Shown one piece after another: positions 1 through 51,485 of a stretch of DNA of 51,485 nt; position 1 is the first letter of the stretch, and each line of letters opens with the position of its first letter. The stretch lies in assembly GCA_013201405.1 (NCBI GenBank), contig JABMJC010000003.1, positions 1-51,485 on the forward strand, given 5' to 3'. This stretch comes from Desulfobulbaceae bacterium (lineage in GTDB: Bacteria > Desulfobacterota > Desulfobulbia > Desulfobulbales > Desulfobulbaceae). The notes beneath the pieces were generated by a model. It worked only from the letters and a program-made list of their open reading frames with translations. It was not told the DNA's origin and ran no database searches. The translations under genes were made by a program, and so were the position numbers.

Positions 1-796
<796 letters not shown>

Positions 797-818
797 TCAA
801 AACTAGATGTTTTTTCAC

Positions 819-1718
819 TTAACCTTTCAAGGCTTCGGCGCCACCGACTATATCCAGGAGCTCATTGGTGACAGCGGCCTGGCGTGCCTTGTTGTACAGC
901 TGAGTCAACTCTTGGATCATATCCTTGCAAGCCTTGGTGGCGTTATCCATGGCGGTCATGCGTGCCGCCTGCTCACTGGCGCCGACTTCAAGCAAGGCGT
1001 GAAAAACTTGTACATTCAAAAAAAGTGGTAACAGACCGGTCATGATTTCGTTTGCATCTGGCTCAAACGAGTATGCACCTGAAGCACCTGCCGCAGCAGT
1101 GGGGGTGGCGTCGGCTTCAACCTCGGCACTAACAACAGGTTTGATGGGCAAGAGGGTCTCTACCTCAGGCCTTTGAATGGCCATGGAGATAAACTTGCCG
1201 TAGACAATGTCCACCTGATCGGTTGCGCCACTGAGAAAGGTCTCGGTCACGGCTTTGGCGATATCACGGGCGTTGAACATCTGAAAGCTGGCCATGATGT
1301 CATTGAACTGCGCACGCAGTAGACCGGTTTTACGAAAATATCGGGTCGCCTTTCTACCGACCGTGACAAAGCTGACCTGCTTGCCTGCTGCCTCGTATTG
1401 CTTGCGCAGCCGCTCCGCTGTACGGATAATGTTGGAGTTGAAGCTCCCGGCCAAACCGCGATCCGAGGTGACCACCAGGATTTCCACAGTCTTGACTTCG
1501 CGCTCCTCCATTAAAGGTAAAGCGCCTGCTTCGGCATCCTGACCACTGGACAATTCGCGCATTACGTCGGTAAACTTGGCCGTGTAGGGCCGAAAGTCTT
1601 CCATTCTTTTCTGGGCACTGCGCAACTTCGCCGAAGCCACCATGTACATGGTCTTGGTGATTTGGGCAGTCTTGGTGATGCCGTTTATCTTATTTTTGAC
1701 TTCCTTGAGTCCTGCCAT
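819..1718 (-). CDS. atpG: F1Fo ATP synthase subunit gamma
   Basis: Central rotating stalk of F1, which couples proton flow through Fo to the three beta catalytic sites. At 299 residues it is close to the usual 285-300. The N-terminal helix MAGLKEVKNKINGITKTAQITK and a C-terminal helix ending in RQAAVTNELLDIVGGAEAL are the family's signature coiled-coil ends. The middle carries VTSDRGLAGSFNSNI, the conserved Rossmann-like core start. Between residues about 200 and 215 there is a short Ala/Thr-rich insertion (DATPTAAAGASGA) of the kind that varies between species. It lies between atpA and atpD in the standard order and is certainly co-transcribed with them. Confidence 0.98.
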   Translation of the reverse strand: MAGLKEVKNKINGITKTAQITKTMYMVASAKLRSAQKRMEDFRPYTAKFTDVMRELSSGQDAEAGALPLMEEREVKTVEILVVTSDRGLAGSFNSNIIRTAERLRKQYEAAGKQVSFVTVGRKATRYFRKTGLLRAQFNDIMASFQMFNARDIAKAVTETFLSGATDQVDIVYGKFISMAIQRPEVETLLPIKPVVSAEVEADATPTAAAGASGAYSFEPDANEIMTGLLPLFLNVQVFHALLEVGASEQAARMTAMDNATKACKDMIQELTQLYNKARQAAVTNELLDIVGGAEALKG

Positions 1719-1770
1719 ACGTTGATTCCCTGTCTGTATTCAAGCTCAATTCAGGCCCTTGCTTCAGTCC

Positions 1771-3294
1771 TCAATGCAGACCTTTGGTCGCCTTGAAGGT
1801 TTCACCAAAGGAGCTGAGCACCTTTTTCATTTTCTCCTCCAGCTCCGGCGAAATGGCCTGTTTTTCACGGAGTTCTTCAAAAATACCTGCCTCGTTGGCT
1901 TCGATGAAGGTGTACAATTCCTGCTCGTAGTCGCGCAGGGACTCAACGGGGAGCTTATCCAGGAAACCCTTGGTGCCGGCAAAAATGATGGTGACCTGTT
2001 TTTCCATGGGCAGCGGTTGGTATTGGGGCTGCTTGAGAATTTCCACCAGGCGTTCGCCACGGGTGAGCTGGGCTTGGGTGGCGGCATCCAAATCAGAACC
2101 AAAGCCAGCAAAAGCGGCCAGTTCGCGGTATTGTGCCAAGTCGAGGCGCAGGGTACCGGCCACCTGCTTCATGGCCTTAACCTGGGCTGCACCACCAACA
2201 CGGGATACGGAAAGACCAACGTTGATAGCCGGCCGCACACCTGCAAAGAACAGGCTCGGCTCCAGGTAGACCTGACCATCGGTAATGGAAATAACGTTGG
2301 TGGGAATAAAGGCAGATACGTCGCCAGCCTGGGTCTCGATAATGGGCAGGGCGGTCAGAGAGCCTGCGCCCAGCTCGTCGTTGAGTTTGGCAGCGCGTTC
2401 CAAGAGGCGCGAGTGGTTGAAAAAGATGTCGCCTGGATAGGCTTCGCGACCTGGCGGGCGGCGCAGCAGCAGGGACAACTCACGGTAGGAGACTGCCTGT
2501 TTGGAAAGATCGTCATAAATGATGAGTGCATGCTGGCCATTATCGCGGAAGTACTCGCCCATGGCGCAACCGGCAAAGGCAGATACGTACTGCATCGGCG
2601 CAGGGTCTGAGGCACAGGCCGCGACCACGGTGGTGTAATCCATGGCACCGTGTTTGCGCAGCGCCTCGACCACCAGGGCAACCGTGGACTGCTTTTGACC
2701 GATGGCCACATAGATACAGTGGATATCGGAATCTTTTTGGGCAATGATGGCATCCACGCACAGGGCCGTCTTACCGATCTGCCGGTCGCCAATCACCAGT
2801 TCGCGTTGACCACGACCCACCGGAGTCATGGCATCCACAGCCTTTGCACCAGTGTAACAGGGCTCGTGTACGCTTTTCCTGGCGATTACCCCAGGGGCCA
2901 GCACTTCGATCTTGCGGGTCTCTTTGGCGTTGATCGGTCCTTTGCCATCAATGGGCTGACCAATGCCGTCCACCACCCTGCCTTCCATTTCCGGACCAAC
3001 AGGAACCTCGGCAATGCGACCGGTGCGCTTGACCACGTCGCCTTCCTTGATTTCGCGGACATCACCCAGAACGGCGCAACCCACGTTGTCTTCTTCCAGG
3101 TTCAGGGCAAGGCCAAAAATATTACCGGGGAACTCGAGCAACTCCATAGCCTGGCAGTTCTCGACACCATATATACGGGCAATACCGTCGCCAACAGAAA
3201 GAACGGTGCCGGTTTCCTTGAGGTCTATTTCCTTGGTGTAGCCAGCTATCTGATCTTTAATAATCTGGCTGATCTCTTCGGCTTTGATCTGCAT
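1771..3294 (-). CDS. atpA: F1Fo ATP synthase subunit alpha
   Basis: Non-catalytic nucleotide-binding subunit of the F1 hexamer. It is 507 residues, normal for the family. The Walker A motif GDRQIGKT is at residues 169-176, and the alpha/beta signature [17 protein letters not shown] is visible near residue 370. The start [16 protein letters not shown] is typical, including the N-terminal helix that binds the delta subunit. It begins three bases after the atpH stop, so the two are translationally linked. A long open frame on the opposite strand here (1759-2610) is a shadow of this gene. Confidence 0.98.
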
Positions 3295-3297
3295 TGG

Positions 3298-3846
3298 CTA
3301 TTCTCTCCCCTTGATTGATTCCTTAAGTCCATTGAGTTGTGTTTTAATGCTGCCATCCAGCACCAGGTCGCCAACCTTGGCGATAATCCCGCCGATAATG
3401 GAGGGATCAACCTCGGTGGTAAGTATCACCTGGGTGCCGGTGAGTTTTTCCAGAGTTGCCTGCACCTTGGCGAGCAGGGTCTTGGTTAGAGCCACTGCGG
3501 AGATAACGGTACCGTGACTGATGTTGCGGTCCTTGTCCGTCATGATGCGCAGTTCGTCAGCAATATCCGGCAGAATGGCGGCACGATTTTTGTCCACCAC
3601 AAGGGTAAGAAAGCCGGAAAGCATGGTGTCGGCCTGTACGGTTTCGGCAATTTTGGCCATCACCTGCTGGCGTACATCCAGCGGATAGAGGGGATTGACC
3701 AAGGCATCCTGCACTCCGACCTGTTCATCTTGAAACAGCCCAGCTATGGCGCCAAGCTTTTCACTGTATTCTTCAGTTTTCTCTTCCTGCTTGCCAAGCG
3801 AAAACAGCGCCTTGGCGTATCGGCGCGCCAGTATGGTGTGTCTCAC
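3298..3846 (-). CDS. atpH: F1Fo ATP synthase subunit delta
   Basis: Peripheral-stalk subunit that holds the alpha3beta3 head to the b-subunit stator. It is 182 residues, as expected. The N-terminus carries LARRYAKALFSLGKQE, the family's first helix, and the C-terminal half has the conserved run DPSIIGGIIAKVGDLVLDGS followed by LNGLKESI. Its start codon overlaps the stop of atpF in an ATGA arrangement and it is followed directly by atpA, so it sits mid-operon. Confidence 0.97.
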   Translation of the reverse strand: MRHTILARRYAKALFSLGKQEEKTEEYSEKLGAIAGLFQDEQVGVQDALVNPLYPLDVRQQVMAKIAETVQADTMLSGFLTLVVDKNRAAILPDIADELRIMTDKDRNISHGTVISAVALTKTLLAKVQATLEKLTGTQVILTTEVDPSIIGGIIAKVGDLVLDGSIKTQLNGLKESIKGRE

Positions 3847-4550
3847 AGTGCCGCCCCCACTCGTTCGAGATACTGTTCTGTGATGGTTCTCTGATCCGCT
3901 GCGGTCAGATTTTTCTTGATCAACTCTTCAGCCATTTTAGTAGCTTCTTCGGCAATCTCTTCGCGCAGCTTGCGTTTGGCTTCTTCCAGTTCGCCCTGCA
4001 CCGCAGCCTGGGCTTGACGCTTGATGTCTTCAGCAGCTCGCTCCGCTTCGGCGAGGATGCGGTTCTTTTCGATTTCCGCCTGCGCAGCGGCTTGGCCGAT
4101 GACCCGCTCCATCTCTTTTTCCATACCAGCCAGTTTGGCAGTAAAGGCAGTGTAGGAACGTTCGGCTTCCTCCCTGCGATCGTTTATTTCGGCCAACTCG
4201 TTGGCAATGCGCTGTTGACGACCGCTTAAAGCATTCATCACCGGCTTGCCCAGGAATTTGACCAGAATAATGAGCAGGGCGATGAAGTTGACAGTGCGCC
4301 AGAAAAGGTCCTTCAGTTTCTCGGCACTAAGAGGGTTGCCATGCGCTTCGGCATGCTCTGCAACTGTTTCGCCATGCTCTGCAGCAAGGATCGCAGCATT
4401 CGGCGTGGTTGTGGTAACGGCTGTCGACTGCTCATGCTGGGTGGCGGTGCTAGTAGCGGCACCTGCATCAGGTGTAAAAAAAGCAGGGATGGCTGCAAGC
4501 AGCAGAACCAGAACAAACTGTCGCAGCAAGGGGGCCAGCGAAGATTTCAT
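3843..4550 (-). CDS. atpF: F1Fo ATP synthase subunit b (long form with signal-like N-terminus)
   Basis: Stator b subunit linking the Fo membrane part to F1. At 235 residues it is longer than the usual 155-170, because a hydrophobic signal-like segment (residues about 8-31, ending PDAGAA) and an Ala/Thr/Glu/His-rich linker precede the canonical membrane helix (LFWRTVNFIALLIILVKFLG). The remaining two-thirds is a highly charged Ala-rich coiled coil (KRQAQAAVQGELEEAKRKL). A long b with such an N-terminal extension beside a short b' is, as far as I recall, seen in other Desulfobacterota. Whether the extension is cleaved cannot be read from the sequence. It overlaps both neighbours by four bases. 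Confidence 0.93.
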   Translation of the reverse strand: MKSSLAPLLRQFVLVLLLAAIPAFFTPDAGAATSTATQHEQSTAVTTTTPNAAILAAEHGETVAEHAEAHGNPLSAEKLKDLFWRTVNFIALLIILVKFLGKPVMNALSGRQQRIANELAEINDRREEAERSYTAFTAKLAGMEKEMERVIGQAAAQAEIEKNRILAEAERAAEDIKRQAQAAVQGELEEAKRKLREEIAEEATKMAEELIKKNLTAADQRTITEQYLERVGAAL

Positions 4551-4978
4551 GCTTTCAGACTCCTTCCAAGTATCTTTTCCGCCATGGCTGAAGCAAAATC
4601 AGCAGTATTCTCCTGCAATGTCTTACGGGCAGCTTCTATCTGCTCGTGGGCGTTATCCAACGCTTTTTTCTTATCTTGATCGGCAACGGTGCGGATGGCT
4701 GTCAGTTTTTCCAGTCCTACAGCCTGTGCCTGCGCCTTGGCCTCATCCAGGGCTTTCTTGGCCTTGGCACTGGCTTCCCGCATTTTGCGGTCCAGCTCAG
4801 CCTGCTGCGCCTGGGCATCCATCTCAAACTGAACCACTTCTCCCTGCAGGCTAGCCAAGCGTTGTGTCCTTTTTTCCAGAATACCAAGGATGGGTTTATA
4901 GAGTACCGCATTGAGCACAAACATCAACACGATCATGTTGAGAATATGAATCAGCAGGGTGATGTCTATCGAAATCAT
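4547..4978 (-). CDS. atpF': F1Fo ATP synthase subunit b' (second b-type stator subunit)
   Basis: Short b-type subunit of 143 residues: one N-terminal membrane helix (ITLLIHILNMIVLMFVLNAVLY), the PILGILEKR motif that ends the helix in this family, then a long charged coiled coil. Together with the neighbouring long b it would form a heterodimeric stator, as in photosynthetic bacteria and many anaerobes. It is the first gene of the operon. A GGGAG sequence upstream of the ATG is a reasonable ribosome binding site. No atpB (a) or atpE (c) precedes it, so the membrane rotor genes must lie elsewhere. Confidence 0.93.
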   Translation of the reverse strand: MISIDITLLIHILNMIVLMFVLNAVLYKPILGILEKRTQRLASLQGEVVQFEMDAQAQQAELDRKMREASAKAKKALDEAKAQAQAVGLEKLTAIRTVADQDKKKALDNAHEQIEAARKTLQENTADFASAMAEKILGRSLKA

Positions 4979-4987
4979 GTTAACTCC

Positions 4988-5041
4988 CTATAAACACGTA
5001 CTGGACAGATTGCTGGCCACAAAAATTGAATTGTGATTCAT
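4988..5041 (-). CDS. Candidate 17-residue leader ORF before the atp operon
   Basis: A minimal ORF (ATG, 17 codons, TAG) ends nine bases before the atpF' start. A GAGG sequence sits seven bases ahead of its ATG, so it could be translated. The peptide would be MNHNSIFVASNLSSTCL, which I do not recognise. Against it: if transcription starts from the TTGACA-bearing promoter listed at 5054-5083, the start site would fall inside or after this GAGG sequence. I list it as a possibility only. Confidence 0.2.
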   Translation of the reverse strand: MNHNSIFVASNLSSTCL

Positions 5042-5053
5042 AATACCACCTCG

Positions 5054-5083
5054 ATAACTAATGGAAAAAGATGCTGCTGTCAA
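5054..5083 (-). promoter_or_regulatory. Candidate sigma-70-type promoter of the atp operon
   Basis: Read on the minus strand there is a perfect -35 hexamer TTGACA (5083-5078), followed after about 17-18 bases by a weak -10 (AGTTAT/TAGTTA, around 5059-5054). It points into atpF' with an untranslated leader of roughly 70 bases. The -10 is poor, so the exact start is uncertain. Confidence 0.4.
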
Positions 5084-5208
5084 ATGAATTAAAAAAATAT
5101 TTATGTAGGGATTCAATATAATTGAGTGCGCGGATTGATAATGCAGAGCATGACTAGGGTAATCCGGACAGAGAGGGAACAGTGGGATAAAGGAGATACT
5201 TAGCTGGC

Positions 5209-5367
5209 ATGCAGGGAGAAGCTCATGCTTGTCTGTGCGAAATCAAGGAAGGCGTTCAGTTTGACATCTCCTGGAAAAGCCAGGGGCAGTGGGTTGCGAA
5301 TAGTACTGGGAGTCCTATTTTGCCTATGCTACCCTATCAATGTGGAGATTTGAAACACGTTATCTAA
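5209..5367 (+). CDS. Candidate small protein of 52 residues, unknown
   Basis: An ATG-to-TAA frame of 53 codons with AAAGGAGA upstream, but the spacing to the ATG is long (about 12 bases). The peptide begins MQGEAHACLCEIKEGVQFD and contains three cysteines and two tryptophans. It has no signal peptide or membrane segment and matches no family I know. It lies alone in the gap between the atp operon and dgkA, in the same direction as dgkA. Chance is a real alternative for an ORF this short. Confidence 0.25.
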   Translation: MQGEAHACLCEIKEGVQFDISWKSQGQWVANSTGSPILPMLPYQCGDLKHVI

Positions 5368-5513
5368 CTGTATATAGATATTGAGTAAACATCGCTTGAT
5401 GGCTAGAGACTTGAGGGGGAAATCGTAAGTTTGCAAGGTTGAAAGCCTACTGCCAGATTCGTGTTAGGAAAAATTTTGTCGGTTTCATCAGGCATATTAT
5501 GACTGACCCAAGA

Positions 5514-5537
5514 GGGAGTATATTGGGGAGTATATTG
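5514..5537 (+). repeat. Perfect 12-base tandem duplication covering the dgkA ribosome binding site
   Basis: GGGAGTATATTG occurs twice in direct succession (5514-5525 and 5526-5537). The last base of the second copy is the first base of the dgkA GTG start, so the Shine-Dalgarno-like GGGAG is present twice, at 7 and 19 bases from the start codon. Confidence 0.85.
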
Positions 5538-5905
5538 TGAATGACAAACAAAAAAACGGACAGGGCCTTGCCCGTCTCCTGCGGGCGGCGCGTTGTTCCT
5601 GGGCTGGCCTTGGCGCTGCCTGGCGCAATGAAGAAGCCTTTCGTCAGGAAGCCCTCATGGTTGTTGTGCTCATGCCCCTTGCCCTGTGGTTGGGAGAAAA
5701 TGGCATTGAACGGGCCTTGTTGGGCGCTAGCCTGTTGCTGGTACTGGTTGTGGAACTGCTCAACAGCTCCATTGAAGCGACTGTAGACCGTATCGGCCTG
5801 GAACGGCACGAGTTGGCTGGCCGGGCAAAGGATATAGGTTCTGCGGCCGTGGGCTGCGCCATTGCCGTGGGCGTCTTTGTCTGGGTGTGTGTGCTTTGGC
5901 CTTGA
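5537..5905 (+). CDS. dgkA: Diacylglycerol kinase (small integral membrane type)
   Basis: Phosphorylates diacylglycerol to phosphatidic acid in the inner membrane, recycling the lipid left over from envelope glycan transfer. It is 122 residues, the normal size for the prokaryotic trimeric kinase. The signature ELLNSSIEATVDRIG is present at about residues 74-88, preceded by NEEAFRQEA, and three hydrophobic helices can be seen. The start is GTG, chosen because it is preceded by a good GGGGAG and gives the full family length. It stands alone on the plus strand and is convergent with the DUF882 peptidase 28 bases downstream. Confidence 0.93.
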   Translation: MNDKQKNGQGLARLLRAARCSWAGLGAAWRNEEAFRQEALMVVVLMPLALWLGENGIERALLGASLLLVLVVELLNSSIEATVDRIGLERHELAGRAKDIGSAAVGCAIAVGVFVWVCVLWP

Positions 5906-5933
5906 AGGCCGGTTGCCTGCGGTCCCTACTAGG

Positions 5934-6512
5934 TTACCAAGTACGATAGCGGCCGGTATCCAGGTGGATGAAGTCTGACGTGGGGTAGTAGCCAACCCCT
6001 CCGGCTGCGAGCTTGGCAGCATAGTCCCTTAGCCGTTTGGTCGGTATTGCAGAAAAACGGACATCAATGGCTTTACCCTGCATGTGCAGGCTTTTCTTGG
6101 CCACCCCGTTGCTGTTACTGCGCAGGTTGTTGTTGGTTTGTGGTGAGCGGTACCCTGAAATAACTGAAAAAATGCCTTTTTTCCCACAACGATGCTGGAT
6201 GGCCCACAGCATATCCAAAAGCTGCGGATCAATGGGGTGCACCTCGCCGGTGCGGAAGTCGCCAAGATAGCGATTGATTCTGTTCAATGCCAGCGGATTA
6301 TACTTTGCGCCCACCGCATAGGTGAGTTCGAGTTCCTTACCTGTATGGGTGTGGTAAAAGGAAAGTTTGCGCTTTCCGGTGCGCAGGGCCGCCTCGGCGA
6401 GATCCGGAGCAGACAGAATGGCCAAGCCGACTCCAGCAAGAAGCCCTTTGCCCAGGAAGGTTCGGCGGGACAGGGTGGGGGGGCTTGGTTCTCTGAATTG
6501 TGCAGTATCCAT
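5934..6512 (-). CDS. Tat-exported DUF882/M15-type murein peptidase (YcbK/MepK-like)
   Basis: Probable zinc peptidase acting on peptidoglycan cross-links in the periplasm. It is 192 residues. The N-terminus has a twin-arginine signal (SRRTFLGKG at residues 15-23, then a hydrophobic stretch ending ADLAEAA-like). The family's metal-site motifs follow: SGYRSPQTN (119-127), His143 in SLHMQGKAID with Asp150, and His183 in FIHLDTG. E. coli YcbK, now called MepK, is the named relative and cuts 3-3 cross-links; specificity here is inferred. It follows metF on the same strand after a 100-base gap. Confidence 0.88.
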   Translation of the reverse strand: MDTAQFREPSPPTLSRRTFLGKGLLAGVGLAILSAPDLAEAALRTGKRKLSFYHTHTGKELELTYAVGAKYNPLALNRINRYLGDFRTGEVHPIDPQLLDMLWAIQHRCGKKGIFSVISGYRSPQTNNNLRSNSNGVAKKSLHMQGKAIDVRFSAIPTKRLRDYAAKLAAGGVGYYPTSDFIHLDTGRYRTW

Positions 6513-6613
6513 GATTGAAAAAGCGGTGTGTGCTGGTCAGGCGATGATTTTATCTTTGACTCCAACAAAGGAACAAAAACCAGAGCAGCTTGTCAAGTGG
6601 CAGTACCCTTACG

Positions 6614-7486
6614 CTACAGGATTCCCTCCAGCACTTCGGTGCACATATCCGCCCGGTTCAAAGTGTAGAGATGTATTCCAGGTACACCGCCATCAAGGAG
6701 TTCCTGTACCTGCTGACGAGCATAGGCAATGCCCACCTCGTACACAGCCTCTGGCCCCTGCTCCTCATGCGCCTGGAGAACCGTGTTGATCAGTTGGCCA
6801 GGTATACGGGCATTGCAAAGTTTCAGGGTAAACCGCAGTGAAGCAAGGCTGCGAATGGGCAGGATGCCCGGGATGATGGGAATGTTCACCCCCATCTGGC
6901 GCAGACGCTGTACATAGTCAAAGTAGCAGCGATTATCGAAATACAGCTGGGTAATGGCAAAATCAGCACCGCACGTCACCTTTTCCTGCATGACAGCAAG
7001 ATCCGCAGCAAAGGATGGCGCTTCGGCATGGGCCTCTGGAAAGGCGGCAGCGCCAATGGCCAGGTGCGGGCTGTGCGCGCGAATATGGCGGATAAGATCG
7101 CTGGCATGGGGGAATGCGGCATAGAGGTCTGTGTCTGAACCAATATAACCTGCCGGACGGTCGCCGCGCAGGGCAAGTACGTTGTCAATGCCCATGGCAC
7201 TGATGGCGTCCAGAAATGCGTCAATTTTTTCTGCGCTGGCAGCAACGCTGGTTAGGTGGGGCATCACGGTAAAGCCGCAGCGATCGATCAGTTGCTGGCA
7301 GATTTCCAGGGTATTGTCCTGGGTAGAACCGCCTGCGCCATAGGTCACGGAGGTGTACAGTGGATTCAAAGCCGCCAATTCTTTGGCAGTTTCCAGAAAA
7401 GTTGGCCATTCCTCCTGCTTTTTTGGAGGAAAGAACTCAAGGGAAATAAAAGGACTGTGCTGGGCTATGAGATCCGGGATTCGCAT
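6614..7486 (-). CDS. metF: 5,10-methylenetetrahydrofolate reductase
   Basis: FAD enzyme that reduces methylene-tetrahydrofolate to methyl-tetrahydrofolate for methionine synthesis, and in autotrophic anaerobes for the acetyl-CoA pathway. About 290 residues. Family features are the opening SLEFFPPKK, the SVTYGAGGSTQDNT loop, VLALRGDRP, and the FAITQLYFDN strand. I chose the ATG at 7486; a TTG five codons upstream (7501) is also open but neither has a clear ribosome binding site. It is 50 bases after the J-domain gene and may share its transcript. Confidence 0.96.
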   Translation of the reverse strand: MRIPDLIAQHSPFISLEFFPPKKQEEWPTFLETAKELAALNPLYTSVTYGAGGSTQDNTLEICQQLIDRCGFTVMPHLTSVAASAEKIDAFLDAISAMGIDNVLALRGDRPAGYIGSDTDLYAAFPHASDLIRHIRAHSPHLAIGAAAFPEAHAEAPSFAADLAVMQEKVTCGADFAITQLYFDNRCYFDYVQRLRQMGVNIPIIPGILPIRSLASLRFTLKLCNARIPGQLINTVLQAHEEQGPEAVYEVGIAYARQQVQELLDGGVPGIHLYTLNRADMCTEVLEGIL

Positions 7487-7536
7487 GGTGTTTCTGTGCA
7501 AGAGGTTAAAGGGAGTAAACGGCTAGCCATAAATGG

Positions 7537-7869
7537 CTATCGTCGTGACTTCTTGTCGTCCCAGATGGGGTCCTGGCCAAACCTGGCCCGCCACCACTCC
7601 TGTGGGTCGTAGAGGTCGTATTCATGTGCATTGTCTGGTCGTTGTAGCGGGAAACGGTATGTTTCGCAGTAACGCCTGAGCAACTCGTAGGCTGCGGTGA
7701 GGCGATACATGTGCTCTTCATCTTCAGCCGCATGCTCAGGCTTGGTGTCCGGATGATATTTTTTGCTCAGATGGCGGTAGGCGCGCTTGATTTCCCCCAA
7801 AGTCGCTGTTTCACCCAGTTGGAGTAAGGCCGCAGCCTCCTCAATGTTGCGCCAGTCTTTTTGGTTCAT
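7537..7869 (-). CDS. Small J-domain (DnaJ-like) protein
   Basis: A 110-residue protein made almost entirely of a J domain. The HPD motif that stimulates Hsp70 ATPase is present (KKYHPDTKPEH), with the preceding helix IKRAYRHLSK and a following LTAAYELLRRYCE helix. There is no Gly/Phe or zinc-finger region, so it is a type III J protein, likely a DnaK partner with a specialised substrate. The start ATG overlaps the plsY stop (ATGA), which decides it against the longer upstream frame. The C-terminal tail YDPQEWWRARFGQDPIWDD is not a domain I recognise. Confidence 0.85.
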   Translation of the reverse strand: MNQKDWRNIEEAAALLQLGETATLGEIKRAYRHLSKKYHPDTKPEHAAEDEEHMYRLTAAYELLRRYCETYRFPLQRPDNAHEYDLYDPQEWWRARFGQDPIWDDKKSRR

Positions 7870-8483
7870 GCTGCTGGCCCGCTTTTCTTGTTCCAGGGTT
7901 TTTCCGTCCCGGCCAAAAGGCGTTTGATGTTGTCGATATGTTTCAGCCAGATCATGGCAGCGACAAACAAAGCCAAAGTGATTTTCCAGGGTTCCCCGCT
8001 CAGCAGAAACAACCATAACGGCATGGAAGCGGCACCTGCCAAGGATGCGGCTGAAACATACCTAAAGAGGCGCAGTGTAGCGAGGAAAACAAGCAGAACC
8101 AGGGCAACGGCCCCGGGTGCAAGATAGAGGAAAAGGCCAAGCGCGGTTGCCACTCCCTTGCCGCCGCGAAAACTAAGATACACCGGAAACATATGGCCCA
8201 ACACCGTGGCAGCCCCACTTAAGGCCATGATGAGTTGGCGTTGTGGGTCTTCCTGCATAAGAAGCGCGGTACAGAAAATGGGGATAAAACCTTTGCCCAT
8301 ATCGCACAGCAGGGTGAGTAGACCAAATTTTTTCCCTAAAAGCCGGGCAACATTGGTGGCGCCGATGTTGCCGCTGCCCTGGCTACGGATGTCAATGCCG
8401 CTGCTGCGGGATAGCAGCACGCCAAAGGGAACGGCCCCAAGCAGGTATGAGAGAATAATGCATAAAAGACCGGTACTACTCAT
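7866..8483 (-). CDS. plsY: Glycerol-3-phosphate acyltransferase PlsY
   Basis: Transfers an acyl group from acyl-phosphate to glycerol-3-phosphate, the first step of membrane phospholipid synthesis, in the inner membrane. It is 205 residues with about five hydrophobic helices. All three family motifs are seen: GSGNIGATNVARLLGKK, LLCDMGKGFIP, and GHMFPVYLSFRGGKGVATALG. It overlaps the J-domain gene by four bases. Partner gene plsX is not in the window. Confidence 0.96.
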   Translation of the reverse strand: MSSTGLLCIILSYLLGAVPFGVLLSRSSGIDIRSQGSGNIGATNVARLLGKKFGLLTLLCDMGKGFIPIFCTALLMQEDPQRQLIMALSGAATVLGHMFPVYLSFRGGKGVATALGLFLYLAPGAVALVLLVFLATLRLFRYVSAASLAGAASMPLWLFLLSGEPWKITLALFVAAMIWLKHIDNIKRLLAGTEKPWNKKSGPAA

Positions 8484-8528
8484 GGTATTGTTCTGGTGCT
8501 GTTGTTACATATCAGGGGTTGCGGATGC

Positions 8529-9392
8529 CTATGCCTTGTTCCGGCGGAATACGAGTTCCAGTTCGCTTGCCGCAGCATAGAGGGCGATCTCATCCTGCAG
8601 CTGTTGAACATAGGGGCAATCCATCACAGCCAAAAGTGTATTGCGTAGACGGAAGCTTGGCCCGTCGTTTTCTGTGGTTTGCGGCTCCTCCTCCAGCAGG
8701 TAGGGAAAGATCTGGGGTTTGCGGCACACAAACGGTCTTTTTCCATAGATACGGCAACGGCCTGTAGTATCCAGGGCAGGGCAGTTGCTGTGCCGAGGTA
8801 AAATCAGGCTCGTTCCCTGTTGATGGTTGATTAGCACCGCTTCCCGGCATGAGTCGTCAAGGGAGTTGGCGATCGTTTCCAGCGGCACTTGTCCACAGCC
8901 TTCCCGGCGAATCTTGCCCAGGGCAGGTGCACTGAAGAGCGCCTCTTCCTGTAGCTTTAGAGGAATTTCAAAATAGTGCTGCCGCATGTCTGCATCCGGG
9001 CCTGTGCAGCACAGGGTGCAGTGGTGTGTGCCACAGAGCAGGCTGTTAATCTGTTCCAGTTCTTTTTCCAGAATCTGCTGGGTAAGCAGCGCACTACAGG
9101 CTGCTGCCCTGTCCAGTGTTTCGCCATTGGCAGCAAAGATTTTTGGATATGGTGTGTTTTCTGCTGTTTTTTGTGCAGTCAACTGCTCCAGTTCCGGCAG
9201 ATACGGTTGCAGATATCGCTGCACCTTGCTGTAGGTGGCGCTGTCTGTTTCAATGGTATTCGGTAGCAGGGTCAGTACTTCTTCTACCGAAGAAAAGGCA
9301 CCGGTATGGAAAATAAATTCCACAATGAAGAGCAGCGGGCGCACCGGATGACGCAAACGCAACAGCCCGGCTTCATGATTTGGCTCAGACAT
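8529..9392 (-). CDS. YkgJ-type cysteine-cluster protein (putative zinc/iron chelator)
   Basis: A 287-residue protein with the CxxxCxxCC-like pattern of the YkgJ/UPF0153 family: CGTHHCTLCC near the middle and a second set in CPALDTTGRCRIYGKRPFVCRKP. Family members are presumed metal binders of unknown role. The N-terminal third is helical with no recognised domain. The frame stays open further upstream, but codons there are AT-rich and run into the def promoter, so I chose the ATG at 9392. It is 45 bases upstream of plsY on the same strand. Confidence 0.75.
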   Translation of the reverse strand: MSEPNHEAGLLRLRHPVRPLLFIVEFIFHTGAFSSVEEVLTLLPNTIETDSATYSKVQRYLQPYLPELEQLTAQKTAENTPYPKIFAANGETLDRAAACSALLTQQILEKELEQINSLLCGTHHCTLCCTGPDADMRQHYFEIPLKLQEEALFSAPALGKIRREGCGQVPLETIANSLDDSCREAVLINHQQGTSLILPRHSNCPALDTTGRCRIYGKRPFVCRKPQIFPYLLEEEPQTTENDGPSFRLRNTLLAVMDCPYVQQLQDEIALYAAASELELVFRRNKA

Positions 9393-9618
9393 TTCTTCCA
9401 CTATAGTAAATGGACCACAATACCTAATTTTGTCTGGGAAAACAAGCAGCGCAGTCATGGTGCCTGGCCTTCTGCATGCACATAACACATGGTGCTGCAA
9501 CTGCCTGCCTTGTAGCGGCTGCTTTACAAGCGCGGCCAAACTGATTACATAGCTCCCATATATCCCCGTAAGCTTGCCGGCAGCTATTGCCGGATTTGAT
9601 ACAGTTTGAGTTGCCGCC

Positions 9619-10128
9619 ATGCCGATTAGACCCATTCTTACCTATCCACATCCGGTGCTCCGCCAGAAGGCGGCGCTGGTGACCAATTTTGACGAGGCCC
9701 TTAAAGCCCTGGTGGCTGACATGGGCGAGACCATGTTTGCTGCGCCGGGTGTAGGCTTGGCTGCCAACCAGATCGGCGTTCCCCTGCAGGTGATTGTGGT
9801 GGATAGTTCCACTCCAGGGCACAGGGATTTTATGGCCCTGATCAATCCGGTTATCTCCAATGGTCAGGGCAGCGTGTTCGACGAAGAAGGCTGCCTGAGT
9901 GTGAAGGAGTGCCTGGCCAAGGTCAAGCGTTTTCAGAAAATTCATGTCACGGCCCAGGATGTGGATGGCAATCCCTTTGCATTTGATGCCGAAAATCGTT
10001 TTGCTCGTATTATCCAGCACGAAGTGGATCACCTGCTGGGCAAGCTCTTTATCGACCACATCAGTCCCTTGAAACGGTCGCTCTACAAGAAAAAACTGAA
10101 AAAAATGCTTGAGATGGAAGAAATATGA
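9619..10128 (+). CDS. def: Peptide deformylase
   Basis: Removes the N-formyl group from new proteins; a metal hydrolase in the cytoplasm. It is 169 residues. All three catalytic motifs are visible: GVGLAANQIG, EEGCLSV (the Cys is a metal ligand), and QHEVDHL (two His ligands and the catalytic Glu). It opens a plus-strand operon with fmt, whose start overlaps its stop (ATGA). The upstream 226 bases are shared with the divergent YkgJ-type gene. Confidence 0.98.
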   Translation: MPIRPILTYPHPVLRQKAALVTNFDEALKALVADMGETMFAAPGVGLAANQIGVPLQVIVVDSSTPGHRDFMALINPVISNGQGSVFDEEGCLSVKECLAKVKRFQKIHVTAQDVDGNPFAFDAENRFARIIQHEVDHLLGKLFIDHISPLKRSLYKKKLKKMLEMEEI

Positions 10129-11066
10129 GTACCGCTTTGCGGCTCATTTTTATGGGAACGCCGGATTTTGCCGTGCCTTCCCTGCAGGCACTGTTGTCCG
10201 GGCCTGATACGGTGGTGGCTGTGGTTTGCCAGCCCGACCGACCCCGGGGCCGCGGTAAAAAACTGGAAGCACCGCCGGTGAAGCGGGTGGCCATGGACCA
10301 TGGTCTGCCGGTGCTCCAGCCCAACTCGGTGAAAGGGAAAGATTTTGCCGTTACCCTGGCGCAGTTGCGTCCTGATTTACTAGTGGTGGTGGCTTATGGC
10401 AGGATTCTGCCGACAAACGTGCTCACCCTCGCTCCTTTGGGCGCCATCAATGTGCATGCCTCACTGCTCCCCAAGTACCGTGGTGCAGCTCCCATCCAGT
10501 GGGCCCTGATCAATGGCGATCAGGAAAGCGGGGTGAGTATTATGCAACTCGATGCAGGCATGGATACCGGCCCGGTGCTTTTGCGCACCAAGGAACCCAT
10601 CTGGTCGGATGACACAGCCGGTACTCTGGCCGAGCGGCTGGCCGACCTTGGCGGGCGCACCCTCATGCAGGCCATTGCCGCCATGAAAGATGGCCAGCTT
10701 CTTGCCCAGTCGCAGGACCATACCCTGGCCACCTCTGCTCCCATGCTCACCAAGGCGCAGGGACACCTGGACTGGACCCTGCCTGCCCCACGCCTACACT
10801 GCCTGATCAGAGGGCTTGATCCCTGGCCTTCGGCCTACAGTTTCCTTGATGGTCTCCGTTACCGTTTCTTTGCCCCGGAGTGCGTGGACAAGGAATGCGG
10901 GGCAGTGCCGGGAACCATTTGCCGCGCCGATAAAAGCGGTCTTTACGTTGCCACTGGCGCAGGCATGCTCTGTCTCCATGAAATTCAGCCCGAGGGTAAA
11001 AGGCGTATGCCCGTGGCAGCCTGCCTGCACGGTAATCCACTCCATGTGGGCAAGGTGTTTACCTGA
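10125..11066 (+). CDS. fmt: Methionyl-tRNA formyltransferase
   Basis: Formylates initiator methionyl-tRNA using 10-formyl-tetrahydrofolate. It is 313 residues, normal length. The N-terminal Rossmann domain begins IFMGTPDFAVPSLQALL, and the catalytic region contains the conserved run NVHASLLPKYRGAAPIQWA followed by MQLDAGMDTGPVL. The C-terminal RNA-binding domain follows. It is translationally coupled to def before it and to larC after it (TGATG). Confidence 0.98.
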   Translation: MSTALRLIFMGTPDFAVPSLQALLSGPDTVVAVVCQPDRPRGRGKKLEAPPVKRVAMDHGLPVLQPNSVKGKDFAVTLAQLRPDLLVVVAYGRILPTNVLTLAPLGAINVHASLLPKYRGAAPIQWALINGDQESGVSIMQLDAGMDTGPVLLRTKEPIWSDDTAGTLAERLADLGGRTLMQAIAAMKDGQLLAQSQDHTLATSAPMLTKAQGHLDWTLPAPRLHCLIRGLDPWPSAYSFLDGLRYRFFAPECVDKECGAVPGTICRADKSGLYVATGAGMLCLHEIQPEGKRRMPVAACLHGNPLHVGKVFT

Positions 11067-12277
11067 TGCGTATAGCCTATCTTGATTGCTTCTCAGGCAT
11101 CAGCGGAGATATGTTCTTGGGCGCACTGCTTGATGCCGGGCTACCGCCCGAGGTTTTGACCGAAGTCTTTGCCAGCCTTGACGTGAATGGCGTTGCATTG
11201 CACTGGCACCGTCGCATGGTGCAGGGCATGGATGCGGTGCAGGTGGAGATCCGCTGCGCAGAGAGTCATCACCACCGTGGGCTGAAAGAGATCACAACCA
11301 TTCTCCAGAGGGCACGGCTTGCCCCTGCTGTACGGGACGATGCCCTGCGGGTCTTTACCCGGTTGGCCGAGGCCGAGGCCGCGGTGCATGGCACCGATGT
11401 GGAGAGTATCCATTTCCACGAGGTGGGTGCCCTAGACGCCATTGCCGATATCGTGGGCTGCATAGCCGGGTTGCACCATTTGGGCATCCAGCGCCTGTAC
11501 TGCTCGCCATTGCCCATGCCTACGGGCTGGGTGGAGGCTGCCCATGGCCCATTGCCTCTGCCTGCCCCGGCTGTGCTGCGTTTGCTGCAGGGGGCGCCGG
11601 TGTATGGGCTAGATCTTGCTCAAGAACTGGTAACCCCCACGGGTGCGGCCTTGGTGAGCGTCCTGGTGGAGAACTTTGGCCCCTTGCCTGCCATGCTGCT
11701 TGCACAAAGCGGTTATGGCGCAGGTACCATGGAACGGGCCGATGGTCGGCCCAATCTGCTGCGGCTGCTTGTGGGGACAGATAGCCAGGCCAAGGAAGCA
11801 GGGTTGGTCGAGGTGCTGGAAACGCATCTTGACGATTGGAACTGTGAACTCTGGCCCTATGTGAGCGGGCAACTCATGGGTGCCGGTGCACTGGATGTCT
11901 GCCTGATCCCGATGCAGATGAAAAAAGGACGGCCCGGTTTTTTGCTGCGCGTCCTGTGCGAGCCGGCTTTGCGCCAGCGGCTTGGCGAAATTATTCTGAG
12001 CGAAACCAGTGCCCTTGGCCTGCGCTATCGTCGGGAAGAACGGATGATTCTGCCGCGGGAGGCCATCACCGTGCCCACCAGCTGGGGGGCAGTGGAGGCA
12101 AAACGGATCAGGACGCCCTCGGGGGTGGTGGTGACCCCGGAGTATGAAGACTGTCGCCGGGTGGCTGAAGAACACCGGGTACCGTTGCGCACGGTCTATG
12201 CCGCGGTCGGGGCAGCGGCACAGCAGGAACAGGGCACACAGGATACAACCAGCACAGCGGACAAAGGTGCGGCATAG
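11066..12277 (+). CDS. larC: Nickel-insertion protein LarC (nickel-pincer nucleotide cyclometallase)
   Basis: Inserts nickel into the pyridinium bisthiocarboxylate nucleotide to give the nickel-pincer cofactor used by lactate racemase and related LarA proteins. It is 403 residues in one uninterrupted frame. The signature N-terminus AYLDCFSGISGDMFLGALLDAG and the IHFHEVGALDAIADIVG motif identify the family. Unlike the Lactobacillus gene, which needs a ribosomal frameshift, this copy reads straight through. larA, larB and larE are not nearby. The C-terminal 15 residues are Gln/Thr-rich and probably disordered. Confidence 0.92.
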   Translation: MRIAYLDCFSGISGDMFLGALLDAGLPPEVLTEVFASLDVNGVALHWHRRMVQGMDAVQVEIRCAESHHHRGLKEITTILQRARLAPAVRDDALRVFTRLAEAEAAVHGTDVESIHFHEVGALDAIADIVGCIAGLHHLGIQRLYCSPLPMPTGWVEAAHGPLPLPAPAVLRLLQGAPVYGLDLAQELVTPTGAALVSVLVENFGPLPAMLLAQSGYGAGTMERADGRPNLLRLLVGTDSQAKEAGLVEVLETHLDDWNCELWPYVSGQLMGAGALDVCLIPMQMKKGRPGFLLRVLCEPALRQRLGEIILSETSALGLRYRREERMILPREAITVPTSWGAVEAKRIRTPSGVVVTPEYEDCRRVAEEHRVPLRTVYAAVGAAAQQEQGTQDTTSTADKGAA

Positions 12278-12324
12278 CGCAACCACGCAGTACGGGCCAC
12301 AGGCGCGGGCCTGCCGGAGAGAAT

Positions 12325-12792
12325 ATGGATCGTCTTTTTCTTTTTATCGCCACAGGAGCGTACAGCGGCTACCTGCCCAAGGCGCCGGGCACCTGGGCCT
12401 CGGGCTTGACCGTGCTGCTATGGCTTTTGGCAGGATATTGGGGCATCTTTTCCTTGCCCACCTATCTGCTGTGCGTGGCAGTCCTCTTTTGTATCGGTGT
12501 GGTCAGCGCCGGGGCAGCGGAAAAGCTGGTTAATCGACCAGATCCGGGCTTGGTGGTCATTGACGAGGTGGTGGGGCAGCTGCTTGCCCTGACCGCGGCT
12601 CCGGCCCATCCGCTGGTCGCCCTGGCCGCCTTTATTCTCTTTCGCTTTTTTGATATCCTCAAGCCCTTTCCCATCCGCTGGCTGGATCAGCACATCCATG
12701 GTGGTCTGGGCATCATGCTGGATGACTTGGTGGCAGGCCTCTACGCCTTGCTGGTTTTGCACCTGGGCCTACGGCTCTTCCATCTCTCTTGA
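12325..12792 (+). CDS. pgpA: Phosphatidylglycerophosphatase A
   Basis: Dephosphorylates phosphatidylglycerol phosphate to phosphatidylglycerol in the inner membrane. It is 155 residues with four hydrophobic segments. The family motifs are all present: KAPGTWAS near the N-terminus, PGLVVIDEVVGQ, FRFFDILKPFP, and GGLGIMLDDLVAG. A GGAGAG ribosome binding site precedes the ATG. It lies 47 bases after larC and 21 before the amidohydrolase. Confidence 0.96.
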   Translation: MDRLFLFIATGAYSGYLPKAPGTWASGLTVLLWLLAGYWGIFSLPTYLLCVAVLFCIGVVSAGAAEKLVNRPDPGLVVIDEVVGQLLALTAAPAHPLVALAAFILFRFFDILKPFPIRWLDQHIHGGLGIMLDDLVAGLYALLVLHLGLRLFHLS

Positions 12793-12813
12793 GCCACCCC
12801 GCCTTCATTTTTT

Positions 12814-13614
12814 ATGCACTGTATAGATTTTCACACCCATGCCTTCCCTGATGCCCTGGCCCGGCGGGCCGTTTCTTCCCTGGAAGAGAGCGGCGGGATC
12901 ACTGCCTACAGCGACGGCTCCATCAAGGGTCTGCTCAACTCCATGGACAGGGCAGGCATTGAGCAGGCGCTACTCTGCTCCATTGCCACGCGGCCAGCGC
13001 AGTTTGACGATATCCTTAACTGGTCTGTCGCCATCCGCAGCGAGCGCATTATCCCCCTGCCATCAGTGCATCCGCGGGACGAGCAGTTGCTCACGCATGC
13101 ACGACAGGTGCATGCCCAAGGGTTTGCCGGCATCAAGATGCACTCCTTTTATCAGGATTTTTACCTGGATGATCCGGCGCTTTTTCCCCTGTATGAGGAA
13201 CTCTGTGCCCTGGACATGCTCTTGGTTATCCATGCAGGCTTTGATATTGCCTTTCCACGGGAGCGCAAGGCCGATCCGGCCCGTATTGCTGCAGTAACCC
13301 AGCGCTGGCCAGAACTGAAATTGATCGCCACCCATCTGGGCGGCTGGGAGGATTGGGACGAGGTGGAACGCCTGCTCATTGGTCGACCGGTCTACCTGGA
13401 GCTATCCTTTGGCGCAGATTTTTTGCCAGCCGAGCGCTTCAAACGCATGCTGCTGGCCCATCCACCCGAGTATCTGCTCTTTGGCTCTGATTCACCCTGG
13501 GCAGATCAGAAAAAAAGCCTGGCAGCGCTCCACGCCCTGCAATTGCCACAAGATCTCCTTGAGCGTATTCTCAGTGGCAATGCCTGCCGTCTGTTGGCGA
13601 GGCATTGCCACTAA
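12814..13614 (+). CDS. Amidohydrolase-2 family metal hydrolase
   Basis: A 266-residue TIM-barrel hydrolase of the amidohydrolase 2 family. The metal-binding HxH is at residues 7-9 (DFHTH). Further motifs are GIKMHSFYQDF, VIHAGFD, ATHLGGW and the terminal FGSDSPWADQ with its catalytic Asp. Substrate is unknown; relatives include decarboxylases and lactonases. It ends the plus-strand operon and its last four bases overlap, tail to tail, the candidate small ORF at 13611. Confidence 0.82.
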   Translation: MHCIDFHTHAFPDALARRAVSSLEESGGITAYSDGSIKGLLNSMDRAGIEQALLCSIATRPAQFDDILNWSVAIRSERIIPLPSVHPRDEQLLTHARQVHAQGFAGIKMHSFYQDFYLDDPALFPLYEELCALDMLLVIHAGFDIAFPRERKADPARIAAVTQRWPELKLIATHLGGWEDWDEVERLLIGRPVYLELSFGADFLPAERFKRMLLAHPPEYLLFGSDSPWADQKKSLAALHALQLPQDLLERILSGNACRLLARHCH

Positions 13615-13811
13615 AACCCATCTGGGGTGCGAGAAGGTGGAATGTGTTGGTTTGATATGGAGCTCTTTTGTTGGGCTTTGTTGCGCGCCGCCTCAATCCG
13701 CATTTCGGCAAAATTTATCTGCATAATCAATGGGTTGCGATAGGTTTTGATGAAGCCCAACAGCTGGAGTTGGAACAAGTCTGGCTCATCTAGGCCAGTG
13801 CCCAGCGCCAT
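13611..13811 (-). CDS. Candidate small protein of 66 residues, unknown, downstream of dapL
   Basis: A complete ATG-to-TAG frame starting 23 bases after the dapL stop on the same strand. The first two-thirds has codon choice like the neighbouring genes, with many third-position G or C, and the peptide carries a plausible amphipathic helix (NFAEMRIEAARNKAQQK). The last 18 residues look less gene-like. No signal peptide, membrane segment or known motif is seen, and the ribosome binding site is weak. It could be a real dapL operon member or chance. Confidence 0.4.
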   Translation of the reverse strand: MALGTGLDEPDLFQLQLLGFIKTYRNPLIMQINFAEMRIEAARNKAQQKSSISNQHIPPSRTPDGF

Positions 13812-13834
13812 CTTGATCCATCACCTACAATCCA

Positions 13835-15061
13835 TCACCTACCTAAGGTGGTGGCCACGCGTTCCATGGCCTTTTCCACATTGTCCCTGGAGTTAAAGGC
13901 AGAAAGCCGGATGTAGCCCTGGCCGCATTTGCCAAAACCAGCACCCGGGGTACACACTACTCCGGCCTGCTCCAGAAGCAGATCAAAAAATTCCCAGGAA
14001 TCGCGCCCGCTCTGCACCCAAATATAAGGGGCATTGTCGCCGCCCACATGGGCATAGCCCAGTTGGGTCATGGCCTGGGAAATCAGGCGGGCATTGTCCA
14101 GGTAGCCATCGATCAGGGCCTGGCATTCGGCCTTGCCCTGCTCCGAGTATACTGCTTCTGCCGCCCGCTGTACCGGGTAGGATACCCCGTTGAATTTGGT
14201 ACTGTGCCTGCGGTTCCACAGGGCGTGCAGACTGTGGGCATGGCCCTGGCGATCGTAGGCCACGCAGTCTTTGGGTACCACGGTGTAGGCGCAGCGGGTA
14301 CCGGTGAAGCCCGCGCTTTTAGAAAAGCTGCGGAATTCGATGGCCACCTGCCGTGCGCCTTCGAGCTCAAAGATGGAGTGGGGCAGGCTGTTGTCGCGGA
14401 TAAAGGCCTCGTAGGCAGCGTCAAAGAGGATGAGCGCCTTGTGTTTACGAGCATAATCCACCCAGCTTTGTAACTGGGCCTTGCTGATGGTGGAGCCGGT
14501 GGGGTTGTTGGGAAAACAGAGGTAGATCAGATCTACTGCTTCTTCAGGCAGGCTGGGTACATAGCCATTTTCCGCCGTGGAATCCAGGTAGACCAGACCC
14601 TGGTAGCGGCCATCCTGAAATGTGCCGGTGCGACCAGCCATGACGTTGGTGTCCAGGTATACCGGGTAGACCGGATCCGGGATGGCCACCCGGGCATCGA
14701 GCGCAAAAAGCTCCTGGATGTTGCCGGTATCACATTTGGCCCCATCGGAAACAAAGATTTCATCGGCGCTGATATCTGCGCCCCTGGCCTGGAAATCGTT
14801 TGTGGCAATGGCTTCTCGTAAAAAGGGATAGCCCTGTTCCGGACCATAGCCGCGAAAGCTTGTGACAGAGGCCATCTCGTCTACCGCTGTATGGAAGGCC
14901 TGGATGCAGGCCGGAGGCAGTGGATTGGTGACATCGCCAATGCCCATTTTAATGATTTCACGTTCAGGATGCTTTTCCTGAAAGGTGGTAACCCGGCGCG
15001 CAATGTCGGAAAACAGGTATGAGGCCTGGAGTTTGAGGTAGTGTTCGTTGATATGCAACAT
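13835..15061 (-). CDS. dapL: LL-diaminopimelate aminotransferase
   Basis: PLP enzyme that converts tetrahydrodipicolinate directly to LL-diaminopimelate with glutamate as donor, supplying lysine and peptidoglycan. It is 408 residues, the family norm. It shows the fold-type I aminotransferase marks: FPNNPTGS, the PLP lysine (Lys248) in [12 protein letters not shown], and the DapL-typical [15 protein letters not shown] and [11 protein letters not shown]. It lies 47 bases after lptC at the end of the pyrG-kdsA-kdsC-lptC run. Presence of DapL rather than the succinylase route fits anaerobic Desulfobacterota. Confidence 0.97.
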
Positions 15062-15108
15062 AGTGTTTCCGTGGTGTATGGGAAAAGGATAGGGCGGCGC
15101 TGCTCTGT

Positions 15109-15678
15109 TTACAAATTTACATGCACGCGCTCGCCAAAATCATAGCCGTCGGTTGAAAGGTCATAATCCATGTTGCCGGCCTTGAGCCGGAAATCCGGGG
15201 TGATGATTTCCACTGGGCCAGGGCTGTGCGCCATTTTGGTGGCGTCGTAATAGTGTAAGAGGTCGGTGCGCAACTCCTCCTGTTTGGTCGGCTTTCTGAT
15301 CCGCACCTGATCTATGAGCACCAGTTCACGCGCCTCTACCAGGTAACGCCCCCGTTGGCTCTCTATATTAGTGGGCTCCCGTTCCTTGCCAATGTACATG
15401 GCGCTGACTCCGACCATCTCGATTTCATTGTCTTTTTCACCCGTATAGGCCTGCCTGGCATCAATCTGCCACTCTTCTTTGCCCTTGCTGGTCAGGGTGA
15501 TGGAGACCGAATCCATGATGAAATTCTGGATGGGCGTAGTGGATGCCTGGCCGCTGAACCTGGGGTCATAGCCGCCGCGTGGGGCGAGAAAATGGCTCAC
15601 AGGTTCAAGCCATAGTGGGGCAGTGACAAAAAACAGGAGTGGCAGCAACCATAAAAGGTTGCGGGGAGAATGGCTCAT
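15109..15678 (-). CDS. lptC: LPS export periplasmic bridge protein LptC
   Basis: Takes LPS from the LptFG complex and passes it to LptA. It is 189 residues: an N-terminal membrane anchor ([17 protein letters not shown]) and then a beta-rich periplasmic domain ([47 protein letters not shown]) typical of the LptC/OstA fold. Identification rests on the fold pattern and on its place directly after kdsC, with a four-base overlap. The usual next genes lptA and lptB are not here; dapL follows instead. Confidence 0.88.
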
Positions 15679-16253
15679 TGGTCAAATTTTTGAAGTAGTT
15701 GTTCGCGCAGGCCCTGGGCCTCCAGCAGCAAGTCACACACCTCGCGCACAGCTCCCTTGCCTCCTTTACGTTGGGTAACAAAGTGCACGCGCTGCTTGAC
15801 CTCGGGTACGGCATTTGCCGGAGCCAGGGCCAGCCCTACCCGGTTGAGCAGAGGCAAGTCCATCCAGTCGTCCCCCATGTAGGCGCAGTGCTGTGGCTGT
15901 AGGCCTTCTTGATGTAAAATATTCTCGAAGAGCACGAGCTTGTCCTGGGCGTTTTCGTAGAGATGGGCCAGTTTGAGTTCAGCTGCGCGGCGGCGTACTG
16001 CTTCAGAGCCGCGGCCAGTGATGATGCCCGTGGTGATGCCTCCTTCCCGCAGTAGACGTAGACCAAAGCCATCCTGGGTGTGGAAGGATTTGAGCTCCAG
16101 ATTGTCGCTGCCGTAGCTGATGCTCCCATCACTGAGTACGCCGTCCACATCCAGCAGCAAAAGCCGTATTGGCCTGGCCAGCACCAGGGCTATTTGGCGT
16201 TGCTCTGCACAGCCCTGTTCCGCCGAATGTGTTGTGTGGGCGGTCTTCATCAT
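15675..16253 (-). CDS. kdsC: 3-deoxy-D-manno-octulosonate 8-phosphate phosphatase (KdsC)
   Basis: HAD-type phosphatase that makes free Kdo from Kdo-8-phosphate. It is 192 residues. The catalytic DxD is Asp35 and Asp37 in [13 protein letters not shown]. Other KdsC marks are [32 protein letters not shown], and the metal-site loop [12 protein letters not shown]. The N-terminal 25 residues (His/Gln-rich) are an extension before the core. Its ATG overlaps the kdsA stop by four bases. Confidence 0.96.
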
Positions 16254-17125
16254 GTTGCCCCAGGGGAGCTGGATGTTGCAGAAGGGGCCAGTGCGCTACG
16301 TACACGCAGCAGGTCTTGCATAAGCGGTTCCAACTCGGTCAGGGGCAGAGAGTTGGGGCCATCGCACAGGGCCTTGTCCGGGTCGGGATGCACTTCCAAA
16401 AAAAGGCCGTCGATGCCAGCGGCCATGGCCGCCCTGGTGAGCAGGGGAATGAATTCGCGCTGGCCGCCAGAGGCTGCTCCTGCTCCGCCGGGTAACTGTA
16501 CCGAATGAGTACCGTCAAAGATGACTGGGCAGCCAAAGGAGTGCATAATCTGGAAGGAGCGCATATCCACCACCAGGTTGTTGTAGCCGAAGCTGGCACC
16601 GCGCTCGGTGAGTAAAATACGCGTACACCCCGCATCCCGTAGTTTGCCAACAGCGTGGCGCATATCCCACGGTGCCAAAAACTGTCCTTTTTTTACATTC
16701 ACCACCTTGCCGGTCGCAGCAGCGGCCAATAGTAGATCGGTCTGGCGACAAAGAAAGGCGGGAATCTGGATGATATCCAACACTTCAGCGGCAGGTTGGG
16801 CCTGCACCGTTTCGTGGATATCGGAGACAATGGGCACCTGCAAATCTGCACGCAACCGGGAGAGGATACGCAATCCTTCAGCCAGGCCAGGGCCGCGAAA
16901 GGAGCTGAGCGAAGTGCGATTGGCCTTGTCAAAGGAGGCCTTGAACACCAGGTTAATGCCGAGCCGGGCGCAGATCGCCTTGAGTTCTGTGGCCACATCC
17001 CGGGCCATGGTCTCGCTTTCCAGTACACAGGGGCCAGCCATGAGCAAGAGGGGTTGCCCAGGACCGATGCCGATGTGCAGGGTTTCTTTTTCTGGAAATG
17101 GTCTAAAGAAAACAGGTTCCATCAT
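16250..17125 (-). CDS. kdsA: 3-deoxy-8-phosphooctulonate synthase (metal-dependent class)
   Basis: Condenses phosphoenolpyruvate with arabinose-5-phosphate to Kdo-8-phosphate, the committed step of LPS inner-core synthesis. It is 291 residues. Conserved runs include [25 protein letters not shown], and [14 protein letters not shown]. The N-terminal motif reads [11 protein letters not shown]: the Cys places it with the metal-dependent enzymes (Aquifex type) rather than the Asn-containing metal-free E. coli type. The Ser/Ala-rich tail ending SPGAT is not conserved. It lies 16 bases after pyrG. Confidence 0.97.
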
Positions 17126-17141
17126 CAGGTTCTGTGCTGCC

Positions 17142-18893
<1,752 letters not shown>

Positions 18894-18961
18894 TTATCTT
18901 GTAAAAACAGCAAATTGAATTGTTGTTGTTCTCTGGGTTGGAGCAGGCGCGCCTCCTGTGC

Positions 18962-19408
18962 TCACAGGCCCCAGGCAAGATTGTGCAGACGGATGAGCTC
19001 CTGCCTTTGGGTTGTATCCAGGCTGGTGAAAGGGGAGTTGGCATAGGTGGTGTCACGGTTTTCAACCACCAGTACCTGGGCATCCCTACTCAAGGTATGG
19101 GTATGCCAAACACCTCTGCGCACGTTGTACACCAGGCCAGGGCGCATGTCTGTTGCGTAGATACGTGCAACTCCTTCAGAGCCTTCGCCGGTGAAGAGCA
19201 GGCAACGTCCCTGCAGGAGCACAAAAACCTCGTCGGTCTCGTTGTGGCGCTGCATCCTGTCCAGGGTATGTACCTGCAATTCGCTGCTGTAGTTGAGCAG
19301 GGCAACCCGCCACGCGCCATAATCCACCAGTGCCTTGTAACCCTCTGCCTGGTGGCTGTGCACGGTCAGCAGGTGCTCGGGGGCGGTGTTACTGTTTTGA
19401 ACATCCAT
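18962..19408 (-). CDS. Small cupin-like protein, function unknown
   Basis: A 148-residue single-domain protein that reads as one cupin barrel. It has a RHNETDEVFVLLQGRCLLF run (the first cupin motif with His and Glu) and a later VYNVRRGVWHTHTL run (the second motif with His). Such small cupins bind a metal and act as isomerases, lyases or sensors; the substrate is not readable. It is 24 bases downstream of the amino-acid ABC ATPase gene on the same strand, so it may be part of that operon and act on the transported compound (inference). Confidence 0.7.
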   Translation of the reverse strand: MDVQNSNTAPEHLLTVHSHQAEGYKALVDYGAWRVALLNYSSELQVHTLDRMQRHNETDEVFVLLQGRCLLFTGEGSEGVARIYATDMRPGLVYNVRRGVWHTHTLSRDAQVLVVENRDTTYANSPFTSLDTTQRQELIRLHNLAWGL

Positions 19409-19432
19409 AGTTGCTGCGCAGGAAGTACCTGG

Positions 19433-20173
19433 CTAAAGAATCTGCTGAAGAAAGAGACGGATACGCGGATTGTCGGAGTTGGTAAAAAAGGTTTTTGGAG
19501 GCTGGTCGGCAATGATTCGGCCCTGATCCATAAAGAGGATACGATCGGCCACCTCACGAGCAAAGCCCATTTCATGGGTGACCACCACCATGGTCATGCC
19601 TTCTTTGGCAAGGGTGATCATGACTTCGAGCACTTCGTTGATCATCTCCGGATCCAGGGCCGAGGTTGGTTCGTCAAAGAGCATGATCCCGGGTTCCATG
19701 GCCAGGGCACGGGCAATGGCCACCCGTTGCTGCTGACCGCCGGAAAGCTGTGCTGGATAGTGGTTACTGCGTTCGCTCAAGCCCACCTTGGCCAAGAGGG
19801 CCTGGGCCTTTTTCTGGGCTAGGGCGGGTGAGAGTTTTTTTAACTTAAGGGGTGCCAGGGTGAGGTTTTCCAGGGCTGTCTTGTGACGAAACAGGTTGAA
19901 GTTTTGGAAAACCATACCCACCCCCATGCGGATGGTGTTGATATTCTCCGCAGGATCGTACAGGTCGCGACCACCAATGCAGATGGATCCGCTGTCAATG
20001 GTTTCCAGGCGGTTGATGCTGCGCAGCAGGGTAGACTTGCCCGAGCCGGAGGGGCCGATGATTACGATTTTTTCGCCGGTGTGGATATCCAGGTTGATAT
20101 CGGACAGCGCCCGATAGTCACCAAAGGACTTGTTGACCGCGCACAGTCGAATAATGGGATCAGCGCCGCTCAT
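19433..20173 (-). CDS. Polar amino-acid ABC transporter ATPase (GlnQ/HisP-like)
   Basis: ATP-binding subunit of an amino-acid importer. It is 246 residues. Walker [10 protein letters not shown], the Q-loop VFQNFNLF, the signature [15 protein letters not shown], Walker [15 protein letters not shown] and the switch His in VVTHEMGFA are all visible. The closest style is the glutamine/polar amino-acid subfamily. Its start overlaps the permease gene by 14 bases. Regulation is not evident. Confidence 0.95.
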
Positions 20174-20954
20174 AATGGCCCAGCCGGTGCTCCATGATGC
20201 TGATGCCTTTGGAAAGGATCAGTGTGATAAGTAGATAGACCAGGGCAATGATGGTGTAGGTCTCGAAGTAGTTGAAACTCTCCGAGGCGTATTCACGGCC
20301 ACGGCGGAGGATGTCGGAAACCGCCAGGATGGAAACCAGGGAGGTGTCTTTCAGCAGGGCAATGAATTCGTTACCCACTGGCGGCAGAATGGTGCGCCAG
20401 GCCTGGGGCAGAATGATGTACCTCATGGTCTGGCGGTGGTTGAAACCTAGCGAGTGCGAGGCCTCGGCCTGGCCGCGATCAATGGAATTGATGCCGGCAC
20501 GGAAGACCTCGCCCATATAGGCGCCGTAGCAGAAGGCCATGGCAATGATGGCCGCGACAATATCCGGCACCCGGACAATCCGTCCCAGGGCGAAGTAGAT
20601 GTAGAAGAGCTGGACCAGCAACGGGATGCCGCGCACCACCTCCACGTAGAGCGAGGCGATCAAGTTGATGCAGCGGTTGCGGGAAATACGACCCAGACCG
20701 GTGAGCAAGCCGATGGCAATGGCCAGCACAATGGAGGAGATGGTCACCTGGAAGGTGATGAGTATGCCATCGGGGATGAAGCGGATAATGGCAAGATATG
20801 GATCTGGTTTGTACAGCGGCAGCAGAACAAGCAGGGTCAGGGCGCCGATAAAGGCGATCCACCAGGCAGAGACCAGCCCCCGATCTCCGCGGCGGGGAAT
20901 GGCCGCGCCATCCCCCACATGGATTTGGGTGCCGTGTCGTTCGGGCTCACTCAT
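20160..20954 (-). CDS. Polar amino-acid ABC transporter permease (HisM/GlnP-like)
   Basis: Membrane subunit of the same importer, 264 residues. After a hydrophilic 25-residue N-terminus come a first helix ([17 protein letters not shown]) and the typical His/Gln permease core: [40 protein letters not shown] and the EAA loop [33 protein letters not shown] that docks the ATPase. Only one permease gene is present, so it probably works as a homodimer. It lies 28 bases after the substrate-binding gene. Confidence 0.94.
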
Positions 20955-20982
20955 GATACGGTACGGAAAAAGAGAGCTACTG

Positions 20983-21733
20983 TTATTGACCGATCCATTT
21001 CTGCTGTAACTCTTTGTCGATTCCCTTGGCCTTGACTGCAGCCAAACCTTGATTGATAAGGATCAGCACCTCGTCGTTACCCTTGTTGACTGCAAATCCG
21101 TACTGTTCCGCGATATCGCCCTCGATAATTTGTACGATTTTCAGGGTATCCTGATAGCGTTTTAGGGCATAGTCCGCAGCAACAGGGTCATCGCAGATCA
21201 CTGCCGCCAGTCTGCCAACGTTCAGGTCTTCCATGGCAAGACCGATTTCGTCGTAGGATTTCGCCTCCAGATCCTTTGCTGCCTTGATGGTGAAGTAGCC
21301 GGTGGTACCGATTTGGCCACCTACTTTCTGTCCTTTCAAGTCTGCCAGATTGGTGGCACTGGAATCCTTGCGCACAATCAGCGCTTGGCGCACCGTGTAA
21401 TATGGTTCGCTGAAATCCATGCTTTTTTTGCGGGTTTCGGTAATGGAAACCGATGAGGCAATGGCGTCATATTTTCCGGCAGCAAGACCTGCGAAGATAC
21501 CGTCCCAGGCGGTATTTTTAATCTCTGCCTTAAACCCGCCCTCCTTGGCAATGGCGCGCACCATGTCGATGGCATAGCCCACCAGGTTTTTTTTGGTCAT
21601 CCACAAATTCCATTGGTGGCCAGGTGGCGTCCGAGGCAAAAACAATGGTTCGTTCACTGGCAGCCGCAGGCTGACACACCATAAATAGACTGACGAAAAG
21701 ACACAGGGTCAAGGCGTTACATCTGGTAGACAT
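20983..21733 (-). pseudogene. Amino-acid ABC transporter substrate-binding protein, frameshifted at an A8 tract
   Basis: Periplasmic substrate-binding subunit of the adjoining importer, broken into two frames. The 5' frame starts at the ATG read from 21733 with AAGGAGA upstream and encodes a signal peptide (LTLCLFVSLFMVCQPAAA) and the family start TIVFASDATWPPMEFVDD. At a run of eight T on the plus strand (21587-21594, A8 on the coding strand) the homology jumps to the other frame: NLVGYAIDMVRAIAKEGG and on through the complete type 3 binding fold to the C-terminus at 20983. Removing one A restores one continuous protein of about 250 residues. It may be a sequencing error, a true mutation, or slippage on A8. 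Permease and ATPase downstream are intact. Confidence 0.85.
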
Positions 21734-21862
21734 AAAGTGTTTTCTCCTTAATTAAGGTGCATTTTAGCTTCTCTACCATTGACATCAGGAACCGTGCAAG
21801 AAAAAATCAGTGAGATACGCTGAAGGACGGCGTTTGCACATGGTCAGGCGCGCTGCTTTCCC

Positions 21863-21892
21863 TTGACCTTTCCCCAATGGGAACGCTATATA
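21863..21892 (+). promoter_or_regulatory. Candidate sigma-70 promoter for the Pal-like lipoprotein gene
   Basis: TTGACC at 21863-21868 and TATATA at 21887-21892, separated by 18 bases. The expected start site is about 35 bases before the ATG at 21934. Confidence 0.55.
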
Positions 21893-21933
21893 GATACGGC
21901 GTGATCACTTTCACATATTTACGAGGTCTTTCC

Positions 21934-22563
21934 ATGACGAGAGTTTCTAAAATCTTCCTGTTGAGCATGCTTGTTTGTTCCCTGTTCATGGTTGGGTGCA
22001 AGTCCAAACAGGTATCACCCTATACGTCAACTGGCACCAATCGGCCCGAAGGCAGTCTGGCTGGTGGTTTCCAAGAAGGGCAGATCACCGAAGAGATGCG
22101 GCCGGGTTATGACAGTGAATACGGTCCAGCCACCGAGGGCTTGGACGCCACGGGCACTGCAGGTACTGGTAGTCTCTTTTCCAATGCGGATGCGCAAAGC
22201 GATGCCTACAAGCGGGAGCATGGTCGCTCATCTCCCGAAATGAAGCCCATTTATTTTGATTTTGATCAGTCTGTGGTTCGGGCGGATCAAATTCCCAGCA
22301 TGGAGCATAATGGCGCGTATCTTCAGAATAACCCCCGTCGCAATGTGGTTGTTGAAGGCAATACCGATCACCGGGGCACCAATGAGTACAATCTGGCCTT
22401 GGGTGAGCGGCGTGCGTTCAGTGCCAGAAACTATCTGGTGGAGTTGGGCGTAGCCGAGAGTCGAATCCGCACCATCAGCTATGGCGAGGAGCGGCCGCTG
22501 TTCACCGGTCAAAATGAAAGCGACTATGCCTACAATCGCCGGGCGGATTTTGTCTTGGAATAG
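21934..22563 (+). CDS. pal: OmpA-domain peptidoglycan-associated lipoprotein (Pal-like)
   Basis: Outer-membrane lipoprotein that binds peptidoglycan through a C-terminal OmpA domain. It is 209 residues. The signal peptide ends in a lipobox (LFMVGC, Cys22). A low-complexity Gly/Ser/Thr-rich linker follows (about 25-105), then the OmpA domain: PIYFDFDQSVVRADQ, VVVEGNTDHRGTNEYNLALGERRA, and the SYGEERPLF run typical of Pal. I chose the ATG at 21934 for its GAGG ribosome binding site and because it gives a proper signal peptide. tolB is not next to it, so a true Tol-Pal role is likely but not proven by context. Confidence 0.88.
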   Translation: MTRVSKIFLLSMLVCSLFMVGCKSKQVSPYTSTGTNRPEGSLAGGFQEGQITEEMRPGYDSEYGPATEGLDATGTAGTGSLFSNADAQSDAYKREHGRSSPEMKPIYFDFDQSVVRADQIPSMEHNGAYLQNNPRRNVVVEGNTDHRGTNEYNLALGERRAFSARNYLVELGVAESRIRTISYGEERPLFTGQNESDYAYNRRADFVLE

Positions 22564-22641
22564 TGCGGCGATGTCTTCATAGATCTGGTCCTTTTGGGTA
22601 GGTCACCTGCTGTTGAGGTTGTTCGCATCAGTGGAGGAAAT

Positions 22642-22686
22642 AAAAAAACGGCGTGTCAGGGATGCTTCCTGATACGCCGTTTTTTA
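22642..22686 (+). terminator. Strong intrinsic terminator after the Pal-like gene
   Basis: A 13-base-pair stem (ACGGCGTGTCAGG with CCTGATACGCCGT, one G-U pair), a seven-base loop, an A-run before and T6 after. Because both sides carry A/T runs it could also stop transcription coming from the minus strand. Confidence 0.92.
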
Positions 22687-22751
22687 TCGCTTCTGCGTAC
22701 TGCTGCAGGTGGCGGAGACTGTGGCGGTAAGAGCGGAAAATATCTTAAGAG

Positions 22752-22790
22752 TCGACCTGCATATTCGACCTGCATATTCGACCTGTATAT
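22752..22790. repeat. Three tandem copies of a 13-base unit
   Basis: TCGACCTGCATAT occurs at 22752-22764 and 22765-22777, then once more with a single change (TCGACCTGTATAT) at 22778-22790. It lies just beyond the 3' end of the mini-thioredoxin gene. Its role is unknown. Confidence 0.85.
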
Positions 22791-22802
22791 AACAGCACGT
22801 TG

Positions 22803-23090
22803 CTACTCTGTAGCCTTGCATCCACAGCTCGGGGTGGCCGGGGGTAAGGTCTTGTTGATCCAGGCTGCGATTTCTTCCTTTGCAGGTACTCTGCCCGTGG
22901 ATTTGACTACCCCGTCCACAGCTACCGCTGGCGTGGCCAAGATGCCCATGAGCATCATCTCCTTGAGGTCGCTCACTTTTTCCACGGTGATAGCACCAGC
23001 CCTGGTGCCCTGGGCAGCCACTGCTGCGTGTACGCGCTTTTCTGTTTCTGCGCAACGGGCACAGCCAGGGCCAAATACTTTAATGTGCAT
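22803..23090 (-). CDS. Mini-thioredoxin (redox-active disulfide protein family)
   Basis: A 95-residue thioredoxin-fold protein. It begins MHIKVFGPGCARCAETEKRV with the active-site CxxC at Cys10 and Cys13, contains the cis-Pro loop ILATPAVAVDG, and ends in a Cys-rich tail (SCGCKATE). This family commonly accompanies the membrane permease encoded just upstream. A GGAGGAAG ribosome binding site decides the start. As the last gene of the arsenic cluster it could recycle the disulfide of ArsC or handle bound metalloid (inference). Confidence 0.85.
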   Translation of the reverse strand: MHIKVFGPGCARCAETEKRVHAAVAAQGTRAGAITVEKVSDLKEMMLMGILATPAVAVDGVVKSTGRVPAKEEIAAWINKTLPPATPSCGCKATE

Positions 23091-23107
23091 GTCTTCCTCC
23101 GTCCAGG

Positions 23108-24217
23108 TTACAGGAGCCAGGGGCCAATGGCATTGAACAGCCAGCCCACGAGGGTGAGAATCGTCCACAGATAGATGGTGAAGCTTGCCTGTAGTTTGAT
23201 AGTCATGATCTGCCGGAGCATGACAAGTTCCGGTATACTGGCAACCACTGCACTCATACAAAAGGCCATGGTGGTGCCCAGGGGCAGCCCTTTGAGCAAA
23301 AGGCTTTCCATAATCGGAATAATGCCGGTGACATTGGAGTAGAGGGGGATGCCCACCAGGACAGCGGCGGGCACACTCCACCAGGCCTTGGCACTGAAGT
23401 TTTCCGCAAACCAGTTGTCTGGCACAAAACCGTGCAGGGCAGCCCCGACACCCACCCCGAGGATGACCCATTTCCAGATGCGTCTGAAGATTAAGGCCGT
23501 TTCACCGTAGGCATAAATATGGCGCTGGCGAATACTCAGCCTGGGTAGCCCTGGTGCTTGGACGTCCAGTTGGCGTTGGGGACTGTTGTGTATGGTTGTT
23601 TGGATAAAGGACTGGAGCCAGCGTTCCGCCCGGATGCGGTCCATCAGCCAGCCGCCCAGGATACCCGCCAGTATGCCTGCCAGCACATAGGCGAGGGTGA
23701 ACTTCCAGCCAAGCAATCCCCAGAGGAGAACCACAGCGATTTCGTTGATGAGCGGAGAGGTGATGAGAAAGGCCATGGTGATGCCCATGGGAATGCCCGC
23801 GCTGAGGAAACCAAGGAAGAGTGGGATGCTTGAGCAGGAGCAAAATGGGGTGATTGCTCCGAAGAGCGAGCCCAGGAAATAGCCCACCCCTTTTTGCTTG
23901 TCCACCAGAAAGGTGCGCACCCGCTCAATCGCCAGGGCGGCCCTTAGCCAGGATATGGCATAGATCAGGGCAGCGAGTAGTAGCAGGATCTTGGCGGTGT
24001 CGTAGACAAAAAACTCGCTTGCTGCACCAAGCCGCGAGCCCTTGGTCAGGGCCAACATGTCGTAGACCAGCCACTGCGCAACCTTGAGGATGTGCATGTA
24101 GGCAAGCCACCATAGGGCGGCAAGCGCTGTCACCGCAGCAAGATAGCGGCGATTCCAGGGGCTACTGCCAAAAGAAGGGGTTTGGGGTGCTTGTGATGTG
24201 CAACAATCCGGGGGCAT
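23108..24217 (-). CDS. arsP: ArsP/DUF318-type permease, probable organoarsenical or metal exporter
   Basis: A 369-residue membrane protein with about eight to ten hydrophobic helices in two similar halves. The first half carries AITPFCSCSSIPLFLGFLSAGIP (Cys126 and Cys128), and the second a related pattern (VGIPLYSNVTGIIPIMESLLLKGLPLG). This is the PF03773 permease family. Members include ArsP, which exports trivalent methylated arsenicals, and SO_0444-type metal exporters. Position between arsC/arsM and a mini-thioredoxin favours arsenic. The ATG at 24217, preceded by AGGA, is preferred over the long upstream frame, which has no conserved sequence. Confidence 0.75.
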   Translation of the reverse strand: MPPDCCTSQAPQTPSFGSSPWNRRYLAAVTALAALWWLAYMHILKVAQWLVYDMLALTKGSRLGAASEFFVYDTAKILLLLAALIYAISWLRAALAIERVRTFLVDKQKGVGYFLGSLFGAITPFCSCSSIPLFLGFLSAGIPMGITMAFLITSPLINEIAVVLLWGLLGWKFTLAYVLAGILAGILGGWLMDRIRAERWLQSFIQTTIHNSPQRQLDVQAPGLPRLSIRQRHIYAYGETALIFRRIWKWVILGVGVGAALHGFVPDNWFAENFSAKAWWSVPAAVLVGIPLYSNVTGIIPIMESLLLKGLPLGTTMAFCMSAVVASIPELVMLRQIMTIKLQASFTIYLWTILTLVGWLFNAIGPWLL

Positions 24218-24288
24218 TGTTTTCCTGAACCGTGTACAGGCTGTATTTTTTTGAAAAGCAGGTGAACTGAGTACTTGTGAATAGAGCT

Positions 24289-24762
24289 CTACAGAGAGGC
24301 GATGGTATTCAGCAGATCTTGGAGCCGGGCTGCTTCGATGTCGGGCTCTGGTGCCAACTCCTTTGCCAGGGTGCCAATGCATTGGTGCAGGACTGCAAAG
24401 GTTTTCGAGAAGGCGGCTTGTATGGTAGCTTCATTCCCCTGAACCTTGGCCGGATCGGGCATACCCCAGTGACTGCGTACAACGCTGCCGAAATACAGCG
24501 GGCAGGACTCGGCTGCTGCGCTGGCGCACAGGGTGATCACCGCATCCGGCTTCTGCGGTAGGTCGTGCCATGATTTGCTGGCCAGCCCTTCTGTGGGAAG
24601 TCCGGCCTTTTGAAGAACAGTCAGGGCGCGGGAATGGACGAAACCTGTGGGCTGGCTGCCGGCGCTTTGTCCGGTCACACCAGGTGGAGCCATGGACTGC
24701 AACAGGGCTTCCGCGATAATGGAGCGACAGGAATTGCCTGTACACAGAAAGAGGATATTCAT
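24289..24762 (-). CDS. arsC: Arsenate reductase, low-molecular-weight phosphatase (thioredoxin-linked) type
   Basis: Reduces arsenate to arsenite in the cytoplasm. It is 157 residues. The P-loop FLCTGNSCRS gives the nucleophile Cys7, and the relay cysteines Cys79 and Cys87 lie in TLCASAAAESCP, matching the three-cysteine thioredoxin-coupled enzymes of the S. aureus pI258 type. HWGMPDP is the family's conserved Asp loop. It starts eight bases after arsM. Confidence 0.93.
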   Translation of the reverse strand: MNILFLCTGNSCRSIIAEALLQSMAPPGVTGQSAGSQPTGFVHSRALTVLQKAGLPTEGLASKSWHDLPQKPDAVITLCASAAAESCPLYFGSVVRSHWGMPDPAKVQGNEATIQAAFSKTFAVLHQCIGTLAKELAPEPDIEAARLQDLLNTIASL

Positions 24763-24770
24763 GGCAGCTG

Positions 24771-25607
24771 CTATTTTTGGGCGGCAATGGACAGGCTGAT
24801 CACGTAGTCGGCCAGTTCTCTGCCTGGTGGCAGGGCCTGTGCTATTGTCGCATACAGTGAATTGTTCCAGCTCTGCATGTGGCGCACATAATCCGGCTTG
24901 GGAGTGAGTTCAATGGAGCTGAATCCTACCTGTTCAAGGAGGGTTTTTGTTTCCTCAACCAGCAGGGCGCCGGCAACGCAACCCACCAGTGCTTCAGCCA
25001 TATTGCGGATGCCTTTGGGGAGTGGTTTGAGCAGGGCCAGATCCGACACAGCCACTGCGCCGCCCGGTTTCAGCACCCGGAAAATTTCCTTCCACACCTG
25101 TGCCTTATCTGGTGAAAGGTTGATGACACAGTTGGAGAGCACCACATCAATGCTGGTGTCGGCCACTGGCAGGTGTTCTATTTCTCCCAGGCGAAATTCC
25201 ACGTTGTCAAGCCCGCTGTGCTCTTGGTAGCGTTTGATATTGTTTCGGGCCTTGCTCAACATTTCCGGCGTCATGTCCACACCAATCACCCGGCCGTTTT
25301 TGCCAACCTGTACCCCGGCCTGAAAAACATCAAAACCACCGCCACTGCCCAGATCAAGCACAGTTTGTCCTTCTTGCAGCGCAGCCATGGCAACAGGGTT
25401 GCCGCAGGAAAGGCCCATGTTGGCGCCGTCGGGCACCAGGGCAAGGTTGCTGGCATCATAGCCCACAGAAAGTGCCAGGCGTTGTGGATCTACCTGGCAG
25501 CCAGTGCTGCAGCATGACGACTGCAGCCCGGTGGCAATGGCTGCGTAGCTACTGCGGATAGTCTCCCGCAGTGTCTCTTGATCTGTGCTCTGCTTGTTTT
25601 GTTCCAC
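24771..25607 (-). CDS. arsM: Arsenite S-adenosylmethionine methyltransferase
   Basis: Methylates arsenite stepwise using S-adenosylmethionine. It is 278 residues. The SAM-binding motif is VLDLGSGGGFDVF (84-96), and the cysteines expected of ArsM are present: Cys32/Cys33 in SSCCSTGC, Cys68 in GLSCGNP, Cys160 in LSNCVINLSPDK, and Cys210 in VGCVAGAL. The 50-residue spacing of the last two equals that of the studied algal enzyme. The start is GTG, with GGAGAG six or seven bases ahead. It is followed closely by arsC and preceded by arsR. Confidence 0.94.
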   Translation of the reverse strand: MEQNKQSTDQETLRETIRSSYAAIATGLQSSCCSTGCQVDPQRLALSVGYDASNLALVPDGANMGLSCGNPVAMAALQEGQTVLDLGSGGGFDVFQAGVQVGKNGRVIGVDMTPEMLSKARNNIKRYQEHSGLDNVEFRLGEIEHLPVADTSIDVVLSNCVINLSPDKAQVWKEIFRVLKPGGAVAVSDLALLKPLPKGIRNMAEALVGCVAGALLVEETKTLLEQVGFSSIELTPKPDYVRHMQSWNNSLYATIAQALPPGRELADYVISLSIAAQK

Positions 25608-25628
25608 TGTTCGCTCTCCGTGTGCACG

Positions 25629-25663
25629 TTGATATGATAGTTCAAGAACTATTGATATGTCAA
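25629..25663 (-). promoter_or_regulatory. Candidate ArsR operator region upstream of arsM
   Basis: The 71-base gap between arsR and arsM holds a perfect inverted repeat ATAGTTC-AA-GAACTAT (25637-25652), flanked by two direct copies of TTGATATG (25629-25636 and 25652-25659). The second belongs to the near-palindrome TTGATATGTCAA (25652-25663), which resembles a sequence upstream of arsR (26069-26082). Confidence 0.45.
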
Positions 25664-25678
25664 TTTAAAAAAATACCC

Positions 25679-26047
25679 TCAGCCTTCATCTGTTGGATCA
25701 CACTGGGGCAAGATCGCCTGGGAAACAGCACTGGCTGCACGGTACCTGCGGCACTGTTCGGGATTACTGGCACAACATTCCGAGGTGAGATAGGCTACGA
25801 TATCCAGCATAAGGGGAATGTTTGCCCTGTAGCGCAAGAACCTGCCCTCCTTTTCCACTGAAACCAGGTCAGCGTGCAACAGGGTCTTGAGGTGGAAGGA
25901 AAGATTGGTATTCGTGACCTCGAGGATTTGGGCGATTTCACCCGCTACCAGGCCTTCGGGCGCATGCTTGACCAACAGGCGGAACAGGTCCAGTCGTACT
26001 TCTGCAGACAGAGCCATGAAGATGTTGGTCGCCTCTTTTGTTTCCAT
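25679..26047 (-). CDS. arsR: ArsR-family arsenic-responsive repressor with C-terminal Cys triad
   Basis: Winged-helix metalloregulator of about 122 residues. The HTH region reads LVAGEIAQILEVTNTNLSFHLKTLLHADLV. Three cysteines lie in the C-terminal helix (TSECCASNPEQCR), the arrangement reported for the Acidithiobacillus ferrooxidans ArsR, where CysCys plus a third Cys bind arsenite. This differs from the classical CxC in the DNA-binding helix. The ATG at 26047 is used; a TTG five codons upstream (26062) is equally open and neither has a clear ribosome binding site. First gene of the cluster. Confidence 0.93.
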   Translation of the reverse strand: METKEATNIFMALSAEVRLDLFRLLVKHAPEGLVAGEIAQILEVTNTNLSFHLKTLLHADLVSVEKEGRFLRYRANIPLMLDIVAYLTSECCASNPEQCRRYRAASAVSQAILPQCDPTDEG

Positions 26048-26068
26048 ATGGCTATGGTTCAAATTTTA

Positions 26069-26082
26069 TTGAAATGTATCAA
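26069..26082. promoter_or_regulatory. Candidate ArsR operator upstream of arsR
   Basis: TTGAAATGTATCAA is an imperfect palindrome (10 of 14 positions) 22 bases before the arsR ATG. Its ends and core resemble TTGATATGTCAA upstream of arsM. Confidence 0.35.
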
Positions 26083-26218
26083 GGGGAAAATATTTGTGCA
26101 GCCAGTTTTTTGACTGGGCATGTCATATTCTATACAGGGAAGGGGAAGCAGCGCTGTACAGGCCGAGGAACGCTCGCGAGCACCGGCACTTACGCGTTGT
26201 ATTTTGGGAAATAGGGCA

Positions 26219-26250
26219 AGAAAAAAAGCGGGATGGAGCCCATCCCGCTT
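26219..26250 (-). terminator. Intrinsic terminator after the sodB gene
   Basis: Read on the minus strand: stem GCGGGATGG/CCATCCCGC (26248-26228) with a three-base loop, followed by T7. It lies about 65 bases beyond the SOD stop and separates that operon from arsR. Confidence 0.9.
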
Positions 26251-26313
26251 TCCTGCTTTACCTCGTACACTCGCCAAATTGTACCAGGTTAGGCTTACAC
26301 GGAAAAAACAACC

Positions 26314-27036
26314 TTACTTGCCCATATTGGCCAATGCGAATTCCCAGTTAATCAGTTTGTCGATCACCGCTTTAACGTAATCGGGACGCAGGTTTTGGTA
26401 GTCGAGGTAGTAGGCGTGCTCCCACACATCAATGGTGAGCAGTGGTTTGGCGTCTGTGGTCAGCGGTGTTTCGGCGTTGCCCGTTTTGGTAACCTCCAGC
26501 TTATCGCCCTTGAGCACCAGCCAGGCCCAGCCGCTGCCGAACTGCGAGGTGGCGGCCGCAGTCAGCTCCTTGATGCAGGTTTCCACATCGCCAAAGGAGT
26601 CCTGCATTTTCTTCTTCAACTCATCCGGCGGGGTGCCGCCGCCCTTGGGTTTCATGCTCTGCCAGTAGAAGGTGTGGTTCCATACCTGGGCGGCATTGTT
26701 GAAAATACCGCTGTGTTCCTGCTTGCCGGCAGTGGCGGTGATGATTTTCTCCAGGGGCTGGCCTGCGAACTCGCCGCCGGCAATCAGCTTGTTGAGATTG
26801 GTGACATAGCCCTGATGGTGCTTGCCATAGTGGAAACCAATGGTCTTTGCCGAAATGACCGGTTCCAGGGCATTGTCGGCATAGGGCAGGGCGGGTAGAG
26901 TAAAGGCTCCGTTGCCTGCGCTGACGGAGCCGGGAAATCCGCCAAAGGCAGCAGTGGCAGCCAAGGCTGAAGATGCCGCCAGAAAGGTGCGGCGGTCGAT
27001 TCCGGTTCTTGTGGGTCCATTACCGTTACTGTGCAT
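26314..27036 (-). CDS. sodB: Tat-exported iron-type superoxide dismutase
   Basis: Converts superoxide to peroxide and oxygen. It is 240 residues: a twin-arginine signal ([17 protein letters not shown]) and then a full Fe/Mn SOD. The metal ligands are His69 ([11 protein letters not shown]), His121 (WNHTFYW), and Asp203 with His207 ([11 protein letters not shown]). The [11 protein letters not shown] and FGSGWAWLV runs favour the iron form. Export by Tat after folding puts it in the periplasm, as in other sulfate reducers. It follows the radical SAM gene by 75 bases and is closed by a strong terminator. Confidence 0.94.
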
Positions 27037-27111
27037 GGGGCCTCCTCGTATGGATGTTGATGGGTCTGGCTGATGCTTCCCAATTGTTCAGGGAAGAAGC
27101 CTATGTAGACC

Positions 27112-28233
27112 TTACAGCCAGTGGAGGGATCGGTCAAGCATTGCCGGGATACCACCTCGCTCAATGGGGGAAAACCCGAAGACCTCCCGCCAAACCGTAT
27201 CGTTTTCCATGCAGAAATACAGGCAGGTGCTGGGCGCAACATGGCACTTGAGCTCGCGGACGATGAAGCGATACATGGCGACCCGTTCGCTTCTGAAGTA
27301 GCGACGCTTGCCATCGAGCCCGTCGATAAACGGTTGATAGAAGAAACGGGAGAAGGGAAAGCGCGCAGCTGCAATTTGTTTCAGACTCGGGAGATAGCGC
27401 AGGGCGCCCAGGCTGATCCAGGCGATGGCCTCGGCAGGAACAGTGGCAAAGAGCTGCCGGATGGTGTTTTGATAGCCTTCCTGCCAGCCAGGGTGCAAGA
27501 TAATGGGATCAAAATGAAAGGCCAGGCGATATCCCCACGAGGCGCAGTGGCGTGCAGCATTAAGCCGCTGTGCCAGCGTGGCTGTGCGTAGCTCTTCCTG
27601 GTGCATGATGGCCGGACTGTTGAGTGACCAGGCCACAATGGTGCGACCGCAGTGGTCAAGATGTTGCAGGTTGGCAATATTGGCACTTTTTGTTTGCAGT
27701 TCCAGCACGGCGTTGGCCTGCTGGCCGATAAAGGGCACCAGTTTACTGCTGAAATGGGTGAGTCGGTCCAGGGCAAGGCTGTCGGTGAATTCACCAGTAC
27801 CAATGCGGAAGAGTTGTTCCGACCGGGCAGCGAGTTTGCTGGCCAGTTCGCTGAACAGGTCTTCCACATTGACAAAGAAACTGAGCCAGGGATTGTTGAG
27901 ATACGACTGGAGGATGCAATAAACACAGTCCATGGGGCAATTCATGCCGATATTGAGTACCTGATAGTCGCAACAACGGTATTCCTTGGTGCCGGGACAG
28001 GGTTTGAAAAAGGCGCCCCGGTTGGCGCAAAGCACAAGATGCCGTTTGCCTGCGCTCAGATTGGCAGGATACACGCCGGCAATATCAGGGCAGTCCCGCT
28101 CGCCGATAATTTGCACCGGCAGGCCGCTGCGGGCGATGATCTCCTGGGTATAGGGTAAATGCAGGCAGTCGCTGGCCACGTGCAGCTGGCGGATGATGGC
28201 CGCTGGATCGGCGGCAAGGTGCAGGCTGTTCAT
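27112..28233 (-). CDS. Spore photoproduct lyase-family radical SAM protein
   Basis: A 373-residue radical SAM protein of the SPL type. The [4Fe-4S]-binding motif CxxxCxxC is at Cys99, Cys103 and Cys106 (NCPMDCVYC), inside the SPL-typical context CCDYQVLNIGMNCPMDC. GTGEFTDSLALD, ELQTKSANI and VAWSLNSP are further family runs. In spore formers SPL repairs the UV thymine dimer; in this non-sporing lineage the substrate is not known, though DNA repair is the natural guess. It lies ten bases after the glycosyltransferase gene. Confidence 0.88.
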   Translation of the reverse strand: MNSLHLAADPAAIIRQLHVASDCLHLPYTQEIIARSGLPVQIIGERDCPDIAGVYPANLSAGKRHLVLCANRGAFFKPCPGTKEYRCCDYQVLNIGMNCPMDCVYCILQSYLNNPWLSFFVNVEDLFSELASKLAARSEQLFRIGTGEFTDSLALDRLTHFSSKLVPFIGQQANAVLELQTKSANIANLQHLDHCGRTIVAWSLNSPAIMHQEELRTATLAQRLNAARHCASWGYRLAFHFDPIILHPGWQEGYQNTIRQLFATVPAEAIAWISLGALRYLPSLKQIAAARFPFSRFFYQPFIDGLDGKRRYFRSERVAMYRFIVRELKCHVAPSTCLYFCMENDTVWREVFGFSPIERGGIPAMLDRSLHWL

Positions 28234-28243
28234 GCTGAGTCAT

Positions 28244-29113
28244 TCATGCAGACAGGTGTGCTGGACGAGGCAATTGACACTGTGCCTGATACTGTGCGGC
28301 CAAATCGAGGTACTTGTTGCCTTCATCGTGTCTGCCGTGCTTGCTGCAGCCCCGGCCATATAGGATACATTTATGAGCCAGTTCCCGGCGGGCAGCTGCA
28401 TCTTGGGCGGGATTGAGGCTTTTAGAGTCGACAAGCTTTTTCAGGGAACTGATGCGGTATTGGTCCATACCCATGCGGTGGATGGCGGAGAGTTGATCTG
28501 ACCTGCCACCGTCCTTAACGGTGAGTGCTGTCGGCACCAGCAGGAAGGATTCTTGTCGGGCAAGGCGTAGCCACAGGTCGTAGTCCTCGCAGCACGGCAG
28601 GCTTTCATCAAAGCCGCCGTAGCGTTGGAAGAGCTCTCGCTTGGCCATGACCGTTGACATCCCCACCACACAAAACCCCAGGCTGCGCACAAAGATATCG
28701 CCGTCCGGCGGGTCGTGCTTCTTTTTCTGGTTGACCCGCTGGCCACGTCGGTACCAGATTTCCCGAGTATGGGCAATGGGGCACTGCGGCTGGTATTGCA
28801 TGGCTGTACGCTGTTGCATCAGCTTGTGGGGCAACCACCAGTCATCATCGTCAAGAAAGGCAACATAGTCTCCCTGGGCCAGTTCAAGGCCGGCATTGCG
28901 TGCTGCGGCTGCTCCCCGGTTTTTTTGGTAAATAATGTGCAGAGGCAGGGGGGACTGGCGCTTTATCTGCTTGAGTAGCGCTGCGGTGCCATCTTGAGAG
29001 CCGTCATCCACCACAATCAGCTCATCGCAGGGCATGCTCTGGGCAAAGACCGAATGAAGGGCCCGCGTAAGCAGATGTGCCCGGTTGAAGGTGGGAATGA
29101 TGACCGACAACAT
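28244..29113 (-). CDS. Family 2 glycosyltransferase
   Basis: A 289-residue GT-A fold transferase. The N-terminus MLSVIIPTFNRAHLLTRAL, the nucleotide-sugar loop VVDDGSQDGT and the metal-binding DDDD run (FLDDDDWWLPHKL) are diagnostic, and CCEDYDLWLRLARQ gives the acceptor-side ED motif. There is no membrane helix. The C-terminal 80 residues are helical. Sugar and acceptor are unknown, probably a surface glycan. It is an odd first gene for a transcript that continues into an SPL-type enzyme and SOD. Confidence 0.9.
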   Translation of the reverse strand: MLSVIIPTFNRAHLLTRALHSVFAQSMPCDELIVVDDGSQDGTAALLKQIKRQSPLPLHIIYQKNRGAAAARNAGLELAQGDYVAFLDDDDWWLPHKLMQQRTAMQYQPQCPIAHTREIWYRRGQRVNQKKKHDPPDGDIFVRSLGFCVVGMSTVMAKRELFQRYGGFDESLPCCEDYDLWLRLARQESFLLVPTALTVKDGGRSDQLSAIHRMGMDQYRISSLKKLVDSKSLNPAQDAAARRELAHKCILYGRGCSKHGRHDEGNKYLDLAAQYQAQCQLPRPAHLSA

Positions 29114-29166
29114 CGTTTTGTATCGCCTCAGTCAATCTGGTTGTGACAGGTTATTATGATTTTCTG

Positions 29167-29207
29167 CTGACGTTTAGGCCGAGACATGCTATATAAAATC
29201 ATTTTAT
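29167..29207 (+). promoter_or_regulatory. Candidate rng promoter overlapped by a 7-1-7 palindrome
   Basis: CTGACG (29167-29172), 17 bases, TATATA (29190-29195). The perfect palindrome ATAAAAT-C-ATTTTAT (29193-29207) overlaps the -10. Its 7-1-7 architecture recalls Fur/PerR boxes, but the sequence is only a partial match to either. Confidence 0.4.
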
Positions 29208-29280
29208 CCATATATGATTCGCTCCTGCGGCCCAGCAAGAATTGTCCGCACCATCGTCTGTTGTCACGATACCAGCCAGC

Positions 29281-30786
29281 ATGTTCACCGATATCCTCAT
29301 CAACGCCACTACCTATGAGAACCGTATTGCCCTGATGGAGAACGGTTCCTTGCGGGAGTTTTATCTTGACCGGCCGGCGCAGAAGGGGCTGATCGGCAAT
29401 ATCTACCTGGGCCGAGTTGTGCGGGTTTTGCCGGGCATTGACGCGGCCTTTATCGATATCGGGCTTGAGCGCACCGGTTTTTTGTATGTGGACGAGGCAG
29501 TATATGCCCTGGCCGACAGTTACCGGCACCTTCATTCCGACCAGCAAAAAGAGCTGGGCCTGCCCGGAGTGTTTCCCCACGGCCTCACCATAGACAAGAT
29601 CGTACGCGAAGGACAAGAAATTTTAGTACAGATCGCCAAAGAACCCATTGGCTCCAAGGGCGCGCGTTTGACCTGCAATATTACGCTACCCTGCCGTAAT
29701 CTTGTCTACATGCCCCTCACCGACCACATCGGCATCTCCCGCAAGATCGAAGACGAGACTATCCGCCAGCAACTGCGCGACCGCATCGAAGAGTTGCGGC
29801 CGCCGGGTGCAGGCTTCATCATGCGCACCGTGGCGGAGAACACCTGCAATGAGGAACTGGAAGCAGATATGGAGTTTCTCCTGCTGCTTTGGGATGATAT
29901 CCTGGCCAAATCGAAAAAATCCACAGCACCTGAACGAATCTACAAGGATCTAGACATCATCCTCCGCACAGTGCGCGACTTTTTCACCGATGACATCAAC
30001 GAGGTGGTCACCGACAACTGCGATGTGTACGAGCAACTGTTGTCTTATGCCAAAAGCTTCATCCCGCACCTGGAAAATAAAATCAGTTATTATGACGATG
30101 ATCTGCCCCTTTTTGAGCGCTATGGTATCGAGGCAGACATCAACAGCGCGCTCGACAAGAAGGTATGGCTGCGTTCCGGTGGCTATATCATCATCGAACC
30201 CACCGAGGCGCTCACGGTCATTGATGTCAATACCGGGCGCTATGTGCATGCCAGCGACTTGGCTGCCACCATCTTCCGCACCAACATGGAGGCTGTGCAG
30301 GAGATCGCCCGACAACTGCGTTTACGCAACATTGGCGGTATCATTATCATAGATTTCATTGACATGGAGAGCGAGGAAGAGCGACAGGAACTGAGTCGGG
30401 CCTTTGAAGAGGCCATGAGCGATGACAAAAGCAAGATCAATATCCTCAAACTATCGGAATTCGGTCTGGTGCAGATGACCCGCAAGCGGCTGTCCGAGAG
30501 CATAACCCAGATGATGTGCGAACCTTGCTGCTACTGCGGTGGCGATGGGCTGATCAAGTCCCGCAGAACCATTTCGCATGAGATCTTCCGCAAGATCAGC
30601 CGGGATGCCCGCAAGATCGGCGGTTCCCATGTCACCATCAAGGTGAATCCAACCATTGCCGACATGCTTCTGCACGAAGAAACCCACAGCATCAAGCACT
30701 TGGAATGCGAGACCGGTAAACGTTTTACCATCGTCCCGGTGCCGGAACTACATGTCAAACGCTACGACATCATCTGGAATCAATAA
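29281..30786 (+). CDS. rng: Ribonuclease G
   Basis: Single-strand endoribonuclease of the RNase E/G family, acting on rRNA and mRNA. It is 501 residues, normal for RNase G and lacking the long RNase E scaffold tail. The S1 domain (GLIGNIYLGRVVRVLPGIDAAFIDIG) is N-terminal. The catalytic Asp residues lie in TVIDVNTGRYV and IIIDFIDM, and the zinc-link cysteines in CEPCCYCGGDG. I chose the ATG at 29281 because it gives the normal MFTDILIN start; a TTG 13 codons upstream is also open. It starts a plus-strand run with the M23 peptidase and lptF. Confidence 0.96.
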   Translation: MFTDILINATTYENRIALMENGSLREFYLDRPAQKGLIGNIYLGRVVRVLPGIDAAFIDIGLERTGFLYVDEAVYALADSYRHLHSDQQKELGLPGVFPHGLTIDKIVREGQEILVQIAKEPIGSKGARLTCNITLPCRNLVYMPLTDHIGISRKIEDETIRQQLRDRIEELRPPGAGFIMRTVAENTCNEELEADMEFLLLLWDDILAKSKKSTAPERIYKDLDIILRTVRDFFTDDINEVVTDNCDVYEQLLSYAKSFIPHLENKISYYDDDLPLFERYGIEADINSALDKKVWLRSGGYIIIEPTEALTVIDVNTGRYVHASDLAATIFRTNMEAVQEIARQLRLRNIGGIIIIDFIDMESEEERQELSRAFEEAMSDDKSKINILKLSEFGLVQMTRKRLSESITQMMCEPCCYCGGDGLIKSRRTISHEIFRKISRDARKIGGSHVTIKVNPTIADMLLHEETHSIKHLECETGKRFTIVPVPELHVKRYDIIWNQ

Positions 30787-30830
30787 GCTTTTGCAAGCTT
30801 TTTCGTAAACCAATACCAGCAGGTTTTTTT

Positions 30831-32201
30831 ATGGCACGGAACCGGCGTTTAGGCAGATCCTCCGGTGGAGGTTTTTTGCGCGCAGTTTTTTTTCTGATCC
30901 TCTCCCTGGCCGGGATGGCGGCATTGGCCACGGCCTATTTTGTCTTTGAATTCGAACGACCAAGCCTGAGCCTGGGCAAAGAGGTACAGACCCTTGGTGC
31001 CAGCGTGGATATGCCGTTGAGTGCACAAGACAAGAAAAGCGGACTGCGCCTGATCAACATCACCTTGATCCAGGGAGAAAAAAGCGAGGTAGTTTTTGAA
31101 AAGCAGTTTCCCCGTCAGGGTTGGTTCAATAATGCCGGGCCCAAGGAGTTCAACGAAAAGGTGACCATCAAGGCAAAGGAGGCCGGCTTTGCGGAGGGAG
31201 CAGCCAAGCTGGTCATTACCCTGCGCGATCAATCGCTCATGGGTTTTTTGCGTGGCAACAAGACGGTGCAGACCATGGCGGTCACCATCGACACCACCCC
31301 GCCTACGCTGAGCATTGTTGATCCCAGGCGTTATATTCAGCCAGGCGGTAGCGCGGTCATTGCGTATACAGTTTCAGAAGCACCCGCTCGCCATGGCGTG
31401 CAGATTGGCGAAACCTTTTTTCCCGGTTTTCCGGGCACAAAAGAAGGCCTCTACTTGGCCTATTTTGCCCTGCCCTGGGATGCCAAGGAAACCGGATCCA
31501 CAGCCGTGGTTGCCTACGACGCTGCAGGCAATGAGGCCAAGGCCGGATTCAGCGCTGTTTTGAGACCGGTGCGCGAGAAGCGTGACACCATTACCTTGAG
31601 CGACAACTTCCTGCAGCAGAAGATGCCCGAATTCAAACACCACTACCCGGAAATGGAGGGTGATCTGTTGACCCAGTATCTTTATGTCAACGATACTGTC
31701 CGCCAGCGCAACGCAGAGAAGATTGCGGCCATTTGCGCCACTCCTGTGGCCGAGCAGTTGTGGAGCGACCGATTTCTGCGCATGCCCGGCGCAAACAGGG
31801 CTGGTTTTGCCGACCAGCGCACCTATTTGTATCAGGGCAAGGCAGTGGACAAGCAAACCCATCTCGGCGTGGATATCGCTTCCACTGCCCAGGCGGAGGT
31901 GAGGGCTGCCAACCGAGGCAAGGTGGTTTTTGCAGAATATCTGGGTATTTATGGTAATGTCGTCATCCTTGATCATGGCCAGGGGCTCTTCAGCCTCTAC
32001 TCTCACCTGAACAGCATCGAGGCCAGTATGGGCGCACTGGTGGACAAAAATCAGGCCATTGGCCGCACCGGCACCAGCGGTATGGCTGGAGGAGATCACC
32101 TCCACTTCTCCATGCTGGTTCATGGTATTTTTGTTACCCCCATCGAATGGTGGGATCAGCGCTGGATCGATGTCAACATCAAGGCAGCCGTGAATGGATA
32201 A
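30831..32201 (+). CDS. Membrane-anchored M23 (LytM-type) peptidase
   Basis: A 456-residue protein with one N-terminal membrane helix (about residues 14-40) and a large periplasmic part. The first 220 residues look beta-rich and include an Ig-like stretch (TTPPTLSIVDPRRYIQPGGSAVIAYTV). The C-terminal third is a zinc endopeptidase of the lysostaphin/LytM type: THLGVDIAS gives the first His and the Asp, and YSHLNS and GGDHLHFSM the remaining histidines. It would cut peptide cross-links of murein. It overlaps lptF by eight bases. Confidence 0.9.
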   Translation: MARNRRLGRSSGGGFLRAVFFLILSLAGMAALATAYFVFEFERPSLSLGKEVQTLGASVDMPLSAQDKKSGLRLINITLIQGEKSEVVFEKQFPRQGWFNNAGPKEFNEKVTIKAKEAGFAEGAAKLVITLRDQSLMGFLRGNKTVQTMAVTIDTTPPTLSIVDPRRYIQPGGSAVIAYTVSEAPARHGVQIGETFFPGFPGTKEGLYLAYFALPWDAKETGSTAVVAYDAAGNEAKAGFSAVLRPVREKRDTITLSDNFLQQKMPEFKHHYPEMEGDLLTQYLYVNDTVRQRNAEKIAAICATPVAEQLWSDRFLRMPGANRAGFADQRTYLYQGKAVDKQTHLGVDIASTAQAEVRAANRGKVVFAEYLGIYGNVVILDHGQGLFSLYSHLNSIEASMGALVDKNQAIGRTGTSGMAGGDHLHFSMLVHGIFVTPIEWWDQRWIDVNIKAAVNG

Positions 32202-33660
32202 ATCCCGCTGTTGGCCGGATATGGTGTCGCAGTTGAGACGTCCTCCCTTTCTGCTCTACAGCTATATCGCTGCAGAAATGCTGGCACCTTTTTTTGCCAG
32301 CTTTGTCATCCTCTATGGGATCTTCTTTCTGATGCAGCTCATTCCCCTGCTGGAGGTTGTGCTAGCTCTGCGCATCGGACTGGCTGATTTCATTCGCATA
32401 ACCTCCTATCTCTTCCCCCACATGCTGCTCTATATCATTCCCATGGCCAGTATGACCGGAGTGATTATTGGTTTTTCCCGGTTGGCCAACGACCGGGAAA
32501 TCCTTGCCTTCAAGGCCTGTGGGGTCAGCCTCAGGCAGATGCTGCCACCGGTTTTGGTCATCACTGCGGTGATAGCCATTGTTACTGGCTATTTTTCCAT
32601 ACGTCTTATTCCCTTGGGTGAGGTGGGCATGAAGCAGCTTATGTTCCAACTGGCCAAGGAAAAGATCGACAAGGGACTCAAGGAAAAGGAGTTCACCGAG
32701 GCCCTGGGCGACCTGGTGGTGTATGTGGATGAAATTGATGACGACCAGGAATGGCGCGGAGTGTATGTCTCGGATATGCGGGGTCGCTTGCAACCGCTGA
32801 TCACCATGGCCAAGTCTGGCCGGCTGAGTTCTGATGTCGAACGGATGCAGGTGGTGGTGGAGTTGGAGGATGGCACCCTGCACAATGTCGATGACCTGGA
32901 TAACCAGGTGCTCCGCTTCAAGCGCTATCAGTTGCAGATTCCCCTGCGGCCGCCTGGTGGTGAAGATTTGGACAAACTCAGCCGAGGCTCCATGACCCAA
33001 ACCCAGCTGTTGGAAGCGGCCCGGGAAGCTGGGCCCAACAGCAAGGAAGGTCTGAGTTATCGATCCGAATACCACCACCGCTTGATCATGCCGGTGGGCT
33101 GTTTCATCCTGAGCCTGATTGGCTTGCCATTGGCCCTGCAGGCTGGTCCCGGGATGCGGGCTGTGGGTGTGCCACTGGGACTGCTTGTTTTTGTCAGTTA
33201 CTATATTGCCTTCACCATTACCCGGGTCTTAAGCGAAGAAGGTACATTGCCCCTGCTTTTGGGCATGTGGCTGCCCAACATTCTCTTTTTGCTTTTTGGC
33301 ATGTACTTTTTGTGGCGAGTTGACCAGGAACGACCACTTTTGCCGGAACAGGTGCATGCTGCCTTGCTCGTTCGTTATGAACGGTATGTCCGCCCGCTGC
33401 TCCGCAGGTTGAGAAAGAGGACAGGCGCACTTCTGTTCAAGTTGCTGGGTCGGCGGGCAGGCAGTGTGGGCGGAATGGCAACCGGAGAGGGACTGCTTAT
33501 CCATGCTAATGTGCATACACGCACCTTCCATTTGCCGGAATGTGCGCAGTACAACTCGCCCCAATGCCGCATTGAGTTCAAGGATGTTAAGGTTGCACGG
33601 CAGGCGGGTTTTCATCCCTGCGGTTTCTGCGCCACCCTGCTGGATCAGGATAGACAATGA
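32194..33660 (+). CDS. lptF: LPS export permease LptF/LptG family, fused to a C-terminal Ada-like zinc mini-domain
   Basis: Inner-membrane permease that extracts LPS for the Lpt bridge. It is 488 residues. Three helices precede (residues about 20-125) and three follow (about 300-380) a beta-rich periplasmic domain, as in LptF/G. FSRLANDREILAFKACGVSL is the coupling helix that meets LptB. After a basic linker (about 390-425) comes an extra domain with His446, Cys450, Cys476 and Cys479 in the pattern FHLPEC...AGFHPCGFC, which resembles the Ada-type zinc-binding fold also seen appended to nucleases. That tail is not part of the normal LptF. No second permease (LptG) is adjacent. Confidence 0.88.
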   Translation: MDKSRCWPDMVSQLRRPPFLLYSYIAAEMLAPFFASFVILYGIFFLMQLIPLLEVVLALRIGLADFIRITSYLFPHMLLYIIPMASMTGVIIGFSRLANDREILAFKACGVSLRQMLPPVLVITAVIAIVTGYFSIRLIPLGEVGMKQLMFQLAKEKIDKGLKEKEFTEALGDLVVYVDEIDDDQEWRGVYVSDMRGRLQPLITMAKSGRLSSDVERMQVVVELEDGTLHNVDDLDNQVLRFKRYQLQIPLRPPGGEDLDKLSRGSMTQTQLLEAAREAGPNSKEGLSYRSEYHHRLIMPVGCFILSLIGLPLALQAGPGMRAVGVPLGLLVFVSYYIAFTITRVLSEEGTLPLLLGMWLPNILFLLFGMYFLWRVDQERPLLPEQVHAALLVRYERYVRPLLRRLRKRTGALLFKLLGRRAGSVGGMATGEGLLIHANVHTRTFHLPECAQYNSPQCRIEFKDVKVARQAGFHPCGFCATLLDQDRQ

Positions 33661-34297
33661 ACCACCTGTTCAGACTGACTGTTTCTCTGCTGCTCTTTTT
33701 TTCATTGGCCGTAGTATTGCTTGGGAGCAGATGGCGCAGGGCCTGCTTTTCCTTTCGGCCTGGATGTTGGTAGCTGCGCTCTGCCTGCAACTGACCAGTG
33801 CTGCACAGCTGCGCTGCGCTGGAGTTTGGTCATGCGCAGCTTAGGGATTCCAGCAGGTTTTTTCTATCTGGCCATCCTGTACGGGCTGGCTGGTTTCCTT
33901 GTTTTCAACGCAAGGGCCTTTGGGCTGTGCTGGGTAGACTTTCTAGACGCTTCCAACAGGCCAATGCCACGCCTGTTCTTTTTTTGGAACAGCTCGGCCT
34001 TACCCTGTTGACCCACCTGCTGGCCATACTTGCCTTTTATGTTTTGGCCACGGGCCTGGGACTGCGCTATCCCTTTTCGGTCTGCCTGATCCTGGTGCCC
34101 TCTGCGCTCTTGTTGACGACCTTGCCATCTCCCTGGCAGGCTGGGGGGTGCGTGAAGGGGCGCTCGTGGGATTGTTTGTTTTGATAGAAGTGGCCAAGGC
34201 TTCAGTGCTCACCTGTTCTCTGCTCTACGGCATCAACAATCTGATGGCATCCCTGCCAGGGTTGGTTGTGTATTTGCGCCAGCGTGTCAGGGTATGA
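33657..34297 (+). pseudogene. Decayed flippase-like membrane protein (lysylphosphatidylglycerol synthase TM-domain family)
   Basis: Remains of a multi-helix membrane protein in the UPF0104/flippase-like family, spread over all three frames. The order is: a first helix with an ATG overlapping the lptF stop, a second piece ending LTSAAQLRW, SLGIPAGFFYLAILYGLAGFL, then LGLTLLTHLLAILAFYVLATGLG, then the family hallmark ISLAGWGVREGALVG and a terminal helix. At about 34126 a single lost base explains the change between LLLTTLP and ISLAGWGVREG. The middle of the gene (the GGD and DR region) is missing, roughly 100 codons. No intact reading frame remains. Confidence 0.82.
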
Positions 34298-35050
34298 ATA
34301 CAGAGATGCCTAATGTGTACATGGTGCGGTCATGCACATTGACACCATGCGGCGAATAGACCTCTGGGCAGGTATTCCACTCACCTTTTTGCTGACCCTG
34401 GTGCTCAGGGTGGTCGAGCTGCTCAGCCCCACACAAAAGAGGCAGCCGCCCAGGCGGGTCTTGTGTGTGGAACTCTCAGAGATGGGTTCCACCATCTGGC
34501 CGATCCAGCCATGCGCAAACTGCGCCGTGAACTCGGCTGCGAGCTGTACTTTGCCATCTTTGCCAGTAACCGGGCCAGCCTGGATCTATGGCAGACGATT
34601 CCCGTGGCCAACATCTACACCCTGCGGGCAGACAACCTGTGGTTATTGGCCACCGATACCCTGAAGTTTTTACTGTGGACAGGAAAAACCGCATTGATAC
34701 GGTGCTGGATCTTGAGTTGTTTTTCCGCTTTATTGCCCTGCCCAACCCGGCTGGTTTTTACCGCTTCCACAATGAGGGTCTCTACCGGGGGAAATGCTGA
34801 CCCACCGGGCCTGCTACAATCCCCATATCCATATTACCAAGAATTTCATTGCGTTGGCCAATACACTTATGGTGGAGCAGGAGGAATTGCCCTATTCCAA
34901 ACGTATATTGGCGATGAGGAAATCGTACTGCCCTGTGTCAGTGCTACCAATCACAGCAAGACCTCCTGTACTGACAATGCCTGCCTTAAGGCCATAAGCG
35001 TGGACCAGGTCTTCACCGCAGTACAGCCACTCTTGCAGACTAAGCCGTAG
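34294..35050 (+). pseudogene. Decayed family 9 glycosyltransferase (heptosyltransferase-like)
   Basis: Remains of a GT9 enzyme in four frame segments. RRVLCVELSEMGSTI changes frame near 34497 to LADPAMRKLRRELG; near 34680 LKFLLWT changes to RKNRIDTVLDLELFFRF; near 34790 a G-run one base short changes NEGLYRG to EMLTHRACYNPHIHI. Each step is explained by one lost base. After KNFIALANTLM the central ADP-sugar-binding part is missing, and only the C-terminal LPCVSATNHSKTSCTDNACLKAISVDQVF remains, ending at 35050. The ATG at 34294 overlaps the stop of the preceding pseudogene, so both once formed one operon with lptF. Confidence 0.85.
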
Positions 35051-35267
35051 TCATCTGCCTCCCGGATCGTTCAAAAGGTGGTTTGGGGAGTTGTGGCCCA
35101 GTTTGTCGTTGTCTTTCATCTGCCTGACCATAGAATTTAATAGTATTGCACCCCTTCAATCCAGTCTTTAGCCGCGGTGCCATGTTTTGTCTGCGATGGT
35201 TGGGGATTGGAACTGTGGAGTATGCAAAACTTGGCCTGTGGGCGCAGCTCGCCAGGGGAGGCTGAGG

Positions 35268-36068
35268 TTACAGAGAAGAACGGGACTGGCCCGGCAGATA
35301 ACGGCGCAGAATGCGCCAGGTATGCAGGTCTGTTTGCAGCAGGTGTTGAGAGTAGAGGTGAAGGAGGTCCATGCCCTCCTGGATGCAGCGTTGTGCCGGT
35401 TGTAGCTTGCGCAGCGTGGCCAAATCACTGCGCCCGGCAAAAAGCAGCATCTTCATGGTCTGCAGTGAAAGGGTTCGCTCTTCCCTGGATATGCGTGCAG
35501 GTTGAACAGGCTGGCACTCGTGGCAGCGCAAAAACGCTCCCGCTCCTTGCTGCGGCAGACAAACGGTGCTTGTTGCCGCAAGGGCCTTGTCACAACTCTG
35601 GCAGGTACTCAGATTTGGCATATAACCGACCAACTGCAGCAACTGCAGGTGGAAGAAGAGTGGAAATTTTAAAAAACGCTCACTCAGGTTGATTTCGGTC
35701 AAGGCCCAGACGAGCAAGGTGTAGATGCGTGGGTCTGGATCCAGCTCTCTGGTGAAACGGATGGTCAACTCGGTGATGAAACTGGCGGCTAAGTATTTGA
35801 GATAGTGTTGGCGCAGATTGAGATTGGCCTGGACAAGGTCGGCGTCTACCAGAAAATGCAGACCAGATTGGCTGCGTGGTGGCCGGTAGTACATATGCAG
35901 CAGGGAAAAGTGTTCCAGTTTGTTACTGAAACGCTTTTTACTTTTTTGTGCGCCTTTGGCAATGGCGGTTATTCTTCCTGACTGTGCGCTGTACCAGGTA
36001 ACCAGTTTGTCACTTTCCCCGTGGGGAATAATGCGCAAAACAAGCCCGTCCCCTGCAGAGGGGGTCAT
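35268..36068 (-). CDS. recO: DNA repair protein RecO
   Basis: Loads RecA onto SSB-coated single strands in the RecFOR pathway. It is 266 residues. The N-terminal OB fold starts DGLVLRIIPHGESDKLVTWYS, followed by a helical part with LTEINLSERFLKFPLFFHLQLLQLVGYMPNL. The zinc-binding cysteines are Cys156, Cys159, Cys182 and Cys185 (CQSCD, CHEC). Its start overlaps the RodZ-like stop by four bases. Confidence 0.94.
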   Translation of the reverse strand: MTPSAGDGLVLRIIPHGESDKLVTWYSAQSGRITAIAKGAQKSKKRFSNKLEHFSLLHMYYRPPRSQSGLHFLVDADLVQANLNLRQHYLKYLAASFITELTIRFTRELDPDPRIYTLLVWALTEINLSERFLKFPLFFHLQLLQLVGYMPNLSTCQSCDKALAATSTVCLPQQGAGAFLRCHECQPVQPARISREERTLSLQTMKMLLFAGRSDLATLRKLQPAQRCIQEGMDLLHLYSQHLLQTDLHTWRILRRYLPGQSRSSL

Positions 36069-36853
36069 GATGCGGCTGGGGGAGCGCTAAGGTTGAGCTT
36101 GTATTGTCCGTTCCTCGGTGTTGGAAAACCAAGGGGCTGTCCATTGACCCGCAATTTGGCACTTTGTGGTTCTGCAAATTCGATGTGGATGAAGCTGTTC
36201 GCCTCCCAGTTGACCCTGCTTTCTTTGGCATAGGTCTCCCTCAAGATGGTTTCACCATCAAGTTGCAACATCACTTCCGTGTCCTTGAGAAAATGCGCTT
36301 CCAGAACAAGGGCTTTGTTGGTGACTATGGCGCTGGTCTGCGGATCAGCGGGATGATAGGCCAAGGCCGTGGATGCCGGGATGCTGCGGGCCTGTTTGAC
36401 AAAGTAGGAGAGGGGATTCCAGCCGGTAAACAGGCAGAACATGCCCACCACCAGGAGGATGATCGTCAGCAGAATGAGGGCGCTGGCAGCAGGGGAAAGC
36501 CGGGTTGGTTCGGCAAATTTTTTGGGAGTCAGTGAACCGTTACCGAGAAAATGACCGAGGTTGCTTGCTGTGTGGCTGTCGCCCCGTTCCTGCAAAAAAC
36601 GCTCGGCCAGTTCGCGTCCTTCTAGGCCAAGGAACTCGGCATACATGCGGATAAAACCACGGATATAGAGGTCGGCGGGCAGGCGTTCGTAGTCGGCGGT
36701 CTCTATGGCCTGCAGATTGTTTACGGAGATCTTGGTCGCCGTGACAACATCCTGAAGACTAAGGCCCCTTTCTTCCCGTGCCTGCTGTAGGATTGCGCCT
36801 GCCGGTCGGGTTGTTGTCATATCTGTTTCAGCGTCACTGTGTCGTGTGCTCAT
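36065..36853 (-). CDS. RodZ-like helix-turn-helix membrane protein
   Basis: A 262-residue bitopic protein with the RodZ layout: a cytoplasmic HTH_25-type domain (GAILQQAREERGLSLQDVVTATKIS...YIRGFIRMYAEFLGL, about residues 19-80), a linker, one membrane helix (about 123-142), and a periplasmic beta-rich DUF4115 domain (from about 180, with LQLDGETILRETYAKE). RodZ connects MreB to the cell-wall machinery; no rod-shape genes are adjacent, so this role is by family. An internal ATG 11 codons in (36820) is an alternative start. Confidence 0.82.
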   Translation of the reverse strand: MSTRHSDAETDMTTTRPAGAILQQAREERGLSLQDVVTATKISVNNLQAIETADYERLPADLYIRGFIRMYAEFLGLEGRELAERFLQERGDSHTASNLGHFLGNGSLTPKKFAEPTRLSPAASALILLTIILLVVGMFCLFTGWNPLSYFVKQARSIPASTALAYHPADPQTSAIVTNKALVLEAHFLKDTEVMLQLDGETILRETYAKESRVNWEANSFIHIEFAEPQSAKLRVNGQPLGFPTPRNGQYKLNLSAPPAAS

Positions 36854-36934
36854 GGGTATGTTCAGGGAACAGACGATGACATGTTCCGTTTGGGGCCACG
36901 CGCCGTGTCCGTTTCTAGTTTCGTATAATGTGTC

Positions 36935-37936
36935 TTAAAGTATCTTGATATACGCCTTGCTGCGGAGTTCTTCCAGCCACTGCTGCAGGCGTTTTTCCAT
37001 CTCTTCCTGGAGGAGTTGCTGGTGTATCTGCTCCCTTTCCAAGGCACTTGGCATGGCCATGGTCGCTTGTTCCTGCTCGGCTTGGGGGGCAGAAGCAGGG
37101 ATCCGTTTGAAAAGTAGAAAATTGCCGTCCTGCTCCACCACCGGGCTTATGCCCTGGATCTCCAGATGCTCCACTGCGGCACGGATGGGGGCCGCCATAT
37201 CCTGCAAACGAAAACTGCCCAGGGCCCCTCCTTCGCCAGCCGAGGGCAAATCCGAGTGAGACCGGGCCAATTCTGCAAAATCTGCTCCTGAAAGGGCTTG
37301 GCGACGTATCTGTTCTATTTTCTTCTTTGCCTGCTCCTTCGTCAAGGTTTTACCGTTTGCATCTGGTCTGTTCCAGGCTGCACCAATCTGCAGCAGATTG
37401 TACATCTGGCTGCTGCCTGGTCCGGCCAAGCTGTGGTAGCGCTCTAGAATCCGGTCTTGGGGAATCAATATCTTGGCGCGCACCACTGCGTTGATCAACT
37501 TGCTGCTGAGGATCTGATCGCGCAGTTCTTCCCGATACTGTTTTTCACTGAGTCCGATTTCTTCCAATTCCTTGAGGAATTCGTTGCGCGTAATATTTTT
37601 GCTCAGCAGAAGTTGTTGCAAGGTGCTGTCCAGTTCGGCATCAGAGACCTTCAGGTTGCGTTTGGCCGCCTCTTGCGCCACCAGTCTTTTTTCGATGAGT
37701 CGCTCAAGGATCATGCGTCTGGCCTGGCCCATGGCCTCCCGCTGTTGTTCCGCTGGGACCTGGGCTCGTACCTGATCAAAGTAGGGTTTGGCCAGCTCGT
37801 TGACTTCCGAGAGGGTGATGGTGTCGTTGTTGACGATGGCAACGTTGCGGTCCACAAGTGCGGCCAGACCGGCATGGGGCTGAAGCCCGCACAAAACCAT
37901 CAACAGGCAGAGGAATTGGAGTACGGTATATTGCAT
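36935..37936 (-). CDS. surA: SurA-like periplasmic chaperone/peptidyl-prolyl isomerase
   Basis: Helps outer-membrane proteins fold. It is 333 residues. The signal peptide runs to about residue 25 (LMVLCGLQPHAGLAA). The SurA N-terminal chaperone domain follows (RNVAIVNNDTITLSEVNELAKPYF, then long helices), and one parvulin domain lies at about 180-270 (LSGADFAELARSHSDLPSAGEGGALGSF). Only one parvulin domain is present, where E. coli SurA has two. It is divergent from clpB and shares a 254-base intergenic region with it. Confidence 0.85.
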   Translation of the reverse strand: MQYTVLQFLCLLMVLCGLQPHAGLAALVDRNVAIVNNDTITLSEVNELAKPYFDQVRAQVPAEQQREAMGQARRMILERLIEKRLVAQEAAKRNLKVSDAELDSTLQQLLLSKNITRNEFLKELEEIGLSEKQYREELRDQILSSKLINAVVRAKILIPQDRILERYHSLAGPGSSQMYNLLQIGAAWNRPDANGKTLTKEQAKKKIEQIRRQALSGADFAELARSHSDLPSAGEGGALGSFRLQDMAAPIRAAVEHLEIQGISPVVEQDGNFLLFKRIPASAPQAEQEQATMAMPSALEREQIHQQLLQEEMEKRLQQWLEELRSKAYIKIL

Positions 37937-37967
37937 GGGAATGTGTGCAATCAGAAGGATAGTAGCG

Positions 37968-37986
37968 GTGGCTCACTTGGAGCCAC
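37968..37986. repeat. Short inverted repeat in the surA leader
   Basis: GTGGCTC-ACTTG-GAGCCAC, perfect seven-base arms, about 30 bases before the surA start. It could be an operator or a leader hairpin. Confidence 0.4.
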
Positions 37987-38102
37987 AAAATGTACCTAAT
38001 CACGACACGGCCTGCAATCATTTTGAGTGGTGCATGCCACGTTCATTTGGTGCACACAGGGTCTTTGACAGGCGAAATATAAAAATTTCTTTTTTGTAAA
38101 AC

Positions 38103-38130
38103 TTGACGGAGGCCGCATTGTCCTTATTAT
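38103..38130 (+). promoter_or_regulatory. Candidate sigma-70 promoter for clpB
   Basis: TTGACG (38103-38108), 16 bases, TATTAT (38125-38130). The leader would be about 55 bases. No clear heat-shock sigma-32 promoter or CIRCE element is seen upstream. Confidence 0.5.
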
Positions 38131-38190
38131 ATCTTTTGGATTTAACTGACTAATTTAACATATATTTTAGAGAGATTCCAAGGAGAGAGT

Positions 38191-40782
<2,592 letters not shown>

Positions 40783-41087
40783 GACGGCCTATCTGTCTAC
40801 CCTTGCAGAGTCTGTCATGCGGTATTGTGCACCATGGCACCGGGAGGTTCCGGCGCCATGGTTGCATCTGCGCCTGTACCTGGCAGAGGCAGGTTGTGGG
40901 TTGCGGCTGTTTTTCCCTTTGAAGTGTCGTCAGGCCCTTGCCAAGCCTTCTTGCTTGCATTATCTGCGTTGTCTAAGTAAAATTTTTCTTTTTTAATGTA
41001 CCCTACTTTTTAACTCAGGCCCATCCACATGGCCGTGTTCTGCACAAACAGCCATGTTGCCTGGCCCTTTCATGGCTGCATATATCT
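40783..41087. other. Intergenic region between clpB and ileS
   Basis: About 305 bases. It contains an inverted repeat (ACCATGGC at 40831-40838 and GCCATGGT at 40854-40861, with inner CCGG/CCGG pairing) about 50 bases after the clpB stop; it lacks a T-run, so it is not a typical terminator. A T-rich run follows near 40980-41010. No gene or known RNA is recognised. Confidence 0.5.
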
Positions 41088-43895
41088 ATGGACTATCGGG
41101 AAACCCTCAATCTGCCGCAAACTAAATTCAAGATGAAGGCCAACCTTACCCAGCGGGAGCCACAAGTGCTCAAACGCTGGGAAGAGGGGCGACTTTACGA
41201 CAAGCTGCAGGCCGCGGCAGCGGATAAACCGCTCTATGTGCTCCATGACGGCCCCCCCTATGCCAACGGCAATATCCACCTGGGCACAGCTTTTAATAAA
41301 GTACTCAAGGATATCATCCTGCGTTCGCGCCGCCTGCTCGGCTACAATGCCCCCTATGTGCCTGGCTGGGACTGTCACGGCCTGCCCATCGAGCACAAGG
41401 TGGATCTGGAATTGGGTGAAAAAAAGCGCAGTATTCCTCTGCTCAGCAAGCGCGCTGCCTGCCGCAGGTATGCGGAAAAGTGGATTAAAATTCAGCGCGA
41501 GCAGTTCAAGCGTTTGGGAGTGCTCGGCGACTGGGACAATCCCTACCTGACCATGGCGTATGCCTACGAGGCGGTCATTGCTCGGGAATTCAACAAGTTT
41601 TTGCTCTCCGGCGCAGTGATCCGCGCCAAGAAGCCGGTATACTGGTGCGCCACCTGCACCACTGCCCTGGCCGAGGCCGAGGTGGATTATGCTGATCACA
41701 GTTCGCCTTCCATCTATGTGAAATTTCCCTTTAAGGGCGATCCAGCAGAGCTCGCACCGGAGCTTGCGGGACACAAGGTCTCAATACTCATCTGGACGAC
41801 CACACCCTGGACTCTACCCGCCAACCTGGCCATTGCCCTGCATCCAGACTTTCAATACGCTGCGGTGGTCGTGGATGGTGAGGTGCTCATCCTGGCCAGC
41901 GAACTGGTAGAGTCCTGCATGCAGCTCTTTGGCAAAAAGGATTGGCGTATTGTTGCCACGCTGCCGGCCACGGCCTTTGAGGGCAAACTGTGCACACATC
42001 CCTTTATGGAGCGCGATTCCCTCTTGGTGTTGGCGGATTATGTCACCCAAGATTCGGGTACCGGCTGTGTGCATACAGCACCCGGTCATGGTGCTGACGA
42101 TTATCAAACCGGTCTGCGCTACGGTCTGGATATCCTCTCCCCGGTGGATGATGAGGGTCGTTTCACCAGCGATGCTGGCAAATATGCCGGTGCGCAGGTG
42201 CCAGAGGTGAATAGCGCCATTGTTGCTGATTTGCACGCGAGCGGTGCCTTGGTGCACAGTGTGCAAATTCAGCACAGTTACCCGCATTGTTGGCGCTGCA
42301 AGGAACCGGTGATGTACCGGGCTACGCCCCAATGGTTTGTGTCCATGGAAAAACAGCACTTGCGGGAAAAGGCCCTGCAGGCCATCGAACAGGTCAGCTG
42401 GACCCCGGCCTGGGGGCAACAGCGGATCTACGGTATGGTGGAGGCGCGGCCCGATTGGTGTCTTTCTCGACAGCGTGCCTGGGGAGTGCCGATCACTGTG
42501 TTCACCTGTGTGCAGTGTGGTACGGTACTCAAGGATGAGGCAGTGTGTGAGCGCATCGACGAACTCTTTAGACAGGAGGGAGCAGATGCCTGGTTCAAGC
42601 ATGAGGCAGCTGATTTCATTCCCGCCGGCACCGGGTGCAGTTGCGGCGCCACCGAATTCCGCAAGGAAAACGATATCCTTGATGTGTGGTTCGATTCCGG
42701 TACCAGCCACGCAGCAGTGCTGGAAGAGCGGCCGGAGCTCCGCTTTCCGGCAGATTTGTACCTGGAGGGCAGCGACCAGCATCGTGGCTGGTTCCAGTCC
42801 TCTCTGCTTACCTCAGTGGGCACCCGTGGATGCGCACCCTATACCGGTGTGCTCACCCACGGCTATGTGGTGGACGGACAGGGCAAGAAGATGTCCAAAT
42901 CCGTGGGCAACGTGGTTGCCCCCCAGGAGGTGATCGACAAATACGGTGCTGAGGTGCTGCGTCTGTGGGTATCCAGCGAGAACTACCAGGACGACATCAA
43001 GGTGTCGGACGAAATCCTTAAACACGTCACCGATGCCTACCGGAAGATGCGCAACACCCTGCGCTTCTTGCTCAGCAATCTCTACGACTTTGCTCCTGAA
43101 AAAGACCGACTTGCCTATGGGCAGCTCACTGAAATTGATCGTTGGGCCCTGGCCCGGTTTGCCGAACTGACCCGTCGAGTCAGCCAGGCTTATGAACGCT
43201 ACGAGTTCCACACGGTCTATCATGCGCTCTTCACCTTCTGTGGGACCACTATTTCCAGTATCTACCTGGATGTGCTGAAAGACAGGTTGTACTGTTCTGC
43301 CCCTGACAGTGTGGGCCGCCGGGCAGCGCAGACCGTGATCCACTTTATTCTCGACGGTCTTTTGCGTCTGATGGCGCCTATTCTCTGCTTTACGGCCGAG
43401 GAGGCCTGGCAGCATCTCTATGGACAGAGAGAATCGGATGATTTTTCAAACTCTGTTTTCTTTGCAGAAGTGCCCGCCTTGGACAACATTCCCGCAGACG
43501 CAGAGCTGGATGCGCGCTGGCAGCGTCTTTTGGCCATGCGCAGTGCCATTACCCGCGTGCTGGAAGCTGCCCGGCGCGACAAGCTCATCGGCCTTTCTCT
43601 GGATGCCGAGGTGTTAGTGCAGGCAGGGCCCGAATGGCAGGATTTACTAGCCAGCAACAGGGATTTGTTGCAGGAGTTGTGCATTGTTTCCGCTTTGCGC
43701 CTTGTTTCTGCAGATGAAGGTGTATCCTTTGCCGAGGTTGAAGGGGTGGAAGGGGTGCGCATTGCGGTGCAGCCAGCACCTGGGGCAAAGTGCGAGCGCT
43801 GCTGGTGCATCAGCCCAAGCGTGGGCGAGCATGCTGTCCACCCAACCCTGTGCAGTCGATGTGCTGCAGTAGTGAGCGAGCTTGCCGGGAGCTGA
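41088..43895 (+). CDS. ileS: Isoleucyl-tRNA synthetase
   Basis: Charges tRNA-Ile, with editing of valine. It is 935 residues, the bacterial type. The class I HIGH-like motif HLGT is at 64-67 (GPPYANGNIHLGT), the KMSKS motif at 601-605, the editing domain in between (WTTTPWTLPANLAIAL), and a C-terminal zinc cluster (CERCWCISP...LCSRC). It starts the ileS-lspA-fabD run, a common pairing of ileS with lspA. Confidence 0.98.
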   Translation: MDYRETLNLPQTKFKMKANLTQREPQVLKRWEEGRLYDKLQAAAADKPLYVLHDGPPYANGNIHLGTAFNKVLKDIILRSRRLLGYNAPYVPGWDCHGLPIEHKVDLELGEKKRSIPLLSKRAACRRYAEKWIKIQREQFKRLGVLGDWDNPYLTMAYAYEAVIAREFNKFLLSGAVIRAKKPVYWCATCTTALAEAEVDYADHSSPSIYVKFPFKGDPAELAPELAGHKVSILIWTTTPWTLPANLAIALHPDFQYAAVVVDGEVLILASELVESCMQLFGKKDWRIVATLPATAFEGKLCTHPFMERDSLLVLADYVTQDSGTGCVHTAPGHGADDYQTGLRYGLDILSPVDDEGRFTSDAGKYAGAQVPEVNSAIVADLHASGALVHSVQIQHSYPHCWRCKEPVMYRATPQWFVSMEKQHLREKALQAIEQVSWTPAWGQQRIYGMVEARPDWCLSRQRAWGVPITVFTCVQCGTVLKDEAVCERIDELFRQEGADAWFKHEAADFIPAGTGCSCGATEFRKENDILDVWFDSGTSHAAVLEERPELRFPADLYLEGSDQHRGWFQSSLLTSVGTRGCAPYTGVLTHGYVVDGQGKKMSKSVGNVVAPQEVIDKYGAEVLRLWVSSENYQDDIKVSDEILKHVTDAYRKMRNTLRFLLSNLYDFAPEKDRLAYGQLTEIDRWALARFAELTRRVSQAYERYEFHTVYHALFTFCGTTISSIYLDVLKDRLYCSAPDSVGRRAAQTVIHFILDGLLRLMAPILCFTAEEAWQHLYGQRESDDFSNSVFFAEVPALDNIPADAELDARWQRLLAMRSAITRVLEAARRDKLIGLSLDAEVLVQAGPEWQDLLASNRDLLQELCIVSALRLVSADEGVSFAEVEGVEGVRIAVQPAPGAKCERCWCISPSVGEHAVHPTLCSRCAAVVSELAGS

Positions 43896-43899
43896 GCCT

Positions 43900-44418
43900 A
43901 TGCCGTCCTTGTTTTTTACGATCATTTTTTTGCTCGTCTTGGCTGCGGACCAACTCAGCAAATGGTGGATTATCAGCAACTTTGCCCTGTACGAGAGCCG
44001 GGAGATTATCCCCGGTTTCTTCAATTTCACCTTTCTTACCAATAACGGGGCAGCCTTCAGTATCCTGGCAGGTCAGCCCGCGGTGTGGCGTCAGGTCTTT
44101 TTTGTGACTGTCAACGCCATTGCCCTAGTTGTTATTTGGATTGCCCAGCGCCGTTTCGGCCAAGGCTGCCGGCTTTATACTACGGCCCTGGCGCTTATTG
44201 CAGGCGGGGCTGCCGGCAATATGGTTGATCGACTACGCTTTGCTTATGTGATCGATTTTTTGGATGTATATATTGGGACGGCCCATTGGCCTGCTTTTAA
44301 CATCGCCGATGCGGCCATCAATGTTGGGGTGGCACTCTTTCTTCTCAATTCGCTGGTGTTGGAGCCCCGACGCGATAGAAAAATACGCATACACGCATCT
44401 TCTGCACAACAACCATGA
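43900..44418 (+). CDS. lspA: Lipoprotein signal peptidase
   Basis: Cuts the signal peptide of diacylglyceryl prolipoproteins in the inner membrane. It is 172 residues with four helices. The catalytic Asp pair is visible in the two family motifs: GGAAGNMVDRLRFAYVIDFLD and FNIADAAINVGVAL. The ATG at 43900 has GGGAG eight bases before it; a TTG six codons upstream is less likely. It follows ileS almost directly and overlaps fabD by four bases. Confidence 0.96.
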   Translation: MPSLFFTIIFLLVLAADQLSKWWIISNFALYESREIIPGFFNFTFLTNNGAAFSILAGQPAVWRQVFFVTVNAIALVVIWIAQRRFGQGCRLYTTALALIAGGAAGNMVDRLRFAYVIDFLDVYIGTAHWPAFNIADAAINVGVALFLLNSLVLEPRRDRKIRIHASSAQQP

Positions 44419-45368
44419 AAAAAACAGCGTTGATTTTTCCCGGACAGGGATCGCAATACCTGGGTATGGGTCAAGCCTTTGTCGAGACAGATGCGGAAGC
44501 CGCATCTATCATGGATTTGGCTGAAAGTATTTCGGGCTTTCCCCTGCGCAAACTCTCCTTTGATGGTCCTTTGGACGAGTTGACCCGTGTTCTCTATCTG
44601 CAGCCGGCCCTGTGCGCTATCAATCTGATCTGCTGGCAGCAACTGCACAAACGTCTGCCCGACTGGCAACCCCGATTTGTCGCGGGTCACAGCTTGGGTG
44701 AGTATTCTGCCCTTTATGCGGCGGGCGTTCTTTCCCTGGAGGCGACCCTTGCCTTGGTGACCAAGCGCGGCGAATTGATGGAGCGCGAAGGCGCTCGCCA
44801 TCCCGGGGGTATGGTGGCTGTGTTGGGGCTGGATTTGGCTGCTGTGGAAAAGGTACTTACTGCCAACAAGCCTGCAGCAGGGGTGGCTGTGGTGGCCAAC
44901 CACAACACGGCCCAACAGATTGTGTTGTCCGGAGATGCTGCCGGATTGGCTGCGGCAGGTGCGCTGTGCAAGGAACAGGGCGCAAAAATTATTCCACTCA
45001 AGGTGAGCGTGGCCAATCACAGTCCGTTGGTGGCTGGTGCGGTGGAGGATTTTGCCGATTTCATGGCCAAGGTCGATTTTCAGGCGCCCCAGGTGCCGGT
45101 GCTATTCAATGTGAGTGCTGGTCTGGAATGGGATCCGGAACGGATTCGGGAGCTCATGGCCTATCAGGTAGCCTCCAAGGTGCGCTGGCTCGAGATTGTA
45201 GAAGCTATGCTGATCGATGGCGTAGAACTCTTTGTTGAACTTGGCCCTAAAAACGTACTCACCGGTATGATCAAGAAAATTCTGCCCAAAGATTCCCAGG
45301 CGCGCTGTCTGCAGGCAGACACGCCAGAGGCGCTGGATGCGGTGGTGGCCGCAATGACTGCTGACTGA
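44415..45368 (+). CDS. fabD: Malonyl-CoA:ACP transacylase
   Basis: Transfers malonyl groups to acyl carrier protein for fatty-acid synthesis. It is 317 residues. The N-terminal ALIFPGQGSQYLGMG, the nucleophile serine in VAGHSLGEYSALYAAG and the His in VSVANHSPL are all present, as is the C-terminal VELGPKNVLTGMIKK. fabH, fabG and acpP are not adjacent, unlike the usual fab cluster. It closes the ileS operon before a terminator. Confidence 0.97.
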   Translation: MKKTALIFPGQGSQYLGMGQAFVETDAEAASIMDLAESISGFPLRKLSFDGPLDELTRVLYLQPALCAINLICWQQLHKRLPDWQPRFVAGHSLGEYSALYAAGVLSLEATLALVTKRGELMEREGARHPGGMVAVLGLDLAAVEKVLTANKPAAGVAVVANHNTAQQIVLSGDAAGLAAAGALCKEQGAKIIPLKVSVANHSPLVAGAVEDFADFMAKVDFQAPQVPVLFNVSAGLEWDPERIRELMAYQVASKVRWLEIVEAMLIDGVELFVELGPKNVLTGMIKKILPKDSQARCLQADTPEALDAVVAAMTAD

Positions 45369-45371
45369 TCA

Positions 45372-45419
45372 AAGGGGGCTGCTGCAGTTCAGATTTTCTT
45401 GACGACAGCCCTTTTTTTC
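45372..45419 (+). terminator. Intrinsic terminator after fabD
   Basis: Stem GGGCTG/CAGCCC (45376-45381 and 45406-45411) closing a 24-base loop, followed by T7. The stem is short and the loop large, but the T-run is strong. Confidence 0.65.
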
Positions 45420-45574
45420 TTATCGTGCCTAGGAGCACTTTGTGCCCAGTGCGCTGGAAAGGATGAAAACATAGGCATCCTCTCGACTATGTCGAAATCG
45501 GCATGCTGGTGCAGCAGGAAGATGCGCCCGCATCACTTTTTGATACCATTGTCATCCACGTGCATATAAAATCG

Positions 45575-45603
45575 TACACTACGTTTTAAGATAAGCGTAT
45601 AAT
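45575..45603 (+). promoter_or_regulatory. Candidate promoter of the Tim44-domain gene
   Basis: Perfect TATAAT at 45598-45603; 17 bases upstream a poor -35 (TACACT). The leader would be about 100 bases. Confidence 0.5.
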
Positions 45604-45640
45604 ATGCCGGAATCATTCGATAACTGACGACGGATATGCG

Positions 45641-45663
45641 TAGTTCCGGTGTGCCGAGAACTA
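45641..45663 (+). other. Hairpin in the leader of the Tim44-domain gene
   Basis: TAGTTCCGG-TGTG-CCG(A)GAACTA: nine base pairs with one bulged A, 45 bases before the start codon and downstream of the predicted start site. It could be an operator or an RNA structure. Confidence 0.4.
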
Positions 45664-45707
45664 TCCCCAACAACGGGTACTTCCAAATTAAATTCTGTGA
45701 GGTAATG

Positions 45708-46643
45708 ATGTATATGCAAACTTGGGTAAAACGATTGAGCCCCTTTTTCATGCTGTTGATTTTGTTTGCTGCGGTTGATTGGAGTATGCTGGCAAGCGAT
45801 GCCGATGCCCGTTCGCGTTCCGGAGGCCGTTCTTTCCGTGCGCCAGCACAGAGGCAAGCTCCGCAGCAACAGACACCGAGCCAGATGCAACAGAACCGTG
45901 GCGCGCAACAGCAGCAAGGTTCGGGTTTTGGCCGTGGCCTGATGGGTGGTTTACTGGGTGGTGCCTTAGGTGCCATGCTCTTTGGCTCCATGTTTGGCAT
46001 GGGCGGTAATGGCATGGGCCTGCTGCCGCTCTTGCTTCTGGGTGTGGCGGGATTTTTTTTCTACCGTCGTTTTATACGTAAACCAGCCGGCTCTTCGCCC
46101 ACAGGTTACGGACCACCATCCAGTGCTGGGGGCGGCTTTGCTTCCTCCCAGGCAGAGGCGAATTCGTACGCGCCCATTCAAGATATCCCTGGACCGGATG
46201 GGGGACTGGCGGCAGTGCGTCGGACAGATCCGGGTTTTGACGAGGCACATTTTCTGGAAGTGGCTTCCGATGTTTTTTTCAAGGTGCAGGCCGGCTGGAT
46301 GCGTCGTGATTTGAGCTCCTATGGACATTTGCTTGGTCAGCAACTGAGCAACGAGTATGCAAATCACTTTAAGGAGATGAAAGAAAAGGGCCAGCTCAGC
46401 AAGATGGAGAGCATTGCCATTCGCAAGGTTGAGATTGTGGATGCTGGCAGCGATGGTAAGGAAGACTATATCACCGTGCTTTTTACCGCCAATCTGCTTG
46501 ACTATACGGTGGACGAACACAGTGGTGCCTTGATTGAGGGCAGCATGACCGAGCCGGTCAAGTTTGCCGAGGAATGGACCTGGGCTCGGCCGGTGGGTAC
46601 TGATAACTGGCTGTTGGAGGGGATAGAGACGGTTGAAGGTTGA
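45708..46643 (+). CDS. Tim44-domain membrane protein
   Basis: A 311-residue protein. A signal/anchor segment (LSPFFMLLILFAAVDWSML) is followed by a Gln/Arg/Ser-rich low-complexity stretch, a Gly/Met-rich hydrophobic region (MGGLLGGALGAMLFGSMFGMGG and LLPLLLLGVAGFFFYRRF) and a C-terminal Tim44-like domain (from about 185: FLEVASDVFFKVQAGWMRRDLSSYGHLLGQQL to the end). Bacterial relatives are of unknown function, presumably membrane-linked. I chose the ATG at 45708 for its GAGG at five bases; 45705 is an alternative. It stands alone. Confidence 0.82.
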   Translation: MYMQTWVKRLSPFFMLLILFAAVDWSMLASDADARSRSGGRSFRAPAQRQAPQQQTPSQMQQNRGAQQQQGSGFGRGLMGGLLGGALGAMLFGSMFGMGGNGMGLLPLLLLGVAGFFFYRRFIRKPAGSSPTGYGPPSSAGGGFASSQAEANSYAPIQDIPGPDGGLAAVRRTDPGFDEAHFLEVASDVFFKVQAGWMRRDLSSYGHLLGQQLSNEYANHFKEMKEKGQLSKMESIAIRKVEIVDAGSDGKEDYITVLFTANLLDYTVDEHSGALIEGSMTEPVKFAEEWTWARPVGTDNWLLEGIETVEG

Positions 46644-46665
46644 TGGTTAGTTTGCTTGTATGGGC

Positions 46666-46705
46666 AAAGCCGGATTTTCCTGCAGGAAAATCCGGCTTTT
46701 TTCTT
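46666..46705 (+). terminator. Strong intrinsic terminator after the Tim44-domain gene
   Basis: Perfect 15-base inverted repeat (AAAGCCGGATTTTCC and GGAAAATCCGGCTTT, four-base loop) followed by a T-run. Confidence 0.93.
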
Positions 46706-47345
46706 AACAGGCTGCTGAAGAAAGCAAAAAGCTGAGCTAAATTACAAACACTATTACAAATACTAATACATACGTACGGCAATCGTCTGCATGCGTGCTG
46801 ATTTTATGCTGAACGGCCCCAGCCCTTAAACGCATTTTTGCGAACAAACAGGTGTGAAATTCCATTCGCCTGCAGGTTATGGCTGACAATTGATACCCTG
46901 CACATCACCTATTGTTTGCCTGTTATGCCCATGGGCCAGACTGAGCTAAGGCAAATGAATGACCCAGCTTTTTTGTTTTATCGATTTGATTTCACATAAA
47001 AAAATGATGGTGAGCATAAATTGTGTTGGATGGTGTTTTCTCTGTGGTGACTTTACGGTGCATCCCCTTGAGTCAACTAAGTGGTGATGAGGCCAGAAAA
47101 ACACGCACGCTTTAGGATTGCATCTCAAGAGTATTTCGGTTAAGCTTTTTAGGTGAAAGTCATTTCTTCCTGTTTCTACAAGGGGATGGGTCGCTCAGCT
47201 GACTGGTCGCGCTTAAAAGGCGTCCGGCTGGTCTAAAACGGTTTCTTATGTTGTGCGATTTCACCTTGATTGTATTTTTTTGTTTCACGTCTGCCGCAGT
47301 CCGACTGCCGGTCAACCTAAAACAGCATTGAAGGAGATTGAGCTT
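46706..47345. other. Long leader/intergenic region before nifJ
   Basis: About 640 bases with no recognised gene. The left two-thirds is AT-rich; a palindrome GGCCCATGGGC-like patch lies near 46928-46936, and a direct repeat of GGTCGC near 47189-47213. No convincing promoter or known riboswitch could be assigned by eye. The final stretch carries the nifJ ribosome binding site AAGGAGA. Confidence 0.55.
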
Positions 47346-50300
47346 ATGTCTCGGAAAATGGTCACAATTGACGGAAACCAGGCGTGCACGCATGTCGCGT
47401 ATGCCACTAGTGAAGTCATTACAATTTATCCCATCACGCCGTCTTCTCCGATGGCTGCCGAGGCAGATGCCAAGGCCAATGCAAAGCAGGAAAATATCTG
47501 GGGCAGCATCCCGGTTATTTCGCAGATGCAGTCCGAGGCAGGCGTAGCCGGCTCCATCCACGGTTCTCTGGGTGCTGGTGCACTGTGCACCACCTTTACC
47601 GCTTCCCAGGGTCTTTTGCTGATGATTCCCAACATGTACAAAATCGCCGGTGAGCTCACTCCCACGGTTTTTCATGTTACTGCCCGTGCCCTTGCCTGTC
47701 AGGGTCTTTCCATCTTCGGCGACCATGGTGATGTCATGGCGGCCCGCCAAACCGGCTGGGGCATGCTCTGCTCCCAGGACGTACAGGAAGCTCAGGACTT
47801 TGCCCTGATTGCCACCCAGGCCTCCCTTGCCTCCAGGATTCCCTTCATCCATTTCTTCGATGGCTTCCGCACCTCCCATGAGGTGATGAAAATTGAAGAG
47901 TTGACCATGGATGATATGCGGTCCATGATCGATGAAGACCTGGTGATCGCCCATCGTGAGCGCGCCCTTACCCCTGATCGCCCCTCCTTGGCTGGTACGG
48001 CGCAAAATCCGGATGTCAACTTTATTGGCCGTGAAACGGTCAACAAGTACTATGACGCGACCCCGGGTATTGTACAGGCGACCATGGACAAGTTCGCCGA
48101 ATTGACCGGCCGGCAATATCATCTTTTTGATTATATCGGTGCACCCGATGCCACCGATGTGATCGTGATTATGGCCTCCGGCGCACTCACCGTAGCCTCC
48201 ACCGTGGAGCATCTGATTGCCCAGGGTAAGAAAGTTGGCATGGTAGTTGTCCGTCTATACCGTCCCTTTGATGGCGTGGCCATGGTCAATGCACTGCCCC
48301 CCACGGTAGAGCGCATTACGGTCATGGACCGCACTAAGGAACCCGGCGCCATTGGCGATCCGCTGTATCTCGATGTTCGTGCAGCCGTAGCCGAAGCCGA
48401 AGAGGCCAACCCCACCATGATTGCCCCGGTCATGTTCAATGGCCGTTATGGGCTTGGCTCTGCAGAGTTCAACCCGGCCATGGTCAAGGCTATTTTCGAT
48501 AACATGGCCTCCTTTGCACCTAAGAAAAAGTTCTGTGTCGGTCCCAATGACGATGTTACCTTCAGCAGCCTGAGCTACGACAAATCCTTCAACATTGAAG
48601 GTGATGACGTCTACCGCGCCATGTTTTACGGTCTTGGTTCCGACGGTACGGTTGGTGCCAACAAGAACACCATCAAGATCATCGGCGGTGAGACCGATAA
48701 CTCCACCCAGGGATACTTTGTCTACGATTCAAAGAAATCCGGTTCCATGACCGTATCCCACCTGCGTTTTGGTAAGAATCAGATCGTTGCACCGTATCTG
48801 ATCAACAAGGCCAACTTCATTGCCTGCCACAACTTCGCCTTCTTGGACAGCTATGACATGCTGGCCAACTTGGATACCGGTGGTACCTTCCTGCTCACCA
48901 CCTCCTACAACAAGGATGAGATTTGGGATCACCTTCCAGCCCTGGTGCAGAAGCAGCTGATCGAGAAGAAGGCAAAGTTTTTCATCATTGATGCGGTCAA
49001 GTTGGGTATGGCCCTTGGGCTGGGCGCGCGCATCAATATGATCATGCAGACTGCTTTCTTCAAAATTTCCGGCATCCTTACCAAGGATGAAGCCATTACA
49101 GCCATCAAAGACGCCATCCAAGAGACCTATGGTCAAAAGGGCGACAAGATCGTGCAGATGAACTACAGTGCGGTCGATGGTGCGGTTGAAAACATCTATG
49201 AAGTTCAGGTGCCCAGCAAGGTAACCGGTCATCAGATGCCACCGATCGTGCCCGAGGAGGCGCCGGATTTCGTCAAGCAGGTGACTGCAAAGATGATGGA
49301 AGGCCGTGGCGAAGAGATCAAAGTTTCCGAAATGCCAGCAGATGGTCGTTGGCCGACCGCCACAACCCAATGGGAGAAACGCAACATCGCAGTGCAGGTT
49401 TCCCAGTGGCAGCCCGAGGCTTGCATCCAGTGTGGTCGCTGTTCACTGGTGTGCCCGCATGGCTGTATCCGTATGAAGGTGGCAACGCCTGAGGCCCTGA
49501 AAGAGGCTGGTGCGGATGCAACCTTTAAAACCGTAGATGCCATTGGTAAAGAGTTCAAGGATATGAAGTTCACTCTGCAGGTTTCAACCCCGGACTGCTG
49601 TGGTTGTACCCTGTGCGTGAGCGTCTGCCCGGGACGTAAGAAAGATGCCGATGGCAAGAGGACTGAAGAGCGTGCCTTGGCCATGGAGATGAATACCGAG
49701 GAACTGCGCGAACGCGAAGCTCCTCACTGGCAAACCTTCCTGGCCCTGCCCGAAGTGGATGAAAAACTCATCAACATTGGCACCATCAAGGGCAGCCAGT
49801 TCAAACGGCCGCTGTTCGAGTTCTCCGGAGCCTGCGCAGGTTGCGGCGAGACCCCGTACATCAAGCTGGTTACCCAGCTTTTTGGCGACCGCATGCTGAC
49901 CTCCAACGCCACCGGTTGTTCCTCCATCTACTCTGGTAACTTGCCCACCACTCCGTATGCCAAGCGTGATGATGGTCGTGGTCCGGCCTGGTCCAACTCG
50001 CTGTTTGAAGACAACGCCGAGCATGGTCTTGGCATGCGTCAGGCAGTAGACAAGCTGGGCATGCAGGCTGTTGAGCTCTTGGAGAAGGCTGTTGACGAGA
50101 AGATCGTTGACAAGAGTCTGGCAGACTCTATCCTCGACGCCAAGCAGGATACCCAGGAAGAGATCGAGGCACAGCGTGGCCGGATTGACGAGCTGAAGGC
50201 TGTTCTGAACAAGAGCAAGAGTGCCCTTGCCAAGCGTCTTTACCATGTGGCCGACTATCTGGTGAAAAAATCTGTCTGGATCATCGGTGGTGACGGCTGG

Positions 50301-50921
50301 GGTTATGACATTGGTTATGGCGGTGTGGATCATGTTCTTGCTTCAGGTATGAATGTGAACATTCTGCTCTTGGATACCGAGGTGTACTCCAACACCGGTG
50401 GTCAGATGTCCAAATCCACCCCACGTGCAGCTGTGGCACAGTTTGCTGCTGGTGGTAAGCAGGCACCCAAGAAGAATATGGGTATGATTTTCTCCACCTT
50501 CGGTAATGTCTACGTGGCCCGCATCTCCATTGGTGCGAATCCGCAGCAGGCAATCCGTGCTATTCAGGAAGCCGAGGCATACGATGGACCTTCCTTGATC
50601 ATTGCCTATGCACACTGCATCAACCACGGCATCAACATGGCCCTTGGTTTGGAGCAGCAGAAGAAGGCAGTGGAGTGCGGTCACTGGTCATTGTATCGCT
50701 ACAACCCGGATCTGGAGAAGGAGGGCAAGAACCCGATGGTGATCGATTCCAAGGAACCGACCATCAGCTTTGCCGACTACGCCTTGAACGAAAACCGGTA
50801 TCGCATGCTGAAGATGGCCAATCCTGAGCAGGCCGATGAATTGATGAGGCTGTCTCAGGAGGATGTGGACCGGAGTTGGAAGATGCTCAAGGCCTGGGCC
50901 AAGGCACTCGACGCCGAGTAA
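47346..50921 (+). CDS. nifJ: Pyruvate:ferredoxin (flavodoxin) oxidoreductase, single-chain
   Basis: Oxidises pyruvate to acetyl-CoA and CO2 with reduction of ferredoxin, the main pyruvate step of anaerobes. About 1191 residues, close to the known Desulfovibrio africanus enzyme. The domain order is visible: N-terminal pyrimidine-binding part (SRKMVTIDGNQACTHVAYATSEVITIYPITPSSPM), a middle domain, a two-cluster ferredoxin domain (Cys693 in CIQCGRCSLVCP and Cys751 in CCGCTLCVSVCP), and the C-terminal TPP-binding domain (SGACAGCGETPY, then GDGWGYDIGYGG and LDTEVYSNTGGQ). The ATG at 47346 has AAGGAGA eight bases before; the longer upstream frame is not conserved. Very strong codon bias, as expected for a highly expressed gene. 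Confidence 0.97.
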   Translation: MSRKMVTIDGNQACTHVAYATSEVITIYPITPSSPMAAEADAKANAKQENIWGSIPVISQMQSEAGVAGSIHGSLGAGALCTTFTASQGLLLMIPNMYKIAGELTPTVFHVTARALACQGLSIFGDHGDVMAARQTGWGMLCSQDVQEAQDFALIATQASLASRIPFIHFFDGFRTSHEVMKIEELTMDDMRSMIDEDLVIAHRERALTPDRPSLAGTAQNPDVNFIGRETVNKYYDATPGIVQATMDKFAELTGRQYHLFDYIGAPDATDVIVIMASGALTVASTVEHLIAQGKKVGMVVVRLYRPFDGVAMVNALPPTVERITVMDRTKEPGAIGDPLYLDVRAAVAEAEEANPTMIAPVMFNGRYGLGSAEFNPAMVKAIFDNMASFAPKKKFCVGPNDDVTFSSLSYDKSFNIEGDDVYRAMFYGLGSDGTVGANKNTIKIIGGETDNSTQGYFVYDSKKSGSMTVSHLRFGKNQIVAPYLINKANFIACHNFAFLDSYDMLANLDTGGTFLLTTSYNKDEIWDHLPALVQKQLIEKKAKFFIIDAVKLGMALGLGARINMIMQTAFFKISGILTKDEAITAIKDAIQETYGQKGDKIVQMNYSAVDGAVENIYEVQVPSKVTGHQMPPIVPEEAPDFVKQVTAKMMEGRGEEIKVSEMPADGRWPTATTQWEKRNIAVQVSQWQPEACIQCGRCSLVCPHGCIRMKVATPEALKEAGADATFKTVDAIGKEFKDMKFTLQVSTPDCCGCTLCVSVCPGRKKDADGKRTEERALAMEMNTEELREREAPHWQTFLALPEVDEKLINIGTIKGSQFKRPLFEFSGACAGCGETPYIKLVTQLFGDRMLTSNATGCSSIYSGNLPTTPYAKRDDGRGPAWSNSLFEDNAEHGLGMRQAVDKLGMQAVELLEKAVDEKIVDKSLADSILDAKQDTQEEIEAQRGRIDELKAVLNKSKSALAKRLYHVADYLVKKSVWIIGGDGWGYDIGYGGVDHVLASGMNVNILLLDTEVYSNTGGQMSKSTPRAAVAQFAAGGKQAPKKNMGMIFSTFGNVYVARISIGANPQQAIRAIQEAEAYDGPSLIIAYAHCINHGINMALGLEQQKKAVECGHWSLYRYNPDLEKEGKNPMVIDSKEPTISFADYALNENRYRMLKMANPEQADELMRLSQEDVDRSWKMLKAWAKALDAE

Positions 50922-50942
50922 CATCTGTTCATTTATAGTGCA

Positions 50943-50983
50943 TAAAAAAAGCCCTGCCGGATTATTCCGGCGGGGCTTTTTTT
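50943..50983 (+). terminator. Intrinsic terminator after nifJ
   Basis: A-run, stem GCCCTGCCGG / CCGGCGGGGC with a short ATTATT loop, then T7 (ending 50983). It lies about 25 bases after the stop. Confidence 0.92.
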
Positions 50984-51014
50984 ATAATGGCTCTCAACCA
51001 AAGCCATTATAAAA
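50980..51014. repeat. Second inverted repeat overlapping the nifJ terminator T-run
   Basis: TTTTATAATGGCT (50980-50992) and AGCCATTATAAAA (51002-51014), perfect 13-base arms with a nine-base loop. Its first arm begins in the T-run of the nifJ terminator, so the two hairpins cannot form fully at the same time. Confidence 0.8.
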
Positions 51015-51076
51015 ATAAACAGTTCGAAGTCCCCAATAGCAAGCCAACTTTAGTTTATTAAAGGGGAAGGATTGAA

Positions 51077-51485
51077 ATGCAAATCAATCTTAATCAGCTC
51101 AGGGCTTTTTATATGGCTGTTCACTACAAAAGTATTTCTACAGCTGCAGAACAGCTCTACGTGACACCGGCAGCCGTAAGTATGCAAATCAAGAAACTTG
51201 AGCAGTGGCTAGGAAAAAGACTTTTAGAGAGGAGCGGCAACACGTTCACTGTCACTGAAGAAGGCATGGCTCTTCAAGCGTACGCACAAAATATTTTTAA
51301 TGAAGTTGAACGCTTGGAACATAATATCATGGTGAGACGTCGTGATCAGGCCGGAGAATTACGCATTGGTATGCATCATTTTCCTGCACAATATTTCATG
51401 CCTACCATTTTAATGGGGTTGAAAAAAAAAGGCTCTTCGTCGTTTCAAGTGGATTTGAGGAGCTGCTGGATAGGCGCAGCCAGCA
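51077..51485 (+). CDS. LysR-family transcriptional regulator (partial, C-terminus off the right edge)
   Basis: N-terminal part of a LysR regulator. The winged HTH is complete: LNQLRAFYMAVHYKSISTAAEQLYVTPAAVSMQIKKLEQWLG, followed by the linker helix. An AAGGGGAAGGA sequence precedes the ATG. Near the window end, after an A9 tract at about 51422-51430, the frame given here reads into sequence that no longer looks like the family, while another frame (FEELLDRRSQ) does, so a frameshift is possible. Codon use is more AT-rich than that of nifJ. Its target cannot be read. Confidence 0.85.
   Translation, partial: MQINLNQLRAFYMAVHYKSISTAAEQLYVTPAAVSMQIKKLEQWLGKRLLERSGNTFTVTEEGMALQAYAQNIFNEVERLEHNIMVRRRDQAGELRIGMHHFPAQYFMPTILMGLKKKGSSSFQVDLRSCWIGAAS

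Follow-up and report, generated by a model that had tools for sequence, protein, structure and literature searches.

The lptF gene and its surroundings

The window, i.e. the whole stretch of 51,485 nucleotides of Desulfobulbaceae DNA that was analysed, contains an lptF gene at 32194..33660 (+ strand, stop included), an open frame of 488 amino acids. The permease core, residues 24-375 of the product (32263..33318, +), matches the Pfam family LptF_LptG with an E-value of 5.5e-79. The NCBIfam model of LptF (TIGR04407) gives 247.8 bits against a cut-off of 230 and is covered from position 2 to 347 of 347, as opposed to the LptG model, which gives 140.8 bits on the same protein and stays under its cut-off of 240; judged by these model scores, the permease is LptF specifically. 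Its hydrophobic runs fit six transmembrane helices with a periplasmic jellyroll, and LptF proteins of the PDB can be aligned to it. The PDB matches (ten distinct sequences) are 362-375 amino acids long and their alignment stops by residue 374-375; the window LptF goes on for 113 residues beyond residue 375. After the last transmembrane helix there is a basic juxtamembrane linker (residues 376-431, 33319..33486, +), which is fast evolving, followed by a compact domain (approximately residues 432-482, 33487..33639, +). The region singled out in the original prediction, 33490-33660, covers this domain, with the linker just before it, and the residue numbers given there (His446, Cys450, Cys476 and Cys479) are correct. 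The statement that the tail is not part of the known Lpt machine agrees with the absence of a counterpart in the ten PDB sequences. This machine is usually described as consisting of seven parts (PMC12387048).

The genome of the window (2.46 Mb, 99.99% complete) encodes a second LptF_LptG protein (G000:C181:4971-6023, 198.8 bits), which we named LptG because the protein encoded beside lptF elsewhere can be aligned to it. The LptG of this genome (384 amino acids) is located on another contig and has no such tail. In the known structures the C terminus of LptF is cytoplasmic and lies beside LptB. The tail of the window LptF should therefore be cytoplasmic, and the side proposed originally is thus probable by homology to LptF proteins of known structure. 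The full-length AF2 model (three sequences) is poor (pLDDT 44) and gives no placement of the tail relative to the membrane or to LptB.

In the window and in the eleven other stretches of the two main families that were inspected, lptF follows an M23 peptidase gene, and none of these stretches contains lptG; an RNase E/G gene is also upstream wherever the stretch reaches. Other DNA separates the peptidase gene from lptF in the tail-less genomes L181 and L182 of the f12 family. The block that is often retained with lptF in the two families lies at 27115-30783 in the window; a spore-photoproduct-lyase-like radical SAM gene and a family 2 glycosyltransferase gene are on one strand, RNase E/G is on the other, then come the M23 peptidase and lptF. 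On the 3' side of lptF, NAD(P)H-hydrate dehydratase and CBS-domain genes are present in 8 out of 12 stretches (window included). Directly 3' of lptF, the window contains broken remnants of LPG_synthase_TM and glycosyltransferase family 9 genes (33661-35047, +), scattered pieces in several frames; both genes are intact at the same place in G023 (L095). Further upstream are an iron/manganese superoxide dismutase with a possible twin-arginine signal (26317-27036, -; Pfam match below cut-off) and, in a row, an ArsR-type regulator, a methyltransferase and a low-molecular-weight phosphatase-family protein (24292-26062, -), which we take to resemble a small arsenic cluster. The idea that the fusion merely accompanied the separation of lptF from lptG is not supported: the fused lptF still adjoins lptG in G036, G064 and G611, so the domain does not depend on this move.

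The C-terminal mini-domain

The tail of the window LptF contains the motifs FHLPEC (His446, Cys450) and AGFHPCGFC (Cys476, Cys479) with Cys458 between them. The match to Ada_Zn_binding (PF02805) proposed originally is marginal: the tail alone scores 23.0-23.1 bits (E 8e-5), just at the gathering cut-off of 23, and the full protein reaches 17.9 bits (E 0.0032). The NCBIfam sunset model (NF051437) gives 29.8-30.2 bits with the tail alone and 24.8 with the full protein, the domain cut-off being 27. When 32 LptF tails were compared with the two families at an E-value of 0.001 or better, 26 matched sunset and 20 matched Ada_Zn_binding. The LptF tail is the sole Ada_Zn_binding match of note in the genome of the window (the other match has an E-value of 0.98). 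The motif by itself is modest evidence, and H-x3-C...C-x2-C was retained in 856 out of 200,000 shufflings of the domain's own residues; the domain rises above chance because it is conserved in relatives and is under purifying selection.

A template-free AF2 model of the tail (three sequences) reached a pLDDT of 77 in the best of five models (40-60 in the others) and a pTM of 0.60. Compared with the PDB, it matched four chains at E-values up to 10, all of them E. coli N-Ada, though with weak scores (Foldseek E 0.36-2.3, VIA Z 3.1-5.3). When the tail sequence was searched against the PDB, the hits were eight ovomucoid-type chains (best E 0.19), none of them a zinc relative. A profile of 53 LptF tails aligned to residues 28-74 of E. 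coli Ada with 27 bits. Judging from the family scores, this alignment and the predicted fold, the tail looks like an Ada/sunset-type mini-domain. The fusion of LptF to such a domain, as originally proposed, is thus borne out by the TIGR04407 score over the cut-off, the Ada and sunset scores and the alignment to Ada; a zinc fold is matched as well, in structure weakly and by N-Ada chains only, and by sunset over the cut-off with the tail alone but not with the full protein.

In the register of the profile alignment, His446 (33529..33531, +) falls on Ada Cys38, and Cys450 (33541..33543, +), Cys476 (33619..33621, +) and Cys479 (33628..33630, +) fall on Cys42, Cys69 and Cys72, respectively. On the basis of alignment and conservation we predict these four residues to be metal ligands. 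All four are retained in 53 out of 53 fused LptFs of the tree set described below; the scoring pattern itself requires them, and the control is that the other LptFs of the set end 15-51 residues past residue 376. Cys458 (33565..33567, +) is found in 92% of the 53 fused LptFs and is probably not a required ligand, since it is common but not universal. The fused LptF of G064 also keeps the four ligands, and the middle Cys is absent. Cys38 of Ada accepts the methyl group and also binds the zinc together with three other Cys (PMC10814553). As His446 stands at the position of this methyl acceptor, the tail cannot do the chemistry of Ada, and an Ada-type repair enzyme is ruled out. The four-Cys zinc site of Ada is likewise not reproduced; of the four aligned positions one is His and the others are Cys, so zinc may be bound by a His-Cys3 site.

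The linker that precedes the domain holds a strongly amphipathic basic stretch, LLVRYERYVRPLLRRLRK, with a hydrophobic moment of 0.76, and from its sequence this stretch could lie on the membrane. It is not special to the fusion, since LptFs that have no tail domain also end basic, with a mean charge of +3.0, the same as that of the linkers.

Distribution and evolution of the fusion

An LptF match at E 1e-6 was found in 240 out of 257 genomes of the order, and in 139 of the 257 the domain lies within the LptF frame, so the extension is not absent from close relatives of the window. By family, the fusion is present in 63 out of 73 genomes of the window's family, 74 out of 93 of the second family (f12) and 2 out of 12 of a third (f4); these counts are hand tallies of rows in which doubtful fragments were rechecked. 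They include short frames of 285-429 amino acids (G017, G092, G096, G169 and G171) and one case split over two contigs (G077). An LptF core beside the domain or on the same frame was confirmed in G017, G096, G169, G171 and G077; the frame of G096 has one break, inside the core. LptF stops short of the domain in all the un-fused genomes inspected, 3 out of 10 of the window's family and 9 out of 19 of the second family; others have no LptF match. In nine families of the order (f3-f9, f13 and f14, one to four LptFs each) the tail-less LptFs that were inspected end early. The spread of the fusion, the conservation of the ligands and the purifying selection lead us to reject a chance read-through.

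In a draw of 395 genomes from the phylum, the domain was found in 84, 75 of them outside the order. Hits were classed as LptF or not by frame length, except for the long frames of G611 and G479 that were inspected directly; the former is an LptF, the latter is not. The LptF core was absent from 21 further loci (L063-L083, including a 1480-aa frame). There is thus at least one fused LptF outside the order, that of G611, and as at most 17 candidates were scored per genome, more fusions may exist. Nine other genomes of the order of G611 match its LptF no further than residue 407 of 481, short of the domain, and therefore this fusion looks independent. The gene of this fusion (L084) is at 1636-3081 (-), with lptG directly downstream. 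L048 (G018) has no LptF-like matches other than very distant ones (best E 9.9e-9), which lie within an lptF-lptG-like pair that is possibly foreign DNA in the assembly.

We built a quick tree of the permease core from 78 hand-picked rows, 53 fused and 25 tail-less LptFs; 21 rows were chosen for being tail-less, and hence 25 out of 78 is not a frequency. G064 was left out, and L043 and L084 form long branches. The tail changes at least 9 times on this tree and 7 of the changes are forced by well-supported branches; the tree does not distinguish gain from loss. The tail-less proteins of L028, L032 and L034 are nested in the genus of the window and end inside the linker; these look like losses. 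No half-decayed domain was seen in any of the 25 tail-less LptFs. Remnants of the domain 3' of tail-less lptF genes were not found in the 11 out of 12 loci that were long enough to search (best 1.6 bits), which is a weak test as only 3 of the 12 loci held 900 bases and the other 9 held 39-512. As close relatives have an LptF without the domain, the tail has no core role.

Over 30 LptFs, the mean pairwise identity is highest in the core (0.65), lower in the domain (0.46) and lowest in the linker (0.21). When the window is compared with its three nearest relatives, dN/dS comes to 0.02-0.04 for the domain, 0.05-0.10 for the core and 0.11-0.33 for the linker (defined in two of three pairs). The domain is thus under purifying selection in the window's own clade, where it is constrained more tightly than the core. 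This is not uniform elsewhere: the pair L022/L024 is an exception with a value of 1.2 for the domain, and in L015/L020 the domain (0.086 vs 0.061 for the core) is under no tighter constraint. Several dS values in the analysis are high or undefined.

Possible role of the tail and comparison with known systems

We propose, with middling confidence, that the tail is a non-catalytic, probably zinc-stapled accessory docking module on the cytoplasmic face of LptB2FG. In this view, a single metal ion, probably zinc, held by His446, Cys450, Cys476 and Cys479 would staple a small fold of the Ada type. This fold would be connected to the last transmembrane helix of LptF by a basic and partly amphipathic linker (about 50-70 residues), which could rest on the inner leaflet. 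The fold would dock onto a protein, possibly the adjacent LptB ATPase, and adjust the ATPase activity or the stability of the complex. Alternatively, the target could be a cytosolic or peripheral LPS-assembly protein that would be brought to the exporter in this way. In all this we infer the zinc, the cytoplasmic side, the docking and the choice of partner.

The surface of the domain is informative in this respect. The mean net charge of the LptF tails is +0.7 (n=53) vs +4.7 for Ada-type domains on other proteins of the phylum (n=26; 28 were tried, and L036 and L041 were dropped as they do not have the pattern). The Mann-Whitney P is about 1e-7 for sequences that are related and not independent, and the difference could reflect ancestry. 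Positions 460, 461, 465 and 467 are hydrophobic or acidic in the LptF tails, as opposed to Ala, mixed, Arg and Glu/Ala, respectively, in the others; position 463 runs opposite, with Lys in 67% of the LptF tails. The lower charge and the hydrophobic or acidic positions therefore favour protein binding over nucleic acid binding. We give correspondingly little credence to a nucleic-acid tether, in which an Ada-like affinity for DNA, or a contact with RNA or the ribosome like that of sunset on ribosomal proteins, would anchor the exporter to the nucleoid or to ribosomes. The relatives of the domain on Ada, nucleases and ribosomal proteins and the basic linker would suit such a tether, but the charge of the domain itself is near neutral and the methyl-acceptor switch of Ada is absent.

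The original prediction left a choice between sensing of zinc or redox state and tethering of a partner, of which tethering, i.e. docking, most likely fits best. In a sensor, a metal-thiolate site would gain or lose zinc, or be oxidised, and shift LPS export with the zinc or redox state. The habitats of the group are anaerobic and sulfide-rich, which makes such a sensor plausible, and the conserved Cys/His site, the extra Cys458 of most members and the position of the site, by homology next to an ATPase, would agree with it. We nevertheless consider it unlikely. SNase-family nucleases of related genomes carry Ada-type domains (3 out of 4 tested match both families) with the same fold and ligands, on frames whose N termini are signal-peptide-like as judged by eye, so the site appears to be structural. 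In addition, some members lack Cys458, and the incidental findings hold no link to zinc or redox genes. Somewhat less probable still is a tolerated mobile C-terminal tag that shuffles among proteins and is passed on by inheritance, doing little or nothing more than stabilising the C terminus. The presence of the domain on unrelated proteins, the scatter of tail-less among tailed LptFs on the tree and the lack of downstream traces where these could be searched all point that way, but a mere tag would not be expected to be retained in most genomes of two families, nor to be under stronger purifying selection than the permease core in the window's clade while the linker drifts. The ~200-aa proteins encoded in L039 (1044-1661, -) and L040 (574-1170, +) have the same Ada-type C-terminal domain, and the N-terminal part of the former has no Pfam match. 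A replacement for LapB, or a tether of it, is very improbable. This zinc-ribbon LPS-assembly protein is cytoplasmic, with a rubredoxin-type domain and a part in LpxC control (PMC12387048), which would suit such a role. The replacement is not supported, since the LapB zinc-ribbon family, which also matches Gram-positive controls and is not specific for LapB, occurs in 223 out of 257 genomes of the order, tailed and tail-less alike, that of the window included.

If the tail is indeed a docking module, a conserved domain on the cytoplasmic side, apparently gained more than once, would mean that in some bacteria the exporter itself carries an added element for control or docking. We can also speculate, though we hold it doubtful, that two families of the order (probably Desulfobulbaceae and a sister family) control LPS export directly from the cytoplasm, with the tail as a metal- or thiol-switched gate or a recruitment platform that couples LptB2FG to a cytosolic signal and evolved at least twice. 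To our knowledge, such a layer of Lpt regulation is not known in any model organism. In practical terms, the tail offers a ready handle, a 60-residue bait, for proteins that address Lpt from the cytoplasm. No LptF-Ada fusion was seen in the titles or abstract openings among the literature matches listed, and the one paper that contains the term 'sunset domain' deals with libraries. What we describe is a combination of known parts that the literature search did not show, conserved and apparently recurrent.

It is worthwhile to compare the fusion with the systems from which its parts are known. The LptF of LptB2FG (E. coli and others; PDB 6mjp, 6mit, 6mhu) has the same permease core, and its partner LptG is encoded in the genome of the window, but the window LptF has the 113-residue tail added to a protein that is 362-375 amino acids long in the PDB-matched chains. 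The N-terminal zinc domain of Ada (PF02805; PDB 1u8b, 1zgw, 1wpk, 1adn) resembles the tail in fold, by a weak model match, and has three of its four ligand Cys in register with it; in the tail, however, Cys38 is replaced by His, no DNA-binding or methyltransferase domain follows, and the domain is on a membrane transporter. The sunset domain (NF051437), known from ribosomal proteins and ArfC, is likewise an add-on to conserved proteins, and the tail alone is above its domain cut-off, though none of the variants matched (ArfC, L20, L17, L4, S2) is an LptF. The SNase-family nucleases of related genomes have the H-C-(C)-C-C pattern, the length and the C-terminal place of the domain in common with the LptF tail. 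The host proteins are different: the nucleases are probably secreted enzymes with a domain that is more basic on average, while LptF is a permease of the inner membrane.
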